A DNA stretch of 64,000 nucleotides from an uncultured Clostridiaceae bacterium (lineage in GTDB: Bacteria; Bacillota; Clostridia; Clostridiales; Clostridiaceae): assembly GCA_946405135.1 (NCBI GenBank), contig CAMJGD010000005.1:62001-126000 (forward strand), in the 5' to 3' direction. Position numbers and translations under genes: made by a program. The notes beneath the pieces are model-generated. The model did not search any database and had not been told where the DNA came from. It saw nothing but the letters and a program-made list of their open reading frames with translations. Positions 1 to 64,000 of this stretch are shown here, piece by piece (within the stretch, counting starts at the first letter, position 1; the number at the start of each line of letters is the position of its first letter).

Positions 1-437
1 ATCTTATGGCCTTAGGAGCTGCTTTGACTTGGGTACTTTACAATATTGTTACCAGCAAATTTAAAGGAAATTATAAAAGTATTACTATTACTGCTTATCA
101 GGCTATATGGGGAACTATATTTTTAAGTCCTTCTTTAATTTGGGGAAAGCCTGCCATGCCTTCACCTTTAGCTATAGCCAATATATTATATTTAGCCGTA
201 TTTTGCTCTTTTATTGCTTATGTGATATACATATACTGTTTAAAAGCATTAGGTGCTACGGTTATAACTACATACATAAACCTTCAACCAATAGTAAGTC
301 TAATTGCAGCAGCTCTAATTCTTAAGGAACATATAACAATATGGCAGATAATAGGAAGCATAATAATAATAAGCGGGGTATTTTTGGTAAACCTAGATGA
401 AAAGTTTGATAGAGAAAAATTTAAAGAAAGCATATAA
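1..437 (+). CDS. EamA/DMT-family transporter, C-terminal part (gene runs off the left edge)
   Basis: The open frame continues upstream of the first in-window ATG (position 6), so this is the 3' end of a longer gene. About 145 residues remain, with roughly five hydrophobic segments, matching the second EamA repeat of ten-helix drug/metabolite exporters. The motif ALGATVITTYINLQPIVS, where a helix ends just before a conserved proline, is typical of the family. The tail is short and charged. Substrate cannot be told. A bidirectional hairpin follows directly. Confidence 0.8.
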   Translation, partial: LMALGAALTWVLYNIVTSKFKGNYKSITITAYQAIWGTIFLSPSLIWGKPAMPSPLAIANILYLAVFCSFIAYVIYIYCLKALGATVITTYINLQPIVSLIAAALILKEHITIWQIIGSIIIISGVFLVNLDEKFDREKFKESI

Positions 438-438
438 A

Positions 439-475
439 AAAATTAGGGTATCTATAAAAGATTCCCTAATTTTCT
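439..475. terminator. Bidirectional terminator between convergent genes
   Basis: Arms at 439-448 (AAAATTAGGG) and 464-473 (CCCTAATTTT) pair, with a short inner extension. T-rich on one strand and A-rich on the other, so it can serve both the EamA gene and the convergent carboxypeptidase gene. Confidence 0.85.
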
Positions 476-490
476 ATATGTGCATTAATT

Positions 491-1753
491 TTAATATCTT
501 CTTCTTTTTCTTTTGGAAGCTTTGCTTATCATAGCTAGTACAAAAATTATTAATGCAATAACAGCTATTGAAATAACTCCAGATAATACATAAGTTAGAG
601 TATTAGCTTTTACTATATCATTTTTTGATACTGTAGTATATAAATCATAGGATTTAGAGTAATTTCTCTCACTGACTGTTAAAGTACCAGCTTTAGCATT
701 AGCTTGGAGTTTCCAAGGATTGATATTTTCAGCTTTTACTTTTTTAGTAGTTTCTTTTTTATTTATTTCATTTTCATAATATTCTACGTCTTCTTTTACC
801 ATAAGAGGTACTTCTATAGTCTTTTCAGGACCAAAGAATTTAAATAATTTATATTTTGCATTAAGAGTTTCTACTTTTGTATCTTTTTTTATAAGAGGTA
901 CCTTTTTAGCTTCATAACTCCAGTTAATTATTTTTTCCATATCATTAAATACAAAAGTATCATTTAGATCATAAATAGATTTCATAACTACGCCTACCAT
1001 AGGTCTTCCGCTTCTTTCAAATATAGCAACCAGGCATTTTCCTGCAGGAGTTGTATATCCTGTTTTACCTCCGACGCAGCCATCTTTTCCAAGAATTTTA
1101 TTTCTATTTTCCACTATTATTATTGTACCAGCAGAGGTTTTTATGGTATCTTTTTTTGTACCCATTATTTCTTTTACCCAAGGATTTTCGTAAGCGGTTT
1201 TTCCAAGTACTGATAGATCATAAGCTGTGGTATAGTGTTCTTGATCATGCAGCCCATTGGCTGTGACAAAATGTGTGTTTTTTAAATTTAACTTTTTAGC
1301 TTTATCATTCATCATTTTAATGAATGAATCCACATTTCCTCCCACATTGTCTGCTACCATATAAGCACAGTCATTTGCAGAAAAGAGAAGTAAAGCTTTC
1401 ATTACATCATTAGCGCTCATAGTTTCGCCTATCTGCATAGGATGTATGTTAGTGTTTAATGAATATTCAGGCTGCTTTTTTGCACTTTCAGTGTATTTTA
1501 GCGTATCATTTTTTTGCTTATTTTCAGCTAAAAGAATAGCAGTCATAAGTTTTGTAGTACTTGCAGGGTACATTTTTTCATCTGCACTTTTTGCATAGAT
1601 TATTTCTCCCGTTGATAGATCCATAGTTAAGGCTGCTTTACCATTTATATCTGGTAATTTAACTTCGTCGGCTTTTGCTTTAATTAATGTTGGACTTAAC
1701 ACTGTTAGAGAAAGTGCTAAGGCTATTGTAGAAAAAATTTTACTCTTTTTCAA
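491..1753 (-). CDS. dacF: D-alanyl-D-alanine carboxypeptidase (DacF / PBP5 type)
   Basis: Serine-type penicillin-binding protein that trims the terminal D-Ala from peptidoglycan pentapeptides outside the membrane. A TTG start at 1753 (MKKSK...) lies about 8 bases after AAGGTGGGG and gives 420 aa; the longer frame from 1768 overlaps that site. A signal peptide covers about residues 1-30. The S11 triad is complete: STTK (Ser about 65), SAND, and KTGYT. A C-terminal beta-sheet domain (PBP5_C) and then a transmembrane helix with a very basic tail (KASKRKRRRY) anchor it. A monocistronic unit facing the EamA gene. Family assignment is secure; the choice between dacF and dacA or dacB names is not. 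Confidence 0.93.
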   Translation of the reverse strand: MKKSKIFSTIALALSLTVLSPTLIKAKADEVKLPDINGKAALTMDLSTGEIIYAKSADEKMYPASTTKLMTAILLAENKQKNDTLKYTESAKKQPEYSLNTNIHPMQIGETMSANDVMKALLLFSANDCAYMVADNVGGNVDSFIKMMNDKAKKLNLKNTHFVTANGLHDQEHYTTAYDLSVLGKTAYENPWVKEIMGTKKDTIKTSAGTIIIVENRNKILGKDGCVGGKTGYTTPAGKCLVAIFERSGRPMVGVVMKSIYDLNDTFVFNDMEKIINWSYEAKKVPLIKKDTKVETLNAKYKLFKFFGPEKTIEVPLMVKEDVEYYENEINKKETTKKVKAENINPWKLQANAKAGTLTVSERNYSKSYDLYTTVSKNDIVKANTLTYVLSGVISIAVIALIIFVLAMISKASKRKRRRY

Positions 1754-1926
1754 AATGTACTTCCCCACCTTTTAATAATTTATTTTTTCATTTATTATAA
1801 AATGTTATAATAAATTTATAAAAATTATGATATAAACAAACTATTTTTAGTATATCATTAAAGGTTTTTTAGGACAACTACCTTATTATTTTTAGATTAT
1901 AATAATGTGTTTGAGGAGCTGATTTT

Positions 1927-2541
1927 TTGACAAGTGATTACGTTAAAAATGTGTTTTTTCATAGAAAGCCTAAGCTTATAGGTGAATACAAAAAGAGCGC
2001 AGTGATGATCCTGATACAGGAAGAACAAGATGAACTTTATATAATATTTGAAGTAAGGTCATTAAAATTAAGACATCAGCCTGGAGATATATGTTTACCT
2101 GGTGGAAAAATTGAGGAAAGAGAAACGCCTAAAGAAGCTGCTATTAGAGAAACCTGTGAAGAACTTAATATAACTTATGAAGATATTGAATATATAGGAG
2201 AAATGGATTATCTAGTAACCCCCTATGGAGCAATTATCTACCCCTTTATCGCTAAATTAAAGATCAGTAATTTGATTCCTAATAAAGATGAAGTAGATCA
2301 TATATTTAAGGTTCCCATAAACTTTTTCTTAGAGTATGAACCTAAATATTATGCTATGGACATAGGACCAATTTCTATAGAAGATTTTCCTTTCCATTTA
2401 ATAAATAACGGTAAGGAGTATAAATTTTCAAAAGGGGTTTTAAATCAGTATTTTTATATTTATAAGAATCATGTTATATGGGGATTTACTGCAAGAATCA
2501 TTAAAGCTTTTACAGATATACTAAAGTATTATAATATATAG
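1927..2541 (+). CDS. Nudix hydrolase, probable coenzyme A pyrophosphatase
   Basis: 204 aa with a TTG start at 1927 placed 8 bases after TGAGGAG. The Nudix box is present as G-x5-E-x7-RETCEE, but the usual Gly before the last hydrophobic residue is Asn (EELNI). Just upstream, RSLKLRHQPGDICLPGG matches the UPF0035 motif (LRxHxGxxxFPGG) that marks the CoA-pyrophosphatase subgroup (NudL/YeaB), which splits CoA into 4'-phosphopantetheine and 3',5'-ADP. Substrate is inferred from that motif only. It stands alone between two terminators. Confidence 0.85.
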   Translation: MTSDYVKNVFFHRKPKLIGEYKKSAVMILIQEEQDELYIIFEVRSLKLRHQPGDICLPGGKIEERETPKEAAIRETCEELNITYEDIEYIGEMDYLVTPYGAIIYPFIAKLKISNLIPNKDEVDHIFKVPINFFLEYEPKYYAMDIGPISIEDFPFHLINNGKEYKFSKGVLNQYFYIYKNHVIWGFTARIIKAFTDILKYYNI

Positions 2542-2545
2542 CAAA

Positions 2546-2604
2546 AAAGAAAGGCTTGGATTTGGATATAGAATTATATTCAAATTCAAGCCTTTCTTTG
2601 TTTT
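2546..2604. terminator. Bidirectional terminator
   Basis: Long inverted repeat, arms 2546-2564 and 2581-2599 (AAAGAAAGGCTTG paired with CAAGCCTTTCTTT plus five further pairs), T-rich on the + side. It lies between the convergent Nudix gene and the membrane-protein gene. Confidence 0.88.
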
Positions 2605-2611
2605 ATATAAG

Positions 2612-2953
2612 TTAAGCTTTTGACCTTTTATAGCTAAATATAAAGGAACTGATTATTATAACAGTAGCATATATAAAAGGCACAAATATTGATAGGAGAG
2701 CTGCTCCATAAAAATATTTTAGATATATAAAAATTGCTATGGACAGTATTGCCCAAAATGTAAATAGATAAGCCATTTTTTTGTTAGAATTTCTCCAAGT
2801 CTCTGCATCTTTCATATTTCCTACTATTTGGTCACGATATTTGCTTCCTTTAGATGTTCCATTTACTATGAAATAAAAATATAATGCAGCAATTATAGAA
2901 AGAACTCCTATAATCAAGAATGCATAAGATAAAGATACACTGGTTATGTACAT
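2612..2953 (-). CDS. Small integral membrane protein of unknown function
   Basis: I do not recognise a family. The protein is about 113 aa with three hydrophobic segments: the first about 20 residues after the start, the second and third as a close pair near the C-terminus. They are separated by a polar loop containing KGSKYRDQIVGNMKDAETWRNS. The ATG at 2953 is chosen because GGAGGTG lies about 11 bases upstream; an ATG at 2989 would add 12 residues (MKLNFTGGADVF) but has only a weak AGG next to it. No signal peptide cleavage site is obvious. Single gene, divergent from the LUD gene. Confidence 0.6.
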   Translation of the reverse strand: MYITSVSLSYAFLIIGVLSIIAALYFYFIVNGTSKGSKYRDQIVGNMKDAETWRNSNKKMAYLFTFWAILSIAIFIYLKYFYGAALLSIFVPFIYATVIIISSFIFSYKRSKA

Positions 2954-3178
2954 AAAAACATCAGCACCTCCGGTAAAATTTAATTTCATAACCTAGTATA
3001 TCCATTTTAAATCATATATATTTATTTTAATTAAACTATTTTTTATAATAATGATAATCTTTCAATAATCTTAATTAGCTTATCTATTTTAAAATTATGT
3101 AATTATAAATAGTAATTAGTAAGCTAAAATTATATAATAAGAATTAACAAATACATTTATGTAAGATGGAGGAAAGTT

Positions 3179-3817
3179 ATGGATATTAATAAAATGCATA
3201 ATGAAATTTTAGGAAATAAAGTTGTAGAGGCTTTAAAAGAAAATTATTTTGATGCGATATATTTTGAAGATTCACTGCAGGCTAAACAATATATATTAGA
3301 TAACCTGAAACAAGGTATGAAGGTAGCCTTTGGAGGTTCTATGACCATAAAATCTATGGGGATAAAAGAGGAAGCTGCAAAAAAGAAGTGTGTAATATTA
3401 GACCATGGAGAAGCTTCTCTAACACCACAAGAAAAATTACAAGTGATGAGGCAAGAACTCATAAGTGATGTTTTTTTATGTAGCAGTAATGCGATAACTT
3501 TACAGGGTGAACTTGTTAATATTGATGGAGCAGGAAATAGAGTTGCTGCTATGACTTTTGGACCAGAAAAGGTAATTATAGTAGCAGGCATAAATAAAAT
3601 AGTTATGGATGAAGATGAAGCTTTTAAGAGAATTAAACGAATTGCCTGTCCTAAAAATAATATTAGATTAGAAAAACCAAATCCATGTACAAAAGCTGGG
3701 GTTTGTGTTGATTGTAAGTCTCAAAGCAGAATATGCAGAGTTTACTCAGTAATAAAAAGAAGACCTTCCCGTTCAAATATGACTATAATAGTAGTAGGAG
3801 AAAATTTAGGATATTAA
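3179..3817 (+). CDS. LUD-domain protein (LutC/DUF162 family)
   Basis: 212 aa, ATG preceded by GGAGGA. The central part (VAFGGSMTIKSMGI, DVFLCSSNAITLQGELVNIDGAGNRVAA, FGPEKVIIVAGINKIV; about residues 45-145) is the LUD fold found in lactate-utilisation proteins LutB and LutC. The C-terminus carries CTKAGVCVDCKSQSRICR, with five cysteines in about 20 residues, a metal-binding-looking element frequent in stand-alone clostridial LUD proteins. There is no lutA or lutB beside it, so a role in lactate oxidation cannot be claimed. It precedes the B12 riboswitch but is separated from it by about 60 bases and probably by its own promoter. Confidence 0.82.
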   Translation: MDINKMHNEILGNKVVEALKENYFDAIYFEDSLQAKQYILDNLKQGMKVAFGGSMTIKSMGIKEEAAKKKCVILDHGEASLTPQEKLQVMRQELISDVFLCSSNAITLQGELVNIDGAGNRVAAMTFGPEKVIIVAGINKIVMDEDEAFKRIKRIACPKNNIRLEKPNPCTKAGVCVDCKSQSRICRVYSVIKRRPSRSNMTIIVVGENLGY

Positions 3818-3873
3818 GCATATATATTAGCTAGTAGTCTTAAAAAGTATGTAAATAATAAAATATTTGCAGG

Positions 3874-3902
3874 TTGAATATTTTGATAAATAATGTTAAT
3901 CT
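3874..3902 (+). promoter_or_regulatory. Candidate sigma-A promoter for the cobalamin-riboswitch operon
   Basis: TTGAAT (3874-3879), a 17-base spacer and TAATCT (3897-3902), ending about 25 bases before the riboswitch P1 arm. Fair match; sequence-only call. Confidence 0.5.
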
Positions 3903-3924
3903 ATAAATGAAATAAAATTAAATA

Positions 3925-4080
3925 ACATGGATTATATGAGGGAATGCGGTTAGAATCCGCAGCAGCCCCCGCTACTGTAGGCATGGACAAATGATTGTTA
4001 ATCCACTCAATGAAAACAAAGCATTGGGGAAGGTGATCAGGAGGAAGAAGTGCAAGCCAGGATATCTTATATAATCTTAT
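3925..4080 (+). promoter_or_regulatory. Cobalamin (B12) riboswitch aptamer
   Basis: The core GAATGCGGTTAGAATCCGC followed by AGCAGCCCCCGCTACTGT, and the B12 box GCAAGCCAGGAT, are the hallmark conserved blocks of cobalamin aptamers. P1 is visible as GATTATATGAG (3930-3940) pairing with CTTATATAATC (4066-4076). It sits upstream of the ECF transporter operon and is expected to switch it off when adenosyl- or other cobalamin binds. Ligand class is inferred from the consensus. Confidence 0.95.
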
Positions 4081-4137
4081 GGAAAGTGGACTACCTTCGG
4101 AGGGAAGGTGAGGGTTTGCATTAATTTTGAATCTTTA

Positions 4138-4161
4138 CCGGACCTTTAGGTTCGGTTTTTT
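4138..4161 (+). terminator. Intrinsic terminator, likely riboswitch expression platform
   Basis: CCGGACC-TTTA-GGTTCGG followed by six T (4156-4161). Located about 60 bases after the aptamer and 100 bases before the first transporter gene. Upstream, TGCAAGCC in the B12 box (4051-4058) can pair with GGTTTGCA (4113-4120), offering an alternative fold. Confidence 0.8.
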
Positions 4162-4204
4162 GTTTAAGTGAGACTCCAAACTTTATATTTGGTCAGTCGA
4201 ACTT

Positions 4205-4240
4205 ACACCTACGTAATGAAATGGAGTAGGTGTTTCATTT
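4205..4240 (+). terminator. Second leader hairpin before the ECF operon
   Basis: ACACCTAC (4205-4212) pairs with GTAGGTGT (4226-4233), followed by TTCATTT. The T tract is interrupted, so this may be a weak terminator or a translation-control element 20 bases ahead of the ribosome binding site. Confidence 0.45.
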
Positions 4241-4259
4241 ATGTAAAAGGTGAGGTTTT

Positions 4260-5132
4260 ATGGATAGAAATGATGATTTTCATGTGCTTAGTGCAGTAAC
4301 TATTAATATTGCTTTTATGATAATAGCTTTTTTAAATGATAATCCATCCATTATTTTATCTGCATTAGTTTGGTCATTATCTTTGCTTTGGGTTTATGGA
4401 GAAAAGCAGAAGATAAAAAAAGGCTTCATTTATTTTATACCAATTGCTATGGTAACAGCAATTATTAACATTATTTTTGTGAACTCTGGCAGTCACCAGT
4501 TGTTTACTATATTTAATAAGCAAGTTACACTAGAATCTATAGTTTATTCAATAATAATGTGTTTGAAGATACTTATTATAATATATGTTTTTATGGGTTT
4601 TAGCTCTATGTTAGATTCAGATAAAGCTGTTTCATACTTTTCTTCAAAAATGCCAAAATCAACTCTTACCATGCTTATAACCTTCAAACTTATTCCTAAT
4701 ATGAAAAATAGGGTAAAAGATTTAGAGGATATATATAGTTTAAGAGGAGTTGACTACCAATCTAAAGGCCTAAAATCTAAAATAAAGAGTCGTATTCCGG
4801 TATTATCTATACTTTTAGAAGACTCTTTAGAAAGCTCTTTTCATATTGCAGAAGCAGCTTATGTAAAAGGGTTTTTAAGCGGAAAAAGGAGCATATATGA
4901 CGAGCAGAAACTTAAAATTAAGGATGTTTTTATCATTATATATTCTATAGGAATTATAGTTTTATTTAGTATATTTAAAAATAAAGGTTTCATGAATTTT
5001 GAGATATATGATTCTTTAAATTTAAAGTATATATTTTCAAATCAATCTATGATTATTTGTGGTCTTATGCTGTTTATCACATTGTTTATATGCCTTTACA
5101 TTATTTTTACTAATTTTAGGAAGGATAAATAA
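4260..5132 (+). CDS. ecfT: ECF transporter T component (CbiQ/EcfT family transmembrane protein)
   Basis: 290 aa, ATG preceded by AAAGGTGAGG. Hydrophobic helices lie near residues 10-70, 85-115, 220-240 and 265-285. Cytoplasmic coupling elements typical of EcfT are visible: SLRGVDY and, about 40 residues later, AAYVKGF, which correspond to the two Ala-Arg-Gly-like motifs contacting the ATPases. It is the scaffold linking the S component to the ATPases. It begins an operon controlled by the B12 riboswitch and ends two bases before the ATPase gene. Dedicated rather than shared use is inferred from the complete T-A-A-S set. Confidence 0.88.
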   Translation: MDRNDDFHVLSAVTINIAFMIIAFLNDNPSIILSALVWSLSLLWVYGEKQKIKKGFIYFIPIAMVTAIINIIFVNSGSHQLFTIFNKQVTLESIVYSIIMCLKILIIIYVFMGFSSMLDSDKAVSYFSSKMPKSTLTMLITFKLIPNMKNRVKDLEDIYSLRGVDYQSKGLKSKIKSRIPVLSILLEDSLESSFHIAEAAYVKGFLSGKRSIYDEQKLKIKDVFIIIYSIGIIVLFSIFKNKGFMNFEIYDSLNLKYIFSNQSMIICGLMLFITLFICLYIIFTNFRKDK

Positions 5133-5133
5133 T

Positions 5134-6813
5134 ATGGCTTATATAGAAATTTCAAATCTTAATTACAGCTATCCTTGTGAAGAAATTCAAGCGCTTAAAG
5201 ATATAAATATGCAGGTAGAAAAGGGAGAAATAATACTTATAGTAGGTAAGTCAGGTTCTGGAAAGTCTACCTTAGGAAGGTGCATATCTTCATCTATACC
5301 CAATTTCTATGGAGGCACTATAGGTGGAGAAGTAAGAATAAATGGGAAAAATATTAAAGAGTTATCTAGATATGAAATGGCTAAAGAAGTGACTATGGTT
5401 TTTCAAGATCCTGAAAAGCAGCTCATGATGAATAAAGTTCATAGAGAGATAGCTTTTGGACTAGAAAATGTAGGTGTAAATTCAGAAGAAATAAAGAGAA
5501 GAGTTTGGGAAGCACTACAATTTTCTAATATATTAGATATCGCTTATAGAGATATAAGTTCTTTGTCAGGTGGACAAAAGCAAAAGGTAGCAATAGCTTC
5601 TGCCATAGCTTTTATGCCTAACTGCATAATAATGGATGAACCTTTGTCGCAGCTGGATCCAGCTTCTGCAGAAGAGGTAATGGCATTTGTAAAAAAAATA
5701 AATGAAGAGTTAGGTATTACTATAATAATTATTGAACAGAGAATAGAAAAATGGTTTGATCTGGCAGAAAAAATAGCAGTCATGGATAAGGGCAGCATGC
5801 TTTTTTATGGAACAAAGGAAGAAATATATAGAGAAAAATCTATTGATTTTATACCCATGTATTTAAAAGTAATAAGAGACTTAAATATAGAGAGTTGTCC
5901 TAAGAACATAAAAGAAGCAAGAAATATTATAAATTCTAAATTTAAAACTGAAGATATTTATGAAAAAAACTGCAAAGAAAAAAAATCCTCTGAAAAAAAC
6001 TTTATAAAAAGCATATTTACTAAAGAAAAAGAAGAGAATACAGCTTTAAAGCTGCAAGGAGTAGGTTTTAATTATGGACACATAGAAGCTTTAAAAGATT
6101 TAAATTTATCTATAAATAAAGGAGAATTTTGCTGCATTTTAGGACCCAATGGTGCGGGAAAGAGCACTCTGCTAAAGAGTATAATGAAACTTTTGGATTT
6201 TAATGGAAACATAAAGTGCTTTAATAAAGATTTAAGCAAGATGAATAGGCTAGATATAGGGAAAAGTATTGCTTATGTATCACAAAATCCTAATGATTAT
6301 ATTTCAAAAGAAACGGTGCATAAGGAGTTAAAATTTACATTGGATAACTATAATATAAAGGAGTTAAAGGTCATTGATGATGTTTTACAGGAACTAGGTA
6401 TACTTCATTTAAAACATAAAAATCCAAGGGATATAAGCGGAGGAGAAAGACAAAGGGTAGCTATAGCTTCTATGCTTGTATTAAATCCAGACATGATATT
6501 GCTAGATGAACCTACTAGAGGATTAGACGGAGAAAACAAAAAAAGATTGGGGGATACTCTTTTAAAAATAAATAAAAAGGGATGTACCATAATCCTTGTA
6601 ACTCATGATGTAGACTTTGCAGCAGAATATGCAGAAAGGTTTATACTCATGTTTGATGGAAGTATAGTAGCTGATGGAAATAGAAAAGAAATATTCAGCA
6701 GGGGAATATACTATAACACTGTTATCCATAAACTTTTTAAAGATGTGAATAAAAACATATATACTTTTAAGGATTTTAAATCCATTTTAAAAGTATATGA
6801 GGAGAGAATTTAA
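5134..6813 (+). CDS. ECF transporter ATPase with two fused ABC domains (EcfA-EcfA')
   Basis: 559 aa. The ATG at 5134 follows AGGAAGG; the longer frame from 5059 would overlap the T gene by 74 bases and lacks a site. First nucleotide-binding domain about residues 1-235: Walker A GKSGSGKST (about 38), signature LSGGQKQK, Walker B CIIMDEP. A charged Lys/Glu linker follows (about 265-300). Second domain about 300-530: Walker A GPNGAGKST, signature ISGGERQR, Walker B MILLDEP. Most Firmicutes encode the two ECF ATPases as separate genes, so the fusion is notable. It powers import through the T and S partners. The stop overlaps the next start (TAATG). Confidence 0.93.
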   Translation: MAYIEISNLNYSYPCEEIQALKDINMQVEKGEIILIVGKSGSGKSTLGRCISSSIPNFYGGTIGGEVRINGKNIKELSRYEMAKEVTMVFQDPEKQLMMNKVHREIAFGLENVGVNSEEIKRRVWEALQFSNILDIAYRDISSLSGGQKQKVAIASAIAFMPNCIIMDEPLSQLDPASAEEVMAFVKKINEELGITIIIIEQRIEKWFDLAEKIAVMDKGSMLFYGTKEEIYREKSIDFIPMYLKVIRDLNIESCPKNIKEARNIINSKFKTEDIYEKNCKEKKSSEKNFIKSIFTKEKEENTALKLQGVGFNYGHIEALKDLNLSINKGEFCCILGPNGAGKSTLLKSIMKLLDFNGNIKCFNKDLSKMNRLDIGKSIAYVSQNPNDYISKETVHKELKFTLDNYNIKELKVIDDVLQELGILHLKHKNPRDISGGERQRVAIASMLVLNPDMILLDEPTRGLDGENKKRLGDTLLKINKKGCTIILVTHDVDFAAEYAERFILMFDGSIVADGNRKEIFSRGIYYNTVIHKLFKDVNKNIYTFKDFKSILKVYEERI

Positions 6814-7499
6814 TGAAAAAACTGTATACAACTCTTTCTGCAGCTGCCATAATTTTACTCATATTAATAAATTTTAGAACTAAAGAGTATCATAAATTAT
6901 CTTTAATTATTACTTTAGGCGTATTTTTTATATTGCTTATGAGTTATTTGTACTTTGAAAAAAATGAAATGGGAACAAAAGAAATAGCTTTAATTGCTAC
7001 TTTAAGTGCCTTTGCTGCAGTAAGCAGAGTGCCTTTTGCAGCAATACCTAATGTGCAGCCTACTACATTTCTTGTAGCACTTTCAGGATATGTTTTTGGG
7101 AGCTATGAAGGGTTTCTTGTAGGTTCTACAGCTGCTTTTGTATCTAATATTTTTTTAGGTCAAGGTCCTTGGACTCCATGGCAGATGTTTGCCTGGGGGA
7201 TAGTGGGAGCAATCTCAGGACTTTTAGGAAAAAATGAAAAAAAGATGACTGTGGAAGCTTTTTCTATGGTATGTTTTCTATATGGATTTTTATTTGACTG
7301 GATAATGAATATTTGGCATGTACTAGGTTTTGTTCATCCTCTAAATATAAAAACTATAATGCTAGCATATCTTACAGGATTAAGTTTTGACATAATGCAT
7401 GCCCTTGGAAATTTTTTGTTTTCCATAGTGTTTTATGAAAATTTTTATAAGGTTCTTAAGCGGTTTAAATATAGGTTAAAAATCACCTATATAAAATAG
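6813..7499 (+). CDS. ECF transporter substrate-binding S component, predicted cobalamin-specific
   Basis: 228 aa, translationally coupled to the ATPase gene through TAATG. About six to seven hydrophobic helices fill the whole protein. The block ALSGYVFGSYEGFLVGSTAA and then GQGPWTPWQMFAWG are typical of an ECF S-component subfamily found with B12 riboswitches (CbrT-like). Specificity for cobalamin is inferred from the riboswitch and from the transcobalamin-like proteins encoded downstream, not from the S component alone. The C-terminus is basic and cytoplasmic. Confidence 0.85.
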   Translation: MKKLYTTLSAAAIILLILINFRTKEYHKLSLIITLGVFFILLMSYLYFEKNEMGTKEIALIATLSAFAAVSRVPFAAIPNVQPTTFLVALSGYVFGSYEGFLVGSTAAFVSNIFLGQGPWTPWQMFAWGIVGAISGLLGKNEKKMTVEAFSMVCFLYGFLFDWIMNIWHVLGFVHPLNIKTIMLAYLTGLSFDIMHALGNFLFSIVFYENFYKVLKRFKYRLKITYIK

Positions 7500-7514
7500 A
7501 TGGGAGGAATATAT

Positions 7515-9389
7515 ATGAATAAAAATAAAAAAATATTAAGAAAGGCCTGGCTTATAATTTTTGCTTTGTTCTTTTCCATAATGCAAAGCGGAGCATTGAT
7601 TAATGTAAAAGCAGATACTTTATTAAAAGAAGTTTACGTAAGAGTTGAAAGTCTTGAGGGTACCATAGCTGAAGGACCTCAACAGGCTTCTAATGGTTTT
7701 GAAGCTTTGGATAAGCTTTTAAAAGAGAAAAATATAAAAATGGAAGCTAAAGATGGTGAATGGGGCAAATATATAGAATCCATTGGAGACTTAAAAGCAG
7801 GCAAATTTGGTGGATGGGATGGATGGATGTACTATGTAAAAAATGGCAGTACCATTGAAAGTGGCCAAACTTCTATATACCAATATAATACAAAAGATGG
7901 AGATAACTTAGTTGTATATTATGGAAACTTTGATACTCCTATTGTAAATTCTATAAGCTTTCAGCCTGAAATTGTAAAGGAAAATGAAGGCTTTAAAATG
8001 AACTTTAGTTATAGTACTTTTGATTATACTGAAAATAAAGCGGTAGTGTTACCTATAAAAAATGCTAAAGTTTCCATAGATAAAAAAGATTATGTAACTG
8101 ATGCACAAGGAAATATAGAAATCAAACAAGGACTTTTCAAAGGAGAACACAGCTATAAAGTTAGCGGATATAATAAAGATAGTATTCCAACAGTTATAAT
8201 GGACAAAGGTTTATTCACTATAGACAATGTGAATAAACCGGTTTTACAGCATAGTGATAAAAAATTTAATGATAAAGATAATTCAAAGATAGAAAAAAAT
8301 ATAAACAAGGAATTAGATACCACATTGAATTTTATGAAGAATAATTCTTCTAATCCTTGGGCTGCAATTTCTTTAAGCAAGCTTTCAATAAAAGCAGATG
8401 AAAAGTTTATAAAATCTTGGGCAGAGCAGATTAAAAAGGAAGGTATAAAAGAGTTATCGCCTTCAGAACTTGAAACTAGAATCATGTCATTAACTGCTAT
8501 GGGATATACGCCTTATAATTTTCAAGGACAAGATCTAGTTAAAGAACTTTTTAATAGAAACATAGAGGACTTTTATAATAATGAGATAGTATTTGCATTA
8601 TTTTCTTATGATTATGCTAAAGTTAAAGAAAATTATAATATAACAGAAGATAAACTTATAAATTCTTTATTAGACAGCAAGTTAGTTAATAAGAATGGTG
8701 ACAAGAATTTAGTAGGCTGGACATGGTTTGGAGATAAAATAGATCCAGATATGACAGGTGCAGTTATAAATGCATTAGCTCCTTATTATAATGGTAAGCA
8801 GGTAAAAGGTGTTGATAACAATAAATTAAAAGCTGCAGTAGATGAAGCTTTAAATACCCTTTCTTATATGCAAAATGAAAGTGGTGATATAGTAGGACAA
8901 TATGGACCATCCTGTGAAACTAATGCCTTTATAATATTAGGATTAACATCTCTAGGAGTTGATCCAGAGGGAAGCAAATTTACAAAAAACAAAGGCGACT
9001 TGGTTTCAGCATTACTATCCTACAAAGGAGATAATGGACAATTTAACCACAATTCAGAAGCAAAGAATAATTATTTAGCTACGGAACAAGCTTTTAGAGC
9101 ATTAATATGCTTAAAGGAATATAAAGAAAAAGGAACTTATGATTATTATTCAAGCACTATAGATATCAGTTCATTAAAGGCTTATAAGCTTCCAGAAGAG
9201 ACTAAAAAGCCAAGTAATGAAGAAAAACCAAAACAGGAAATTGAAATGAAACAAAAAGAAAATTTAAAAAATCAAGATAAAAAAGGAAATTTACCAAAGA
9301 CAGGATCTCCTATAGGCTTTGATTTTATGATAGCTTTATCCATAGCTTTAATGTCTGCAGGAGTAATATTAAATAAGAAAAGTAATTAG
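7515..9389 (+). CDS. Sortase-anchored surface protein with transcobalamin-like DUF4430 domain and alpha/alpha-toroid domain
   Basis: 624 aa from the ATG at 7515, which follows GGGAGGA; the ATG at 7500 precedes that site. Order: signal peptide (about 1-33, cleavage near VKA-D); DUF4430 domain (about 35-135, with GGWDGWMYYVKNG and the closing GDNLVVYYG), the fold of the transcobalamin/intrinsic-factor beta domain; an Ig-like beta region (about 140-240); a helical-repeat region (about 260-545) with DPDMTGAVINAL and CETNAFIILGLTSLG, resembling the squalene-cyclase/transcobalamin alpha6-alpha6 barrel; a Lys/Glu linker; and LPKTG (593-597), a hydrophobic helix and basic tail for sortase anchoring. 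Its place after a B12 riboswitch and ECF importer suggests cobalamin capture at the cell wall. The domain calls are mine by eye; ligand binding is inferred. Confidence 0.85.
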   Translation: MNKNKKILRKAWLIIFALFFSIMQSGALINVKADTLLKEVYVRVESLEGTIAEGPQQASNGFEALDKLLKEKNIKMEAKDGEWGKYIESIGDLKAGKFGGWDGWMYYVKNGSTIESGQTSIYQYNTKDGDNLVVYYGNFDTPIVNSISFQPEIVKENEGFKMNFSYSTFDYTENKAVVLPIKNAKVSIDKKDYVTDAQGNIEIKQGLFKGEHSYKVSGYNKDSIPTVIMDKGLFTIDNVNKPVLQHSDKKFNDKDNSKIEKNINKELDTTLNFMKNNSSNPWAAISLSKLSIKADEKFIKSWAEQIKKEGIKELSPSELETRIMSLTAMGYTPYNFQGQDLVKELFNRNIEDFYNNEIVFALFSYDYAKVKENYNITEDKLINSLLDSKLVNKNGDKNLVGWTWFGDKIDPDMTGAVINALAPYYNGKQVKGVDNNKLKAAVDEALNTLSYMQNESGDIVGQYGPSCETNAFIILGLTSLGVDPEGSKFTKNKGDLVSALLSYKGDNGQFNHNSEAKNNYLATEQAFRALICLKEYKEKGTYDYYSSTIDISSLKAYKLPEETKKPSNEEKPKQEIEMKQKENLKNQDKKGNLPKTGSPIGFDFMIALSIALMSAGVILNKKSN

Positions 9390-9403
9390 AAAAGGTGATC
9401 TAA

Positions 9404-10111
9404 TTGAAAAAAAGATTAACCCTTGTAATATCAGTAATAGTAGTATGTATTGCAGCACTATTTCTCACTAAAACTGTTCAGCAAAAATATATCTATGCAG
9501 CTGAAACAAAAGAGAATATAAAAAATGAAAAAAGCATAAATGAAGAAAGTACTAAAAAAGATACAGCTGGTGAGGAAAAAAATAAAGAGCAAAATGTTAC
9601 AACTGAAGTAAAAAAAGAAGAAAAAAAGATACAAGAGAATTCTGATAAAAGCAAAGAAAAAATAAAAAATAGTGAAGAAACTAAAAAGCCTTCAAAATCA
9701 AAAGAAAATAAGTCATCTTCAAGCAGCAAAGTTAGTAACAGCAAAGAAACCCCTAAATCAGAAGCTCCAGAAAAAAAGCCTTCTAATCCACCAGAAAAAA
9801 AAGAGGAAATAAACTTTATAGTAGTTAATACTATAAATAATGATACAATAGTCAGTGCAAGTTATGATATTGAAGGCAAGACTGTAGAAGAAGTAACAGT
9901 AAGTATATTAAATTCTAAAGGAATAGATTTTAAGCTACGGGCAGGTTATTTTTCTAGTATTGCAGGACTTAAAGAAAGATCTAAAGGTAAGGCAAGTGGA
10001 TGGTGTTATTATGTTAATGGGAACAAGCCTGGAGTAGGGGCAGGATCCTATTACCTTAAAAAAGGAGATAAGGTGCAGTGGAAGTTTTTAGAAGATGGCA
10101 TAAATAACTAA
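9404..10111 (+). CDS. Secreted or membrane-tethered DUF4430 (transcobalamin beta-domain-like) protein
   Basis: 235 aa, TTG start 9 bases after AAAGGTGA, 14 bases after the previous gene. An N-terminal hydrophobic segment (about 5-25) is either a signal peptide or a membrane anchor; no lipobox and no LPxTG are seen. Residues about 30-130 are a low-complexity Lys/Glu/Ser/Pro tether. Residues about 133-235 form a DUF4430 domain with GKASGWCYYVNG and YYLKKGDKVQWKF, the same strand pattern as in the preceding protein. It has no helical domain, so it may pair with the alpha-type region of its neighbour. Cobalamin binding is inferred from context. Confidence 0.8.
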   Translation: MKKRLTLVISVIVVCIAALFLTKTVQQKYIYAAETKENIKNEKSINEESTKKDTAGEEKNKEQNVTTEVKKEEKKIQENSDKSKEKIKNSEETKKPSKSKENKSSSSSKVSNSKETPKSEAPEKKPSNPPEKKEEINFIVVNTINNDTIVSASYDIEGKTVEEVTVSILNSKGIDFKLRAGYFSSIAGLKERSKGKASGWCYYVNGNKPGVGAGSYYLKKGDKVQWKFLEDGINN

Positions 10112-10183
10112 ATATCTGTATTGAAACAGCAGTTGATTCATTGAATATAGATATTAAAAATAATATAATTAATATATGATTTG

Positions 10184-10218
10184 GTATTAGCTTCAGCTTC
10201 TGCTGAAGCTAATACTTT
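10184..10218 (+). terminator. Hairpin at the end of the B12-uptake operon
   Basis: Perfect 14-bp stem, 10184-10197 with 10202-10215, four-base loop, followed only by TTTAAT. The stem is strong but the T tract is short; terminator is the likeliest role. Confidence 0.7.
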
Positions 10219-10244
10219 AATAAAATAAGGGGGGCTCTGTAAAT

Positions 10245-11939
10245 ATGAAATTTAAAGATTTTAATTATGAAAGGCCAGATATTAAAACTACAGAGGAGAA
10301 ATTTGAAGTTTTGCTTTCTCAATTTGATAAAGCAGATAGTTTCGAAAAGCAGAATGAAATCATGAGAAAAATAAATGCTTTAAGAAGTGAAGCTGAATCC
10401 ATGTTTACCATTGTTTCCATAAGACACACCGTAGATACCACAGATAAATATTATGAAGAAGAACAGGAATATTTTGATAAGGTAATGCCTTTGTATGAAG
10501 GAATTATATCAAAATATTATAAGAGCATTACAGAATCTAAATTTAGAAAAGAATTAGAAGAAAAATGGGGAAAACAGCTTTTTAGATTAGCAGAATGTAC
10601 ACTTAAAACTTTTTCTCCCGAAGTCATAGAAGATCTTCAGCTAGAAAATAAATTATCCAGTGAATATACTAAGCTGTTAGCTTCTGCAAAAATAATGTTT
10701 GAAGGAGAAGAAAGAAATCTTTCCTCTATTATGCCTTTTCAGATTTCAAAGGATAGAGATGTAAGGAAGAAGGCTAATGAAGCGAGATATGAATTTTTTA
10801 AAGAAAACGAAAAAGAATTTGACAGAATATATGATGAACTTGTAAAGGTAAGAACTAGAATTGCAAAAAAACTTGGATTTAATAATTTTGTAGAACTTGC
10901 ATATGCCAGGATGAATAGAACAGATTACAATGCAGAAATGGTAGATAATTTTAGAAAGCAGGTACTTCAGTATATTGTCCCTATTACCACTAAACTTATG
11001 GAAAGACAAAGAAATAGATTGAATTTAGATAAGATAAAATATTATGATGAGAAATTTAATTTTTTAAGTGGTAATGCAGCACCAAAAGGTGAACCGGATT
11101 GGATAGTACAAAATGGGAAAACCATGTATTCAGAGCTTTCACCAGAGACTAAAGAATATTTTGATTTTATGATAAACAATGAGCTTATGGATCTTGTAAC
11201 TAAAAAAGGAAAAGCTAGCGGAGGCTATTGTACTTATATAAGTGAATATAAATCTCCTTTCATATTTTCTAATTTTAATGGTACTTCTGGTGATGTAGAT
11301 GTATTAACCCATGAGGCAGGGCATGCATTTCAGGTTTATTCCAGCAGAAATTATGAGATTCCTGAATATAATTTTCCTACCTATGAAGCTTGTGAAATAC
11401 ATTCTATGAGTATGGAACTATTTACTTGGCCTTGGATGGAGTTGTTCTTTAAAGAAGATGCAGATAAATATAGATTTGCTCATTTGAGTGATGCATTAAT
11501 ATTTATACCTTATGGAGTAGCTGTAGATGAATTTCAGCATTATGTATATGAAAATCCCGAAGCTAAACCAGAGGAAAGAAAAAAGTTTTGGAGAGAACTT
11601 GAAAGAAAATATATTCCATTTAGAGATTATGAAGGCAATGAGTATCTAGAAAGAGGTGGATACTGGATTCAACAACGTCATATATTTGAAAGTCCTTTCT
11701 ATTATATAGACTATACTTTAGCTCAATTGTGTGCATTTCAGTTTTGGAAGAAGTCTTTAGAAAATAGGGAAGAAGCATGGAATGACTATGTAAGGCTATG
11801 TAAAGTAGGGGGGAGTAAATCCTTTTTGGAATTAGTTGAATATGCTAATCTTAAGTCACCTTTTAAGGATGGATGTGTAAAATCTGTAGTGGATACTGTA
11901 GAGCACTGGCTAGATTCTATAGATGATAGTAAATTTTAA
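10245..11939 (+). CDS. M3-family oligoendopeptidase (PepF-like zinc metallopeptidase)
   Basis: 564 aa, the usual length of the M3B branch, cytoplasmic (no signal peptide), ATG after a GGGGGG-type site. The zinc site THEAGH (HEXXH, near residue 355) is followed about 25 residues later by YEACEIHSMSMELF, which supplies the third glutamate ligand. It cleaves short peptides, helping peptide turnover. It is a single gene bounded by hairpins on both sides, so I see no functional tie to the B12 operon. Confidence 0.93.
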   Translation: MKFKDFNYERPDIKTTEEKFEVLLSQFDKADSFEKQNEIMRKINALRSEAESMFTIVSIRHTVDTTDKYYEEEQEYFDKVMPLYEGIISKYYKSITESKFRKELEEKWGKQLFRLAECTLKTFSPEVIEDLQLENKLSSEYTKLLASAKIMFEGEERNLSSIMPFQISKDRDVRKKANEARYEFFKENEKEFDRIYDELVKVRTRIAKKLGFNNFVELAYARMNRTDYNAEMVDNFRKQVLQYIVPITTKLMERQRNRLNLDKIKYYDEKFNFLSGNAAPKGEPDWIVQNGKTMYSELSPETKEYFDFMINNELMDLVTKKGKASGGYCTYISEYKSPFIFSNFNGTSGDVDVLTHEAGHAFQVYSSRNYEIPEYNFPTYEACEIHSMSMELFTWPWMELFFKEDADKYRFAHLSDALIFIPYGVAVDEFQHYVYENPEAKPEERKKFWRELERKYIPFRDYEGNEYLERGGYWIQQRHIFESPFYYIDYTLAQLCAFQFWKKSLENREEAWNDYVRLCKVGGSKSFLELVEYANLKSPFKDGCVKSVVDTVEHWLDSIDDSKF

Positions 11940-11996
11940 TATTATACTCTGGTAAAATAAGCTTTAGATAAGGCGGTTACCATTAATATATTTGGT

Positions 11997-12050
11997 TAAA
12001 ATATACCCTATAGGATAGAAATATATAAATCTATCTATAGGGTATTTTAT
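11997..12050. terminator. Bidirectional terminator
   Basis: AAAATATACCCTATAG pairs with CTATAGGGTATTTT (about 12035-12048), with an inner extension around a bulged G. T-rich downstream on +. Serves the peptidase gene and possibly the convergent transporter gene. Confidence 0.8.
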
Positions 12051-12087
12051 TGTAATTTTAGCTTTCTTAGATAAAGTTTCTATTTAG

Positions 12088-12966
12088 TTATTTTTTATTT
12101 ATTGGCAGAAAGCTCAATTTGGTTTCTGATATTATTATAGATAAAAATATTATTAAACATCCTATAACCATATTTAATGTAAAAACTTCCTTTAATAATA
12201 ACATTGATAGTAGTGAACCAAATACAGATTCAGTAGACATAATTATTGCTGCATGGGTAGAAGAAGTATGCTTCTGAGCCATATTTTGAAGCAGAAAAGC
12301 TATAAGAGTACTAAATATTCCAAGATATCCAAGGGCAATAAGACCTCTCATAGTTATATTAGCGGGCACTGGTTCAAAAAATATAGCAGTAATAAAAGAT
12401 AGCAAAGCAGCACTGCCAAATTGAAATACCGTTAGGATAATGGGGTCTGTTCTTTCTGTGAAATATCCAACAGATACTATATGGCAAGCAAAGAATAGAG
12501 CACAGATTAAAGTCAAAAAATCTCCAAAATTGATATAGATATTTCCATCTTGAAGAGTTAACATTGCTATGCCTATAACGCACAAAACTGCAGATGAAAG
12601 TGAATACATATCTGGTCTTTTTTTAGTTAAAATCCAATATAGAAAAGGAACTATAACCACATTAGTACCAGTTAAAAATGCCTGCTTTCCAGCGGAAGTA
12701 TACTGAAGTCCCACAGTTTGGGCAGCAAAGGCAATAAATAAAAAAATACCTATTATAAGTCCATTCATTATATCTTTAAGTGAAGCTTTTTTTATTTTTT
12801 TATGAAAAACTATTATCATTAAGAAAAAAGAAATGGAAAACCTTATAGTCATCATATAAAAAGGTTTTGCCACATTTAATGCTTCCTTTGATGCAACAAA
12901 TCCAGCACCCCATACAAAAGCTACTATGAGTAAAGAAATATCGGCCAATATACTTTTTTTATTCAA
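12088..12966 (-). CDS. EamA/DMT-family transporter
   Basis: 292 aa, ten predicted transmembrane helices in two EamA repeats of five, TTG start after GAGGGGG. The first repeat opens with ADISLLIVAFVWGAGFVASK and the second closes with a helix ending SIIISE, as in many metabolite exporters of this family. Substrate unknown. It is a different gene from the EamA fragment at the left edge, and divergent from the PTS operon regulator. Confidence 0.9.
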   Translation of the reverse strand: MNKKSILADISLLIVAFVWGAGFVASKEALNVAKPFYMMTIRFSISFFLMIIVFHKKIKKASLKDIMNGLIIGIFLFIAFAAQTVGLQYTSAGKQAFLTGTNVVIVPFLYWILTKKRPDMYSLSSAVLCVIGIAMLTLQDGNIYINFGDFLTLICALFFACHIVSVGYFTERTDPIILTVFQFGSAALLSFITAIFFEPVPANITMRGLIALGYLGIFSTLIAFLLQNMAQKHTSSTHAAIIMSTESVFGSLLSMLLLKEVFTLNMVIGCLIIFLSIIISETKLSFLPINKK

Positions 12967-13188
12967 TGTAGTATCCCCCTCGTAATAATTGTAAGTACAT
13001 AGTTATATTGTAAAAGTTAATTTAGTAATATTCAACAATCTTAAAGCAAAACTTAAGCAGTTGCATTAAGAAAGTAAAAGTTAAAAATTATATAAACCTA
13101 TTTGTCATCTATGTAAAGCATGTTCTATTTTTTAATAATAATTCAGATTAAATTATAATAAAGATTAGAATAAATTTCTTCTTTCCCG

Positions 13189-13241
13189 TGGAAACGTTTT
13201 AAACTTTTATATTTAGACAAATAGCGATAAAATAGTATTAG
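13189..13241 (+). promoter_or_regulatory. Candidate promoter with cre-like box upstream of the PTS operon
   Basis: In the 305-base gap between 12966 and 13272: TAGACA (13214-13219), a 16-base spacer and TATTAG (13236-13241) form a plausible sigma-A promoter. Just upstream, TGGAAACGTTTTAA (13189-13202) differs from a CcpA cre consensus (TGNAARCGNTTNCA) at one fixed position, which would fit carbon catabolite control. Both are weak sequence matches. The rest of the gap is AT-rich with nothing else seen. Confidence 0.4.
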
Positions 13242-13271
13242 AAAATATAAGTACTAAGGTAGGCGTTATAT

Positions 13272-15344
13272 ATGAACAAAAGAACTTGCGAGATTATAAA
13301 AATTATATATGAAAGACCTAACAAGTATGATATTAAAGAGTTAGCTCATTTATTAAGTGTCAGTACAAAAACAATACAAACAGATATTCAGGAAATCGAT
13401 GAATATTTTGTTTCTAATCATATTGCTTCATTGGAAGTAAAGGATAATAAATTTTCTGTGAAAAAAGTAAATAAATCTATATATGATACACTTAGTACAC
13501 TTAGTTTCTATGATTATAAGTTATCAAGGGATGAGCGCTTAATAATAGAAGCTCTTTTACTTATATTTACTTCTGAAAACGTGGTTTTGTCGGATATGGC
13601 TGAATTTATGTATGTATCCCGATCAACAGTTATTGGGGATTTAAAATACTTAAATAATTGTTTAGATGAATATGGTCTTGAAACAAAAGCACGTTCAAAC
13701 ACTGGTATTTGCATTAGCGGCTCTGAAATAAATGTACGAAATTTATTTGTAAATATTTTACTTAAATATGGATATTTATATAGCCTGTTTTGTCATCAAG
13801 AAGGATTTAAAAATGTAAATGATGGGGAAACAAAAGCTAATGCTAGAGAAAGAAAGATAATTCTACAAAACTTGACATCTGAAGCTGAAGGTTATTCAGA
13901 GCTATATTTAACTGAAGGCTCATTTAACATGTTAGTAGACTATTTATATATGGCAATTTTTAGAATAAAATCAGGCAAACTTTTTAAAAATTATGAACAA
14001 AATAATATAGATGCTAATAATAAGTTAATTGAGTGGTTATATAAACTTGTTTGTCAGCATTTTAACCTTACACTTAACGAAAATGAACTTTCATACTTAA
14101 AAAAAATTTCTGCTAATTTGACATATATAAAAAAGAATAACTGTGTGAATGCCAGTAATGAGATAGTAAAGATACAAACTATAACAAGATTATTTATTAT
14201 GGATGTATCTAAATCCTTAAATCTCCCATTATACAGGGACTATGAACTTTTTCAAAGCTTATCTAATCATTTAGAAAGGATATTTAATGAAGGATTTACT
14301 AGTTCAACTGAAGATGATGAGATTAGTGTTATTATAGAAAAATATAGTGATATTAAGAAAGTTGTTACTGAAAACATAGAAGTTCTAGAACAATATGCAA
14401 ATAGAACTATTACTAATGAAGAAATTTCATATATCGTTGTGTATATATGTGCTTCTATTGAAAAAATGAAAACTCAAACAACTATGTGCAATGTGATTTT
14501 AATATGTAACAGTGGCATAGGTACAAGCCAGTTATTAAAATCAAAATTACTTGAAAGATTTGATTTTAATATAATAAGTGTTATGCCTAAACACAGATTA
14601 AGAGATTCGCTAAGTTGCGAAGTAGATTTTGTTATTTCCACTGTAGACTTAGAGGATATTGATGTCCCATATATTAAGATTTCACCTCAATTGGCTGATA
14701 GCGATTTTCTTAGAATGAGAAAAATGATTGATGATTATGGTCGTATTAGCCCTATAAGAGCTGTTAAAAATGATTATTCAGATATTATTAGCAAAATAAA
14801 GCCCATAGTAAAATACAATGATGAGTTACTTGAGATAATTAAAGAAGGTCTAAATAATTATTTTTTCAAAAAGAATAAGATGGTGTTGAGCCTTTCAAAT
14901 TTATTAACAGAAGAATTCATTCAGGTAGATGTAGAAGCAGATACGTGGCAGCAAGCAATAGAGAAGGCTTCACAAAATTTACTGGATAAAGGATACATAA
15001 ATGATAATTACATACAATCTATGATTGAAAATGTTGAGCAAAATGGTCCTTATATTGTAATTTCAGAAGGATTTGCAATTCCTCATTCAGCTATTGATGA
15101 AGGAAGTAAGAGACTAGGATTTAATTTAATCAGATTAAAAAAACCTGTATCCTTTAATGCGGGCATTTATGATCCTATTAAATATGTATGCGTTATAAGT
15201 GCTGTAGATAAAGAAAAACATTTAAAAGCATTATTTAATTTAGTTAATTTACTTCAGATTTGTGAATTTAAAGAAGCCCTAAATAGGGCAGAAAGTAGCA
15301 AAGATATGACAAAGGTAATTGAAATGTTTGAAAGAAGGATTTAA
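13272..15344 (+). CDS. PRD-containing transcriptional activator with PTS EIIB and EIIA domains (MtlR/BglG-type)
   Basis: 690 aa. Order: N-terminal HTH (about 1-60, LAHLLSVSTKTIQTDIQEI), second winged helix (about 90-155), two PRD domains (about 190-400), an EIIB-like domain near residue 405 with the Cys loop ILICNSGIGTSQLL, and an EIIA domain (about 540-690) with the phospho-His motif AIPHSAIDE. The PTS sets the phosphorylation of these domains and so couples operon expression to substrate import. It is the first gene of the operon, 22 bases before the IIA gene, and very likely its activator. Confidence 0.92.
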   Translation: MNKRTCEIIKIIYERPNKYDIKELAHLLSVSTKTIQTDIQEIDEYFVSNHIASLEVKDNKFSVKKVNKSIYDTLSTLSFYDYKLSRDERLIIEALLLIFTSENVVLSDMAEFMYVSRSTVIGDLKYLNNCLDEYGLETKARSNTGICISGSEINVRNLFVNILLKYGYLYSLFCHQEGFKNVNDGETKANARERKIILQNLTSEAEGYSELYLTEGSFNMLVDYLYMAIFRIKSGKLFKNYEQNNIDANNKLIEWLYKLVCQHFNLTLNENELSYLKKISANLTYIKKNNCVNASNEIVKIQTITRLFIMDVSKSLNLPLYRDYELFQSLSNHLERIFNEGFTSSTEDDEISVIIEKYSDIKKVVTENIEVLEQYANRTITNEEISYIVVYICASIEKMKTQTTMCNVILICNSGIGTSQLLKSKLLERFDFNIISVMPKHRLRDSLSCEVDFVISTVDLEDIDVPYIKISPQLADSDFLRMRKMIDDYGRISPIRAVKNDYSDIISKIKPIVKYNDELLEIIKEGLNNYFFKKNKMVLSLSNLLTEEFIQVDVEADTWQQAIEKASQNLLDKGYINDNYIQSMIENVEQNGPYIVISEGFAIPHSAIDEGSKRLGFNLIRLKKPVSFNAGIYDPIKYVCVISAVDKEKHLKALFNLVNLLQICEFKEALNRAESSKDMTKVIEMFERRI

Positions 15345-15366
15345 TAAAATTTGGAGGTATTAAAAT

Positions 15367-15822
15367 ATGTATTTTAGTGAAGAAATTGCTTTCTTTAATC
15401 AAAGTTGCAATAACAAAGAAGAAGCCCTAAAAAAATTAGGAGATGAATTTTTAGCAAGAGATCTTGTGAAGGATACATTTTTACAAGCGGTTCTTGATAG
15501 AGAAAAGGAATATCCAACAGGGTTAAGTATAAATGGAATAGGCGTAGCTATACCTCATACTGATGGAATTCATATAGTTAAGCCTCAAATTGGATTTATG
15601 TCTTTAAAAGAACCTGTAATTTTTAAAGATATGGTAGATGATAAGCATGAAATAGAAGTAAGTATCATTTTTATGCTTGGATTATTAAAATCAGAGCAGC
15701 AAATTGAAATGCTTCAGAAACTTGTTGAATTATTTCAAGATGAAGCATTATTAAAAAGACTTATAGAGTGTAAAAATATTGATGAGTTTAAAGGCATAAT
15801 GAAAGAAGCTAATATAGAGTAA
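15367..15822 (+). CDS. PTS sugar transporter subunit IIA (galactitol/fructose superfamily)
   Basis: 151 aa, ATG after TTGGAGG. The motif GVAIPHTDG (about residues 58-66) carries the histidine that takes phosphate from HPr. Length and surrounding sequence fit GatA-like IIA proteins. It passes phosphate to the IIB protein encoded at 18152. Unlike many fructose systems, IIA, IIB and IIC are separate polypeptides here. Confidence 0.9.
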   Translation: MYFSEEIAFFNQSCNNKEEALKKLGDEFLARDLVKDTFLQAVLDREKEYPTGLSINGIGVAIPHTDGIHIVKPQIGFMSLKEPVIFKDMVDDKHEIEVSIIFMLGLLKSEQQIEMLQKLVELFQDEALLKRLIECKNIDEFKGIMKEANIE

Positions 15823-15849
15823 TAATTAATTATTAAGGAGATGATTTTT

Positions 15850-16686
15850 TTGTTAGTTTCATCAAAAGAGTTATTTAAAGTAGCAAGAAAAAATAATTTT
15901 GCTATACCAGCACCAAATTTTGTGGATCAAAATTCCATAAAAGCTTATATAGAGGTTGCAGAAAAATTAAATTTGCCAGTTATTTTAGCTTATGCAGAAG
16001 CACACAAAAATTATTTGTCCTTTGATGAGGCATTATATTTAGGTAAATATTATGGCGAAAAGGCCAAGGTTCCAGCAGTATTACATTTTGATCATGGTAC
16101 TACTAAAGAATTGATAATAAGAGCTATAAATGAAGGCTTTAAATCAGTAATGATAGATGCTTCTATGGATTCTTTTGAAGATAATGTTAAAAAGACAAGA
16201 GAAATTGTTGAGTATGCTCATTTGAGAGGAGTAGTTGTTGAAGCTGAAATAGGTCATGTTGGTAATGGCGAAGACTTCAAAAGCTATGATGTTAGCGATA
16301 GTATTTATACTACTGTTGAAGAAGCAAAGAAATTTGTTGAACTTACAAACGTAGATTCTTTGGCAATATCTATAGGAACTGCTCATGGAGCTTACAAAGG
16401 AACACCTGTTATAGATTTTGATAGATTAAAAGAAATTAGAAATGCCATAGATACTCCTTTAGTACTTCACGGAGGTTCATCATCAGGTGATGATAATCTT
16501 GGAAGATGTGCTACTGAAGGAATAAGTAAAATAAATATCTATACTGATTTAGTTACTGCTGCATCTAATAAAGCAAAAAATACTAAATTCGAGGATTATT
16601 ATGATTTACGAGATGCACAAATGGATGGCATGAAAGAATGTTTAGAACATTATTATAATGTATTTCAGACAAAAAAATTTATATAA
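15850..16686 (+). CDS. Class II ketose-bisphosphate aldolase (FbaA/GatY/KbaY family)
   Basis: About 278 aa from the TTG at 15850, nine bases after AAGGAG; the ATG at 15841 touches the site and is unlikely. Zinc and catalytic motifs are present: HFDHG, VEAEIGHVG, IGTAHGAYKG and HGGSSSG followed by GISKINIYTD. The family cleaves fructose-1,6- or tagatose-1,6-bisphosphate to DHAP and glyceraldehyde-3-phosphate. Which ketose is used here is open: no phosphofructokinase or tagatose-6-phosphate kinase is encoded in the operon, so a ketose-1-phosphate or other substrate is possible. Confidence 0.9.
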   Translation: MLVSSKELFKVARKNNFAIPAPNFVDQNSIKAYIEVAEKLNLPVILAYAEAHKNYLSFDEALYLGKYYGEKAKVPAVLHFDHGTTKELIIRAINEGFKSVMIDASMDSFEDNVKKTREIVEYAHLRGVVVEAEIGHVGNGEDFKSYDVSDSIYTTVEEAKKFVELTNVDSLAISIGTAHGAYKGTPVIDFDRLKEIRNAIDTPLVLHGGSSSGDDNLGRCATEGISKINIYTDLVTAASNKAKNTKFEDYYDLRDAQMDGMKECLEHYYNVFQTKKFI

Positions 16687-16698
16687 GGAGGTGAGAAA

Positions 16699-17385
16699 AT
16701 GAAAAAGATAGGAACACCATTTTTTATAGTTAATCCAAAATCATATTTATATGGAGAAGAAAGTTTGCAGCTAGCATTGGTTGCAGACAAACTCGCTGAG
16801 AAGTACGATGTAGAGATATTCTTTACTGCACCTTTTGCAGACTTGGCTAATATCAAGGCTCATACAAAAAATCTTAGAGTAACAGCTCAGCATATGGATC
16901 CATTAGTTCCAGGACGTGGAATGGGACATGTGTTACCTGAATCATTAAAGGCAGCTGGAGCTGAAGCAGTATTTTTAAATCATGCAGAGCATTCTATGAC
17001 ATTAACTGACTTGGTAAAGACAATTAATAGAGCAAAAGAATTAGGAATTATAACTGTTGTTTGTGCAGATTGTTTAGAAGAAGCTGTAGCTATTGCTAAG
17101 TTAGGCCCTGATATATTGCTATGTGAACCTACTGCTTTAATTGGGACTGGAAAGACCAGCAGTTTCGATTACATAATTGAAACTACAACTAAGATAAAAG
17201 AAGTTGATGAAAATATTTTAGTTATGCAGGCTTCAGGAATAAGTACTGGTGAAGATGTTTATCAGACAATAGTTCATGGTGCTGATGGAACTGGTGCAAC
17301 AAGTGGAATACTTAATGCTCCAGACAGAGCAAAAAGACTAGAAGAAATGATACAGGCAATTGTTAAAGCTAAAAATGAAAAATAG
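16699..17385 (+). CDS. Triosephosphate isomerase paralogue, short archaeal-like form
   Basis: 228 aa, shorter than the usual bacterial 250, ATG after AAGGAGGTGAG. The catalytic residues are recognisable: Lys in NPKSYL, His in LNHAEHS, Glu in CEPTALIGTGK, and the phosphate loop at ASGIS and GADGTGATSGI. The reaction would be DHAP to glyceraldehyde-3-phosphate, but relatives of this branch include tetrulose-phosphate isomerases (EryH/LerI). It sits 12 bases after the aldolase, so it probably handles the aldolase product or an isomer of the imported sugar phosphate. Confidence 0.82.
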   Translation: MKKIGTPFFIVNPKSYLYGEESLQLALVADKLAEKYDVEIFFTAPFADLANIKAHTKNLRVTAQHMDPLVPGRGMGHVLPESLKAAGAEAVFLNHAEHSMTLTDLVKTINRAKELGIITVVCADCLEEAVAIAKLGPDILLCEPTALIGTGKTSSFDYIIETTTKIKEVDENILVMQASGISTGEDVYQTIVHGADGTGATSGILNAPDRAKRLEEMIQAIVKAKNEK

Positions 17386-17410
17386 TACAAAGGAGATTGG
17401 AGGTCATAGT

Positions 17411-17932
17411 ATGAATATTTATAAAGAACAAATTAATTTAACATCTCATGGAGGAACTCCAAGTTTTTTTGATATAACTCCTTCTGTAAAAGAAATAATC
17501 GAAAAAAGTAAAGTTCAAAATGGTATCTGTGTTGTCATTTCTCCTCATACTACATGTTCTGTATTCTTTGAAGAATTCGTTCATGATTATACTGAAGATG
17601 GTGATGAATTTCTTCAAGTAGATTTAAATAATGTGCTTCAAAAAATCATTCCAGACAATATTGCAGAAGGGCAATACAACTATCCTGGCGAAAAGCATTA
17701 CGAAGCTGTCGCATCATGGCCAGATGTAGAAGCCTATCTACCAAATGGGGATCGTTCGGCCCTATTAAACTGTGATGCGCATTTAAAATCAACACTACTT
17801 GGTTCCAGCCAGGTATTCGAGGTTGATAATGGAAAATTAGGAGTTGGAACAACAGGTTACATTTATTTTGTAGATTTTGATCGTACAAGATCTAGAACTC
17901 GTAAATGTAAAATCATTGTATTAGGTGAATAG
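17411..17932 (+). CDS. YjbQ/UPF0047-family protein
   Basis: 173 aa, ATG at 17411 after TTGGAGG; the longer frame overlaps the isomerase gene end. The family pattern is clear: VVISPHTTCSVFFEEF, YPGEKHYEAVASWP, NCDAHLKSTLLGSSQ and VGTTGYIYFVDFD, with conserved His and Asp/Glu residues that suggest a metal site. The fold is known, and weak thiamine-phosphate synthase activity has been reported for E. coli YjbQ, but the physiological role is not established. Its place inside a PTS catabolic operon suggests a step on a sugar phosphate or reactive aldehyde. Confidence 0.85.
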   Translation: MNIYKEQINLTSHGGTPSFFDITPSVKEIIEKSKVQNGICVVISPHTTCSVFFEEFVHDYTEDGDEFLQVDLNNVLQKIIPDNIAEGQYNYPGEKHYEAVASWPDVEAYLPNGDRSALLNCDAHLKSTLLGSSQVFEVDNGKLGVGTTGYIYFVDFDRTRSRTRKCKIIVLGE

Positions 17933-18151
17933 CTCATAAATCATTTTATTAATTAATTGTTAAATTTAGTCCGCGGATTATTTTAAATAAAAGTATTATA
18001 TTAAAGTTAATAATTTAAACAAAAGATAATTGAAGAAAGTTTACTTATCAGAATTTTGAAAACGATTATGTGATTTTAAATGAACTAATACTTAAATGTA
18101 TACCCAATTTTATCATATAAAACAAGTAAAAAGAAAGGAAAGTGGTAGTAA

Positions 18152-18433
18152 ATGAAAAGAATATTATTGGCTTGTGGAGCAGGAGTTTGTACTTCTACAG
18201 CAGCAAGAGTAAAGGTTGAAAAAATATTGGATGCTAATGGTTATAAAGGACAGTATAAAGTAGACCAGTGTAAGATAGCTGAAGTACCATCTAGATCAGC
18301 TAATTTTGATTTTGTTATTGCAACAACTATGAAACCAGATGGAGTTAAGTGTCCATTTATAAATGGTGTATGCTTCTTAACAGGTGTAGGTGTTGACAAA
18401 ACAACAAAAGAAATATTAGAACTCATGAAATAA
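18152..18433 (+). CDS. PTS sugar transporter subunit IIB (galactitol-type)
   Basis: 93 aa, ATG about 10 bases after AAAGGAAAG. The N-terminal P-loop LLACGAGVCTSTA places the phospho-cysteine at about residue 8, as in GatB. A 219-base AT-rich gap separates it from the YjbQ gene; no terminator hairpin stands out there, so it may belong to the same transcript or have its own start. It transfers phosphate from IIA to the incoming sugar bound by IIC. Confidence 0.9.
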   Translation: MKRILLACGAGVCTSTAARVKVEKILDANGYKGQYKVDQCKIAEVPSRSANFDFVIATTMKPDGVKCPFINGVCFLTGVGVDKTTKEILELMK

Positions 18434-18475
18434 TTAAGATTTTATTAATCAAAATAATTAAATGAGGTGAAAGTT

Positions 18476-19837
18476 ATGGCATATATATTAAAGTTTTTTA
18501 GTTTTATACAGGGCTTAGGGCCTACAGTTATGATGCCTATTATAATTTGTATTTTTGGAATAATTTTAGGTACAGAAAAAGGTAAATCATTAAGAGCTGG
18601 ATTAACAGTAGGTGTTGGATTCATAGGACTGAATCTAGTAATTGGAGCACTATCTTCTAATTTAGGACCAGCAGTAGAACAGATGATTAAACGTTTTGGA
18701 TTGTCATTATCCGTAATTGATGTTGGTTGGCCAGCAGCAGCAGCTATTGCATTTGCATCAACTGTAGGTATGGTAATAATACCAGTTTGCTTGCTTGTAA
18801 ACATCGTAATGTTATTAACTAATACAACACAGACAGTAGATGTTGATATTTGGGATTATTGGCATTTTGCATTTACTGGAGCACTTGTTGCTATAGTAAC
18901 TGGAAGTCAGGCTATTGGTTTAGTGGCAGCGGTTTTAAATATGGTAATAATTATGGTAATTGGTGACTATACAGCACCAGGAGTTGAGAAAACTCTAGGA
19001 TTACCAGGCGTATCACTTCCTCATGGATTTACTGGAGCATATGCACCAATAGCTATAGTAATAAATAAGATTATTGATTTAATTCCTGGTGTTAGAGATA
19101 TAGATATTAATATGGAAAGAGCACAGGAAAAATTCGGTGTATTTGGAGAACCAATAATCATAGGATCAGTTTTAGGAATTATCATTGGTATTGTAGCAGG
19201 TTATGGTTTTGGTGATGTACTTAGACTTGGAATAACTATGGGCGGTGTATTAGTTCTTATTCCTAGAATGGCGTCTCTATTAATGGAAGGCTTACTTCCA
19301 ATTTCTGATGCTGCTTCTGAATTTATAAATAAGAGATTTTCTAATAGAGGAAAGATGTATATAGGTCTTGATTCAGCAGTTGGTGTAGGACATCCTTTAA
19401 CACTTTCTGTATCACTTATATTAGTACCTCTAACAGTATTTATGGCTGTAATTTTACCTGGAAATAAGGTTCTTCCATTTGCAGACTTAGCAGTTATACC
19501 TTGGATGTTCGTTTTAATTACACCTGTAGTTAATGGTAATGGTTTCAGAGCTTTAATAAACGGAATTGTTGTAATAGCATTTGGTTTATTGATTTCTACT
19601 AACTTAGCTCCATTAATAACTACTGCAGCTATTAATGCTAAATACACAATGCCTACAAATGCTACACAGATTTCAAGTATTTGTGATGGTGCAAATCCAT
19701 TAACTTGGGCAATCGTACGTTTAAATGACTTAGGATGGATTGGAATGGTTATAGTTGCAGTTGTTGCAATAGGATTAGCATTAATGAACAGAAGAAGAAT
19801 CATAAAAGAAGCTGCAGAATTAAAGCAGGCTGAATAA
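18476..19837 (+). CDS. PTS sugar transporter subunit IIC (galactitol family)
   Basis: 453 aa from ATG 18476, with GAGGTGA five bases upstream; a GTG at 18467 lies within that site. Highly hydrophobic with ten or more membrane segments. The opening FIQGLGPTVMMPIIICIFG and the middle GYGFGDVLRLGITMGGVLVL fit the Gat/Sgc IIC family. It is the membrane channel and sugar-binding subunit. Family members carry galactitol and pentitols or remain unassigned, so the substrate is open. Confidence 0.92.
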   Translation: MAYILKFFSFIQGLGPTVMMPIIICIFGIILGTEKGKSLRAGLTVGVGFIGLNLVIGALSSNLGPAVEQMIKRFGLSLSVIDVGWPAAAAIAFASTVGMVIIPVCLLVNIVMLLTNTTQTVDVDIWDYWHFAFTGALVAIVTGSQAIGLVAAVLNMVIIMVIGDYTAPGVEKTLGLPGVSLPHGFTGAYAPIAIVINKIIDLIPGVRDIDINMERAQEKFGVFGEPIIIGSVLGIIIGIVAGYGFGDVLRLGITMGGVLVLIPRMASLLMEGLLPISDAASEFINKRFSNRGKMYIGLDSAVGVGHPLTLSVSLILVPLTVFMAVILPGNKVLPFADLAVIPWMFVLITPVVNGNGFRALINGIVVIAFGLLISTNLAPLITTAAINAKYTMPTNATQISSICDGANPLTWAIVRLNDLGWIGMVIVAVVAIGLALMNRRRIIKEAAELKQAE

Positions 19838-19873
19838 TAAAACAGATTAGTATTAAAAAATATTGGAGGAAAC

Positions 19874-20377
19874 ATGAGTAAAGAATATTTATTTAATAAA
19901 AAAGCGTTTTTAGTCAGAGTGATTTATGGTGGAATTTTAGCAGCAATTGTATTTGTATTTGGAATTTATAGTATAAGCAAAGGCTCATCTATGAAGTACC
20001 TATGGATTTTAATATGCTTTTTATGTGTGTATACAGTAATTACTAATTTTATATCTATTAGTTATCCTAAAAAGATAGTAATAAGCAGTAATGAAATAAG
20101 CTTTTCAGCTTTTAATAAGTCTCATGTTTATTCCAGAAAAGAACTAAAGAGTTTTAAGATTAAAGAACAACAAATGGCAGGAAAAATGTATATAAGAGTG
20201 AATAAGCCTTCATTATTTAGAGGGAGGTACTGGATAGATTTAAAAGCATACAATGACTATAAAGAATTAGGTAAAATTCTTTTGGAAATTGAAGAAACTA
20301 TCCACCCTAACTCTTTGAAGGCAAAGATTAAGAAGAACAATGCCATGTATGAAGAAAGGAAAAGGAAAAATGTATAA
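19874..20377 (+). CDS. Membrane protein with PH-like cytoplasmic domain, unknown function
   Basis: 167 aa, ATG after TTGGAGG. Two membrane segments (about 15-35 and 40-60) are followed by a beta-rich stretch (PKKIVISSNEISFSAFNKS onwards) that resembles the bacterial PH domain seen in small membrane proteins, and a basic tail (EERKRKNV). No enzymatic motif. It lies between the IIC gene and the second aldolase gene, and its end overlaps the next start by eight bases, so it is co-transcribed. Role unknown. Confidence 0.7.
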   Translation: MSKEYLFNKKAFLVRVIYGGILAAIVFVFGIYSISKGSSMKYLWILICFLCVYTVITNFISISYPKKIVISSNEISFSAFNKSHVYSRKELKSFKIKEQQMAGKMYIRVNKPSLFRGRYWIDLKAYNDYKELGKILLEIEETIHPNSLKAKIKKNNAMYEERKRKNV

Positions 20378-21047
20378 GAAGGAAAAAGAAGAAGTTATCA
20401 AGGCAGGCATGAAACTTGATAGGTATGGACTAATTGCACTTTCAGGAGGAAATGTAAGTTGTAAGGTTGATGAAGATAAAATTCTAGTCACTCCGTCAGG
20501 AATGATATATGAGGACTTAGTTGCAGATGATATCATTTTAATGGACTTATCTGGTAAGGTTATTGAGGGAAATAGAAAGGCATCAGTGGATACAAAGGCA
20601 CTTCTATATATATACAATAATATGCCAGAGGTTAAGGCTGTTATCCATACACATCAACCATATGCAACTGCATTAGGCTTAGTTCAGGATGAGTTTAAAT
20701 GTAATTTAACTACTCTTGCTAATGCAACAAAAGGTTCAGTTAATGTATGCCCTTTTTCCTCAGCTGCAAGTGAACAAATGGGTATAGAAGCAGTGGAAAA
20801 CCTAGAAGGAAAACTTGCTGTAATTTTAAAGCATCATGGAGTAATTGCAGTAGGCAATTCATTAAAGCAGGCTCTATATTCTTGTATTTACTTAGAAGAG
20901 GCTGCAAAAACTTACTGTATAGCTAAATCTATGAGTAATGATGTTGCAATGATGACTGATGATCAAATTGAGCAGGCAGTAAGAGTATTTGATTATTATG
21001 GTCAAGGAAAGGAAAATGTTCCTGATTCATTAGTAAATAACAAATAA
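20370..21047 (+). CDS. Class II aldolase/adducin family protein (fuculose- or ribulose-phosphate aldolase type)
   Basis: 225 aa from ATG 20370, which follows AAGGAAAAGG and overlaps the previous gene end; an ATG at 20340 lacks a suitable site. Family motifs: LSGGNVS, VTPSGM, DTKALLYIYNNMPEVKAVIHTHQP (zinc His pair) and LKHHGVIAVG (third zinc His). Enzymes of this family split L-fuculose-1-P, L-rhamnulose-1-P or pentulose phosphates into DHAP and an aldehyde; L-ribulose-5-phosphate epimerases are close relatives. Because a PTS can deliver a ketose-1-phosphate, an aldolase is the more natural reading. Last gene before the terminator. Confidence 0.87.
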   Translation: MYKKEKEEVIKAGMKLDRYGLIALSGGNVSCKVDEDKILVTPSGMIYEDLVADDIILMDLSGKVIEGNRKASVDTKALLYIYNNMPEVKAVIHTHQPYATALGLVQDEFKCNLTTLANATKGSVNVCPFSSAASEQMGIEAVENLEGKLAVILKHHGVIAVGNSLKQALYSCIYLEEAAKTYCIAKSMSNDVAMMTDDQIEQAVRVFDYYGQGKENVPDSLVNNK

Positions 21048-21060
21048 TATATATTTTTTT

Positions 21061-21105
21061 AAACCCAGTAGAGATAATTAAATCCTACTGGGTTTATTTG
21101 TCTAT
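21061..21105 (+). terminator. Terminator of the PTS operon
   Basis: AAACCCAGTAG (21061-21071) pairs with CTACTGGGTTT (21085-21095), followed by ATTTGTCTATTTT. Confidence 0.85.
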
Positions 21106-21213
21106 TTTGGCAAATGATTTTTAATAATTTACAAATAAATTTTCCACAACTATATTTAAAAATAGAAAAACTGGACAATATAAATATAAAAATATGAATA
21201 AGGAGGGTTAGAT

Positions 21214-22038
21214 TTGAAAGAGAAAAATTTTATATTAATTGAGATGATTTTTTTAGTATTTCTTGTACCATTTATGATGCAAGTTAATGCTTATGCTTAT
21301 GATGAAAGCGTTACTACAAACAAAAACCCTGAGAAAGAATTAATTCCTCAAAAAGTTTACGGGGATGTTTCAGAAAATTCTACTCACAAAAAGGTGGTAT
21401 ATTTAACTTTTGATGATGGACCTTCTAAAAATAATACTCCAGAAATTTTAGATATACTTAATAAAAACAATGTAAAGGCATCATTTTTCTTAATTGGCAA
21501 AAAGGCAGAATTAAATAAAGATATTGTAAAAAATCTTTATAGTAGTGGAATGTGCATATTTTCTCACAGCTATTCTCATGAATATGAAAAGATATATAAA
21601 AGCAAAGAAGCATACATAGAAGATTTTTCTGCCTGTAACTCTGTTATAAGCAATATTACAGGCGAAAAGTCTTATGATTTTGTGAGACTTCCTGGTGGTT
21701 CTTATAATAAAGTCAGCAAAGATATGGTAATGAATGATATAAGGCAATACTTAAAAAGTAATAATGTTAAATATATAGATTGGAATGTAAGTTCTGCAGA
21801 TGCTACACCTTATAAAGTTTCTTCAGATACGATAAGAGATAATGTGATAAGTCAGTGTAAATATTGGGATGTTTCAGTAGTATTAATGCATGATTCTGAA
21901 GGAAAAAGAAGTACTGTAGAGGCATTACCTGAAATAATAAAGTATCTTAAAGAAGATGGTTATACCTTCAAAACTTTTAAGGATACAGATTCTGAAGAGA
22001 TAAACAGAATGATAAAATATAAAATACTCAATAGATAA
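21214..22038 (+). CDS. Polysaccharide deacetylase (NodB-homology, CE4)
   Basis: 274 aa, TTG start after GGAGGG. An N-terminal signal sequence (about 1-25, ending near NAYA) exports it. The NodB domain carries TFDDGPS (catalytic and metal Asp), SHSYSH (HxxxH zinc pair), RLPGGSYN and a late MHDS; these five motif regions are intact. It likely removes N-acetyl groups from peptidoglycan or another surface glycan. Single gene between terminators. Confidence 0.92.
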   Translation: MKEKNFILIEMIFLVFLVPFMMQVNAYAYDESVTTNKNPEKELIPQKVYGDVSENSTHKKVVYLTFDDGPSKNNTPEILDILNKNNVKASFFLIGKKAELNKDIVKNLYSSGMCIFSHSYSHEYEKIYKSKEAYIEDFSACNSVISNITGEKSYDFVRLPGGSYNKVSKDMVMNDIRQYLKSNNVKYIDWNVSSADATPYKVSSDTIRDNVISQCKYWDVSVVLMHDSEGKRSTVEALPEIIKYLKEDGYTFKTFKDTDSEEINRMIKYKILNR

Positions 22039-22039
22039 A

Positions 22040-22070
22040 ATAAACCAGCTTCAAAGCTGATTTATTTTTT
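22040..22070. terminator. Terminator between convergent deacetylase and gatD genes
   Basis: ATAAACCAGCTT pairs with AAGCTGATTTAT (one C-A mismatch), followed by TTTTTT. It overlaps the 3' end of the minus-strand gatD gene. Confidence 0.65.
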
Positions 22071-22790
22071 ATCCTTCATAATCTTTAATATATTTTCTTT
22101 TGCTTTAATTTCTAATTCATCATTTAAAGGAGATAACTCTATTTTTCCATATTTTTTTTCAAGAGCCTTAGTTAGAAGTCTATCTGCAAGTTCTGGATTT
22201 TTGGAAAGTAATGATCCATGAAAGTAACTGCAATAAGTGTTTTTATATATACAGCCTTCCATTCCATCTTCTCCATTGTTACCATAACCATAGAGGCACT
22301 TTCCTAAAGGTTTTAAAGAACCAATATAAGTCCTGCCAGAATGATTTTCAAAACCTACATAGGTTTCATTATATTCCTCATTAAAAATAGCTGTATTACC
22401 TATGAATCTTCCGTTTCCGCCCTCAGTATATATATTTAGTATTCCTAGACCTTCAAGCTTTTCACCTTCAGGGGTTGTATAATATTTGCCTAAAAGCTGA
22501 TAACCTCCGCAAATAGAAAGAAGTACTTTTTCATCTTCTATGTATTTTCTTAAATTTTCATTTTTAGAGCCTTTAAGATCTTCTGAAACTATGGATTGCT
22601 CATAATCTTGACCGCCTCCAAAGAAAACTATATCATAATCCTCACCTATAAAGTTATCACCTAAAGATAGGTTATGAATTTTAACTTTTATATTCCTTTT
22701 TTCTGCTCTATATTTTAGTATTAATATATTTCCTAAATCTCCATATACATTTAGTAAATCTGGATATAAGTGACATATGTTTATTTCCAA
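22062..22790 (-). CDS. gatD: Lipid II isoglutaminyl synthase, glutamine amidotransferase subunit GatD
   Basis: 242 aa from TTG 22790, nine bases after AAGGAG; the longer frame reaches into murT. Begins with INICHLYPDLLNVYGD, diagnostic of GatD. The nucleophile is the Cys of LLSICGGYQLLG and the catalytic His lies in YCSYFHGSLL. It releases ammonia from glutamine for MurT, which amidates the alpha-carboxyl of D-Glu in lipid II, a step needed for efficient cross-linking in many Gram-positives. Third gene of a three-gene minus-strand unit, 17 bases after murT. Confidence 0.93.
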   Translation of the reverse strand: MEINICHLYPDLLNVYGDLGNILILKYRAEKRNIKVKIHNLSLGDNFIGEDYDIVFFGGGQDYEQSIVSEDLKGSKNENLRKYIEDEKVLLSICGGYQLLGKYYTTPEGEKLEGLGILNIYTEGGNGRFIGNTAIFNEEYNETYVGFENHSGRTYIGSLKPLGKCLYGYGNNGEDGMEGCIYKNTYCSYFHGSLLSKNPELADRLLTKALEKKYGKIELSPLNDELEIKAKENILKIMKDKK

Positions 22791-22807
22791 GCAAATCAAC
22801 TCCTTAG

Positions 22808-24166
22808 TTACCAAAGCTTATCTATATAACCTTTGGTATGAAGATATTTTCTCCAATTTATCATAGCTGTATAGGTAGCTAAAATAGTTATTTCAGTATT
22901 ATTAGAGTATTTTATGGTATTTAACAATCTATCAAAGTCTTCACACAATATAAATTTATCTTCATTAAGACCAGCTATTTTAAGTCTTATAGCCATGTCA
23001 TATAATCTTAGGCCTCCTATAAAGATTTCCTTTATTTTTAATTTTTTAATTCTCTCAAATTCTACATCCCAAATCCACGATACATCTTTTCCATCTGCAT
23101 AATTATCATTGAGTAAAAATGCAAAAGACACTTCTTTATCATTTAGACAGAGAGTATCTATAGCTTGGTTATAACCAGCAGGATTTTTAACTAATATTAT
23201 CTTTACTTCCTTACCATCTATGTGGATGATTTCTTGTCGTCCAAAGCTGGAATTTTGGTTTAGAAGAGATTTTTCTATTACTAAATCCTCTATGCCAAAA
23301 AATTTTGCTATAGAATAAGCACATAAAGCATTGTATACATTATAGATACCAGATTGATTTATTAAAAATTTATGATTATTTATAATCACCTCAGAGCTAT
23401 CAGCATCTACATGACATATTTCTTCTACAGCATAAGTTAATTTTGGTCTTTTATATCCGCAATTACTGCAGAAAAAATCACCCAGGTGATTATAAGTTAT
23501 AAAATTATATTCATAAGGATGTTTGCACAGTTTACAAAATTTAGCATCTGCATTTATGTCTACTACTTTATTGTGATTTATAGAATTATTAAAACCATAA
23601 TAATATATGGTATTTTTTATAGGTAATTGGCCAAGTAGTGATTCATCGCCATTTAAAATTAATGTACTATTAGGCACACTGGTTATGCCTTCCATTATTT
23701 TATTTAAAGTAGTGTACACTTCACCATATCTATCTAATTGATCTCTAAAAAGATTTGTTATGGTAATAACTTCTGGATTTATGTATTCAGTTATATATTT
23801 TAAATTAGCTTCATCTACTTCAATAACTGCAAAGCATTGACTTCTATTTTTGAACTTATAATTATCTATAAAACAGGCTACTATGCCAGGAAGCATATTA
23901 GCTCCAGTATTATTGGTTATGGCATCAAAGCCGTTTTCTTTTATCATATTATAAAGCATACTAGTGGTAGTGGTTTTCCCATTTGTGCCAGTTATAAGTA
24001 TGGTTCTATAGTTTTTGCTTACAATTTTTAAAATATCTTTATCTATCTTTAAAGCAACTTTACCTGGAAAGTTACTTCCTCCTTTAAAAAAGGTTTTTGA
24101 AAGTTTTGATACTAATTTAGATATTATTATGCTGATAAATGACTTTATTTTAATTTTAGACACCAC
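22808..24166 (-). CDS. murT: Lipid II isoglutaminyl synthase, Mur-ligase subunit MurT
   Basis: 452 aa. Mur-ligase ATP loop TGTNGKTTTT near residue 60, and a four-cysteine zinc ribbon (CKLCKHPYEY then CSNCGYKRP, about 208-230) that distinguishes MurT from MurC-F. The C-terminal DUF1727-type domain binds GatD. Function: ATP-dependent activation of the D-Glu carboxyl of lipid II for amidation. The start is a GTG (24166 or the next codon, 24163) just beside AAGGTGG; neither spacing is ideal, so the exact start is uncertain. Confidence 0.92.
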   Translation of the reverse strand: MVSKIKIKSFISIIISKLVSKLSKTFFKGGSNFPGKVALKIDKDILKIVSKNYRTILITGTNGKTTTTSMLYNMIKENGFDAITNNTGANMLPGIVACFIDNYKFKNRSQCFAVIEVDEANLKYITEYINPEVITITNLFRDQLDRYGEVYTTLNKIMEGITSVPNSTLILNGDESLLGQLPIKNTIYYYGFNNSINHNKVVDINADAKFCKLCKHPYEYNFITYNHLGDFFCSNCGYKRPKLTYAVEEICHVDADSSEVIINNHKFLINQSGIYNVYNALCAYSIAKFFGIEDLVIEKSLLNQNSSFGRQEIIHIDGKEVKIILVKNPAGYNQAIDTLCLNDKEVSFAFLLNDNYADGKDVSWIWDVEFERIKKLKIKEIFIGGLRLYDMAIRLKIAGLNEDKFILCEDFDRLLNTIKYSNNTEITILATYTAMINWRKYLHTKGYIDKLW

Positions 24167-24196
24167 CTTAAATCTATAAATATTACGTATAATAAA

Positions 24197-25273
24197 TCAA
24201 TTGGGCATATCTAAAAAGGTGAATTTATCACTGATTTTAAAATCTAGATTTTTAGATACTTGATTTAAATTTTTTAACATTTCATTTTTTTTATTTCCCT
24301 CAATCAAAGAAGGAGTATAGGTACTTGTATTTTTATTATAGCTGCACTCATAAGGTATTGCCTTTATTCCCATAGTGAATAGATTTCTTTCAGAAAATAC
24401 AAAACTGAATTGATATATAAAGCCATTCAGTTTATTATCTTCTTTTGAACATAGACCGTTTAATCCATGAATTATAAAACCTTTTTTGTATTTTTCTGTA
24501 GGAGCAATAGCTTTTTTGTTGTTTATTACTACATTCGCTCCAGAATTTATTATAAAATGAGATAAAAACTCTATATATCCATCATTTGCTTTTTTATAAT
24601 CTCCATCCAAATTCACAATTACTACACAATTTTCTTTTTTATAAGAAAAAATTTTATTTCTTAAAGATTTAAGCTCTTTCATATTTTTTTTAGAAATATC
24701 TATAACTAAAAAGGTGATTTTGTTGCCTTTTATATCTGCTAGCCAGCAAGAATCATAGTTTAAGCAATTGGTATAATCAGAATAAAAGTTATATTTTGAT
24801 TCTGAATTATAGCTGCAAAGATTAACAAGTTCTATAGATGATGATTTAAGGGTTTTATATGGATAAGATGCCTCTTTAGAGTTATGGCTGTCTTGCTTTG
24901 AATATTTAAGCTTAAGCAAAGTTATATCATCATTTTCCACCAATGTATTTAAAGCAGAAAAACTTAAAGGATGTACCTTTTTATCAAGGTTATTAAAATT
25001 TTCTTCGGTTTCATTTATAAAGGTTTCTCCGCCAACAGTTACAATTACTTCTTCAATAGGTGTATTTTTATTTAAAGAACTTTTTTTTGTACATAAAGGT
25101 TTTAACTTTATAAAGTATAAAAGGTCATAAGTTTTTAGCTCCAAATAATCTAAAGTATTAGAAATAAAAGTAAGTCTATGTCCTAAACCTAATATAAAAA
25201 ATCCTAGTGCAACTATGATAGAAAAAAATCCTATTAAAATTTTATTAAACTTTTTTTTATTTTTCTTTTTCAA
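24197..25273 (-). CDS. Membrane-anchored, degenerate CapA-like (poly-gamma-glutamate synthesis family) protein
   Basis: About 358 aa from TTG 25273 (GAGGTGG six bases upstream; a GTG at 25282 overlaps the site). A very basic N-terminus and one membrane helix (about 15-35) place the rest outside the cell. The segment CVVIVNLDGDYKKANDG then SGANVVINNKKAIAPTEKYK and FIIHGLNGL follows the order of CapA proteins (GADVVIGHHPHVLQPIE...FYSLGNF), but the His pair of GHHPH is NNKKA, so any metal-dependent catalysis is probably lost. It heads the murT-gatD unit, 30 bases upstream, suggesting a cell-wall role. Homology is by eye and moderate. Confidence 0.6.
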   Translation of the reverse strand: MKKKNKKKFNKILIGFFSIIVALGFFILGLGHRLTFISNTLDYLELKTYDLLYFIKLKPLCTKKSSLNKNTPIEEVIVTVGGETFINETEENFNNLDKKVHPLSFSALNTLVENDDITLLKLKYSKQDSHNSKEASYPYKTLKSSSIELVNLCSYNSESKYNFYSDYTNCLNYDSCWLADIKGNKITFLVIDISKKNMKELKSLRNKIFSYKKENCVVIVNLDGDYKKANDGYIEFLSHFIINSGANVVINNKKAIAPTEKYKKGFIIHGLNGLCSKEDNKLNGFIYQFSFVFSERNLFTMGIKAIPYECSYNKNTSTYTPSLIEGNKKNEMLKNLNQVSKNLDFKISDKFTFLDMPN

Positions 25274-25458
25274 TATAGCCACCTCTTGAATGTTATATAC
25301 ATATAGAGATTTCTTATTAAGTATATCACAAATAATTAAATATAAAAATTATTAATTTATACTACACATATTTCCAATTATTCAAATGGTTACATTGAAT
25401 AAAAATCCTGCATATAATATTATAAAACTAAAATTAATATACTTTAGGAGGAATGACT

Positions 25459-26436
25459 ATGTATCCCTTAAAATTTGAAAATTTATATTACGAAAAGATA
25501 TGGGGAGGAAGAGACCTTAAAATCTTTAGAGACAATTTACCTGAAGGCAGCATTGGAGAAAGCTGGGACATAGCTTGTCACCCACATGGTACTGGTAAAG
25601 TAATAAATGGGGAATTTAAAGGCATGGCTTTTGATAAACTCATAGAAATTAAAGGTGATGAAGTTTTAGGCACTAAAATATCAAAAGAAAGATTTCCACT
25701 CTTGGTTAAACTCATTAATGCTAAGGATAAATTATCAGTACAAGTGCATCCTGAAGATGAGTATGCAAATAGGGTGGAAGGAGAGCTTGGAAAGACAGAA
25801 GTATGGTATGTGGTAGAGGCTTTTGAGGGGGCTAATCTAGTAGTAGGTACAAAAGACTGTTCAAAAGAACAATTTGAAGAAGCTATTAAAACTGGAGATT
25901 TTGATAGATACTTAAATAAGATAAATGTAAAAAAAGGTGATGTATACTTTGTAAAGAGCGGTTTGGTTCATGCTATAGGAGAAGGAGTAATAATAGCCGA
26001 AATACAGCAAAACAGCGATACCACCTATAGGGTATATGATTATAATAGGGGAAGAGAGCTTCATATAGATAAAGCTTTAGATGTAATTGATTTTAATTTA
26101 AAGGGAGAAAAAAGTCTAGGAATAAAGACAGAAAAGGAAGGATATACAAAGACTTATTACTGTTTATGTGAACATTTTTCATTAGAGGGATATGAAATAG
26201 AAAACTGCGTAAAGGAACACAGCGATGAAGAAAGATTTTTTATATTTACCTGCGTAGAGGGCAAAGGAGAAATAGTCTATAAAAACGGTATAGAAAAAAT
26301 TAATAAAGGTGACAGCATATTAGTGCCAGCAGCTTTAGGGGAATATGAGATAAAAGGAAAGTTAAAACTTCTCAAAAGCTATGTTCCAGATATGGTAAAG
26401 GTAGAAAGAGAAATATTAAATATTATAGAAAAGTGA
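25459..26436 (+). CDS. manA: Mannose-6-phosphate isomerase, class I
   Basis: 325 aa, the short bacterial form. ATG 25459 is seven bases after AGGAGG; an in-frame ATG at 25453 is only one base from it. Motifs: KIWGG at the N-terminus, KLSVQVHPEDEYA (zinc ligands), GKTEVWYV, and GLVHAIGEGVIIAEIQQNSD with the YRVYDY segment. Interconverts mannose-6-phosphate and fructose-6-phosphate in the cytoplasm. Stand-alone gene followed by a strong hairpin, divergent from the murT unit. Confidence 0.94.
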   Translation: MYPLKFENLYYEKIWGGRDLKIFRDNLPEGSIGESWDIACHPHGTGKVINGEFKGMAFDKLIEIKGDEVLGTKISKERFPLLVKLINAKDKLSVQVHPEDEYANRVEGELGKTEVWYVVEAFEGANLVVGTKDCSKEQFEEAIKTGDFDRYLNKINVKKGDVYFVKSGLVHAIGEGVIIAEIQQNSDTTYRVYDYNRGRELHIDKALDVIDFNLKGEKSLGIKTEKEGYTKTYYCLCEHFSLEGYEIENCVKEHSDEERFFIFTCVEGKGEIVYKNGIEKINKGDSILVPAALGEYEIKGKLKLLKSYVPDMVKVEREILNIIEK

Positions 26437-26841
26437 TTTTATACTTTTTAAAAGGCGCTGTCGCATTAGCATAAAAAAATATGCATGTGTGATGGAAAGA
26501 TTGTAACTTAATATAGCATTGAAAGACAATGAGGGTATGAAAATTTTTATTCATTTTCATACCCTCTTTAAATGGAGTTACTAGCTAATATGCAGTTTTC
26601 AAAGTATAGAAAAATCTTTTTATTGCAAATAAGTATAAATAATATATGCTAATTATATAAAAAGAGTATAATAATGATTTTGGAGTTTCATATTTATTCA
26701 CATTAGAAATATAAATAAATCTTTTCTTGCAATTTTCAGTACAATATGTAATAATTTAATTGAATTATATTATGATTTATAGTGTAAAGTAAGATATAAA
26801 AACGTAGCACTTAAAAAATAAGTTTTGCAGGGGGTATAAAA
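26437..26841. other. 405-base intergenic region with an insertion-sequence-end-like string
   Basis: The first part contains GGCGCTGTCGCATTAGCAT (about 26454-26472), reminiscent of the terminal repeats of IS1182-like elements, but no transposase remnant and no matching second end were found in the gap. A strong hairpin lies at 26531-26566. The remaining 270 bases are AT-rich and should hold the pckA promoter; I cannot single it out with confidence. Confidence 0.3.
26531..26570 (+). terminator. Hairpin terminator after manA
   Basis: Perfect 14-bp arms, GAGGGTATGAAAAT (26531-26544) and ATTTTCATACCCTC (26553-26566), followed by TTTAAAT. Confidence 0.75.
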
Positions 26842-28446
26842 ATGAGTTTTAAAGATTTAAGTTATATTAATTTAAAATCAAATAAAATTTATGATAATCT
26901 TTCTGAAGCTGAATTAGTAGAGCATGCTATTTTAAAAGGCGAAGGTATTTTGTCAGAAAAGGGTGCATTGGTAGTTAATACAGGAAAGTATACAGGCAGG
27001 TCACCTAAAGATAGATTTATTGTAAGACAGGATAGTATAGATAAAAGCATAAACTGGGGAGATGTAAATTTGCCCATATCTGAGGAGATTTATGATAAGC
27101 TTTACGATAAAATGATAAATTACTTGCAGCATAAGGAAGTATATGTTTTTGATGGATTTATAGGAGCAGAAGAAAAGTACAGGCTTTCTGTAAAGGCTGT
27201 GAGTGAATATGCTTCTCAGGCTCTTTTTGCAAATCAGCTTTTTAGAAGAAGAAAAGCAGAAGAAAAAAAAGAAGATAAAGAGTTTGTACCAGAGTTTACA
27301 ATTATTTCAGCACCTGGGTTTAAAGCTGAAGGGAAAAAAGATGGTATAAATTCAGAAGCATTTATAATAATAAATTTTGATAAAAAGATAGTACTGATTG
27401 GTGGTACACAGTATGCTGGAGAAATAAAAAAATCTATGTTCTCTGTAATGAATTTTTTATTACCAGCTAAGGGAGTATTCCCAATGCATTGCTCTGCTAA
27501 CGTAGGAGAAGATGATGATGTAGCAATATTCTTTGGATTATCTGGTACTGGAAAGACCACATTATCTGCAGATCCTAATAGAAGACTTATAGGAGATGAC
27601 GAACATGGCTGGTGGGAAGGCGGAGTGTTTAATTTTGAAGGCGGATGTTATGCCAAGACTATTAATTTAGATAAAGAAAAAGAGAAGGACATATATAATG
27701 CCATAAGATTTGGAACATTACTTGAAAATGTAGTATTGGATGATAAAAGAGTACCAGATTATGATGATGGGTCTTTAACTGAAAATACAAGAGCTGCATA
27801 TCCACTTTATCATATAGATAATATTAAAACTGATGGTAAAGGGGAAAATCCTTCTACAGTAATATTCCTTACTGCAGATGCTTTTGGAGTTTTGCCTCCT
27901 ATAGCTAAATTATCAAAAGAAGCTGCTATGTATCATTTCATGTCTGGATACACTAGCAAGTTAGCAGGAACAGAGAGAGGAATAAAGGAACCTCAAGCTA
28001 CATTTTCTGCTTGCTTTGGAGAACCATTTATGCTAATGAATCCTTCTGTATATGCAGAGCTATTAGGAGAAAAGATTGACAAGCACCATACTGATGTATA
28101 TCTAATTAACACAGGATGGATAGGCGGCGGTTATGGAGTAGGAAAACGAATAAACCTTTCTTATACAAGAGCTATGGTAACAGCAGCTATTGAAGGTAAG
28201 CTTAAAGATGCTAAATGGACAGAGCATCCTATATTTAAAATAATGATTCCTTCAGAATGTGAAGGCGTTCCTTCAGAAGTACTTAATCCTATGAATCTAT
28301 GGGAAGATAAGGAGCAGTACACAGTAAAAGCCTTAGAACTAGCTCAAAAGTTCAATGATAATTTCAAAAAATTTAAAAATGTGCCTGAAGCAATTGCTAT
28401 GGCTGGTCCTAAAGTTATAGGCAAAAGTTCAGTTACACATAAATAA
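26842..28446 (+). CDS. pckA: Phosphoenolpyruvate carboxykinase (ATP)
   Basis: 534 aa, full length, ATG after GGGGGT. Substrate and nucleotide motifs are intact: [20 protein letters not shown], the P-loop [14 protein letters not shown] and IGDDEHGW (metal Asp). Interconverts oxaloacetate plus ATP and PEP plus CO2 plus ADP; in fermenting anaerobes it can also run in the carboxylating direction to save energy. Monocistronic, ended by a strong hairpin. Confidence 0.96.
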
Positions 28447-28482
28447 GAATAGAAATAATTTATGGCAAATGATTGCATTTTA

Positions 28483-28520
28483 AAATGAGCGAGTCTTTAC
28501 AGAGATTCGCTCATTTATAT
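28483..28520 (+). terminator. Terminator after pckA
   Basis: AAATGAGCGAGTCT (28483-28496) pairs with AGATTCGCTCATTT (28503-28516), followed by an AT run. Confidence 0.85.
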
Positions 28521-28656
28521 ATATACAAGATTTAAGCTACATATTTTTATATGAGCATCTATTTAAATTTCCTAGGAAATGATGTATAATTTTACTATAT
28601 ATAATAAATTTAATTTAGTTAAAAAAAATATAATATTTATAGAAAGAGGTTGTGTT

Positions 28657-29769
28657 ATGAAAGGTGCTGCTAAAAGATTTATAATATTTTTTGTCATAAT
28701 CATTGCTATATTTGGTATAACTTTTGGAATTAGAGCAAAAGAAAATAAAAACAAGGGACTATTTGTAACTCAATGGAAAAATATTTATCAAGGACATAAT
28801 ATTAAATTTTATTACGATGATCCAGAAAGCCAATATATGAAGGATTTAGTGTCCAAGCATAAGCTTAATGATGTGGTTAAAGGTGAAAAAGATGACCTAA
28901 ATAAAGCACTTAAGCTTAAAGATTGGCTTAATGATACCTTAGAATTTAGTAAGGGCAGCATAAGCGGAAAAGAGAATGCAGCAGAAATATTAGAGGCTTT
29001 AAAGGATTCTAAAAAAGCTTCCGATAAGGATTTTGCTATAACTTATACAGAAGTTTCAAGAGCTTTAGGATTATATTCAAGAATGGGAGAATTTAGAGCA
29101 AAAGATAGCCAATTTATCCAAAAGGATTTTTCTTTATATGTGTGTGAAATATGGAGTAAAGAACATAATAAATGGATTATGCTTGATGTAGCTAATAACT
29201 GTTATATGGAAGACAAGGGAACTCCGCTTAGTGCCTTGGAAGTTTTAAATAAAGGCATACAAAATGTTAAAATAGTTGGAATAGATAAACCTAAAAAATA
29301 TATATCTAATATGCAAAGATATCTTTATTCTTATTCCATACCTATAGCTAATAATATGGGAGATATAAAAAAGAGCAACACGTATATAACCTATATACCA
29401 GAAAAGGATATGCCGGAAATAAAAGTAAGCAGCGGATATATACCTCCTACACTTTTTGTGAATAAGGAAGATCTATTTAATATATCTCCTGAAAAAGAAT
29501 ATAAAGATGATCAAAGCGATAAAGAGCCTACTTTTGTTTTTATGAAAAAGGACCCTAAGAAGGACAAAGATGGAAAGTTAACTTTTGTAGTTGGTGTATC
29601 TAAAAATAGTGTTATGCTTAAGGAATATTATGTAGGAATAAATGGTGGAGAACTGTCTAAAATAGATAAGTACTTTGATTTAGACATTAAACCTGGCAAA
29701 AACACTGTGGTTTTATCTGAAGATGGCAAAAACATAACTAATGAAGTTGTTATAGAATATAAAAAGTAA
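28657..29769 (+). CDS. Membrane-anchored transglutaminase-like protein, apparently lacking the catalytic triad
   Basis: 370 aa from ATG 28657 (AAAGAGG upstream; the longer frame from 28579 has no site). One N-terminal membrane helix (about 6-27), remainder outside. The middle (DFAITYTEVSRALGLYSRMG, then SLYVCEIWSKEHNKWIMLDV) follows the transglutaminase-core pattern (Cys...Tyr...Leu-Arg-Gly...His...Trp...Asp), but the Cys position is occupied by Ala/Ile and the His by Tyr/Val; the Asp remains. The C-terminal third is Lys/Asp-rich and beta-like. I infer a non-enzymatic, perhaps protein- or glycan-binding, descendant. Single gene. Confidence 0.6.
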   Translation: MKGAAKRFIIFFVIIIAIFGITFGIRAKENKNKGLFVTQWKNIYQGHNIKFYYDDPESQYMKDLVSKHKLNDVVKGEKDDLNKALKLKDWLNDTLEFSKGSISGKENAAEILEALKDSKKASDKDFAITYTEVSRALGLYSRMGEFRAKDSQFIQKDFSLYVCEIWSKEHNKWIMLDVANNCYMEDKGTPLSALEVLNKGIQNVKIVGIDKPKKYISNMQRYLYSYSIPIANNMGDIKKSNTYITYIPEKDMPEIKVSSGYIPPTLFVNKEDLFNISPEKEYKDDQSDKEPTFVFMKKDPKKDKDGKLTFVVGVSKNSVMLKEYYVGINGGELSKIDKYFDLDIKPGKNTVVLSEDGKNITNEVVIEYKK

Positions 29770-29844
29770 TATAAAAAGTATTTTTAGTTTGTTTTTTTAA
29801 ATCTAAAGATAATTGTATCATAAGTTGAAATAAAATATAAAATC

Positions 29845-29888
29845 ATAGAGGAGACTGTCAAAGTTATAGATTAGGCAGTCTCCTCTAT
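29845..29888 (+). terminator. Strong hairpin downstream of the transglutaminase-like gene
   Basis: Perfect 13-bp arms (ATAGAGGAGACTG with CAGTCTCCTCTAT) around an 18-base loop. There is no T run, so termination is less certain. Confidence 0.6.
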
Positions 29889-29969
29889 ATCATGTAAATA
29901 AAAACTTTATGGTTGTAAATATATCAAATAAAGCTTACTATTTACATAGGAATGTTGAGGAGGAATTAT

Positions 29970-30734
29970 ATGAAAATATTATTAACTAACGATGATGGAA
30001 TAAATGCCAAAGGCATATATGTTTTAGCTAGAGAACTATCTATGTATAATGAAGTTACAGTAATAGCACCTTCTCTTCAAAAAAGTGCTTGTGGTCATTC
30101 CATAACCATAGATAGACCAGTTATAGTAAAAGAAGAAGAACTTAAAGGATTAAAAGTAAAAGCTTATAGTTTAAGCGGAACTCCTGCAGATTGTGTTAGA
30201 ATTGGAATGGATAAAATTATAGATGGCAATATTGATATGGTAGTCTCTGGTATTAATAGAGGTCTTAATGTGGGTACGGATGTGATATATTCTGGTACTG
30301 TATCTGCAGCCATAGAATCAGCCATATATGGCATACCTTCTTTAGCAGTTTCTCAAGAAATAAATAAAGATGAGGAAGAGAATTATGATATAGCTGCAAA
30401 ATATGCTCTTAAAGTATTAGATATTTTTAAAAACAAACCTTTAGGAGAAGATGTGGTTTTAAATTTAAATGTACCTATAGCTAAAGAAGAAGAGATAGAA
30501 GGCATAAAGGTATGTAAAATAGGTAAAACAAGATATGAACATGCGTATCTAGAATACATGTCAGAAAAAGATGAAAGAGGTTATAACATTAAAGGTGAAA
30601 TGCTTTCAAAGGATTTTAATGAAGATGATGTAGATTATATAAAGCAAAAATATGTGACCCTTACTCCTTTACACTTTGATTTAACAAATTTCAATATATT
30701 AAAAGAAGTTAATAAAATAATGAAAAATCATTAA
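29970..30734 (+). CDS. surE: 5'/3'-nucleotidase SurE
   Basis: 254 aa from ATG 29970, six bases after GAGGAGGA; the frame from 29952 would overlap that site. The N-terminus MKILLTNDDGINAKG carries the two metal-binding Asp, followed by SGTPADCVRIG and SGINRGLNVGTDVIYSGTVSAA, all conserved in SurE. It hydrolyses nucleoside monophosphates and polyphosphate in the cytoplasm. Followed after 16 bases by a thioredoxin-like gene in the same orientation. Confidence 0.95.
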   Translation: MKILLTNDDGINAKGIYVLARELSMYNEVTVIAPSLQKSACGHSITIDRPVIVKEEELKGLKVKAYSLSGTPADCVRIGMDKIIDGNIDMVVSGINRGLNVGTDVIYSGTVSAAIESAIYGIPSLAVSQEINKDEEENYDIAAKYALKVLDIFKNKPLGEDVVLNLNVPIAKEEEIEGIKVCKIGKTRYEHAYLEYMSEKDERGYNIKGEMLSKDFNEDDVDYIKQKYVTLTPLHFDLTNFNILKEVNKIMKNH

Positions 30735-30750
30735 AATTGTGAGGGATAAT

Positions 30751-31083
30751 ATGATAAGTCTAAGCTCTTTAGAATCTATAGATGATTTTATAAAGGATAA
30801 TTTTATGAGCATAGTATATTTTGGGGATAAAAACTGCGGAGTCTGCAGGGAACTTTTACCTAAAATTAGGAATATAGTTCATGAGTATGAAGATATGAAA
30901 TTTGCCTATGTAGAAATAGAACAAGTTAAATCTGCTATGGGTAAGTATTCGGTATTTACATTTCCTGCCATTATAGTCTATATAGAAGGTAAAGAAGTAT
31001 TAAGAGAGGCAAGATTCATAAATACTGAAGAATTTAATTATAATTTAAAAAGATACTATGATATGGCGAAATATAAAGAATAA
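30751..31083 (+). CDS. Thioredoxin-fold protein with a variant CGVC active site
   Basis: 110 aa from ATG 30751 (GAGGGATA upstream; a GTG at 30739 lies inside the site). Thioredoxin layout: IVYFGDKNCGVCREL near residue 30, with NCGVC replacing the usual WCGPC, and FTFPAIIVY providing the cis-proline. No signal peptide, so cytoplasmic. Probably a specialised thiol-disulfide reductant; partner unknown. Likely co-transcribed with surE. Confidence 0.85.
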   Translation: MISLSSLESIDDFIKDNFMSIVYFGDKNCGVCRELLPKIRNIVHEYEDMKFAYVEIEQVKSAMGKYSVFTFPAIIVYIEGKEVLREARFINTEEFNYNLKRYYDMAKYKE

Positions 31084-31142
31084 GAACTAGATAAAAGAAA
31101 TTTATAAATAATGAAATTTTGTTTAAAGATATAGAGATATTA

Positions 31143-31171
31143 TAGACAAGGGGTATTATACCTTTTATAAT
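31143..31171 (+). promoter_or_regulatory. Sigma-A-type promoter for uppP
   Basis: TAGACA (31143-31148), 17-base spacer, TATAAT (31166-31171), ending 37 bases before the uppP start. Good match at both boxes and spacing. Confidence 0.7.
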
Positions 31172-31208
31172 AAAATAGTAAAATTATTTAGAAAGCGAGA
31201 GGATAATA

Positions 31209-32042
31209 ATGTGGCTAGTGATAAAAGCAATAATAATTGCTATAGTTGAAGGAATAACAGAATTTTTGCCTATATCATCAACAGGACATATGATTCTAGT
31301 AGGAGATTTAATAAAATTTAATGGAACTGATTTTTCTAAAATGTATGAAGTAGTTATACAGCTTGGGGCTATACTTGCAGTAGTGGTCTTATTTTGGAAT
31401 AAAATTAAAGATATGATAGTTTCGCTGTTTAGTGGAGAAAAAAAAGGATTGAGATTTTGGGCTAATATAATAGTAGCTACCATACCTGCCATGATATTAG
31501 GATTTGCTTTTGACGATTTAATAGACAAATATTTATTTAGTGCAAAGACAGTGGCTATAGGATTTATTGTAGGTGGAATACTTTTAATTTTTATAGAAAA
31601 TAATTTTAGACAAAGATCAAAAAGAGCTAAAGTTACAAGAGATATAGATGATTTGAGTTATAGTCAATCTATAAAAGTAGGTTTTTTCCAATGCTTAGCT
31701 ATGTGGCCGGGAATGTCTAGATCTGCATCTACTATAATGGGAGGATGGGTATCAGGTTTAAGCACCCCTGTAGCAGCGGAATTTTCTTTTTTCTTGGCTA
31801 TTCCAGTAATGATAGGAGCATCAGGTTTAAAACTAATAAAATATAAAGGCTTTGCTACTATGGTATCCAGTGAATGGATAGCACTTATTGTAGGGTTTAT
31901 TGTTGCCTTTTTAACTGCATTATTAGTAGTGGATAGATTTATAGCCTTTTTAAAGAAAAAGCCTATGAGAGTGTTTGCTATCTATAGAATATTTGCAGGT
32001 ATAATTCTTATGATTTTAATATTAACCAATGTTATAAAATAG
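31209..32042 (+). CDS. uppP: Undecaprenyl-diphosphatase (BacA/UppP)
   Basis: 277 aa, about eight membrane helices. Both family motifs are present: EGITEFLPISSTGHM (residues about 14-28) and WPGMSRSASTIMGG (about 170-183), which hold the catalytic Glu, Ser and Arg. It recycles undecaprenyl diphosphate to the monophosphate carrier used for peptidoglycan and other wall polymers, and confers intrinsic bacitracin tolerance. Single gene with its own promoter. Confidence 0.95.
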   Translation: MWLVIKAIIIAIVEGITEFLPISSTGHMILVGDLIKFNGTDFSKMYEVVIQLGAILAVVVLFWNKIKDMIVSLFSGEKKGLRFWANIIVATIPAMILGFAFDDLIDKYLFSAKTVAIGFIVGGILLIFIENNFRQRSKRAKVTRDIDDLSYSQSIKVGFFQCLAMWPGMSRSASTIMGGWVSGLSTPVAAEFSFFLAIPVMIGASGLKLIKYKGFATMVSSEWIALIVGFIVAFLTALLVVDRFIAFLKKKPMRVFAIYRIFAGIILMILILTNVIK

Positions 32043-32383
32043 CTAGAAATTTTAGGAGACTATGTTTTGGATAATATTAGAAGAATTTCTAATTTGTTTT
32101 ACTAAAAAGTTTAGTAATTTAATTATATTTGCTAAAAATATTGCAAAAAATATATAAAATATTAAACAAAGATCTAATAAAATCTACTATAGTTAATAAA
32201 TATTTAAAATTTAACCATAAAATTATATGTTATACTATTATGTGACAAAAGATTAAATAATATACTCTATACAGATGATAAATAAGCATATTTAGAAAAA
32301 CTACAGAATTCTTAATGCTCTGTTTAACAGCATCAAAATAGAGTGTATAATTTAAATAAAACAGAGCTTGGAGGGATTTTTAT
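32043..32383 (+). promoter_or_regulatory. pfkA upstream region with structured leader
   Basis: The 341-base gap has two interlocked inverted repeats near its right end. Arm A (32261-32270, TATACTCTAT) can pair with A' (32338-32349, two-base bulge). Arm B GCTCTGTTT (32317-32325) pairs perfectly with B' AAACAGAGC (32359-32367), which ends one base before the GGAGGG-type site. The order A-B-A'-B' means the two stems either exclude each other or form a pseudoknot. Arm A also overlaps a possible -10 box, so it may not be transcribed. The left 200 bases are AT-rich with nothing else evident. Confidence 0.4.
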
Positions 32384-33481
32384 ATGTCGCAAAAAATAAA
32401 GAAAATAGCACTTTTAACTGGTGGTGGTGATTGCCCAGGGTTAAATGCAGTTATAAGAGGAGTTACTAGAACAGCTATTTTAGAGTATGGATATGAAGTA
32501 ATAGGATATAAGTTCGGTTATAGAGGATTATACAACAATGATTTTATTCCTCTTACATTAGATACAGTATCAGGTATATTGCATAGAGGAGGAACTATAC
32601 TCTATAGCTCTAATAAAGACAATTTATTTGATTATACCGTAGAAGAAAATGGGAAAATGGTAAAAAAAGATGTATCAGATGTAGCTGTAGAAAATTTAAA
32701 GAAAGAAAATGTTGATGCTTTAGTAGTAATTGGTGGAGATGGAACACTAACTAGTGCAAGAGACTTTGCAAGAAAGGGAGTAAACGTAATAGGCGTACCT
32801 AAAACTATAGATAATGATTTAGCTTGTACAGATGTAACTTTTGGTTTTAATACGGCTATAGATGTGGCTACAGAAGCTTTAGACAGATTGCATACTACTG
32901 CAGAATCCCATCATAGAATAATGATTCTTGAAGTTATGGGAAGAAATGCAGGCTGGATAGCTTTAGAATCAGGAATAGCAGGATCTGCAGATGTAATATT
33001 AATACCAGAAATCCCTTATGATATCAATAAGATTGTAGGTAAGATAAAAGACAGACAGAAACAAGGCAAGGTTTTCAGCATAATTGTTGTAGCTGAAGGA
33101 GCAAAACCACTTGGCGGAGATGTAGTAGTTAACAAAGTGGTGGAGGATAGTCCAGATCCTATAAGACTAGGCGGTATAGCTAATAAGTTAGCTAGTGATC
33201 TAGAAAAACTAGTAAAAGATAATGAAATAAGAAGTACAGTGTTAGGTCATTTACAAAGAGGCGGAAATACATCTACTTATGATAGAATACTTTCAACTAG
33301 ATATGGTGTAGCTGCTGCAGAATTGATTGATGCTGGTAAGTTTGGGAATATGGTTACACTAAATGGAAATAAAATTTCCTATGCAAGTTTAGAGGATGTT
33401 ATAGGAAAGATTAAAAATATAGAGCCAGATAGTGAATTAGTAGAAGTAGCTAGAAAGATTGGTATTTCTTTAGGAGATTAA
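32384..33481 (+). CDS. pfkA: 6-phosphofructokinase
   Basis: 365 aa, longer than the 320-residue ATP-PFK of E. coli type. Motifs: LTGGGDCPGLNAVIRG, VVIGGDGTLTSA, GVPKTIDNDLACTD, and EVMGRNAGWIAL. The donor-site residues are Gly in GGDG (as in ATP enzymes; PPi enzymes have Asp) and Lys in PKTIDND (as in PPi and some actinobacterial ATP enzymes). I lean to ATP. Converts fructose-6-phosphate to the 1,6-bisphosphate, committing hexose to glycolysis. Stands alone; pyruvate kinase is not next to it. Confidence 0.92.
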   Translation: MSQKIKKIALLTGGGDCPGLNAVIRGVTRTAILEYGYEVIGYKFGYRGLYNNDFIPLTLDTVSGILHRGGTILYSSNKDNLFDYTVEENGKMVKKDVSDVAVENLKKENVDALVVIGGDGTLTSARDFARKGVNVIGVPKTIDNDLACTDVTFGFNTAIDVATEALDRLHTTAESHHRIMILEVMGRNAGWIALESGIAGSADVILIPEIPYDINKIVGKIKDRQKQGKVFSIIVVAEGAKPLGGDVVVNKVVEDSPDPIRLGGIANKLASDLEKLVKDNEIRSTVLGHLQRGGNTSTYDRILSTRYGVAAAELIDAGKFGNMVTLNGNKISYASLEDVIGKIKNIEPDSELVEVARKIGISLGD

Positions 33482-33493
33482 TTAGATGTATAA

Positions 33494-33527
33494 AAAAGCG
33501 CTGATTTAAAATAATCAGCGCTTTTAT
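33494..33527 (+). terminator. Terminator after pfkA
   Basis: Perfect 13-bp arms AAAAGCGCTGATT (33494-33506) and AATCAGCGCTTTT (33513-33525). Confidence 0.88.
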
Positions 33528-33638
33528 AATTAAAAAATAATTTTTTAACAAATTATTCTTTAATCTTCTTTAAACTTATAAGAATTTGTGATATTATAGG
33601 AAAAAAGATTAAATTTTCGTATAAATCTGGAGGTAGAA

Positions 33639-34418
33639 ATGAAGGAAATAAAAAGGTATTTAGAGTCTAGAATAGGGGAATACAGTTTTTATTTTGAAGA
33701 CCTAAATGGAGGATATATTTACGGTTATAATGAAAACGTTAAAATGACTTCTGCAGGTTGCATGAAACTACCTATTTCCATGGCACTGTTTAAAGAAATA
33801 GAAAATAATAGTATAGATTTAAATACAAAGTTAAGGGTATCCCGTGAAGATAAGGTTTCTGGCACAGGGATAATACATGAATTTTGTGAAAGAGAATACA
33901 CATTGTTAGAGTTAGTGGTAGCTATGCTTATCCAAAGTGATAACACTGCTGCTAATAAAATCATTGATGTAATTGGCATGAATAGAATTAATGAAATTAT
34001 TAAAGAAATGGGACTTAAAAATACAGAACTTAACAGAAAAACGATGGATGAAAGAAATGTAAAAGATGTAGTTGAAAATTTAACTAGCAGTTTTGATTTA
34101 GGCATGTGCTGGAAGCACTTACATCATAGGACTTTTCTTAATGAAGAGCACAGTAAAAGGATTATTGATATTTTAAAAAGACAACAAATGAAAAATAAGC
34201 TAGCTTTTTATATACCTGAAAGTGTTAGAAAAGATATGGCAAATAAAACTGGAGATTTAGAAGGTACTGAAAATGATACTATTTTAATTCAGATACCTAA
34301 GGGAACTTTTACCTTTACTCTGTTATCTAAAAATGTGCCTAACAATGTTTATGGTAATGTAAGCCTAGCTAAAGCAGGTAAAATGATGTGGGATATGATA
34401 GATAATGATTGGAAATAA
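33639..34418 (+). CDS. Class A beta-lactamase-fold protein with Gly at the catalytic serine position
   Basis: 259 aa, ATG after TGGAGG, no signal peptide. The fold markers of class A serine hydrolases are there: AMLIQSDNTAANKII (SDN motif), an omega-loop-like DERNVKDVVENLTSS, and NKTGDLEG (KTG motif). In the SxxK motif, the usual ASVFKLP reads AGCMKLP: the nucleophile Ser is Gly (GGT; one change from AGT), while the Lys is kept. As read, it should not form an acyl-enzyme, so binding or a structural role is more likely than beta-lactam hydrolysis. Could also be a sequencing error. Single gene between pfkA and the pyrimidine leader. Confidence 0.8.
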   Translation: MKEIKRYLESRIGEYSFYFEDLNGGYIYGYNENVKMTSAGCMKLPISMALFKEIENNSIDLNTKLRVSREDKVSGTGIIHEFCEREYTLLELVVAMLIQSDNTAANKIIDVIGMNRINEIIKEMGLKNTELNRKTMDERNVKDVVENLTSSFDLGMCWKHLHHRTFLNEEHSKRIIDILKRQQMKNKLAFYIPESVRKDMANKTGDLEGTENDTILIQIPKGTFTFTLLSKNVPNNVYGNVSLAKAGKMMWDMIDNDWK

Positions 34419-34429
34419 AATTGTACCCT

Positions 34430-34458
34430 TGACAACAGCTTCTACCCATGTTATTCTT
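34430..34458 (+). promoter_or_regulatory. Promoter of the pyrimidine operon
   Basis: TTGACA (34430-34435), 17-base spacer, TATTCT (34453-34458). Transcription would start near 34465, just before the PyrR hairpin. Confidence 0.72.
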
Positions 34459-34468
34459 ATAAAAATAC

Positions 34469-34570
34469 CTTTAAATTGATCCTGTGAGATCGCTAAGGAA
34501 GCTATAATTTTTATACATGGTATAACTATATGTGTATATCTATGCCTTCCTTTAAAGGAAGGCATTTTTT
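34469..34570 (+). promoter_or_regulatory. PyrR-type pyrimidine attenuator
   Basis: PyrR-binding hairpin at 34469-34499: lower stem CCTT/AAGG, upper stem GATC/GATC, loop CTGTGA, plus the internal GCT bulge. This fits the PyrR RNA motif (UGUGAG-like loop, AAGG on the 3' side). Terminator: TGCCTTCCTTT/AAAGGAAGGCA (34543-34564) followed by six T. AAGGAAG (34496-34502) overlaps the hairpin's 3' side and can pair with CTTCCTT (34547-34553) to form the antiterminator. High UMP would favour PyrR binding and termination. pyrR itself is not in the window. Confidence 0.82.
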
Positions 34571-34616
34571 AATACCTTTAATTTTAACACAGAGAGGTTA
34601 AAAAGGAGTGATGTAT

Positions 34617-35540
34617 ATGTTAAAAGGCAGACATTTAATTGACCCAATGGATTTTACTTTAGAAGAAATTGAAGAAATACTGGAACTTGGAAAAGATATA
34701 TCAAAGGATCCAGAAAAGTTTACCCACTTGTGTGATGGAAAGATTTTAGCCACACTTTTTTATGAACCAAGTACTAGAACAAGATTTAGTTTTGAAGCTG
34801 CTATGTTAAGGCTTGGAGGAAGAGTAATAGGATTTTCTGAACCAAACTCCAGCTCTACAGCTAAAGGAGAAAGTATTGCTGATACTATAAGAACCATTAG
34901 CTGTTATGCAGATATAGCTGCTATGAGACACCCAAAAGAAGGCTCATCAAAAATAGCATCTTTATATTCTACCATACCTGTAATTAATGCAGGGGATGGT
35001 GGTCATCAACATCCAACTCAAACTCTTACAGATTTGCTCACCATAAAGAGCATAAAAGGTAATTTAAATAATAATATCATAGGCGTCTGTGGAGATTTGA
35101 AGTTTGGAAGAACAGTCCATTCCCTTATAAAAGCCATGTCTAGATACGATAATAATAAATTTATATTGATATCCCCAAAGGAATTAAAAGTACCAGACTA
35201 TATAACTAAAGAGGTGCTCATGAAGAAAAATATAGAGTTCTTAGAAGTAGAAAAGCTGGAAGAAGTTATAGAAAAACTGGATATACTCTATATGACAAGA
35301 GTGCAGAGAGAAAGATTTTTCAATGAAGAAGAGTATATAAGGCTTAAAGACAGCTATATTTTAGATAAAGGAAAAATGAGCCTGGCAAAAGAAGATATTA
35401 TGGTGCTTCATCCACTACCAAGAGTAAATGAAATAGATTATGAAGTGGATGAAGATAAGAGAGCATGCTATTTTAAGCAGGCAAAGTATGGAATGTATGT
35501 AAGAATGGCTTTAATATCTAAACTTTTGGGGGTGAAATAG
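34617..35540 (+). CDS. pyrB: Aspartate carbamoyltransferase catalytic chain
   Basis: 307 aa from ATG 34617, eight bases after AAAGGAG; earlier in-frame GTG and ATG codons crowd the site. Carbamoyl-phosphate loop [25 protein letters not shown], and HPLPR near the C-terminus are intact. Joins carbamoyl phosphate and aspartate, the first committed pyrimidine step. Followed one base later by the regulatory-chain gene, so it probably assembles into the E. coli-like holoenzyme with PyrI. Confidence 0.97.
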
Positions 35541-35541
35541 T

Positions 35542-35979
35542 ATGGTCACTATAAATAGTATAAAAAAAGGCATAGTTATAGATCACATACATGCAGGTAT
35601 GGGAATAAAAATATTTAAATATTTAGGGCTAGATAAAGCAAATTACACTGTAGCTTTAATAATGAATGCTCCAAGCTTAAAGCTTGGAAGAAAAGACATA
35701 ATAAAAATAGAAAATGAATTAGATATTGACTATACCGTATTAGGAATATTAGATCCATCTATAACCATAGATATCATTGATAATGAAACTATAGTAAATA
35801 AAGTTAAACTTGAACTACCTGAAAATGTTGAAAATATAATAAAGTGTAAAAATCCCAGATGTATTACAACTCAAGAAAAATATGTTCCTCATAAGTTTGA
35901 TTTAAAGGATAAAGAAAAAGGAGAATATAGATGCTGCTATTGTGATGAAGTAGCTGAAATAGAAGAGTTACAATTTTAA
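35542..35979 (+). CDS. pyrI: Aspartate carbamoyltransferase regulatory chain
   Basis: 145 aa. An N-terminal nucleotide-binding domain (starting [18 protein letters not shown]) and a C-terminal zinc domain with four cysteines (CKNPRC ... CCYCDE). Binds CTP and ATP and tunes PyrB allosterically. Bacillus ATCase lacks this chain, so its presence means feedback control by CTP in addition to the PyrR leader. Confidence 0.96.
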
Positions 35980-35997
35980 ACAAACAGGAGGAATATT

Positions 35998-37197
35998 ATG
36001 AATTTACTCATAAAGAATGTAAATATTGTAGACTGCTGTGAAAATTTTTATGGAGATATTTATATAGAGGATGGCAAGATAAAAGAAATAGGCCAAAACA
36101 TCTGTAAAGATTGCAGTATATTAGATGGGAAAAGCTATAAGCTTCTTCCCTCTTTTATAGAGCTGCATAGTCATTTTAGAGATCCTGGTTTTACTTATAA
36201 AGAAGATATATATTCAGGAAGCAGAGCAGCCTTAAAAGGCGGTTATACTGCAGTAAATCTTATGGCAAATACTAATCCAGTGTGTAGTGACAAAGAAGTC
36301 CTTCATTATGTACTTAAAAAAGCTAAAGATAATAATCTTATAGATATTCATCAATGTTTAAGTATAACAAAAAATATGGAAGGTAAGAGCATAGATCATC
36401 TAGATGATATAAAAGAAGAGGATAATATAAGATTTATTTCTGAAGATGGTAAGGGAGTTCTAAGCAGTAAAATAATGCTAGAGGCTATGATTAAAGCTAA
36501 GAAAAAAAATATAACTATAATATGTCATGAAGAAAATCCTGAACTATCTGAAATATCTATGAGACTTGCTGAAAACATTATGACTCTAAGAGACATAGAA
36601 TTATCAAAGTGTAGTGGATGCAGACTTCATATTGCTCACGTAAGCACTGAAGAATCTATGAAATATATAATAGATGCAAAAAATGAAGGCGCAAATATTA
36701 CCTGTGAAGTAACACCTCATCATATAGCGTTAACAGAAGAAACTTATTATAGAGTAAATCCTCCTTTGCGCAAAGAAAAAGACAGACAATTTTTAATAGA
36801 AGCTATTAAAAAAGGATATGTAGATGCTATAGCTACAGATCATGCACCTCACAGCAAAGAGGATAAAATTCAGGGAGCACCAGGATTGATAGGATTACAA
36901 ACTTCTTTTATGGTATGTTATACAAAATTAGTTAAAGAAGGTCATATTTCTATAAATAAACTTTCTGAAATGATGTCTTATAATCCTGGAAAGATAATGG
37001 GATTAAATAAAGGCAGAATAAGTATAGGATACGATGGAGATGTTATATTAGTTGATACAGATACAGAATATGAAATGAAGGAAGAATATATAGTATCAAA
37101 AAGCCATAATACTCCTTTTATCGGATTTAAAGGTTTTGGAAAGGTTATGGCTACAATTAGAGGGGGAGAAATTCTTTACAGGGAGGAAGGAATCTAA
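35998..37197 (+). CDS. pyrC: Dihydroorotase
   Basis: 399 aa, ATG after AGGAGG. Type I (PyrC/AllB-like) amidohydrolase: ELHSHFRDPG (metal-binding HxH), ICHEE, RLHIAHVSTEES and DAIATDHAPHS with the metal Asp. The usual carbamylated Lys of this type is not conspicuous. Cyclises carbamoyl aspartate to dihydroorotate. Its stop overlaps the pyrF start (TAATG), indicating coupled translation. Confidence 0.95.
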   Translation: MNLLIKNVNIVDCCENFYGDIYIEDGKIKEIGQNICKDCSILDGKSYKLLPSFIELHSHFRDPGFTYKEDIYSGSRAALKGGYTAVNLMANTNPVCSDKEVLHYVLKKAKDNNLIDIHQCLSITKNMEGKSIDHLDDIKEEDNIRFISEDGKGVLSSKIMLEAMIKAKKKNITIICHEENPELSEISMRLAENIMTLRDIELSKCSGCRLHIAHVSTEESMKYIIDAKNEGANITCEVTPHHIALTEETYYRVNPPLRKEKDRQFLIEAIKKGYVDAIATDHAPHSKEDKIQGAPGLIGLQTSFMVCYTKLVKEGHISINKLSEMMSYNPGKIMGLNKGRISIGYDGDVILVDTDTEYEMKEEYIVSKSHNTPFIGFKGFGKVMATIRGGEILYREEGI

Positions 37198-38066
37198 TGT
37201 ATATAGTGGATAAGCTCTACGACAGGGTAGAGAGTAAAGGATGGGTATGTGTTGGATTGGATACATCCATTGATTATATACCTGAATGTTTTAAAAATAA
37301 TTTCAATAATGCAGAAGACTTGCTCTTTAACTATAATAAAGCAATTATAGATGCTACTATGGATGAAGCAGCCTGCTACAAGGTGCAGATAGCTTATTAT
37401 GAAGCCCTTGGTATACAAGGATTAAAAGCCTATGCTAAAACATTAAAATATTTAAAGCATAGAGATTTAATTTCCATAGGTGATATAAAAAGAGGAGACA
37501 TAAAAGATACGGCTAAAATGTATGCAAAAGCTCATTTTGAAGGAGAATTTGAAGCGGATTTTATAACTTTAAATCCTTACATGGGATTGGATAGTATTGA
37601 TCCTTATAAAGATTATATAAAGCATGGACAAAAAGGTGTATTTATTCTGCTAAGAACTTCTAATAAAGGAGCTTCGGATATACAATACCTAAAGGATGAA
37701 AGCGGAAATAGAATATATAATATTATGGGTAAAAGAATAAATAGTATGGGAAAAGAATATTTAGGCACAAAAGGTTACAGCAATATAGGTGCAGTAGTAG
37801 GCTGTACTCATAGTGAAGAAGCTGAGAAAATAAGAAAAGAATATGATAGTACATTTTTCCTTATACCAGGATATGGAGCTCAGGGTGGAGCGGCTAAAGA
37901 TGTAGCTTCCTATCTTAAACAGGGCAATGGTGGAATTGTAAATTCCTCAAGAAAGATACTTTTAGCTTATAAAGAATATGAGAATAGAGAAAAAGAATTC
38001 TCTTTATGTGCAAGGGAAGAAGTGTTAAGAATGAAAAAGGATATAGAATGTGCGTTAAGAAAGTAA
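37197..38066 (+). CDS. pyrF: Orotidine-5'-phosphate decarboxylase, type 2
   Basis: 289 aa, the longer subfamily 2 form. SIGDIKRGDIKDTAKMY carries the catalytic Asp/Lys network (DxKxxD variant), and FFLIPGYGAQGG with NSSRKIL bind the phosphate. Produces UMP by decarboxylating OMP. Overlaps pyrC by one base and precedes pyrK by 12 bases. Confidence 0.95.
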   Translation: MYIVDKLYDRVESKGWVCVGLDTSIDYIPECFKNNFNNAEDLLFNYNKAIIDATMDEAACYKVQIAYYEALGIQGLKAYAKTLKYLKHRDLISIGDIKRGDIKDTAKMYAKAHFEGEFEADFITLNPYMGLDSIDPYKDYIKHGQKGVFILLRTSNKGASDIQYLKDESGNRIYNIMGKRINSMGKEYLGTKGYSNIGAVVGCTHSEEAEKIRKEYDSTFFLIPGYGAQGGAAKDVASYLKQGNGGIVNSSRKILLAYKEYENREKEFSLCAREEVLRMKKDIECALRK

Positions 38067-38078
38067 TGGAGGATTAAT

Positions 38079-38834
38079 ATGAAAAGGGATTATTGCATAA
38101 GAAAAATCTTTCATAATCATAAAGTTGCTGAAAATATATATAAGCTTTCTATAGAAAAATTAGAAGAAGATCAGAATGCTATGCCTGGGCAATTTTATAT
38201 GCTTAAAACTCTTAATAAAGGAGCTACATTAGGAAGACCTATAAGCTTATATGATGTAGAAGGACATGCAATAGAGTTTTTGTATGAAGCAGTAGGAAAA
38301 GGAACAAATTATATAAGTGAATTGGGTGAAGGAGATACTATCGAGGTTTTAGGACCTTTAGGCAATGGATTTCCTTTAGATGAAGCAGAAGGAGCCATAG
38401 CGATAGTAGCAGGCGGAATAGGCATAGCCCCTATGCATGAGTTGATAAAGAGAATAAAGATCAGCAGAGGAAATAAAAAGATTGATTTATATGCAGGTTT
38501 TAGAGATGAAGTTTATGAGATAGAAGAAATAAAACCTTTTATAAATGACTTGATCATAAGTACAGATAACGGAAACAAGGGCTATAAAGGATTTATTACG
38601 GATCATATAGATGTTTCAAAATATGATGTAATCTTTTGCTGCGGACCAGAGATTATGATGAAAAAAATAGTTAATAACTGCAAAGCTTATAATACCAAAG
38701 TTTATGTTTCTATGGAAAGTCATATGGCCTGTGGTATAGGGGCATGTCTTGTATGTACTTGTAAAACAAAATTTGGCGGTAAACAGGTGTGTAAAGATGG
38801 TCCCGTATTTTTAGGTTATGATTTGAATTTTTAA
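38079..38834 (+). CDS. pyrK: Dihydroorotate dehydrogenase B, electron-transfer subunit
   Basis: 251 aa, ATG after TGGAGG. FAD-binding half: LGRPISLYD, and IVAGGIGIAPM for the nucleotide. C-terminal [2Fe-2S] site with four cysteines: CGIGACLVCTCK then VCKDGPVF. Passes electrons from dihydroorotate oxidation in PyrD to NAD+. The neighbouring PyrD is of the 1B class that requires this partner, a good internal consistency check. Confidence 0.96.
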   Translation: MKRDYCIRKIFHNHKVAENIYKLSIEKLEEDQNAMPGQFYMLKTLNKGATLGRPISLYDVEGHAIEFLYEAVGKGTNYISELGEGDTIEVLGPLGNGFPLDEAEGAIAIVAGGIGIAPMHELIKRIKISRGNKKIDLYAGFRDEVYEIEEIKPFINDLIISTDNGNKGYKGFITDHIDVSKYDVIFCCGPEIMMKKIVNNCKAYNTKVYVSMESHMACGIGACLVCTCKTKFGGKQVCKDGPVFLGYDLNF

Positions 38835-38909
38835 AGAAAAATATTTAGATAATTGAATGGTATTTTATAATGCCTTGTACATTGTATGTTTTTATGGAAG
38901 GGGAAAGCT

Positions 38910-39806
38910 ATGAATATAACTTTAAATGGTATAGAATTTAAAAACCCAGTAATAGCTGCCTCAGGGACCTTTGGATTTGGCACAGAATACAATGACTACT
39001 ACGATGTAGGTATACTTGGAGGAATATGCACTAAAGGTCTTACTTTAAAAGAGAGAGCAGGTAATGAGGGGATAAGAATTTATGAGACTCCTTCAGGAAT
39101 TTTAAATAGCGTAGGATTGCAGAATCCTGGAATAGACAAATTTATAAAATATGAGCTTCCTAGGATGAAAAAGTTTAATACAAATATAATAGCTAATGTA
39201 GGGGGAGCTGACATAGAAGAATATGAGGAAAGTATTACCAAACTAAATGATACAGAAGTAGATATTATTGAACTCAATATATCTTGTCCAAATGTAAAAT
39301 CTGGAGGAATGGCTTTTGGAATAAAGTCAGATGTTGCTTATGAAGTGGTAACAAAAGCAAAAAAGTTAAGTAAAAAGCCTTTAATGGTTAAACTGTCACC
39401 TAATGCAGAAAATATTGTAGACATGGCATATAGATGCTGCGAGGCAGGAGCGGACAGTCTATCTCTTATAAATACTATAAAAGCTATGGCTATAGATATA
39501 AAAAGTAAAAGACCTGTATTTAACAATGTGTTTGCTGGACTTTCAGGTGCGGCTATTAAACCTGTTGCTCTTAGGATGGTTTATGAAGTATCAAAAACAG
39601 TTAAGGTTCCAGTTGTAGGAATTGGCGGCATAACTACTGCAGAAGATGCTATTGAGTTTATTATGGCAGGAGCTTCGGCTATTCAAATAGGTACAGTAAA
39701 CTTTGCAAATATAAAATCAGGTATAGAAATAGTAGAAGGATTAGAAAATTACATGAAAAAACAGGGCATAAAGAGTATTGACGAAATAAAAGGTGCAGCT
39801 TGGTAA
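38910..39806 (+). CDS. pyrD: Dihydroorotate dehydrogenase B, catalytic subunit
   Basis: 298 aa from ATG 38910, which follows AAGGGGAAAG; the longer frame from 38886 has no site. FMN-barrel motifs: [32 protein letters not shown] (with the catalytic Cys loop of class 1B), and [12 protein letters not shown]. Oxidises dihydroorotate to orotate with electrons going to PyrK. A 75-base gap after pyrK shows no hairpin. Confidence 0.96.
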
Positions 39807-39836
39807 ATTTAGCATGAAATAAAAGGAGTGGTTTTG

Positions 39837-40394
39837 TTGATAATAGATATAATGAAAGAATGCGGAGCTATTTTAGAAGGTCATTTCCTTCTTTCTTCAG
39901 GAAGGCATAGCGATAAATATTGTCAGTGCGCTAAACTTCTTCAGTATCCTGATAAAGCTGAAATAGTTTTAAGAGAAGTAGCTGATAAGCTTAAAGAAAT
40001 AGATTTTGATATAGTAGTTGGTCCTGCTATGGGAGGAATTTTAGTGGCCTACGAATTAGGAAGACAGCTTGGTAAGCCTGCTATATTTACAGAAAGAGAA
40101 AATGGTAATATGTCCCTAAGAAGAGGCTTTGAGATTAAACAGGGACAGAAGGTTATTATTACAGAGGATGTTATAACTACAGGAAAATCCTATAAAGAGA
40201 CAAAAGAGGTTATAGAAAGATTGGGCGGTGAGATAATAGCTATAGCATGCATAGTAGATAGAAGTAATCATATCAATGAAGAGCTACCTATTTACAGTGC
40301 TGTAAGACTTAATATAGAAAGCTATGAAAAGGATGGATGTCCTCTCTGCAAAAAAAATATACCTTGTATTAAACCTGGCAGCAGAAATATATAG
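39837..40394 (+). CDS. pyrE: Orotate phosphoribosyltransferase
   Basis: About 185 aa. Start taken as TTG 39837, eight bases after AAAAGGAG; TTG 39834 is equally possible and GTG 39828 overlaps the site. [15 protein letters not shown] at the N-terminus and the PRPP loop [13 protein letters not shown] are clear. A Cys-rich tail ([15 protein letters not shown]) is typical of the clostridial form. Attaches ribose-5-phosphate to orotate, giving OMP. Last gene of the pyr operon; pyrAA and pyrAB are not present here. Confidence 0.94.
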
Positions 40395-40474
40395 CTAGAA
40401 GTTGTTTCAAAAAGTATTGTATATTAAATAATTTTTATAAAGTTTATAAATTGAAATTATAAAAAGGTAAATTG

Positions 40475-40530
40475 TACCCTGTAAGATAGACATAGAAAAG
40501 AGAATGTGTTAACTTACAGGGTATTTTTTT
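40475..40530 (+). terminator. Terminator of the pyr operon
   Basis: TACCCTGTAAG (40475-40485) pairs with CTTACAGGGTA (40513-40523), then seven T. Confidence 0.88.
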
Positions 40531-40597
40531 ACTTAAGATTAAGTAAAAACTGTCCCTTAACATTTAATAAGAAAAATGTAATAAAAGCTAGAAGGAA

Positions 40598-40613
40598 TGT
40601 TAAATATTTAACA
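40598..40613. promoter_or_regulatory. Rex-like operator upstream of pflB (site 1)
   Basis: TGTTAAATATTTAACA is a perfect palindrome fitting the Rex consensus TTGTTAANNNNTTAACAA except for the outermost bases. Rex is a redox repressor sensing NADH/NAD+. It lies about 380 bases ahead of pflB in a 600-base, very AT-rich gap. Confidence 0.55.
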
Positions 40614-40880
40614 AAAATAATCGTAAAATTATGTATAAGAATGTATATAATACAAAATAATACATACTTAATGTAGTAATCATACAAATTATTCTTTGTA
40701 GTATTATGTTGAAATATTAAGAATAATAATATATGACAGATTTATATTAGTTTATATATATTACAATAAGCTGTTATAATTTTATATATAAACTGTTATA
40801 ATATATAAAATTAAAAATAAATAATAAGAATAATAATAATTTTACAATAATAAAAAATAATTTTAATATTACAACATTAA

Positions 40881-40897
40881 GGTTAAAGTATTAACAA
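40881..40897. promoter_or_regulatory. Rex-like operator upstream of pflB (site 2)
   Basis: GGTTAAAGTATTAACAA keeps GTTAA-N4-TTAACAA, the core of the Rex site, about 100 bases before the pflB start. The rest of the gap (40531-40995) is AT-rich with no small gene that I can support. Confidence 0.5.
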
Positions 40898-40995
40898 AAT
40901 TAATTTTATGATATATAATAAAATTTGTAAGATACATTTATACTTTTACAAAAAAGTAGCTAAATTTTAATTATTATAAGTTAAGGAGGTATTTT

Positions 40996-43221
40996 ATGTT
41001 TAATTCATGGGAAGGTTTTAAAAAAGGTATTTGGACAGAAAAGATAGACGTTAGAAATTTTATACAGAAGAATTATAAGTTATATGAAGGTGATAAAAAC
41101 TTTTTAACAGTTCCTTCAGAAAAAACTAAAAAGGTATGGGAAAAAGCTAGTTCACTTATAATGGAAGAAATTAAAAAAGGAATAATAGATGTAGCTGTAG
41201 ATAGAGTATCAGGTATTGATAATTATGAACCTGGATATATCGATAAAGATAATGAAGTTATAGTAGGATTGCAGACTGATGCTCCTCTTAAAAGAATAGT
41301 AAATCCTTGGGGTGGCTGGAGAATGGTAGAACAGTCTTTGGAATCTTATGGATATGAGTTAGATAAAAATATAGAAGAATACTTTCCTAAGTATAGAAAA
41401 ACTCATAATGATGGAGTATTTGATGCTTATACAGAAGAAATAAGGACAGCTAGATCTGTAGGCCTTTTAACTGGATTGCCAGATGCTTATGGAAGAGGAA
41501 GAATCATAGGAGACTATAGAAGAGTAGCTTTATACGGAGTAGACTTTTTAATTGAACAAAAGAAAAAAGATTTAAAAGAACTAAAAGGTGATATGCTTGA
41601 AGAGCTAATAAAGAAAAGAGAAGAAGTAAGTGAACAGATAAGAGCATTAGAAGCTATGAAATCTATGGCATCAAAGTATGGAGTAGATATCGGAAAGCCA
41701 GCAGCTAATGCTAAAGAAGCGGTTCAAGCTGTATATATGGGTTATTTAGCAGCGGTAAAAGAAAATAATGGAGCTGCTATGTCATTAGGCAGAACAAGTA
41801 CATTCCTTGATATATATATTGAAAGGGACTTAGAAAAGGGAATTTTGACAGAAGAAGAAGCACAAGAACTTATAGATCAGTTTGTTATTAAATTAAGATT
41901 AGTTAGACACCTGAGAACTCCTGAATATAATGATTTGTTTGCAGGAGATCCAACTTGGGTAACAGAATCTATTGGAGGAGTAAGCACCAATGGCAAACCA
42001 CTTGTAACAAAGAATTCCTTTAGATTTTTACACACTTTAGTAAGTTTAGGATCAGCTCCAGAACCAAATATGACAGTGCTTTGGTCAGAGAAGCTTCCTG
42101 AAAACTTCAAAAAGTTCTGTGCTGAAATGTCTATATTAACTGACTCTATACAGTATGAGAATGATGATGTAATGAGACCATTATATGGTGATGACTATGC
42201 CATAGCATGTTGTGTATCTGCTATGCAGGTAGGTAAGCAAATGCAGTTCTTTGGTGCAAGATGCAACCTGGCAAAAGCTCTTCTTTACTCTATAAATGGT
42301 GGAGTAGATGAGAAAAAAGGCAGACTTGTAGTACCTAGCATAGAAAAAATTGAAGATGAAGTACTAGATTATAATAAAGTAAAAGAAAATTACTTTAAAG
42401 TAATGGAATATGTAGCAGGTTTATATGTAAATACCATGAATATAATTCATTACATGCACGATAAATATGCTTATGAAGCAGGTCAAATGGCACTTCATGA
42501 TACAGAAGTAGGAAGGCTTATGGCTTTTGGTATTGCAGGACTTTCTGTAGCTGCTGATTCATTAAGTGCTATTAAATATGCAAAGGTTAAGCCTATAAGG
42601 GAAAATGGAATAGCTGTGGATTTTGAAATAGAAGGGGATTTCCCTAAGTATGGAAATGATGATGATAGAGTAGATGATATTGCTGTAGAAATAGTAGATA
42701 AATTCTCAAAAGAATTGAAGAAACATCCTACTTATAGAAACGCTAAACATACTTTATCAGTATTAACTATAACTTCAAATGTTGTATATGGTAAGAAGAC
42801 TGGAGCTACTCCTGATGGAAGAGGCACAGGAGTTCCTTTTGCACCTGGAGCAAATCCAATGCATGGAAGAGATATAGAAGGTGCTCTTGCTTCCCTAAAT
42901 TCAGTAGCTAAGGTGCCATATAGTCCATGCTGCGAAGATGGAGTTTCAAATACTTTCTCTATAGTACCAGAAGCGCTAGGAAAAGAATCAAAAACTCAAA
43001 TAGATAATTTAGCGGCAGTGTTAGATGGGTATTTTAGCCAAGGAGCTCATCATTTAAATGTAAATGTGCTGCAAAGAGAAACTCTTTTAGATGCTATGGA
43101 ACATCCAGAAAAATATCCAACTTTAACTATAAGAGTATCTGGTTATGCTGTAAATTTCAATAGATTATCAAAAGAACAGCAGATGGAAGTTATAAATAGA
43201 ACTTTCCATGAAAAAATGTAA
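40996..43221 (+). CDS. pflB: Formate C-acetyltransferase (pyruvate formate-lyase)
   Basis: 741 aa, ATG after AAGGAGG. The catalytic Cys pair is in [11 protein letters not shown] (about residue 412) and the glycyl-radical site is RVSGYAVNF close to the C-terminus, both intact. Converts pyruvate and CoA to acetyl-CoA and formate without oxygen. The activating enzyme gene follows. Choline TMA-lyase and glycerol dehydratase relatives lack the CC pair, so the PFL assignment is firm. Confidence 0.97.
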
Positions 43222-43227
43222 TATATA

Positions 43228-43250
43228 GAAGGCTTCTTTAGAAGCCTTCC
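43228..43250 (+). other. Hairpin between pflB and pflA
   Basis: GAAGGCTTC (43228-43236) and GAAGCCTTC (43241-43249), four-base loop, weak T tail. May act as a partial terminator or as a 3' stabiliser, giving more pflB than pflA message. Confidence 0.55.
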
Positions 43251-43274
43251 TTAAAATCAGTAAGGAGAATTAAA

Positions 43275-43991
43275 ATGAAAGGCAGAATTCACTCTATAGA
43301 AACTATGGGACTTGTAGATGGACCAGGCATAAGAGTGGTGGTATTTTTTCAAGGATGCAGCTTAAGATGTGCTTATTGCCATAATCCAGATACTTGGGCT
43401 TTTAAAGATGGGAAAGAAATTACCCCAGAAGAACTATTTAAAAAAATATATAAATATAAGCCTTATTTTGACAGGTCAAAGGGTGGAGTAACCTTTTCCG
43501 GCGGTGAACCGCTGATGCAACCGGAATTTCTCATAGAAATATTAAAATTATGCAAAGAAAGTGGCATTCACACTACAATTGATACGGCAGGATATGGTAA
43601 GGGCAATTATGATGAAATCTTGAAATATACGGATCTAGTAATTTTTGATATGAAGCATATATCAAAGGAAGGATACACAGATTTAGTAGGTAAAGACGGA
43701 AGTGAAAGTTTGAGATTTCTAGAGTGTGCCGAAAAATATGACACAAAGCTTTGGATTAGGCATGTAGTAGTACCGGGTATAACTGATGGAGAACATCATA
43801 TTGAAAAGCTTGGAAGTATATTAAAAAATATAGAAAATATAGAAAAAGTAGAGCTGCTTCCTTATCATGTTTTAGGAATAAATAAATATGAAGTGATGGG
43901 TATAAAGTATAGGCTAGAAGGCGTGGAGCCTATGGATAAAAATATATGTAAATATTTAGAACAAAAATTAATAGATATATTAAATAAATGA
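43275..43991 (+). CDS. pflA: Pyruvate formate-lyase activating enzyme (radical SAM)
   Basis: 238 aa. The [4Fe-4S] motif GCSLRCAYCHNPDTW (CX3CX2C) sits near residue 30, and TFSGGEPLMQ is the SAM-binding Gly-Gly-Glu. No extra ferredoxin insert, matching the short true PflA type. It generates the glycyl radical on PflB anaerobically. Located 53 bases after pflB, same strand. Confidence 0.96.
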   Translation: MKGRIHSIETMGLVDGPGIRVVVFFQGCSLRCAYCHNPDTWAFKDGKEITPEELFKKIYKYKPYFDRSKGGVTFSGGEPLMQPEFLIEILKLCKESGIHTTIDTAGYGKGNYDEILKYTDLVIFDMKHISKEGYTDLVGKDGSESLRFLECAEKYDTKLWIRHVVVPGITDGEHHIEKLGSILKNIENIEKVELLPYHVLGINKYEVMGIKYRLEGVEPMDKNICKYLEQKLIDILNK

Positions 43992-44021
43992 TAATGGACG
44001 ATTTAATTATATATAAAAGAT

Positions 44022-44072
44022 GATCAATGCTGGCAATACTCCAAATATGGAGCGTTGTCAGCATTGATTTTA
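44022..44072. terminator. Bidirectional terminator after pflA
   Basis: ATCAATGCTGGCAA pairs with TTGTCAGCATTGAT, with a further TACTCC/GGAGCG-like extension, then TTTTATT. Confidence 0.8.
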
Positions 44073-44082
44073 TTAATAAATT

Positions 44083-44433
44083 TTATTCCCAATAGCAATA
44101 ATATAGACAATTTTCTAAAATGGGAATTCCGCTTTCTATTATAACATTACTGTCTATGGGCATTTTTCTATATTGTTTTCTTGTTCCATCTTGAAATATG
44201 CATTCAATCATTCTTCCATGCTTAAACAATTCATTAGCCTTTTCGTAACTTATAGGGGAAATAATACTCCATTTATCGTTTAAGCTCATTCTATCGTAGC
44301 CTGTATTTTTAACATTGATGTACTTTTCGTCACCTTCTGTTCCTACTATACAGCCTTTAGAATTGATAGCTTTAAATGTTGGATTTTCTTTAAGAACCTT
44401 TAACATATCAATAGTCTCAAGAACCTTATTCAT
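44083..44433 (-). CDS. Hypothetical protein
   Basis: I do not recognise this 116-aa protein. ATG after AAAGGAGAGG. Mixed alpha/beta, no signal peptide or membrane helix; two Trp-containing stretches (LNDKWSIISP and YYCYWE at the very end) and Lys/Glu-rich helices. The N-terminal helix MNKVLETIDMLKVLKENP resembles start regions of small phage-associated proteins, but no other phage gene is nearby. Single gene, convergent with pflA. Confidence 0.6.
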   Translation of the reverse strand: MNKVLETIDMLKVLKENPTFKAINSKGCIVGTEGDEKYINVKNTGYDRMSLNDKWSIISPISYEKANELFKHGRMIECIFQDGTRKQYRKMPIDSNVIIESGIPILENCLYYCYWE

Positions 44434-44601
44434 TTAATCCTCTCCTTTACCCAATATTATTATTTATGATAAATAATAACAAATAAGGTTATAGAGTACA
44501 ATACCTATATACTATTGATACGTAAAAAACACATAAAAAACTAAATATTTTGAAAATTTAATATAATTTTAATAATTTATTAAAATATAATTGATGAAAT
44601 A

Positions 44602-44636
44602 AAAGCTGTATATTAAAATAGCTAATATACAGCTTT
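44602..44636. terminator. Terminator of the rubredoxin gene
   Basis: Perfect 14-bp arms AAAGCTGTATATTA and TAATATACAGCTTT around a seven-base loop, T-rich on the minus strand (TTTTATTTC). Confidence 0.8.
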
Positions 44637-44651
44637 ATGATATACTGTAGA

Positions 44652-44813
44652 TTATTCAGTTGGCTCAAACTGGTCTTTACTTACACCACATAGTGGGCAA
44701 ACCCAATCTTCAGGAATGTTTTCGAAAGAAGTTCCAGGAGCGACTCCATTATCTTCATCACCTACAGCAGGATCATAAACATAACCGCACACTGTACAAA
44801 TATATTTTTGCAT
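44652..44813 (-). CDS. Rubredoxin
   Basis: 53 aa. Both iron-binding CxxC loops are present: [12 protein letters not shown] near the N-terminus and [13 protein letters not shown] near the C-terminus, with the conserved aromatic residues and the [11 protein letters not shown] segment between them. ATG at 44813 after AAGGAGG. A small redox carrier with one Fe(Cys)4 centre, in anaerobes often feeding rubrerythrin, flavodiiron proteins or superoxide reductase for oxygen and peroxide detoxification. None of those partners is in the window. Size and motifs leave little doubt. Confidence 0.97.
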
Positions 44814-44972
44814 TACTATTCCTCCTTAATATTAATAATTAATATCCAACGAAAAAATATATTTAATAATATTTAATGAATATATTATAACCAAATTTAA
44901 TGCTTTTTACAAGTATTTCATTAGATAATATAGAATAAATTAGTAGTAAAAATAATTTAAGAGGGTGTTAGT

Positions 44973-46304
44973 TTGAATAAAGCTAAAACAATAATTTGTT
45001 CTTTTTTATGTATACTATTATTTATTACTTTATCTCTTTATATATCTACAAAAATAATAGAAATTAATAATAGAGACTTATTGGTGGATAATAGAGAGAG
45101 TATTAATATTAAACTAGATAATATTAACCAAATAAAAATACCTGAAGCTTCTAATATAGCTGTTTTCAATTATAAACTAGGTAGATTTTATTGGATTATA
45201 AGTATTATTGCTTCGTTTGTTATTCCATTTTTTATAATCTATACTGGTGTTTCAGGTAAAATTAAAAACTGGTCTAAAAACATAGGTAAACATTATATTT
45301 TTATAGTAGCTTTATATATTATTTTATTATATACAATTTATTATGTATTGAGCATACCTTTAGATTTTTTTGCAGGTTTTTATAAAGGTCATTTAATTAA
45401 TTTATCCAATCAATCTCTGTCAAATTGGATAGCTCAAAATATTAAATATTTTTTTATGAATTTAGTTATCTATGTAATTTCAGGTATTTTTATATATACT
45501 GTAATCAATCATAATAAAAATTATTGGCCGCTGATTCTAGGAGTGCTGTCTATACCAATTATGTTTATAGCATATATGATAACTCCTGTTTACATTGATC
45601 CTATATTTAATGATTTTAAACCTTTAACTGATAAAAAAGTTGAAAAGAGAATAGAAGAGCTGACTAAAAAAGCGGGAATAGATAATTGCAAGCTGTATGA
45701 AATAGATAAGAGTAAAGAAACAAAAGCCATGAATGCTTATATGACAGGAATTTTAAATACTAAAAGGATAGTTATATGGGATAATATGCTGAATAATTTA
45801 AATGAAAATGAAATTGCAGTAGTAGCAGCTCATGAGATTGGTCATTACGTATTAAAGCATATACCAAAATCTATTGTGTTTAATAGTGTTTTTATCACTA
45901 TAGTATTATTTTTATCAAAATTTTTAAGTAATTATTTTATAAAGATATTTAGCAGTAAAATTAAAATTTATAGTATTTCCGATTTGGCCGCCATTCCTAT
46001 CTTAATACTTATGGTAAATTTAGTAACATTTTTATTAGCGCCTATACCTAATGGATATTCAAGATATCACGAGATGGAAGCAGATAGATTTGCTATTGAA
46101 TTGACAGAAGATAATTATTCTAATGCTGCTGTAGAAGTTAAGTTTTTAAAAAACAATATATCCATGCCTGAAGTAGGAACTTTGTATAAGCTATGGAGAT
46201 ATGATCATCCAATGCCGAAAGAAAGGATAGAATTCTCTAATAGTTATAAGCCTTGGGAAAATAATGAACCTATGAAATACCAGGAGTATTTTAGAAAAAA
46301 ATAA
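44973..46304 (+). CDS. M48-family membrane metalloendopeptidase (Ste24-like)
   Basis: 443 aa, TTG start after AGAGGG. About six or seven membrane helices. The zinc motif AAHEIGHYVLKH (HEXXH, near residue 290) and the third ligand in YSRYHEMEADRFA (about 372) are intact. Overall layout matches Ste24/CAAX prenyl protease 1 rather than the shorter HtpX: an N-terminal multi-helix part and a large luminal loop with SIPLDFFAGF-type sequence. It likely degrades membrane or secreted peptides; true CAAX processing is not expected in bacteria. Single gene. Confidence 0.92.
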   Translation: MNKAKTIICSFLCILLFITLSLYISTKIIEINNRDLLVDNRESINIKLDNINQIKIPEASNIAVFNYKLGRFYWIISIIASFVIPFFIIYTGVSGKIKNWSKNIGKHYIFIVALYIILLYTIYYVLSIPLDFFAGFYKGHLINLSNQSLSNWIAQNIKYFFMNLVIYVISGIFIYTVINHNKNYWPLILGVLSIPIMFIAYMITPVYIDPIFNDFKPLTDKKVEKRIEELTKKAGIDNCKLYEIDKSKETKAMNAYMTGILNTKRIVIWDNMLNNLNENEIAVVAAHEIGHYVLKHIPKSIVFNSVFITIVLFLSKFLSNYFIKIFSSKIKIYSISDLAAIPILILMVNLVTFLLAPIPNGYSRYHEMEADRFAIELTEDNYSNAAVEVKFLKNNISMPEVGTLYKLWRYDHPMPKERIEFSNSYKPWENNEPMKYQEYFRKK

Positions 46305-46372
46305 TTCATCCTAAAAAATGGGTTAGAAATATAGTTGATAATATTTTTTAAGTGAATATAGCCTAGATAAGT

Positions 46373-46403
46373 AAAGCGAACTCTTAACTGGAGTTCGCTT
46401 TAT
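46373..46403. terminator. Bidirectional terminator
   Basis: AAAGCGAACTC (46373-46383) pairs perfectly with GAGTTCGCTTT (46391-46401), seven-base loop. Lies between convergent genes. Confidence 0.85.
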
Positions 46404-46405
46404 AT

Positions 46406-47014
46406 CTAGTTAACTTTATTTGAAAAATAACCTCTTGGAATATATCCTTTCTTAATTCCTTCAGTAACTATCAAATAGGTAGCTGTGGTATCGAACCTTG
46501 CATCGTGAAAATTACCGCTGCCTTCAAAATACTTTTGACTGGTAGACTTAATTTTTTCTTTATCTATACCTAGAAAAGTTACTACTTCTTCTAATTTAGG
46601 ATTCTTAACTTCTCCTCTTCCATTTCTTAGTTTGCAGATGTTTTTATAATAATTCATAGTACAAAATATACTTTTGGGTTCAAACTCTTCTCCACAGCCT
46701 TCTAATTCATGCGTTAAAAATTTTATATCGAAGTTAACATTATGTCCAATTATTACATCAGCTTCATAAAAATCCTGTATAAAAGATTCAAATTGATCTT
46801 CAAAATATAGACCATTACTTAATTCATATAAATCTTCCACAGAAAAGCCATGGATTTTCTCAGCACTTGGTTCTATGTATTCTACAGCAAAAAATATATT
46901 TTTGCCTACAGTTGTATTTGGTTTAGTTGAGGTATCAACAAGAATATAGCTTAGCTGGCATATACTTCCTGGCTTTAAATCTGTAGTTTCTGTATCAAAA
47001 AAAACAAGTTTCAT
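46406..47014 (-). CDS. DEDDh-type 3'-5' exonuclease (DnaQ/epsilon-like)
   Basis: 202 aa from the ATG at 47014, which has AGGAGG upstream; the longer frame adds a hydrophobic leader with no site. Exonuclease motifs: ExoI VFFDTETTDL, ExoII IIGHNVNFDIKFL, ExoIII HDARFDTTAT, giving the D-E-D-D-H metal set. A stand-alone proofreading-type nuclease rather than part of PolC, which carries its own domain. Could act in repair or RNA turnover. Single gene. Confidence 0.9.
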   Translation of the reverse strand: MKLVFFDTETTDLKPGSICQLSYILVDTSTKPNTTVGKNIFFAVEYIEPSAEKIHGFSVEDLYELSNGLYFEDQFESFIQDFYEADVIIGHNVNFDIKFLTHELEGCGEEFEPKSIFCTMNYYKNICKLRNGRGEVKNPKLEEVVTFLGIDKEKIKSTSQKYFEGSGNFHDARFDTTATYLIVTEGIKKGYIPRGYFSNKVN

Positions 47015-47411
47015 ATTAAAAAATAACCTCCTATTAGTATGTGGTATACAAAGTACAATATAAAGTGCTCTAACAACTATGGTATAGGAAAAAAACAATA
47101 TAATCAAGGCAAAAAAATTAAAGAGAGGAATTAAAGATTTTTAGGTGAATTAAAGAGAAAACATTAAGTTTCTTGTAAGTTTTACTGATTTTTATTGAAA
47201 TTTAGTGAGTTATGACAAAATATAATGATTTTTATATAAAAATCTACGGAAAAGACTTGTATATCAAAAGTATTTGTGATATATTTTTATTCGAAAATTA
47301 AAATTTCTTTTAAGAATTTTTTTATCTATAATAGTATCTTCTTTGCCAAAAGACTGGTGGGGAAGGTTTATTTTTTAGTTAAAATAATTTAAGTGAGGAG
47401 TTGGGAATGAA
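47015..47411 (+). other. 397-base AT-rich gap before potA
   Basis: No protein or RNA gene that I can support. The nonamer AATTAAAGA occurs three times (47116-47124, 47129-47137, 47148-47156) with 13- and 19-base spacing, possibly chance in such AT-rich DNA, possibly a binding-site cluster. The promoter of the polyamine operon should lie in the right half. Confidence 0.4.
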
Positions 47412-48497
47412 TTGACAAAAAAGGCAATTGTTAAACTTGTTAACACAGTAAAGTGCTATGAAAAAGGTGGAAATGCGGTAGTTAAAGGTATTTCCTTAGA
47501 TATCAAAAAGGGAGAATTCCTTACCATATTAGGTCCAAGTGGATGTGGAAAAACTACTACTTTGAGGATGATAGCAGGTTTTGAGCAGCTGACTAGTGGT
47601 GATATATATATAGATGATGAAAATGTATCTCATAAAGCTCCCTATGAAAGAAGTGTTAATACTGTTTTTCAAAATTATGCTTTATTTCCTCATATGAATG
47701 TTTTTGATAATGTAGCTTTTGGACTTACTATGAAAAAAATTTCTAGAACTGAAATAAAAGAAAGAGTAATGGAAATGTTAAAAGTAGTAAGATTAGAAGG
47801 TTATGAAAATAGGATGCCTTCACAGCTGAGTGGAGGGCAAAAGCAGAGAGTAGCTATTGCAAGAGCTATAATAAATAATCCTAAAGTTTTACTTTTGGAT
47901 GAACCTTTAGGAGCTCTAGACTTAAAATTAAGAAAACAGATGCAGCTTGAACTTAAACATCTTCAAAAGAAATTAGGGATAACATTCATATATGTAACTC
48001 ATGACCAAGAAGAGGCGCTTACTATGTCTGACAGAATAGCGGTTATGAATGAAGGAAAAATTGAGCAGATTGCCTCTCCTGAAGAAATATATGAAAAGCC
48101 TAAAACAAAATTTGTAGCAGATTTTATTGGTGAGACAAATCTTATAGAAGCTATGGTTTCATCTATAGGAGAAAAAAATGCACTATTGGAATTAGAAGCA
48201 GGTACAAAAATAAAAGTTGATAACTCTGGTTTAAATATTGGAGAAAAAGTGTGTATTGCTGTTAGACCGGAAAGGCTTAAAATAAAGTATTCTCCAGACA
48301 AGGATGATGAATGGCTTTCTGGAAAGCTTAAAGAAAGAATTTATGTAGGGTCAGCATTAAAAACAGTGATTGAGCTAAATAGCGGGGGAGAAGTAGTGAT
48401 AAATGAAGTTGCTGGTGATAGATTTGACTTTAATAGATGTAATGATCAGGTTTTTGTAACTTGGAAACCAGATAGTGCAGTGGTAGTTAGAGCATGA
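47412..48497 (+). CDS. potA: Spermidine/putrescine ABC transporter ATP-binding protein
   Basis: 361 aa, TTG start after GTGAGGAG. Walker A GPSGCGKTT (about 42), Q-loop VFQNYALFPHMN, signature LSGGQKQRVAIARA, Walker B LLLDEPLGALD, and a C-terminal TOBE domain (about 280-361) as in PotA and other polyamine/Fe/mannose-type importers. Drives polyamine import with PotB and PotCD. Its stop overlaps the potB start (ATGA). Confidence 0.95.
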   Translation: MTKKAIVKLVNTVKCYEKGGNAVVKGISLDIKKGEFLTILGPSGCGKTTTLRMIAGFEQLTSGDIYIDDENVSHKAPYERSVNTVFQNYALFPHMNVFDNVAFGLTMKKISRTEIKERVMEMLKVVRLEGYENRMPSQLSGGQKQRVAIARAIINNPKVLLLDEPLGALDLKLRKQMQLELKHLQKKLGITFIYVTHDQEEALTMSDRIAVMNEGKIEQIASPEEIYEKPKTKFVADFIGETNLIEAMVSSIGEKNALLELEAGTKIKVDNSGLNIGEKVCIAVRPERLKIKYSPDKDDEWLSGKLKERIYVGSALKTVIELNSGGEVVINEVAGDRFDFNRCNDQVFVTWKPDSAVVVRA

Positions 48498-49345
48498 AAA
48501 ATAAGAAAACTGCTGTTAAACTTTTATCACCTGTACTAATATGGATGACTTGTTTTTTTGTTGTACCTGTATTTCTCATGATGCTTGTTAGCTTTTGTAC
48601 TAGAGGAGAGTATGGTGAAGTAATATATAAATTCAATACAAATAATTATATAAGATTTTTAGATCCATTATATATAAATATATTTATTAGATCCATTGTG
48701 ATTGCATTGATTACTACAATTATATGCTTGATATTAGGATATCCTTTTGCATATTTTGTGGGAAGAGCTCCTAAAAAAATTAGAGGCATTCTGTTATTAC
48801 TTATAATGCTACCTTTTTGGACTAATTCTTTAATAAGAACTTATGCATGGATAATACTTTTAAGGACAGAAGGCATAATAAACACATATCTAATTAAGTT
48901 TCACATAATAAGTGAACCTTTAAAATTACTTTATAATAATGCTTCGGTGCTTATAGGTATGGTTTATATGATGTTTCCATTTATGGTGCTGCCTCTTTAT
49001 TCATCTATAGAAAAGTTAGATAAATCTTATATTGAAGCGGCTTTTGACTTAGGAGCTACACCTATTAAGAGCTTTATTAAAGTAATATTGCCCTTAACTA
49101 TGCCAGGCATAATGGCAGGATGCCTTCTTGTATTCGTGCCTACCTTAGGTTATTTTTTCATTCCAGATCTTATGGGAGGAAGTAAGGTAGTGCTCCTTAG
49201 CAATCTGATAAAGAATCAGTATTTAACAGCTAGAGATTGGCCTTTTGGTTCTGCTATCTCTGTAATATTGATTATTGTAATGCTGATACTTATAGGATTA
49301 TATTTTAAAGGGCTTAAAAATAAAGAAAAAGGTCAGGTGATATAG
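48494..49345 (+). CDS. potB: Spermidine/putrescine ABC transporter permease
   Basis: 283 aa, six membrane helices, starting four bases inside potA. The EAA coupling motif is EAAFDLGATPIKSFIKVILP (about 180-199), which docks on PotA. Pairs with the permease half of the downstream PotCD fusion to form the channel. Gap to potCD is two bases. Confidence 0.95.
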   Translation: MKNKKTAVKLLSPVLIWMTCFFVVPVFLMMLVSFCTRGEYGEVIYKFNTNNYIRFLDPLYINIFIRSIVIALITTIICLILGYPFAYFVGRAPKKIRGILLLLIMLPFWTNSLIRTYAWIILLRTEGIINTYLIKFHIISEPLKLLYNNASVLIGMVYMMFPFMVLPLYSSIEKLDKSYIEAAFDLGATPIKSFIKVILPLTMPGIMAGCLLVFVPTLGYFFIPDLMGGSKVVLLSNLIKNQYLTARDWPFGSAISVILIIVMLILIGLYFKGLKNKEKGQVI

Positions 49346-49347
49346 GG

Positions 49348-51189
49348 ATGAAAGATGGGAAAGCTAAACTGATTGGCAAAATTTATTCTATTCTCATATT
49401 TATATTTCTCTATATACCTATTGTGGTTTTGATAATATTTTCTTTTAATAGTTCAAAACTCAATGCAATTTGGACAGGATTTAGTTTTAAATGGTATGCA
49501 AAACTATTAACCAATTATAGTTTGCTTACAGCTCTTAAGAATAGTTTGATTATTGCTTTCTTAAGCAGTTTAGTGTCAGTGATTATAGGAACTTTAACTG
49601 CAGTTGGTATATATAAATGTGAATTTAAAGGAAAACGTGTTATAGATGGAATGCTTTATGTGCCCATAGTAATTCCTGAAATAGTTTTAGGTATTGCACT
49701 TCTTGCTTTTTTTGCACAGATGAAGATTCCTATGGGTATGCTCACTCTTATACTTGCACATATAACTTTTAGTATATCTTATGTGGTAGTAGTAGTAAGA
49801 GCTAGATTAGAAGGCTTTGATAAGTCTATAGAAGAAGCTGCCATGGATTTAGGTGCTACACCTATGCAGACATTTTTAAAAGTAACTTTACCTAATATAA
49901 TGCCAGGAGTAGTAGCCGGAGGATTGCTGGCTTTTACATTATCAATAGATGATGTAATCATAAGTTTTTTTGTAGCAGGTCCTAATAGTACTACACTGCC
50001 TTTAAAGATTTTTTCTATGGTTAAATTTGGGGTAACCCCTGAAATAAATGCTTTATCTACGGTACTTATAGTGCTTACAATACTAGTAGTTATTATTTCT
50101 GAAAAAGTAAGATTGAGTAATATTAAAGATAAAAAAATGAAGATAGCTTTTGTATCCTTTTTGGCTGTCATATTATTATTTACAGGTGGTGTATGGAAAG
50201 CTAGCAAAGGACAAGCACAACCAGCAGGGGAATTAAATATATTTAATTGGTCAGATTATGTACCTAAAACTGTAATAGAAGAATTTGAAAGAAGATATAA
50301 TATAAAAGTAAATTATAGTACATTTTCTTCTAATGAAGAAATGTTAGCTAAAATAATGGCTGGAGGCTCACAATATGATGTGGTAGTGGCTGCGGATTAT
50401 ATGGTAGATATTATGAAAAAACAGGATTTATTATATAAACTGGATAAGCAGTCTTTAACTAATATTGATAATATAGGAAAGCAATATCTAGGTCTTTATT
50501 ATGACCCAAAGGATGAATATAGTGTTCCTTATATGAGATCTGCAGCAGTTATGGTAGTAGATACTACAAAGGTAAAAGATGGAGAGGTTAAAAGCTATAA
50601 GGATATGTGGAAACCAGAATTCAAGGATTCTATAGTGATGCTTGAGGACCCTAGGGGAGTTATTGGAATAACTCTTAAAATGCTTGGATATTCTTTAAAT
50701 GAAACGGATAAAACAGCATTAAATAATGCAAAAAATCAGCTTTTAAAGCTTCAGCCAAATATAAAGGCTTATGATAGCGATAATGCTAAGTCCCTTCTTA
50801 CCAGCGGAGAGGCTAAAATAGGTATAGCTTGGGCAGCGGAAGCAGCTTTTGCAAAGGTAGATAATCCTAATTTAAAAGTTGTTTTACCTGAAGAAGGATT
50901 GTTTCTTCAGCAGGATAATTTTGTAATACCTAAGGATTCAAAGCATAAAAAAGAAGCAGAACTTTTTTTGAATTTTATATTGGAACCAGATGTGAGCTTG
51001 GAGTTTACTAAAGCGTATCCTTATGCTAACTGTAATGAAGCTACTTATCCTATGACGGATGAAAAAATATTAAAGGATATATCTATATTCCCTCCAGAGA
51101 AAGAACTTAGAAAGGGAGAATACCTTAAAGATATAGGAGATTCAGTTAAAGATTATGATTTGATATGGTCTCAAATAAAAAATAAGTAA
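49348..51189 (+). CDS. potCD: Fused spermidine/putrescine permease and substrate-binding protein (PotC-PotD)
   Basis: 613 aa. Residues about 1-258 are a complete PotC permease with its EAA motif EEAAMDLGATPMQTFLKVTL. A hydrophobic stretch (about 264-285) then crosses the membrane and leads directly into a PotD-type binding domain (about 292-613): ELNIFNWSDYVPKTVIEEF, AAADYMVD-like acidic pocket, GIAWAAEAAF. The binding protein is therefore tethered to the transporter instead of being a free lipoprotein. Similar fusions are known in some Firmicutes. Frame is open throughout, so it is a genuine fusion. Confidence 0.94.
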   Translation: MKDGKAKLIGKIYSILIFIFLYIPIVVLIIFSFNSSKLNAIWTGFSFKWYAKLLTNYSLLTALKNSLIIAFLSSLVSVIIGTLTAVGIYKCEFKGKRVIDGMLYVPIVIPEIVLGIALLAFFAQMKIPMGMLTLILAHITFSISYVVVVVRARLEGFDKSIEEAAMDLGATPMQTFLKVTLPNIMPGVVAGGLLAFTLSIDDVIISFFVAGPNSTTLPLKIFSMVKFGVTPEINALSTVLIVLTILVVIISEKVRLSNIKDKKMKIAFVSFLAVILLFTGGVWKASKGQAQPAGELNIFNWSDYVPKTVIEEFERRYNIKVNYSTFSSNEEMLAKIMAGGSQYDVVVAADYMVDIMKKQDLLYKLDKQSLTNIDNIGKQYLGLYYDPKDEYSVPYMRSAAVMVVDTTKVKDGEVKSYKDMWKPEFKDSIVMLEDPRGVIGITLKMLGYSLNETDKTALNNAKNQLLKLQPNIKAYDSDNAKSLLTSGEAKIGIAWAAEAAFAKVDNPNLKVVLPEEGLFLQQDNFVIPKDSKHKKEAELFLNFILEPDVSLEFTKAYPYANCNEATYPMTDEKILKDISIFPPEKELRKGEYLKDIGDSVKDYDLIWSQIKNK

Positions 51190-51220
51190 GCATAGATTTT
51201 ATATTAAAATAGAGTTTGCT

Positions 51221-51259
51221 AAAATTCAACCATCCTAATGGACTGGTTGAATTTTTTTA
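51221..51259 (+). terminator. Terminator of the pot operon
   Basis: AAATTCAACCA (51222-51232) pairs with TGGTTGAATTT (51244-51254), followed by TTTTT. Confidence 0.87.
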
Positions 51260-51322
51260 TATACCTATTTATTAATATAAATAAAAAATATATAATTAAT
51301 ATCACTTGATAAATTATATTAG

Positions 51323-51351
51323 TTGATATAAAATATTATTATAAACATAAT
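51323..51351 (+). promoter_or_regulatory. Candidate promoter of ldh
   Basis: TTGATA (51323-51328), 17-base spacer, CATAAT (51346-51351), about 60 bases before the ldh start. The region is AT-rich, so chance matches are common. Confidence 0.4.
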
Positions 51352-51413
51352 AATTATAATCTAGGAAATAATAGATTTATATGCAATAAACTTAATATTA
51401 GGAGTGATAATTG

Positions 51414-52361
51414 ATGAATATAAAGAATTCTAAAATTTCAATAATAGGAGCAGGATTTGTAGGTTCAACTACTGCTTATGCACTAATGCTTGAAGGTTTA
51501 GCCTCTGAAATAGTAATTGTAGATATAAATAAGGAAAAAGCTATAGCAGAAGCTATGGATTTATCTCATGGTGCTGCTTTTGTAAAACCTGTTGATATAA
51601 GGGCTGGAGACTATAAGGATACAGAGAATTCAGATATAGTGATAATAACTGCAGGAGTTGGTCCTAAACCGGGAGAAACTAGGTTAGATATAATAAACAA
51701 GAATATAAAAGTTTTTAGTAGCATAGTACCAGAAGTAGTTAAATATAGTCCTAAGTCTATTTTACTTGTGGTATCTAATCCAGTAGATGTTTTAACATAT
51801 ATTACTTATAAATTATCAGGATTTCCTGCTGAGAGGGTTATTGGATCGGGTACAGTACTAGATACATCAAGATTCAGATATATGTTAAGTGAGCATTTTA
51901 AAGTGGATGCTAGAAACATTCATACTTACATCATAGGAGAACATGGTGATTCTGAAATAGCTGCTTGGAGCTTAACTGGTATAGCAGGTATGAATGCAGA
52001 ACAATATTGTGAAAATATATGCAATGGCTGCGATAAGGGATTTAAATATAAGATTCCAGAGGATGTAAAAAATGCTGCCTATGAAATATTAAATAGAAAA
52101 GGCTATACTAATTATGCTGTAGCTTTGGCCATAAGAAGAATTGTAGAAGCAATATTAAGAGATGAAAATGCTATACTTACAGTTTCAAGTTTGTTTAAAG
52201 GGCAATATGGTATAGAGGATGTATATTTGGGTATCCCTACAGTAGTGGGTAAGGAAGGTGCAAGGAACATATTAGAAGTTCCATTAAGTGAAGAAGAACA
52301 GAATAAACTAACTGAATCTGCTGCATTGATGAAGGAGTATATATCTAAGTCTGATATATAG
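51414..52361 (+). CDS. ldh: L-lactate dehydrogenase
   Basis: 315 aa from ATG 51414, nine bases after AGGAG. Rossmann motif IIGAGFVGS, substrate-loop Arg in [19 protein letters not shown], and catalytic His in IIGEHGDSE. The Arg/Gln pattern (GPKPGETR with Gly-Pro-Lys rather than Met-Pro-Arg) fits lactate rather than malate dehydrogenase. Reduces pyruvate to lactate with NADH. Not followed by its own hairpin: the next promoter begins three bases after the stop, and the T-box terminator could end read-through transcripts. Confidence 0.95.
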
Positions 52362-52363
52362 CA

Positions 52364-52392
52364 TTGACAACCTATGTGTAAGTGTGTATAAT
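52364..52392 (+). promoter_or_regulatory. Promoter of the asnA T-box transcript
   Basis: TTGACA (52364-52369), 17-base spacer, TATAAT (52387-52392): a perfect sigma-A consensus at both boxes, starting three bases after the ldh stop codon. Confidence 0.88.
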
Positions 52393-52399
52393 TATAAAA

Positions 52400-52694
52400 A
52401 ATGAACAATAAAAAACTTTGATAGGAAGAGTACTTATAAGATGTAGTCTTAGCGAGTAGGTGATAGTGAAAGGCCTATACGAAGCTTATAATGAAGAACA
52501 TCCTGGAGTTTTCAACCGAAATCTTTTTAGAGAGTAGTCTTGAACGGAGCCTAACCGTTATGCATAGGACAGTATCGAAATTTACTTGTTATTTCCGTAC
52601 TGATATAAGATGGACTTATTTATTTAAGTCAATTTAGGTGGTACCGCGGAAGTTATGCCTTTCGTCCTAGTTTTTTAGGATGAAAGGCTTTTTT
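52400..52694 (+). promoter_or_regulatory. T-box riboswitch, asparagine specifier
   Basis: The T-box sequence TTAGGTGGTACCGCGGA (around 52635-52650) is canonical. Stem I carries GCGAGTAGGTGATAGTGAAAGGCC and a specifier-region GAAGAACATCC, in which AAC (52497-52499) is the expected Asn codon. The terminator is GCCTTTCGTCCTA with TAGGATGAAAGGC then TTTTTT (52657-52694). Uncharged tRNA-Asn should stabilise the antiterminator and turn on asnA. The specifier call rests on position and on the identity of the downstream gene; I did not fold the RNA. Confidence 0.93.
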
Positions 52695-52758
52695 ATTTTT
52701 AAAATTTAAGTGTATGGCCAAGCTTAAATATTAATTTATAATAAACGGAGGATAAAAA

Positions 52759-53775
52759 ATGATAGGTTCAGAAGTAATAGTTCCAAAAGATTATAAAACA
52801 GAATTAGATTTAAGAGAAACAGAAGTTGCTATAAAAAAGGTTAAAGATTTTTTTGAAAGAAGAATAGCAGAAGTTTTAAATCTTACAAGGGTATCTGCAC
52901 CACTTTTTGTAAGACCTGAAACAGGATTAAATGATAATTTAAATGGTACAGAAAGACCGGTAAGCTTTGCTGTTAAAGCCCTAAATGAAGATAAGGCAGA
53001 AATAGTGCATTCTTTAGCTAAGTGGAAGAGGATGGCCTTATACAGATATGGCTTTAAGGATGGAGAAGGACTATACACAGATATGAATGCTATAAGAAGA
53101 GATGAGAATTTAGACAACCTTCATTCTATATATGTGGATCAATGGGATTGGGAAAAAGTCATATTAAAAGAGCAAAGAACAGAACAAACATTAAAAGATA
53201 CTGTTAAAAAAATATATGAAGCTTTTAGGGCTACAGAAAAATTTATAAGTGATGATTATGAATGTATAAATCCAATTCTTCCAGAAAAAATTCATTTTGT
53301 AACCACTCAAGAGCTTGAAGATATGTATCCAAATATGACTGCTAAGGAAAGAGAAAATGCTATATGTAAGGATAAAGGAGCAGTATTTTTAATGCAGATA
53401 GGAGGAGCGCTTAAGTCAGGAGAAAAACATGATGGAAGATCTCCAGATTATGATGATTGGACTTTAAATGGGGACATTCTTTTTTGGTATCCTGTGCTTG
53501 AAAGATCTTTTGAATTATCATCTATGGGAATAAGAGTAGATGAAGAAGCTTTAGAGAGACAATTAAAGATAGCAGGATGTGAAGATAGAAAGGAAATGGA
53601 ATTTCATAAAATGCTTTTAGAAGGAAAACTTCCATATACCATGGGTGGAGGAATAGGGCAGTCTAGAATATGTATGTATTTTTTAAGAAAAGCTCACATA
53701 GGAGAGGTACAAGCCACTTTATGGGATGATGAGACTATAAGAATTTGTAAAGAAAATGGTATACAGCTTTTATAA
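52759..53775 (+). CDS. asnA: Aspartate-ammonia ligase (asparagine synthetase A)
   Basis: 338 aa, ATG after CGGAGG. Class II aminoacyl-tRNA-synthetase-like fold: [47 protein letters not shown], and the C-terminal [15 protein letters not shown]. Makes asparagine from aspartate, ammonia and ATP. Controlled by the Asn T-box immediately upstream, so it responds to tRNA-Asn charging. Confidence 0.97.
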
Positions 53776-53808
53776 GTATTATTAAGATTTTTTATGGAAA
53801 ATTTGTGA

Positions 53809-53832
53809 AAACCTCCGTTTTTCGGAGGTTAA
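53809..53832. terminator. Bidirectional terminator
   Basis: AACCTCCG pairs with CGGAGGTT (53823-53830) around five T. Between convergent asnA and birA. Confidence 0.78.
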
Positions 53833-53837
53833 TTCAC

Positions 53838-54827
53838 TTATTCTACATATCCGTAAAGTCCTCTTATAGAAACTTCACCTGAAATAATATTTTTTATGCT
53901 GCCATCTTTAAGCTGAATTACTAGCTCGCCTTCGGGATTAATATCTATAGCCTTTGCATTAAATATATTATTTCTATCTATACATTGGATTTCTGAACCT
54001 AGAAGGATAGAATTTTTTTTGCATATGTCAATGGTAGTATCTATGGAATTGCTATGAATGAATTCATCATAATATGTTTCAAGATTATTTAAAATTTCCC
54101 CTAGAAGCTTTTTCCTGTCTATCATTTCACCTTTTTCTATTTTTAAAGATGTGGCTATGTGTTTTAATTCTTCTGGAAAATCATTTTGATCTATATTTAC
54201 ATTTAGACCTATTCCCATAACTATGTAGTTAACTTTATTTAGTTCTCCACTCATTTCTGTTAATATACCACAGACTTTTTTATTATTAATAATCAAATCA
54301 TTTGGCCATTTTATTTTACACTCTCTAAAGCCCATGGATTCTAAAGCTTTATACACAGAAGCAGCACCCATAAGTGTAATCTTAGAAGCTTGAACTGGAT
54401 CTATGTCCGGGCGTAATATAATAGAAAACCAAATACCTTTTCTTTCAGGTGAGCACCAAACTCTTCCAAGTCTTCCTCTTCCAGCACTTTGACTTTCACT
54501 TAATATAACTGTACCTTCTATTTCTCCCTGCCTAGATAATTCCTTTGCTTTAGTATTGGTAGAATCTATATGGTGGAAATGATAAAATGTTCTGCCAATA
54601 TATTTTGTATTCAAGTAACGTTTTATTTCTTCATAATTTAATATATCTGCACTATTAACTAATCTATAACCCTTTTTTGGAGAAGATTCAATTTCGTAAC
54701 CTTCATCTTTTAGTGCATTTATATGTTTCCAAATAGAGGCACGACTTACACCTAATTTATTGCTTATTTCTTCTCCAGAAATATAACCTTCACTGTTTTT
54801 TAAAAACTCCATTATCTTATGTTTCAA
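53838..54827 (-). CDS. birA: Bifunctional biotin-protein ligase and biotin repressor
   Basis: 329 aa, TTG start after AAGGATA. N-terminal winged helix (about 1-60; ISGEEISNKLGVSRASIWKHI) for DNA binding, then the ligase domain with ESQSAGRGRLGRVW (biotinyl-AMP loop), IKWPNDLIINNKK and GIGLNVN, and a C-terminal SH3-like domain. Transfers biotin to carboxyl-carrier proteins and, with biotinyl-AMP, represses biotin genes. No biotin operon is in the window. Confidence 0.95.
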   Translation of the reverse strand: MKHKIMEFLKNSEGYISGEEISNKLGVSRASIWKHINALKDEGYEIESSPKKGYRLVNSADILNYEEIKRYLNTKYIGRTFYHFHHIDSTNTKAKELSRQGEIEGTVILSESQSAGRGRLGRVWCSPERKGIWFSIILRPDIDPVQASKITLMGAASVYKALESMGFRECKIKWPNDLIINNKKVCGILTEMSGELNKVNYIVMGIGLNVNIDQNDFPEELKHIATSLKIEKGEMIDRKKLLGEILNNLETYYDEFIHSNSIDTTIDICKKNSILLGSEIQCIDRNNIFNAKAIDINPEGELVIQLKDGSIKNIISGEVSIRGLYGYVE

Positions 54828-54864
54828 AGTTTATCCTTCTTTCTACTAATTTTAATTAAGGATA

Positions 54865-54896
54865 AAAGCTCTAAAAATTTATTTCTAGAGCTTTCT
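54865..54896 (-). terminator. Terminator of the PAS-GGDEF-HD-GYP gene
   Basis: AAAGCTCTA (54865-54873) pairs with TAGAGCTTT (54886-54894); on the minus strand it is followed by TTTATCC. Confidence 0.72.
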
Positions 54897-54945
54897 ATTA
54901 CGTATTATTATATCATGTTTAAAAATTTTCATCTATTATTGCTAA

Positions 54946-56382
54946 TTAGTATATAAGTTCTAAAAATATTTTGGCAATACTAGGGTCAAATTGAGTTCCA
55001 GAACAGTGCTTTATTTCTTCAATAGCATCAGCTTTGGTAATAGCTTTTTTGTAAGGTCTATCATGAAGCATTACATCATAAGAATCTACTATAGAAATTA
55101 TTCTAGAGACTATTGGAATCTCTTCTCCTCTAAGTTTATTAGGATACCCATTACCATCCCATCTTTCATGATGACAAAGAACATATTGGGCAATAGGTAT
55201 AAGATTTTGAGAGGATAGTATTATATGATATCCTATTTCAGTATGCTTTTTCATTATATTCCATTCATCTTCTGATAGCTTATCTGGCTTTAAAAGAACA
55301 TTATCAGGTATAGCTACTTTACCTATATCATGCATAATTGCAGCTATAGATAATTCATCCAGTTCACTGTCACTTAAATTAAGTTCTTTTCCCAGTTTCA
55401 AACATAATTCACGTATTCTTTCAGCATGTTCCTTTGTTTCCATGGTCTTTTTTTCTAGTGTAGCCTGTAGGGAGGATACTATGGAACTTCTTATGCTGTT
55501 GCTTTCATTTATTTTATTTCTATACATGTGGTCATCTGCTTCTTTTATTATTTCACTTAAAGATTTTTCATCATTAATTGCTACAGTATATCCTAAGGCT
55601 ATACTTGGTATTATAGGAGAATCTGATGAATTTTTACATGCAGTTCTTATTTTGTTACATACTTCTGCAGCAACGTTTTCCGAAGAATCAGGTAATATTA
55701 TAGCAAACTCATCTCCACCTAATCTGCAAATTATATCAATAGGTCTGCAAGAATATTTAAGTACTTTACCTATATTATTAAGAAGAATATCTCCAGCTTT
55801 ATGACCAAAAGCATCATTGGTAAGTTTTAAGCCGTTTACATCCCCTATGATAATGCTAAAGGGAAATTTTTTGGAATTATATATATCATTTAAAGTTTCA
55901 TCGAAAAATGTTCTATTGTAGAGTTCTGTAAGCTTGTCATGGTAAGTTAAATATAAAAGTTTTTCTTCTGCTTCTTTTTGAGCTGTAATATCTCTTAAAA
56001 TTCCTTTTTCAGACAAGGCATTGCCTTCTTCATCTCTCTCTAGTAAAGTCCATTCTTCTACCCATTTTATATCACCATTTTTACAAACTACTCTATATAC
56101 ATGCTTATATTCCGTTATATTTTCATTTCTTGCATTCCATACTAACTCCATAGTCTTTTTTTTATCTTTTTCATACACAAAGTCCCAGTAGTCAACTTTG
56201 CCAGAATAAAAGTCTTCATTGGTATAACCGAATAAGGATATATTATCTGTAACAAATTTCACAGGGGTACCAATACCCATAGACCATTCAAATATTATTA
56301 TGGAACTTCTTTCAATAATTTCATAAGCCTGCTTTAGTTTTTTGTCTAACTGGCTATATTTCTCTAAATGATATTTTTTCAT
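54946..56382 (-). CDS. Cytoplasmic PAS-GGDEF-HD-GYP cyclic-di-GMP protein
   Basis: 478 aa, ATG after GGGGGAATGG, no membrane segment. PAS domain about 20-135 (FVTDNISLFGYTNEDFYSG, WVEEWTLLERDEEG). GGDEF domain about 140-300 with intact RLGGDEFAII and, five residues ahead of GGDEF, RPID, an RxxD inhibitory site. HD-GYP domain about 310-478 with MHDIGKVAIPD and HHERWDGNGYP, all metal ligands visible. It could both make and degrade c-di-GMP, with PAS setting the balance. Single gene, no adjacent effector. Confidence 0.93.
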   Translation of the reverse strand: MKKYHLEKYSQLDKKLKQAYEIIERSSIIIFEWSMGIGTPVKFVTDNISLFGYTNEDFYSGKVDYWDFVYEKDKKKTMELVWNARNENITEYKHVYRVVCKNGDIKWVEEWTLLERDEEGNALSEKGILRDITAQKEAEEKLLYLTYHDKLTELYNRTFFDETLNDIYNSKKFPFSIIIGDVNGLKLTNDAFGHKAGDILLNNIGKVLKYSCRPIDIICRLGGDEFAIILPDSSENVAAEVCNKIRTACKNSSDSPIIPSIALGYTVAINDEKSLSEIIKEADDHMYRNKINESNSIRSSIVSSLQATLEKKTMETKEHAERIRELCLKLGKELNLSDSELDELSIAAIMHDIGKVAIPDNVLLKPDKLSEDEWNIMKKHTEIGYHIILSSQNLIPIAQYVLCHHERWDGNGYPNKLRGEEIPIVSRIISIVDSYDVMLHDRPYKKAITKADAIEEIKHCSGTQFDPSIAKIFLELIY

Positions 56383-56678
56383 AAACCATTCCCCCGGGTC
56401 TAGAAGTATTTAAAATTGATTAACAATATTTTCTAAAGTATAAATTCTATAAATTCTTTCAAAATTCCTTCTTTCTCTTAACAATAAATTAAATAATTTT
56501 GAATATATAAAATTTTTTGTTATTCCATACATAAATGTGTTTTTATAAATATAATAAAATTTCTTTTAAATTTAACTGAACAACTAATTTTGTTATTTAT
56601 ATAGCTTATGTTAACACATAGTTAATATATTTATAAAAATACAAACATATTATATAAACAAGGGAAGGGGGTATTATT

Positions 56679-58055
56679 TTGAAGAGAACATATGTATTGG
56701 ACACCAATGTTATTTTGTATTCTCCATCTTCTATAATGACCTTTGGAAATAATGATGTGGTAATTCCAGAAGTAGTATTAGAAGAACTTGACGGTTTCAA
56801 GAAGGATAAATCAGATTTAGGTGCAAATGCAAGACATGCAGCAAGAATATTAGATAGGCTTAGAGGTGAAGGAAAGCTTAGCATAGGTATAAAACTGCCT
56901 GGTGGAGGAACTCTTAGGGTTGAAAGCAATCATTATGATGAAGATATACCCATAACCTGGGATAAAATGAAACCAGACAATAGAATAATACAGGTTTGCA
57001 AAGCTCTTAAAAATTCAGGAGAAGATGTTTACCTTATAACCAAAGATATATTTGAAAGAATAAAGGCGGATACAGTAGATATAAATGTAGAAGATTTTTA
57101 TGAAAAGGTTGTACCTGAATATGATAGTCAGTATACGGGACGAACAGAAATATATATATCTAATGAAAATCTACAAAAATTTTATGAAAAAAAATATTTA
57201 AAAGTAGAAGAAATAGATTATTATTCAGAAAAGTATGAGAGCTATTCTTTACCTCAATTGGAAGTAAATCAGTTCATTATAATGCATTCCATAGATAATC
57301 CAAGACAAAGTGCTTTAGGAAGATATGATGGAGAAAATATAGTAAATCTTAAATATAGGGACTGTTCTTTATTAGGTATAACTCCCAAAAATGTAGGACA
57401 AAAATTTATGTTAGAATGTCTCTGTACGACTGCAGATAAGGCACCTTTGGTAATAGTTAAAGGACCAGCAGGTACTGCTAAAACTTTATTTTCACTGGCA
57501 GCAGGATTACATAAGATAATTGAAGAAGAAAGCAGTGAATATAGAAGAATTTTAGTTTGCAGGCCTAATGTAACTATGGAGGAAGAAATAGGATTTTTAC
57601 CTGGTACAGAACAAGAAAAAATAGCACCTTTTATGAGACCAATTTATGATAATCTTCAAATACTTATAGATTCGGATGAAAGTGAAAGATATAAAGATGA
57701 AAAGGAACTGGATGATAAAATAAATGAGCTTTTTCAAAGGAGAATAATAACTACAGAGGCTGTGGCATATCTTAGAGGAAGATCTATAGTAAAAAATTGG
57801 GTTATAATAGATGAAGCTCAAAATTTAACTCCAAAGCAGGTTAAGTCTATTGTAACTAGAGTAGGGGAGGGTACCAAGCTTATACTTATAGGTGATCCAG
57901 ATCAGATAGATCAGCCATTTTTGGATTCCAGATCTAATGGTTTATGCTATGCTTCTGAAAAGATGAAAGGAAGTCATCTTTGCTATCAAGTTACTCTGAA
58001 GTATGATGAATGTGAGAGATCTAAGCTGGCTTATGAGGGAGCTAGAAGGTTATAG
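56679..58055 (+). CDS. PIN domain and PhoH-family ATPase fusion (YlaK/PhoH2-like)
   Basis: 458 aa, TTG start after GGAAGGGGG. The N-terminal PIN nuclease domain (about 1-140) opens with TYVLDTNVILYSPSSI and has the acidic VLEELDGFKKD. The PhoH ATPase domain (about 235-458) has Walker A KGPAGTAKTLFS and Walker B WVIIDEAQNLTPKQ. Such PIN-PhoH proteins are RNA helicase/nucleases in the tested examples. Single gene, about 300 AT-rich bases upstream with no obvious element. Confidence 0.93.
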   Translation: MKRTYVLDTNVILYSPSSIMTFGNNDVVIPEVVLEELDGFKKDKSDLGANARHAARILDRLRGEGKLSIGIKLPGGGTLRVESNHYDEDIPITWDKMKPDNRIIQVCKALKNSGEDVYLITKDIFERIKADTVDINVEDFYEKVVPEYDSQYTGRTEIYISNENLQKFYEKKYLKVEEIDYYSEKYESYSLPQLEVNQFIIMHSIDNPRQSALGRYDGENIVNLKYRDCSLLGITPKNVGQKFMLECLCTTADKAPLVIVKGPAGTAKTLFSLAAGLHKIIEEESSEYRRILVCRPNVTMEEEIGFLPGTEQEKIAPFMRPIYDNLQILIDSDESERYKDEKELDDKINELFQRRIITTEAVAYLRGRSIVKNWVIIDEAQNLTPKQVKSIVTRVGEGTKLILIGDPDQIDQPFLDSRSNGLCYASEKMKGSHLCYQVTLKYDECERSKLAYEGARRL

Positions 58056-58078
58056 TAGTAAAAACTATGTGTAAGTTC

Positions 58079-58113
58079 AAGAGAGATAAGAAAATTTTTT
58101 ATCTCTCTTTTTA
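58079..58113 (+). terminator. Terminator after the PIN-PhoH gene
   Basis: AAGAGAGATAA (58079-58089) pairs with TTATCTCTCTT (58099-58109), then TTTAAG. Confidence 0.85.
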
Positions 58114-58274
58114 AGTACGATTTAAATTGCTTTTCGTATAGTAAACATATAAAGTTTGTATATTATTTATTAAAAAAAATTTAAAAAGTATAATATTTTG
58201 ATTTTTGTTTACTTGTTAAACTATATATTATATTATGATATATGAAGTTTAAAATATAAATAGGATGGGATAAA

Positions 58275-59303
58275 ATGCAAATTTCCGAAAGTAATTTACA
58301 TGAAAATAGAAGAAGTGCAGCAAAAAATAAAAGAAAGGGAATGACTTTCTTTACAAATATTATAGTTTTTATATTAATAAATATATTAGTAGGTGGAGTC
58401 TTCAGTATTCCTATGGTTTATTATGGACCTTTTAAAAATATAAAAGAAGTGCTAGTAACTTCAGCTATGACTACTTTAAGGCATCAATATATAGCTACAT
58501 TATTTTTGAGCAAACAAGAAATTGAGGATATTATGAATAAAAATAAAATTAATGATAATGCTTTTTCAGATGTAAGTGGAATAAAATTTGTAAGTAATAA
58601 TGCTGCTGTTTCTAAATCTAAAGAAGGAATTGAGCACATTACCATAAATGAAAATAATTTTAAGGGGCATATGCTGATTGTAAAAGATCCAAGAAGAGTT
58701 GAAGTGGGCGTTACAAATAAATTAGGGAAGTTTGGAATGAAGCTAGATGATATAGTCAAAGAATATGATGCTATTGGAGGTATTAATGCCGGTGGCTTTG
58801 AGGATGAGTCAGGTCAAGGCAACGGAGGTATTCCAACAGGAATGGTTATTCATAATGGCAAGGTTCTATTTGGTAATGAAAATGAAGAATATTCTCTTGT
58901 AGGCATAAATTATAATGGTGTGTTAGTTATGGGAAAATATACTTTGTCACAAATAGAAAAACTTCATATAAAAGAAGCTGTTTCTTTTAGTCCTTTTTTA
59001 GTAGTAAATGGAGAACCTACTATAAAGACTGGAAATGGAGGTTGGGGTATAGCACCAAGAACTTCTATAGGTCAAAGAAAAGATGGAGCTATTATACTGC
59101 TGGTCATAGATGGCAGACAGATAAGTAGCATGGGAGCTTATTTGAAAGATGTTCAAGATATCATGTTAAAGTATGGTGCTTATAATGCTGCTAACTTAGA
59201 TGGAGGATCTTCTACTACTATGTATTTAGATGGTGAAGTTCTAAATAACCCTTCAAGTAAAGATGGTATAAGATACATACCTACAGCATTTATAATAAAA
59301 TAG
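58275..59303 (+). CDS. Membrane-anchored phosphodiester glycosidase (NAGPA-domain) protein
   Basis: 342 aa. A basic cytoplasmic N-terminus (NRRSAAKNKRKG) and one membrane helix (about 25-50) leave the catalytic region outside. NAGPA/DUF2233 motifs: GGINAGGFEDE (about 175), SFSPFLVVNGEP, APRTSIGQRKDGAIILLVIDGRQ and the final ANLDGGSSTTM. The family cleaves N-acetylglucosamine-1-phosphodiester bonds; in Firmicutes it is linked to wall teichoic acid or exopolysaccharide. Substrate here is unknown. A 71-base gap leads to the next gene, same strand. Confidence 0.9.
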   Translation: MQISESNLHENRRSAAKNKRKGMTFFTNIIVFILINILVGGVFSIPMVYYGPFKNIKEVLVTSAMTTLRHQYIATLFLSKQEIEDIMNKNKINDNAFSDVSGIKFVSNNAAVSKSKEGIEHITINENNFKGHMLIVKDPRRVEVGVTNKLGKFGMKLDDIVKEYDAIGGINAGGFEDESGQGNGGIPTGMVIHNGKVLFGNENEEYSLVGINYNGVLVMGKYTLSQIEKLHIKEAVSFSPFLVVNGEPTIKTGNGGWGIAPRTSIGQRKDGAIILLVIDGRQISSMGAYLKDVQDIMLKYGAYNAANLDGGSSTTMYLDGEVLNNPSSKDGIRYIPTAFIIK

Positions 59304-59374
59304 AACGGATTTTAATAGAAACTATGACTGTAATTTGTGGTACATTAAAAACAATTCTTGAAGGAGAGTAGTTA

Positions 59375-60430
59375 ATGAAAAAGTTTAAAAAATTTTTAAT
59401 TTTTATTTTTATAGCTATATTAATGCAGTTTTCTTTTTTATTTTATGTAGATAGATACAAATTGGCTTATGACTCAGTGAAAACTCCCTATACTGCTAAT
59501 AATAAGGATAAGCAGGTGGACAAAACACCTTCTATGACAGAAAAGGCTAAAATTGATATAAGTATACCAGATGGTGTAGATAAGCTAAAAGTATCTTCTG
59601 ATGGCAGATACGTGGGGTATTTACTAGATAATGCTTTAAATGTAATTGATACTAAAGAAGCTAATAAAAAATCTATTCAGAATAGTAAGGATAGTGGTAT
59701 AGTAGAAGAATATTCATTTTTAAAGGAAGACATGGTTTTAGTTATAGAAAAAAATAAGGATAAAGAACAGGAAAAACCTTTTAATTTGTATTATTATAAT
59801 TTGAAGAATGGAGATAAAATTAAAATAAAAGATAATGGTGTAATAAGAAAAAACACAAAAATAACTGCTATTGAATGTTCTCCACTTAAAAATTTAGTAT
59901 ACATTAAATGCGCTTATAATAGTAGTAGAGCTAATATATATAAAATAAATGCCCAAAATGAGTTAGAAAAATTAGAAACAAAAAGTACTGCTATAGGCAA
60001 AATTAAAGTAGTTCCTCATGAAGATAAAATAATATATGAAGATTCAATGGATAATAAATTATATGTATCCAATATAGATAAGAAATTTACTTTTAAGAAA
60101 GGGGATAAGGTGTCCCTGTTATGTGTTGATGAAGAAGATGAAATTTATATTGGAAAATTTGAAGAAGAAAAAGTATCTGGAATATATTATGGCTTAATGA
60201 ATGAGAATTTAGAAAGTTGGAAATGGATGTCACTAAAAGAAACGGTAGAAGAAGAAAATTTAAAAATAACCGCTAAAGGTGAAATATATGTACATGATGT
60301 TCTCAAAGGGCAAATGAAAAATATAATAACAGACAAGACCACAGACTATCCAGGAAAATTTGTTCAAATATATAATAATGGTATAGTGAGTTTAAGCCAA
60401 GGTAATTTAGTAAAAACAGAATTTAAATAA
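59375..60430 (+). CDS. Membrane-anchored extracytoplasmic protein, propeller-like, unknown function
   Basis: 351 aa, ATG after AAGGAGAG. One N-terminal membrane helix (about 7-27), then an outside domain made of short beta-rich repeats (LKVSSDGRYVGYLLDNALNVIDT, SPLKNLVYIKC, IKVVPHEDKIIYED, GKFVQIYNNGIVSL). The rhythm suggests a six- or seven-bladed beta-propeller of the TolB/WD type, but I cannot name a family. No catalytic motif. Lies between the glycosidase and site-2 protease genes, possibly in one transcript. Confidence 0.65.
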   Translation: MKKFKKFLIFIFIAILMQFSFLFYVDRYKLAYDSVKTPYTANNKDKQVDKTPSMTEKAKIDISIPDGVDKLKVSSDGRYVGYLLDNALNVIDTKEANKKSIQNSKDSGIVEEYSFLKEDMVLVIEKNKDKEQEKPFNLYYYNLKNGDKIKIKDNGVIRKNTKITAIECSPLKNLVYIKCAYNSSRANIYKINAQNELEKLETKSTAIGKIKVVPHEDKIIYEDSMDNKLYVSNIDKKFTFKKGDKVSLLCVDEEDEIYIGKFEEEKVSGIYYGLMNENLESWKWMSLKETVEEENLKITAKGEIYVHDVLKGQMKNIITDKTTDYPGKFVQIYNNGIVSLSQGNLVKTEFK

Positions 60431-60501
60431 ATATTTTTTGTAAAGTATTTTCAAATAAAATATATTAAGACTTTGCAGTCGTGATTTTAGGGGGAAAAGG
60501 T

Positions 60502-61149
60502 GTGTTTGGAAGAAGTGCATTTGATATAATAATATCCATACCTGCTATATTGGTGGCTTTTACATTTCATGAGTATGCTCATGCTGCTATGGCAGATAGA
60601 TTAGGTGATAAAACACCAAGATTTCAGGGAAGACTAACATTAAATCCTTTTGTTCATATAGATATAATTGGATTTGTAATGATACTTTTGATAGGTTTTG
60701 GTTGGGCAAAACCTGTAGAAACTAATCCTAGTGCTTATAGGCATTATTATAAAGATGATTTAAAGGTATCTTTGGCAGGCCCGCTGTCAAACTTAGTTAT
60801 AGCCATCATTACATCTATAATAATAGGCCTATTTTTAAAATTTATGAATTATATACCTTATAGCGAAGTAGCAAGGATAATATACTTGATATTAGAGGAA
60901 ATCTTATATATGAATGCAGTAGTATTTTTCTTTAACATGATACCACTTCCAGGATTAGATGGATTTCATATATTAAGAGATATTTTTCCTCAAGTATTTT
61001 ATAAGATTTCAGATAGCTTATATAGATATCAAACTATTATACTAATTGTTTTTATAGTATCTAACTTATCCTATTGGGTAGTGGGAGTTCCAGCTGGAAA
61101 TTTATCAAGATTATTAATGACAATATCTTTAAAAATATTTGGAATATAA
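60502..61149 (+). CDS. Site-2 protease family protein (M50)
   Basis: 215 aa from GTG 60502, which lies eight bases after GGGGG; the GTG at 60481 precedes that site. Multi-helix membrane protein. The zinc motif FTFHEYAHAAMADRLGD (HEXXH) and the second-helix LDGFH (NxxPxPxLDG variant: NMIPLPGLDGFHIL) are intact, so it should be an active intramembrane protease of the short YwhC/Rv-type branch. Substrate unknown. 27 bases before trmB. Confidence 0.93.
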   Translation: MFGRSAFDIIISIPAILVAFTFHEYAHAAMADRLGDKTPRFQGRLTLNPFVHIDIIGFVMILLIGFGWAKPVETNPSAYRHYYKDDLKVSLAGPLSNLVIAIITSIIIGLFLKFMNYIPYSEVARIIYLILEEILYMNAVVFFFNMIPLPGLDGFHILRDIFPQVFYKISDSLYRYQTIILIVFIVSNLSYWVVGVPAGNLSRLLMTISLKIFGI

Positions 61150-61176
61150 AAAACAGCATGAAATTTGGAGGGTAAC

Positions 61177-61815
61177 ATGAGACTAAGGAAAAAATGGTGG
61201 GCAAGACCAGAATTAGAGCAAAACAATAAAGTTATAATAAATCCATCTGAAAGTAAAGGAAAGTGGAGAGAAATCTTTGGTAATGACAATCCTATATATT
61301 TAGAGCTTGGATGTGGAAAAGGCAGATTTATAAGCACTAGAGCTAAAGAAAATCCAAATATAAACTTTATAGGAATAGATTTAAAAGATGAAGTATTAGT
61401 ATGTGCCCTAAGAAAAGTTGAAGAGTCAGAGGTTAATAATGTAAAACTTATACCTCTTGAAATAGCTTTTATAACTGAAGTATTTGATGAGGATGAAATA
61501 AGCAGAATATATATAAATTTCTGTAACCCATGGCCAAAGAAGAGTCATAATAAAAGAAGGTTAACCCATAATAGGTTCCTAGAAAAATATAAAACTTTCA
61601 TAAAACCAGAAACAGAAATATGGTTTAAGACTGATGATAAAGATCTTTTTGAAGCTTCCCAAGAATATTTTAAAGAGAGCGGTTTTGAAATAAAGTATTT
61701 AACTTATGATTTGCATGAAGCAGATTTCAGCGAAAATGTAGTTACAGAATATGAAGAAAAGTTTACTTCTTTAGGCATGAAAACTATGTTTCTCATAGCA
61801 AAATTGAATGTGTAG
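61177..61815 (+). CDS. trmB: tRNA (guanine(46)-N7)-methyltransferase
   Basis: 212 aa from ATG 61177 after GGAGGG; the frame from 61165 includes the site. SAM-binding motif [11 protein letters not shown] (about 45), FIGIDLKDE, and the substrate loop [17 protein letters not shown] are conserved. Adds m7G at position 46 of the tRNA variable loop. It is the last core gene before the repeat-rich region at the right end. Confidence 0.96.
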
Positions 61816-61830
61816 ACCAACAAAATAGTT

Positions 61831-62244
61831 CTGACAATAAAAAAAAGTGGTGACAATGAGAAAAAAGTTCTGAGAAAAAATGATATATAAATAGTAAGAA
61901 ACTCCAGTTTTGGAATAAAGGAAAGTCAAAGTAGGAAGTATTGTGTGTGTTAAAATACTATACCCATGTCACAACAAAAAGTAGATGAACAGGTAAAAAA
62001 TGAAAATGACGTTGCGAGTATTGCATAGTTTAATACTATAACCATGTTATAATAAAAAGTAGATGAACAGGGAAGTAAAAATTAAAGCTGATTTTATCAG
62101 TAAAAATTTGGATTCTAAATTGTAAGTAGTATATATGCTAAAATACTATACTTATGTCACAATAAAAAGTTGATGGAGTATGGTATTCTAATTGTACCTT
62201 TTGATAATTTATGTCTTTGTCATAATAAAAAGTAGATGTTCAAG
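61831..62244. repeat. Cluster of about six imperfect direct repeats downstream of trmB
   Basis: Two short copies with core TGACAAT-(A/G)n-AAAGT start at 61832 and 61851. Three longer, better-matched units follow at 61937-61993, 62017-62071 and 62125-62183, and a diverged fourth at 62182-62244. The long unit contains AGTATT and AATACT, an inverted pair forming a small hairpin, then ACTATACCCATGTCA and AATAAAAAGTAGATGAACAG. Spacing is irregular (about 80, 108, 63 bases), so it is not a CRISPR array. No open frame crosses it. Identity unknown; transposase-binding sites of a decayed transposon end are one possibility. Confidence 0.75.
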
Positions 62245-62299
62245 CATAGAAAGAATGTATCCTGTTACAATAGCAATTCGATTTTTTTAATGCACTAGT

Positions 62300-62344
62300 A
62301 ACAGCCTTTTATTTATTTTAAATATTAATAAATAAAGGGTTGTT
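62300..62344. repeat. 18-bp inverted repeat forming a long AT-rich hairpin
   Basis: AACAGCCTTTTATTTATT (62300-62317) pairs along its whole length (two G-T wobbles) with AATAAATAAAGGGTTGTT (62327-62344), nine-base loop. It lies 40 bases past the end of the CPBP pseudogene, so it could be its terminator, though no T run follows on either strand. The 569-base span from 61816 to 62384 holds this and the repeat cluster and no gene. Confidence 0.7.
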
Positions 62345-62384
62345 AAAAGAATACTATGATAAATTCACTATTTTTTTTGGCAAG

Positions 62385-63124
62385 TTATTTTTTTATATAA
62401 ATAATGTTAAATACTATTGATGAAACAAAACAACTAAAAATTATGAGTACTAGTATGCCTGCTTTAAACTCACTATCAGTATTTATTGAAAATTTAGTAT
62501 ATTGAGATATGGTAGGAAATATAAATATACTTGCATTATTTAGTATATGAAGAATAATGCAGTTTATAATATTTTTAGTTTCAATGTATAATATTGCACT
62601 TAGCACTCCAAAAAATAATCTTCCAAGTATATTTAAATCAAAATGTACTATTCCAAATATTATTGCAGAAACAAAAATCGCTGGAATAATACCAAATCTA
62701 ATTTTCAATCTGCTCATTATCCACCTCTAAATATTAATTCTTCAACTATCGGTGCTAAAGTTATTCCAAAAATAATAAACATACTAGAAGGAACTTTTGT
62801 TAAAGGCTTGTCTCCAATGAATATACAAAGACCTGTTCCAATATAAATACCAAGATTTAAAACATATAGTTGAACTATTTTTTTACAATTTACCTTTTTT
62901 ATGGAATCAATCACTTTACTTTTTACTTATACATTTTCTTTGGAAAATGCTACATAAAACCAAGTTAGAATTAAGATATTTAAAATAACTTCTGCAAAAT
63001 GTTTATCCATTAAATAAATATTTTTAGCAAAAGGTATTTGTAACATTGCAAAAGTCAATATAACTGCACTAATCTAAATTAGAGCTATTTTTCTTATGTG
63101 TACTTTTTCAAATAGATTATTGAT
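62385..63124 (-). pseudogene. Decayed CPBP-family intramembrane metalloprotease
   Basis: Read on the minus strand from about 63124, one frame runs with CPBP-like helices but is broken by TAG (63074-63076) and TAA (62927-62929). After motif 1 (PIVEELIFRGG) a stop and single-base frameshift near 62717-62725 move the rest into another frame, which contains motif 2 (FGIVHFDLN) and motif 3 (ILHILNNASIFIF). An AAAAGGTGA site is followed by ATC where a start would be expected, so the start may also be mutated. The intact protein would have been about 245 aa, of the bacteriocin-immunity/CAAX-protease type. Confidence 0.85.
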
Positions 63125-63212
63125 TAATCACCTTTTCTTCCTAAAGAATTTTAGCACCTTTAATTTATAATACAAGAAAATTACAAACTTATTTTAACTT
63201 TTAAATTCTGAA

Positions 63213-63764
63213 TTATATCTTTTTGGAATAGTTATTGTATTTTTTTACCTTGCTATTTAGAATCGTTCTCAACTTTTGAATATTTTCAGGTGTGCAATCT
63301 TTCTTTGGAATAATATATGCTTGTGAATTACTTAAATAAATAAATATCATGTCCTCAATTTCACATACTCTATTTAAAGCATTATACATTATATGTGATG
63401 TATCATTGGCTAATTCTGATGTTGATTCAACTTCCATGTACTCTTCTGTAAATCTGAATTTATTAGTGGATTCTATAATATTTTTCGCAGACCTATAATA
63501 TCTTTTAGGTATTATAAACATAAGCAAAATCATTATTAAATCCATTAATATAAGTATAGTAAGCACTATTATATCTACTGCTTCAAACCCAGAATAAGTA
63601 CCTGAAAGTATAACCACTAATATTCCAACTATATTGATAACATAAAATAAAATTGGACCTAGCTTATACATCTTTCCTCTAAACATAGAAAACATGTAAT
63701 ATTTTTTGTAAATATCATATGTGCCTTGTGTAATTACTTCTACAATTTTATTATTAGATTCCAT
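63213..63764 (-). CDS. YcxB-like membrane protein
   Basis: 183 aa from ATG 63764, after GGGGGAGGA; the longer frame includes the site. Two membrane helices (about 40-60 and 65-90) are followed by a cytoplasmic beta-rich domain (KFRFTEEYMEVESTSELANDTSHIMYNALNRV ordering, then IYLSNSQAYIIPKKD), the arrangement of YcxB-like proteins (PF14317). Function unknown in the family. Upstream 140 bases (63765-63907) are AT-rich and should contain its promoter. Confidence 0.78.
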   Translation of the reverse strand: MESNNKIVEVITQGTYDIYKKYYMFSMFRGKMYKLGPILFYVINIVGILVVILSGTYSGFEAVDIIVLTILILMDLIMILLMFIIPKRYYRSAKNIIESTNKFRFTEEYMEVESTSELANDTSHIMYNALNRVCEIEDMIFIYLSNSQAYIIPKKDCTPENIQKLRTILNSKVKKYNNYSKKI

Positions 63765-63907
63765 AATCCTCCCCCCCAACATGCTTTAACTTAATGATTA
63801 TTGTTTTATGATATAGTTCACATTGTTTTACTATTATATAGCACTCTTTATAAACATATACCATTAAGCTAAAATTATATTACTGTAACTTTGTAAATAA
63901 TTAGAAA

Positions 63908-64000
63908 TTATCGCACTGACATATATTTTTCAATTTCTTTAGAAGTCAATTTCCTCACCTCCATATTTGGATATTCTTTGTATTTCCCCACTGTAAAAAT
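63908..64000 (-). CDS. C-terminal end of an unidentified gene (runs off the right edge)
   Basis: The last 30 residues of a minus-strand frame, ending ...TSKEIEKYMSVR before TAA at 63908-63910. It is Lys/Glu-rich. Too short to name. There is an internal GGAGGTGAGG followed by a TTG, so an alternative is a tiny downstream frame; I favour a gene tail. Confidence 0.45.
   Translation of the reverse strand: MFTVGKYKEYPNMEVRKLTSKEIEKYMSVR

Follow-up and report, generated by a model that had tools for sequence, protein, structure and literature searches.

A cobalamin-riboswitch operon of Clostridia that probably joins CbrT-like ECF import to transcobalamin-like corrinoid capture at the cell surface

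ECF transporters are described as a class that binds its substrate through a membrane S component. Among them, the vitamin-type transporter ECF-CbrT (CbrTUV) was reportedly predicted by Rodionov in 2009 to carry cobalamin, and a SEED annotation role reads 'additional lipoprotein component of predicted cobalamin ECF transporter'; therefore, annotators may have noted such a lipoprotein earlier. Transport of cobalamin and cobinamide has been demonstrated experimentally for the L. delbrueckii CbrT only (Santos et al. 2018, PMC5997447), so that the importer itself is already known, and the same paper names cbrS once, without analysis. Transporter assignment for B12 has been named an open problem (PMC6593275). 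In many bacteria, BtuFCD imports B12 across the membrane, and in the BtuG/BtuB system of Bacteroides a surface protein encoded in a B12-riboswitch locus, with several paralogous loci per genome, feeds an importer (PMC6143338). In vertebrates, the B12 carriers transcobalamin (TC), intrinsic factor (IF), and haptocorrin (HC) combine an alpha/alpha-toroid (alpha) domain with a DUF4430-type beta domain. The two domains of TC, when expressed separately, assemble on Cbl (PMC5599065), which therefore provides a precedent for split bacterial versions.

The window, a stretch of 64,000 nucleotides from an uncultured Clostridiaceae bacterium, contains an operon that, by sequence and structure comparison, has a B12 aptamer with a terminator, an S component grouping with CbrT, both transcobalamin-type domains in a wall protein, and a second DUF4430 protein near the membrane. 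Its features are as follows.

3904..4087, + strand, cobalamin riboswitch aptamer, class I (RF00174; cmscan 86 bits, E 8.5e-20)
4137..4156, + strand, intrinsic terminator, likely the expression platform (terminator scan; stem-loop followed by TTTTTGTTTA)
4260..5132, + strand, ECF transmembrane T component, CbiQ family, CbrV-like (PF02361, 41 bits, cut-off 25)
5134..6813, + strand, fused double ECF ATPase, CbrU-like, with two ATPase domains in one chain (PF00005 in two stretches; TIGR04520, 397 bits, cut-off 315)
6813..7499, + strand, ECF S component of CbrT type (phmmer best PDB chain 6fnp_A, ECF-CbrT, E 1.6e-13)
7500..9389, + strand, 629-aa wall-anchored two-domain exported protein (Pfam, own HMMs, AF2, Foldseek)
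9404..10111, + strand, 235-aa DUF4430 protein, membrane-tethered or exported (PF14478, 60.2 bits, cut-off 23.8)

The aptamer match spans the full model (positions 1-189 of 189) and lies well above the curated RF00174 cut-off of 31.5 bits, which bears out the claim of an earlier note on this DNA that the leader holds a complete cobalamin aptamer. The terminator sits 3' of the aptamer and ahead of the first gene (4260), and the CCCCC loop in the aptamer could form a kissing-loop pair with a candidate hairpin at about 4090-4110, whose loop reads CGGAGGG. As predicted from this riboswitch, vitamin B12 probably switches the operon off.

The five genes that follow, all on the + strand, are closely spaced, with intergenic gaps of at most 15 bases or 1-base overlaps, and the Pfam, TIGR04520, and phmmer matches confirm the co-directional order of ECF-T, fused ATPases, S component, and two exported DUF4430 proteins that the earlier note had read from the open reading frames. 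The S component is closer to CbrT (PDB code: 6FNP) than to other solved S components: CbrT is its closest solved homologue and its sole good PDB match, and in the profile comparison it scores E 5.4e-25, the second-best match reaching 5e-4. The T component and two ATPase domains are encoded alongside, as a CbrTUV-type transporter requires. From this kinship, the ECF complex is predicted to transport cobalamin and cobinamide at the expense of ATP. It differs from CbrTUV in that its T component and fused ATPases are dedicated, within one riboswitch operon, and in its addition of large alpha/beta proteins anchored to the wall.

The 629-aa protein, the likely start of which is at 7515 after GGAGG, consists of a signal peptide, DUF4430 (beta domain, 56-147; PF14478, 25.9 bits against the Pfam cut-off of 23.8), a beta-rich middle, an alpha/alpha-toroid domain of about 300 residues (257-559), and a C-terminal LPKTG sortase motif. 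Both the toroid and the anchor had been overlooked in the earlier note, and since the wall protein also holds the toroid, both transcobalamin-type domains are present. The AF2 model (pLDDT 84.9) shows a beta domain and an alpha6-alpha6 toroid; a PDB search with the wall protein by sequence alone gave no match, and profiles and predicted folds were required. The 235-aa protein carries a long K/E/S-rich linker before its beta domain (residues 151-235), and several related operons encode a lipoprotein homologue of it. Anchors of the LPxTG, lipoprotein, SLH, and TM types agree with the surface location proposed earlier.

Since the alpha domain is present beside DUF4430, the comparison with transcobalamin is a strong one. 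The first-ranked Foldseek match of the window beta domain is the TC beta domain (PDB code: 5no0, TM 0.77 on target), as had been expected for DUF4430, and hhalign relates the two with a probability of 94.6. The second-ranked match, RUMGNA_00854 from Ruminococcus gnavus (PDB code: 3U7Z), is a solved bacterial protein deposited as a putative metal-binding protein, and its entry title does not mention a role in B12. For the predicted fold of one alpha-beta relative, Foldseek ranks 1-15 among 350,542 PDB chains are all TC, HC, or IF (E 2e-12 to 9e-11), with an rmsd of about 21 A across both domains; therefore, the relative orientation of the domains is not reproduced. Profile comparison with TC, IF, and HC covered 338 columns at a probability of 96.9. 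An Asp and a Gln of the alpha domain are invariant in all 35 bacterial sequences and align with D176 and Q273 of TC (D153 and Q252 of IF), positions also invariant among the vertebrate carriers; at the position of TC N224, Asn is found in 21 of the 35 and Ser in the window protein. D176, N224, and Q273 are reportedly corrinoid-contact residues according to the crystal papers on IF and TC. The cobalt-binding His173 of TC is not conserved across the bacterial alignment, nor does the bacterial alpha-domain alignment hold any conserved Cys, whereas that of the carriers has C98, C147, C187, and C249. Similarity at the sequence level is weak, as the DUF4430 profile reaches TC only at E 0.14 and the alpha-domain profile favours squalene-hopene cyclases (E 3e-23). 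Unlike the vertebrate carriers, the bacterial proteins are anchored to the wall or membrane, and they frequently have the two domains in reversed order or divided between chains. The window wall protein has beta before alpha, opposite to TC, while seven relatives show the vertebrate order. Overall, the shared folds and the two aligned invariant residues suggest that the bacterial alpha/beta surface proteins may bind corrinoids.

The proposed counterpart to BtuG/BtuB holds as an analogy and not as homology. BtuG, reported from Bacteroidetes only (PMC6143338), is a seven-bladed beta-propeller lipoprotein working with an outer-membrane TonB channel, whereas the fold predicted for the window protein by AF2 and Foldseek is a beta domain plus toroid; no homology of BtuG to the window proteins was found. 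For the 889-aa protein encoded in a sister operon, sequence likewise gave no support for a propeller of the BtuG type.

The same operon was found again in about 30 families of Clostridia and is therefore far from a chance arrangement. Of 50 DUF4430 loci from 32 Clostridia genomes, 30 were located just downstream of RF00174, where about 0.5 (0.46) would be expected. RF00174 was not detected at the other 20, several of which lie at contig ends. At nine examined operon-bearing loci no other riboswitch class was seen, the one weak case being AdoCbl-II, and control of unlinked DUF4430 loci by other classes was not supported, with none at eleven such loci. In the window genome, all 5 DUF4430 matches fall within three B12-riboswitch operons, each with T, ATPase, and S genes, and an alpha domain occurs near DUF4430 in 85 of 95 cases. 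In lactobacilli, a DUF4430 gene directly precedes cbrT in four loci, where it is the cbrS of the L. delbrueckii-type nrdJ-cbrS-cbrT-pduO cluster, and a second copy adjoins nrdJ-pduO in two genomes; the minimal version is a small DUF4430 lipoprotein beside cbrT. These linkages (in Clostridia, and with nrdJ, pduO, and cbrT in lactobacilli), the B12 riboswitch, and the CbrT-closest S component support the corrinoid substrate claimed earlier.

It is conceivable, though unlikely, that the ECF complex imports corrinoid while the DUF4430/toroid proteins do other B12-controlled work, such as binding of host or community proteins, adhesion, or processing and protection of cobamides. The very large multi-domain relatives that carry Ig-like repeats and SLH anchors do look like adhesins; however, the lactobacillar minimal lipoprotein is too small for a typical adhesin, and for both domains together the top of the PDB consists of B12 carriers only. 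Still less probable is an extracellular enzyme of terpene-cyclase or glycosidase fold with DUF4430 merely as a module, which we regard as very improbable: the cyclase match of the alpha profile and the GH105 enzymes among the Foldseek matches point that way, but the class II cyclase motif DxDD is not kept (DPDMT/DPDIT), and the surface location, the B12 riboswitch, and the constant pairing with DUF4430 and CbrT-type ECF genes fit an enzyme poorly. A terpene cyclase was set aside because the motif is lost and the protein is extracellular.

The host genome bears on what is imported. It holds genes for most of B12 biosynthesis, and the host is likely a corrinoid producer. This pathway and the CbiQ family of the T component would suit import of a precursor or part of a corrinoid (cobalt, the lower-ligand base, alpha-ribazole, or an incomplete corrinoid) in place of complete corrinoids. 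Such a substrate seems improbable, as CbrT carries cobalamin and cobinamide (PMC5997447) and the toroid and beta domain form a corrinoid-sized sandwich in TC; cobalt was set aside since a separate CbiM locus under its own riboswitch already imports it. The suggestion that the system needs no BtuFCD stands for the operon, which lacks it, but a single BtuF-type protein (PF01497) is encoded elsewhere in the genome, away from any B12 riboswitch, so that redundancy is possible.

The operon is therefore best explained, with good probability, as a riboswitch-controlled corrinoid salvage operon that couples CbrT-like ECF import to transcobalamin-like surface capture. Because corrinoids are also made by the host itself, the role of the operon would be to salvage B12, cobinamide, or other cobamides. 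One possible mechanism can be described as follows. As cellular adenosylcobalamin falls, the operon would be transcribed; the wall protein would sandwich a corrinoid between its two domains, alpha and beta, in the manner of transcobalamin and intrinsic factor; the second DUF4430 protein, tethered by a flexible linker, may ferry the corrinoid to the CbrT-like S component or close to it; and import would be powered by the T-ATPase module. Corrinoid binding and hand-over from the surface proteins to the ECF complex are the steps we infer. For Clostridia more widely, it is somewhat favoured that in many members wall- or membrane-anchored two-domain relatives of intrinsic factor and transcobalamin are corrinoid binders that hand their ligand to an ECF complex of the CbrT type.

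In the open-access literature searched, no report of a bacterial transcobalamin-like capture layer was found. If true, the scheme would mean that extracytoplasmic binding proteins serve ECF transporters, a capture layer added to ECF transport, and that the vertebrate B12 carriers have bacterial kin. It would give DUF4430, a domain of unknown function, a likely function in Clostridia and Lactobacillaceae, and the operon suggests a testable answer to how scarce corrinoids are captured by Gram-positive gut bacteria, which lack an outer membrane. Having bacterial relatives, the human carriers intrinsic factor and transcobalamin could be traced further towards their origin, and the same relatives would bear on how gut organisms compete for B12.

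The operon in the window opens with two regulatory elements:

3904-4087, full class-I cobalamin aptamer (86 bits)
4137-4156, intrinsic terminator, between the aptamer and the genes

Five plus-strand genes follow the terminator, spaced by 15 bases or less or overlapping by 1 base: the ECF T component, two ATPases as one fused chain, the S component, and exported proteins of 629 and 235 amino acids, each with a DUF4430 domain above the Pfam cut-off. The earlier note had described the aptamer, the ECF genes and the two DUF4430 proteins correctly; it had overlooked the C-terminal sortase motif (LPKTG) of the 629-residue protein and its second large domain (residues 257-559). The window also holds a T-box leader (52409-52672) and a PyrR binding site (34464-34572).

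Among all PDB chains, the S component has a single good relative, 6fnp_A (E 1.6e-13), which its family profile also matched at 5.4e-25, with the runner-up at 5e-4. This chain is ECF-CbrT from Lactobacillus delbrueckii, for which transport of cobalamin and cobinamide has been demonstrated (PMC5997447). Therefore, the importer is best grouped with CbrTUV, an already known system; it is of the same kind but has its own T and ATPase genes. A minimal operon at L075:1212-2483 and L076:1-1191 consists of a B12 riboswitch, a DUF4430 protein and a short, weakly CbrT-like S component, with no T or ATPase gene alongside.

DUF4430 was found in 74 of 148 genomes of the class Clostridia. In a sample of 32 of the DUF4430-bearing genomes, about one per family, an RF00174 site on the same strand precedes 50 of the 77 listed domains by no more than 13 kb; counted as loci, 30 of 50 are downstream of such a site, as against 0.46 expected at random placement (binomial, loci treated as independent). 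No other riboswitch class is present at eleven loci unlinked to RF00174; several of these are the same operon, and some are truncated at contig ends. The earlier note had proposed searching for DUF4430 and ECF genes behind B12 riboswitches elsewhere, and among the 43 loci read out the same kit indeed recurs many times: genes for T, S and the fused ATPase, a small DUF4430 protein (lipoprotein or tethered) and at least one alpha/alpha-toroid (alpha) domain, often fused to DUF4430. The alpha domain occurs in 60 of the 148 genomes, and 85 of its 95 strong matches have DUF4430 no farther than 6 kb away. The anchors of these proteins, of several kinds (LPxTG, lipobox, SLH, TM), put the alpha and beta (DUF4430) domains outside the membrane. 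Huge surface proteins of about 2,000-2,500 amino acids with toroid and/or DUF4430 domains were seen at L049, L053, L056 and L063.

An independent B12 context for DUF4430, without the alpha domain, is provided by the lactobacilli. One contig scan with CbrT as query gave the order nrdJ-DUF4430-cbrT-pduO in three loci (L089, L090, L091) and DUF4430-cbrT in L093, and two Ligilactobacillus genomes carry a second DUF4430 lipoprotein gene after nrdJ and pduO. Hence cbrS, in the cluster that yielded the characterised CbrT, is a DUF4430 protein; in L. delbrueckii DSM 20074 there is only a remnant. The L089 contig is named Faecalicatena absiana, and its CbrT is 98% identical to that of L. delbrueckii; the cluster is probably contamination.

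The transcobalamin beta-domain fold claimed for DUF4430 is supported by the AF2 model of the 629-residue protein (pLDDT 84.9), whose top PDB match is the beta domain of human transcobalamin (TC) (E 2.6e-4, TM 0.77 by target), followed by Ruminococcus gnavus 3U7Z; full-length TC and haptocorrin (HC) are further listed. For the relative at L071, which has the alpha-then-beta order (pLDDT 90.4), TC, HC and intrinsic factor (IF) take ranks 1-15 among 350,542 PDB chains (E 2e-12 to 9e-11, 365-446 columns), and terpene cyclases appear only from about 5e-6 on. The overall rmsd of about 21 A indicates that the relative placement of the two domains differs, as is perhaps expected of an apo model. A weak site in front of this alpha-beta SLH protein (L071:1244-1316) turned out to be an AdoCbl-II riboswitch (RF01689).

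Profile comparison, with E-values per single pair, aligned the bacterial alpha-beta set with TC/IF/HC over 338 columns (probability 96.9; beta alone 94.6, alpha alone 79.7). Across 35 bacterial sequences just two alpha-domain residues are invariant, Asp161 and Gln274 in the numbering of the window domain, which align with D176 and Q273 of TC and D153 and Q252 of IF, the TC and IF sequences having been checked against PDB chains before alignment. At the third motif position (TC N224, IF D204), 21 of the 35 have Asn, and the window protein has Ser. TC D176/N224/Q273 and their IF counterparts are probably corrinoid contacts in the crystal structures. Conservation of the TC cysteines and His173 is absent from the bacterial alpha-domain alignment.

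In the host genome there are seven RF00174 sites, and its five DUF4430 matches all fall within three riboswitch operons, each with a separate T-ATPase-S set. The sister operon L013 encodes, as separate genes, an 853-residue wall-anchored alpha domain, a DUF4430 lipoprotein, a second DUF4430 wall protein and a sortase (L013:11074-11817); sortase genes also lie in or adjoin the L066 and L079 operons, which is consistent with LPxTG-anchored capture proteins. In the third operon, an 889-residue LPKTG protein (L014:10339-13008) comes first, replacing the alpha-domain protein; it looks PQQ/beta-propeller-like by eye, and sequence search gave no solved relative. The remaining riboswitches precede cob/cbi biosynthesis genes, CbiM, and two YitT/DUF2179 membrane proteins (L017:1532-2775, L018:1559-2778), each directly 3' of a strong class-I cobalamin riboswitch and possibly involved in corrinoid-related transport. 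Since the anaerobic B12 pathway is mostly complete, the host is likely a corrinoid producer that also salvages.

With the regulatory element, an importer of the CbrT type, the extracytoplasmic pair of TC-type domains and the conserved linkage shown, the proposal stands mostly as first made and is stronger than the by-eye case; capture itself we infer. The alpha and beta domains of the wall protein would close round a corrinoid, the tethered DUF4430 protein, with its K/E/S-rich linker, would relay it onward, and the S component would then take it up. The alpha and beta domains of TC, expressed apart, assemble on cobalamin, and the beta domain by itself binds cobalamin and cobinamide (PMC5599065); therefore, split and single-domain bacterial versions are plausible. 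As a proposed counterpart to BtuG (PMC6143338), the system would likewise catch B12 at the surface, but the two have no fold in common.

The system is real and widespread. The open-access papers searched give DUF4430 no more than a passing mention and nowhere tie it to bacterial B12 uptake, and the transcobalamin-like capture layer appears to be new. The window protein shares the alpha and beta domain pair of the vertebrate B12 carriers but is not assigned to their family, because its domain order and cysteines differ. The vertebrate carriers may have descended from such bacterial proteins, or the domain pair may have been assembled twice.
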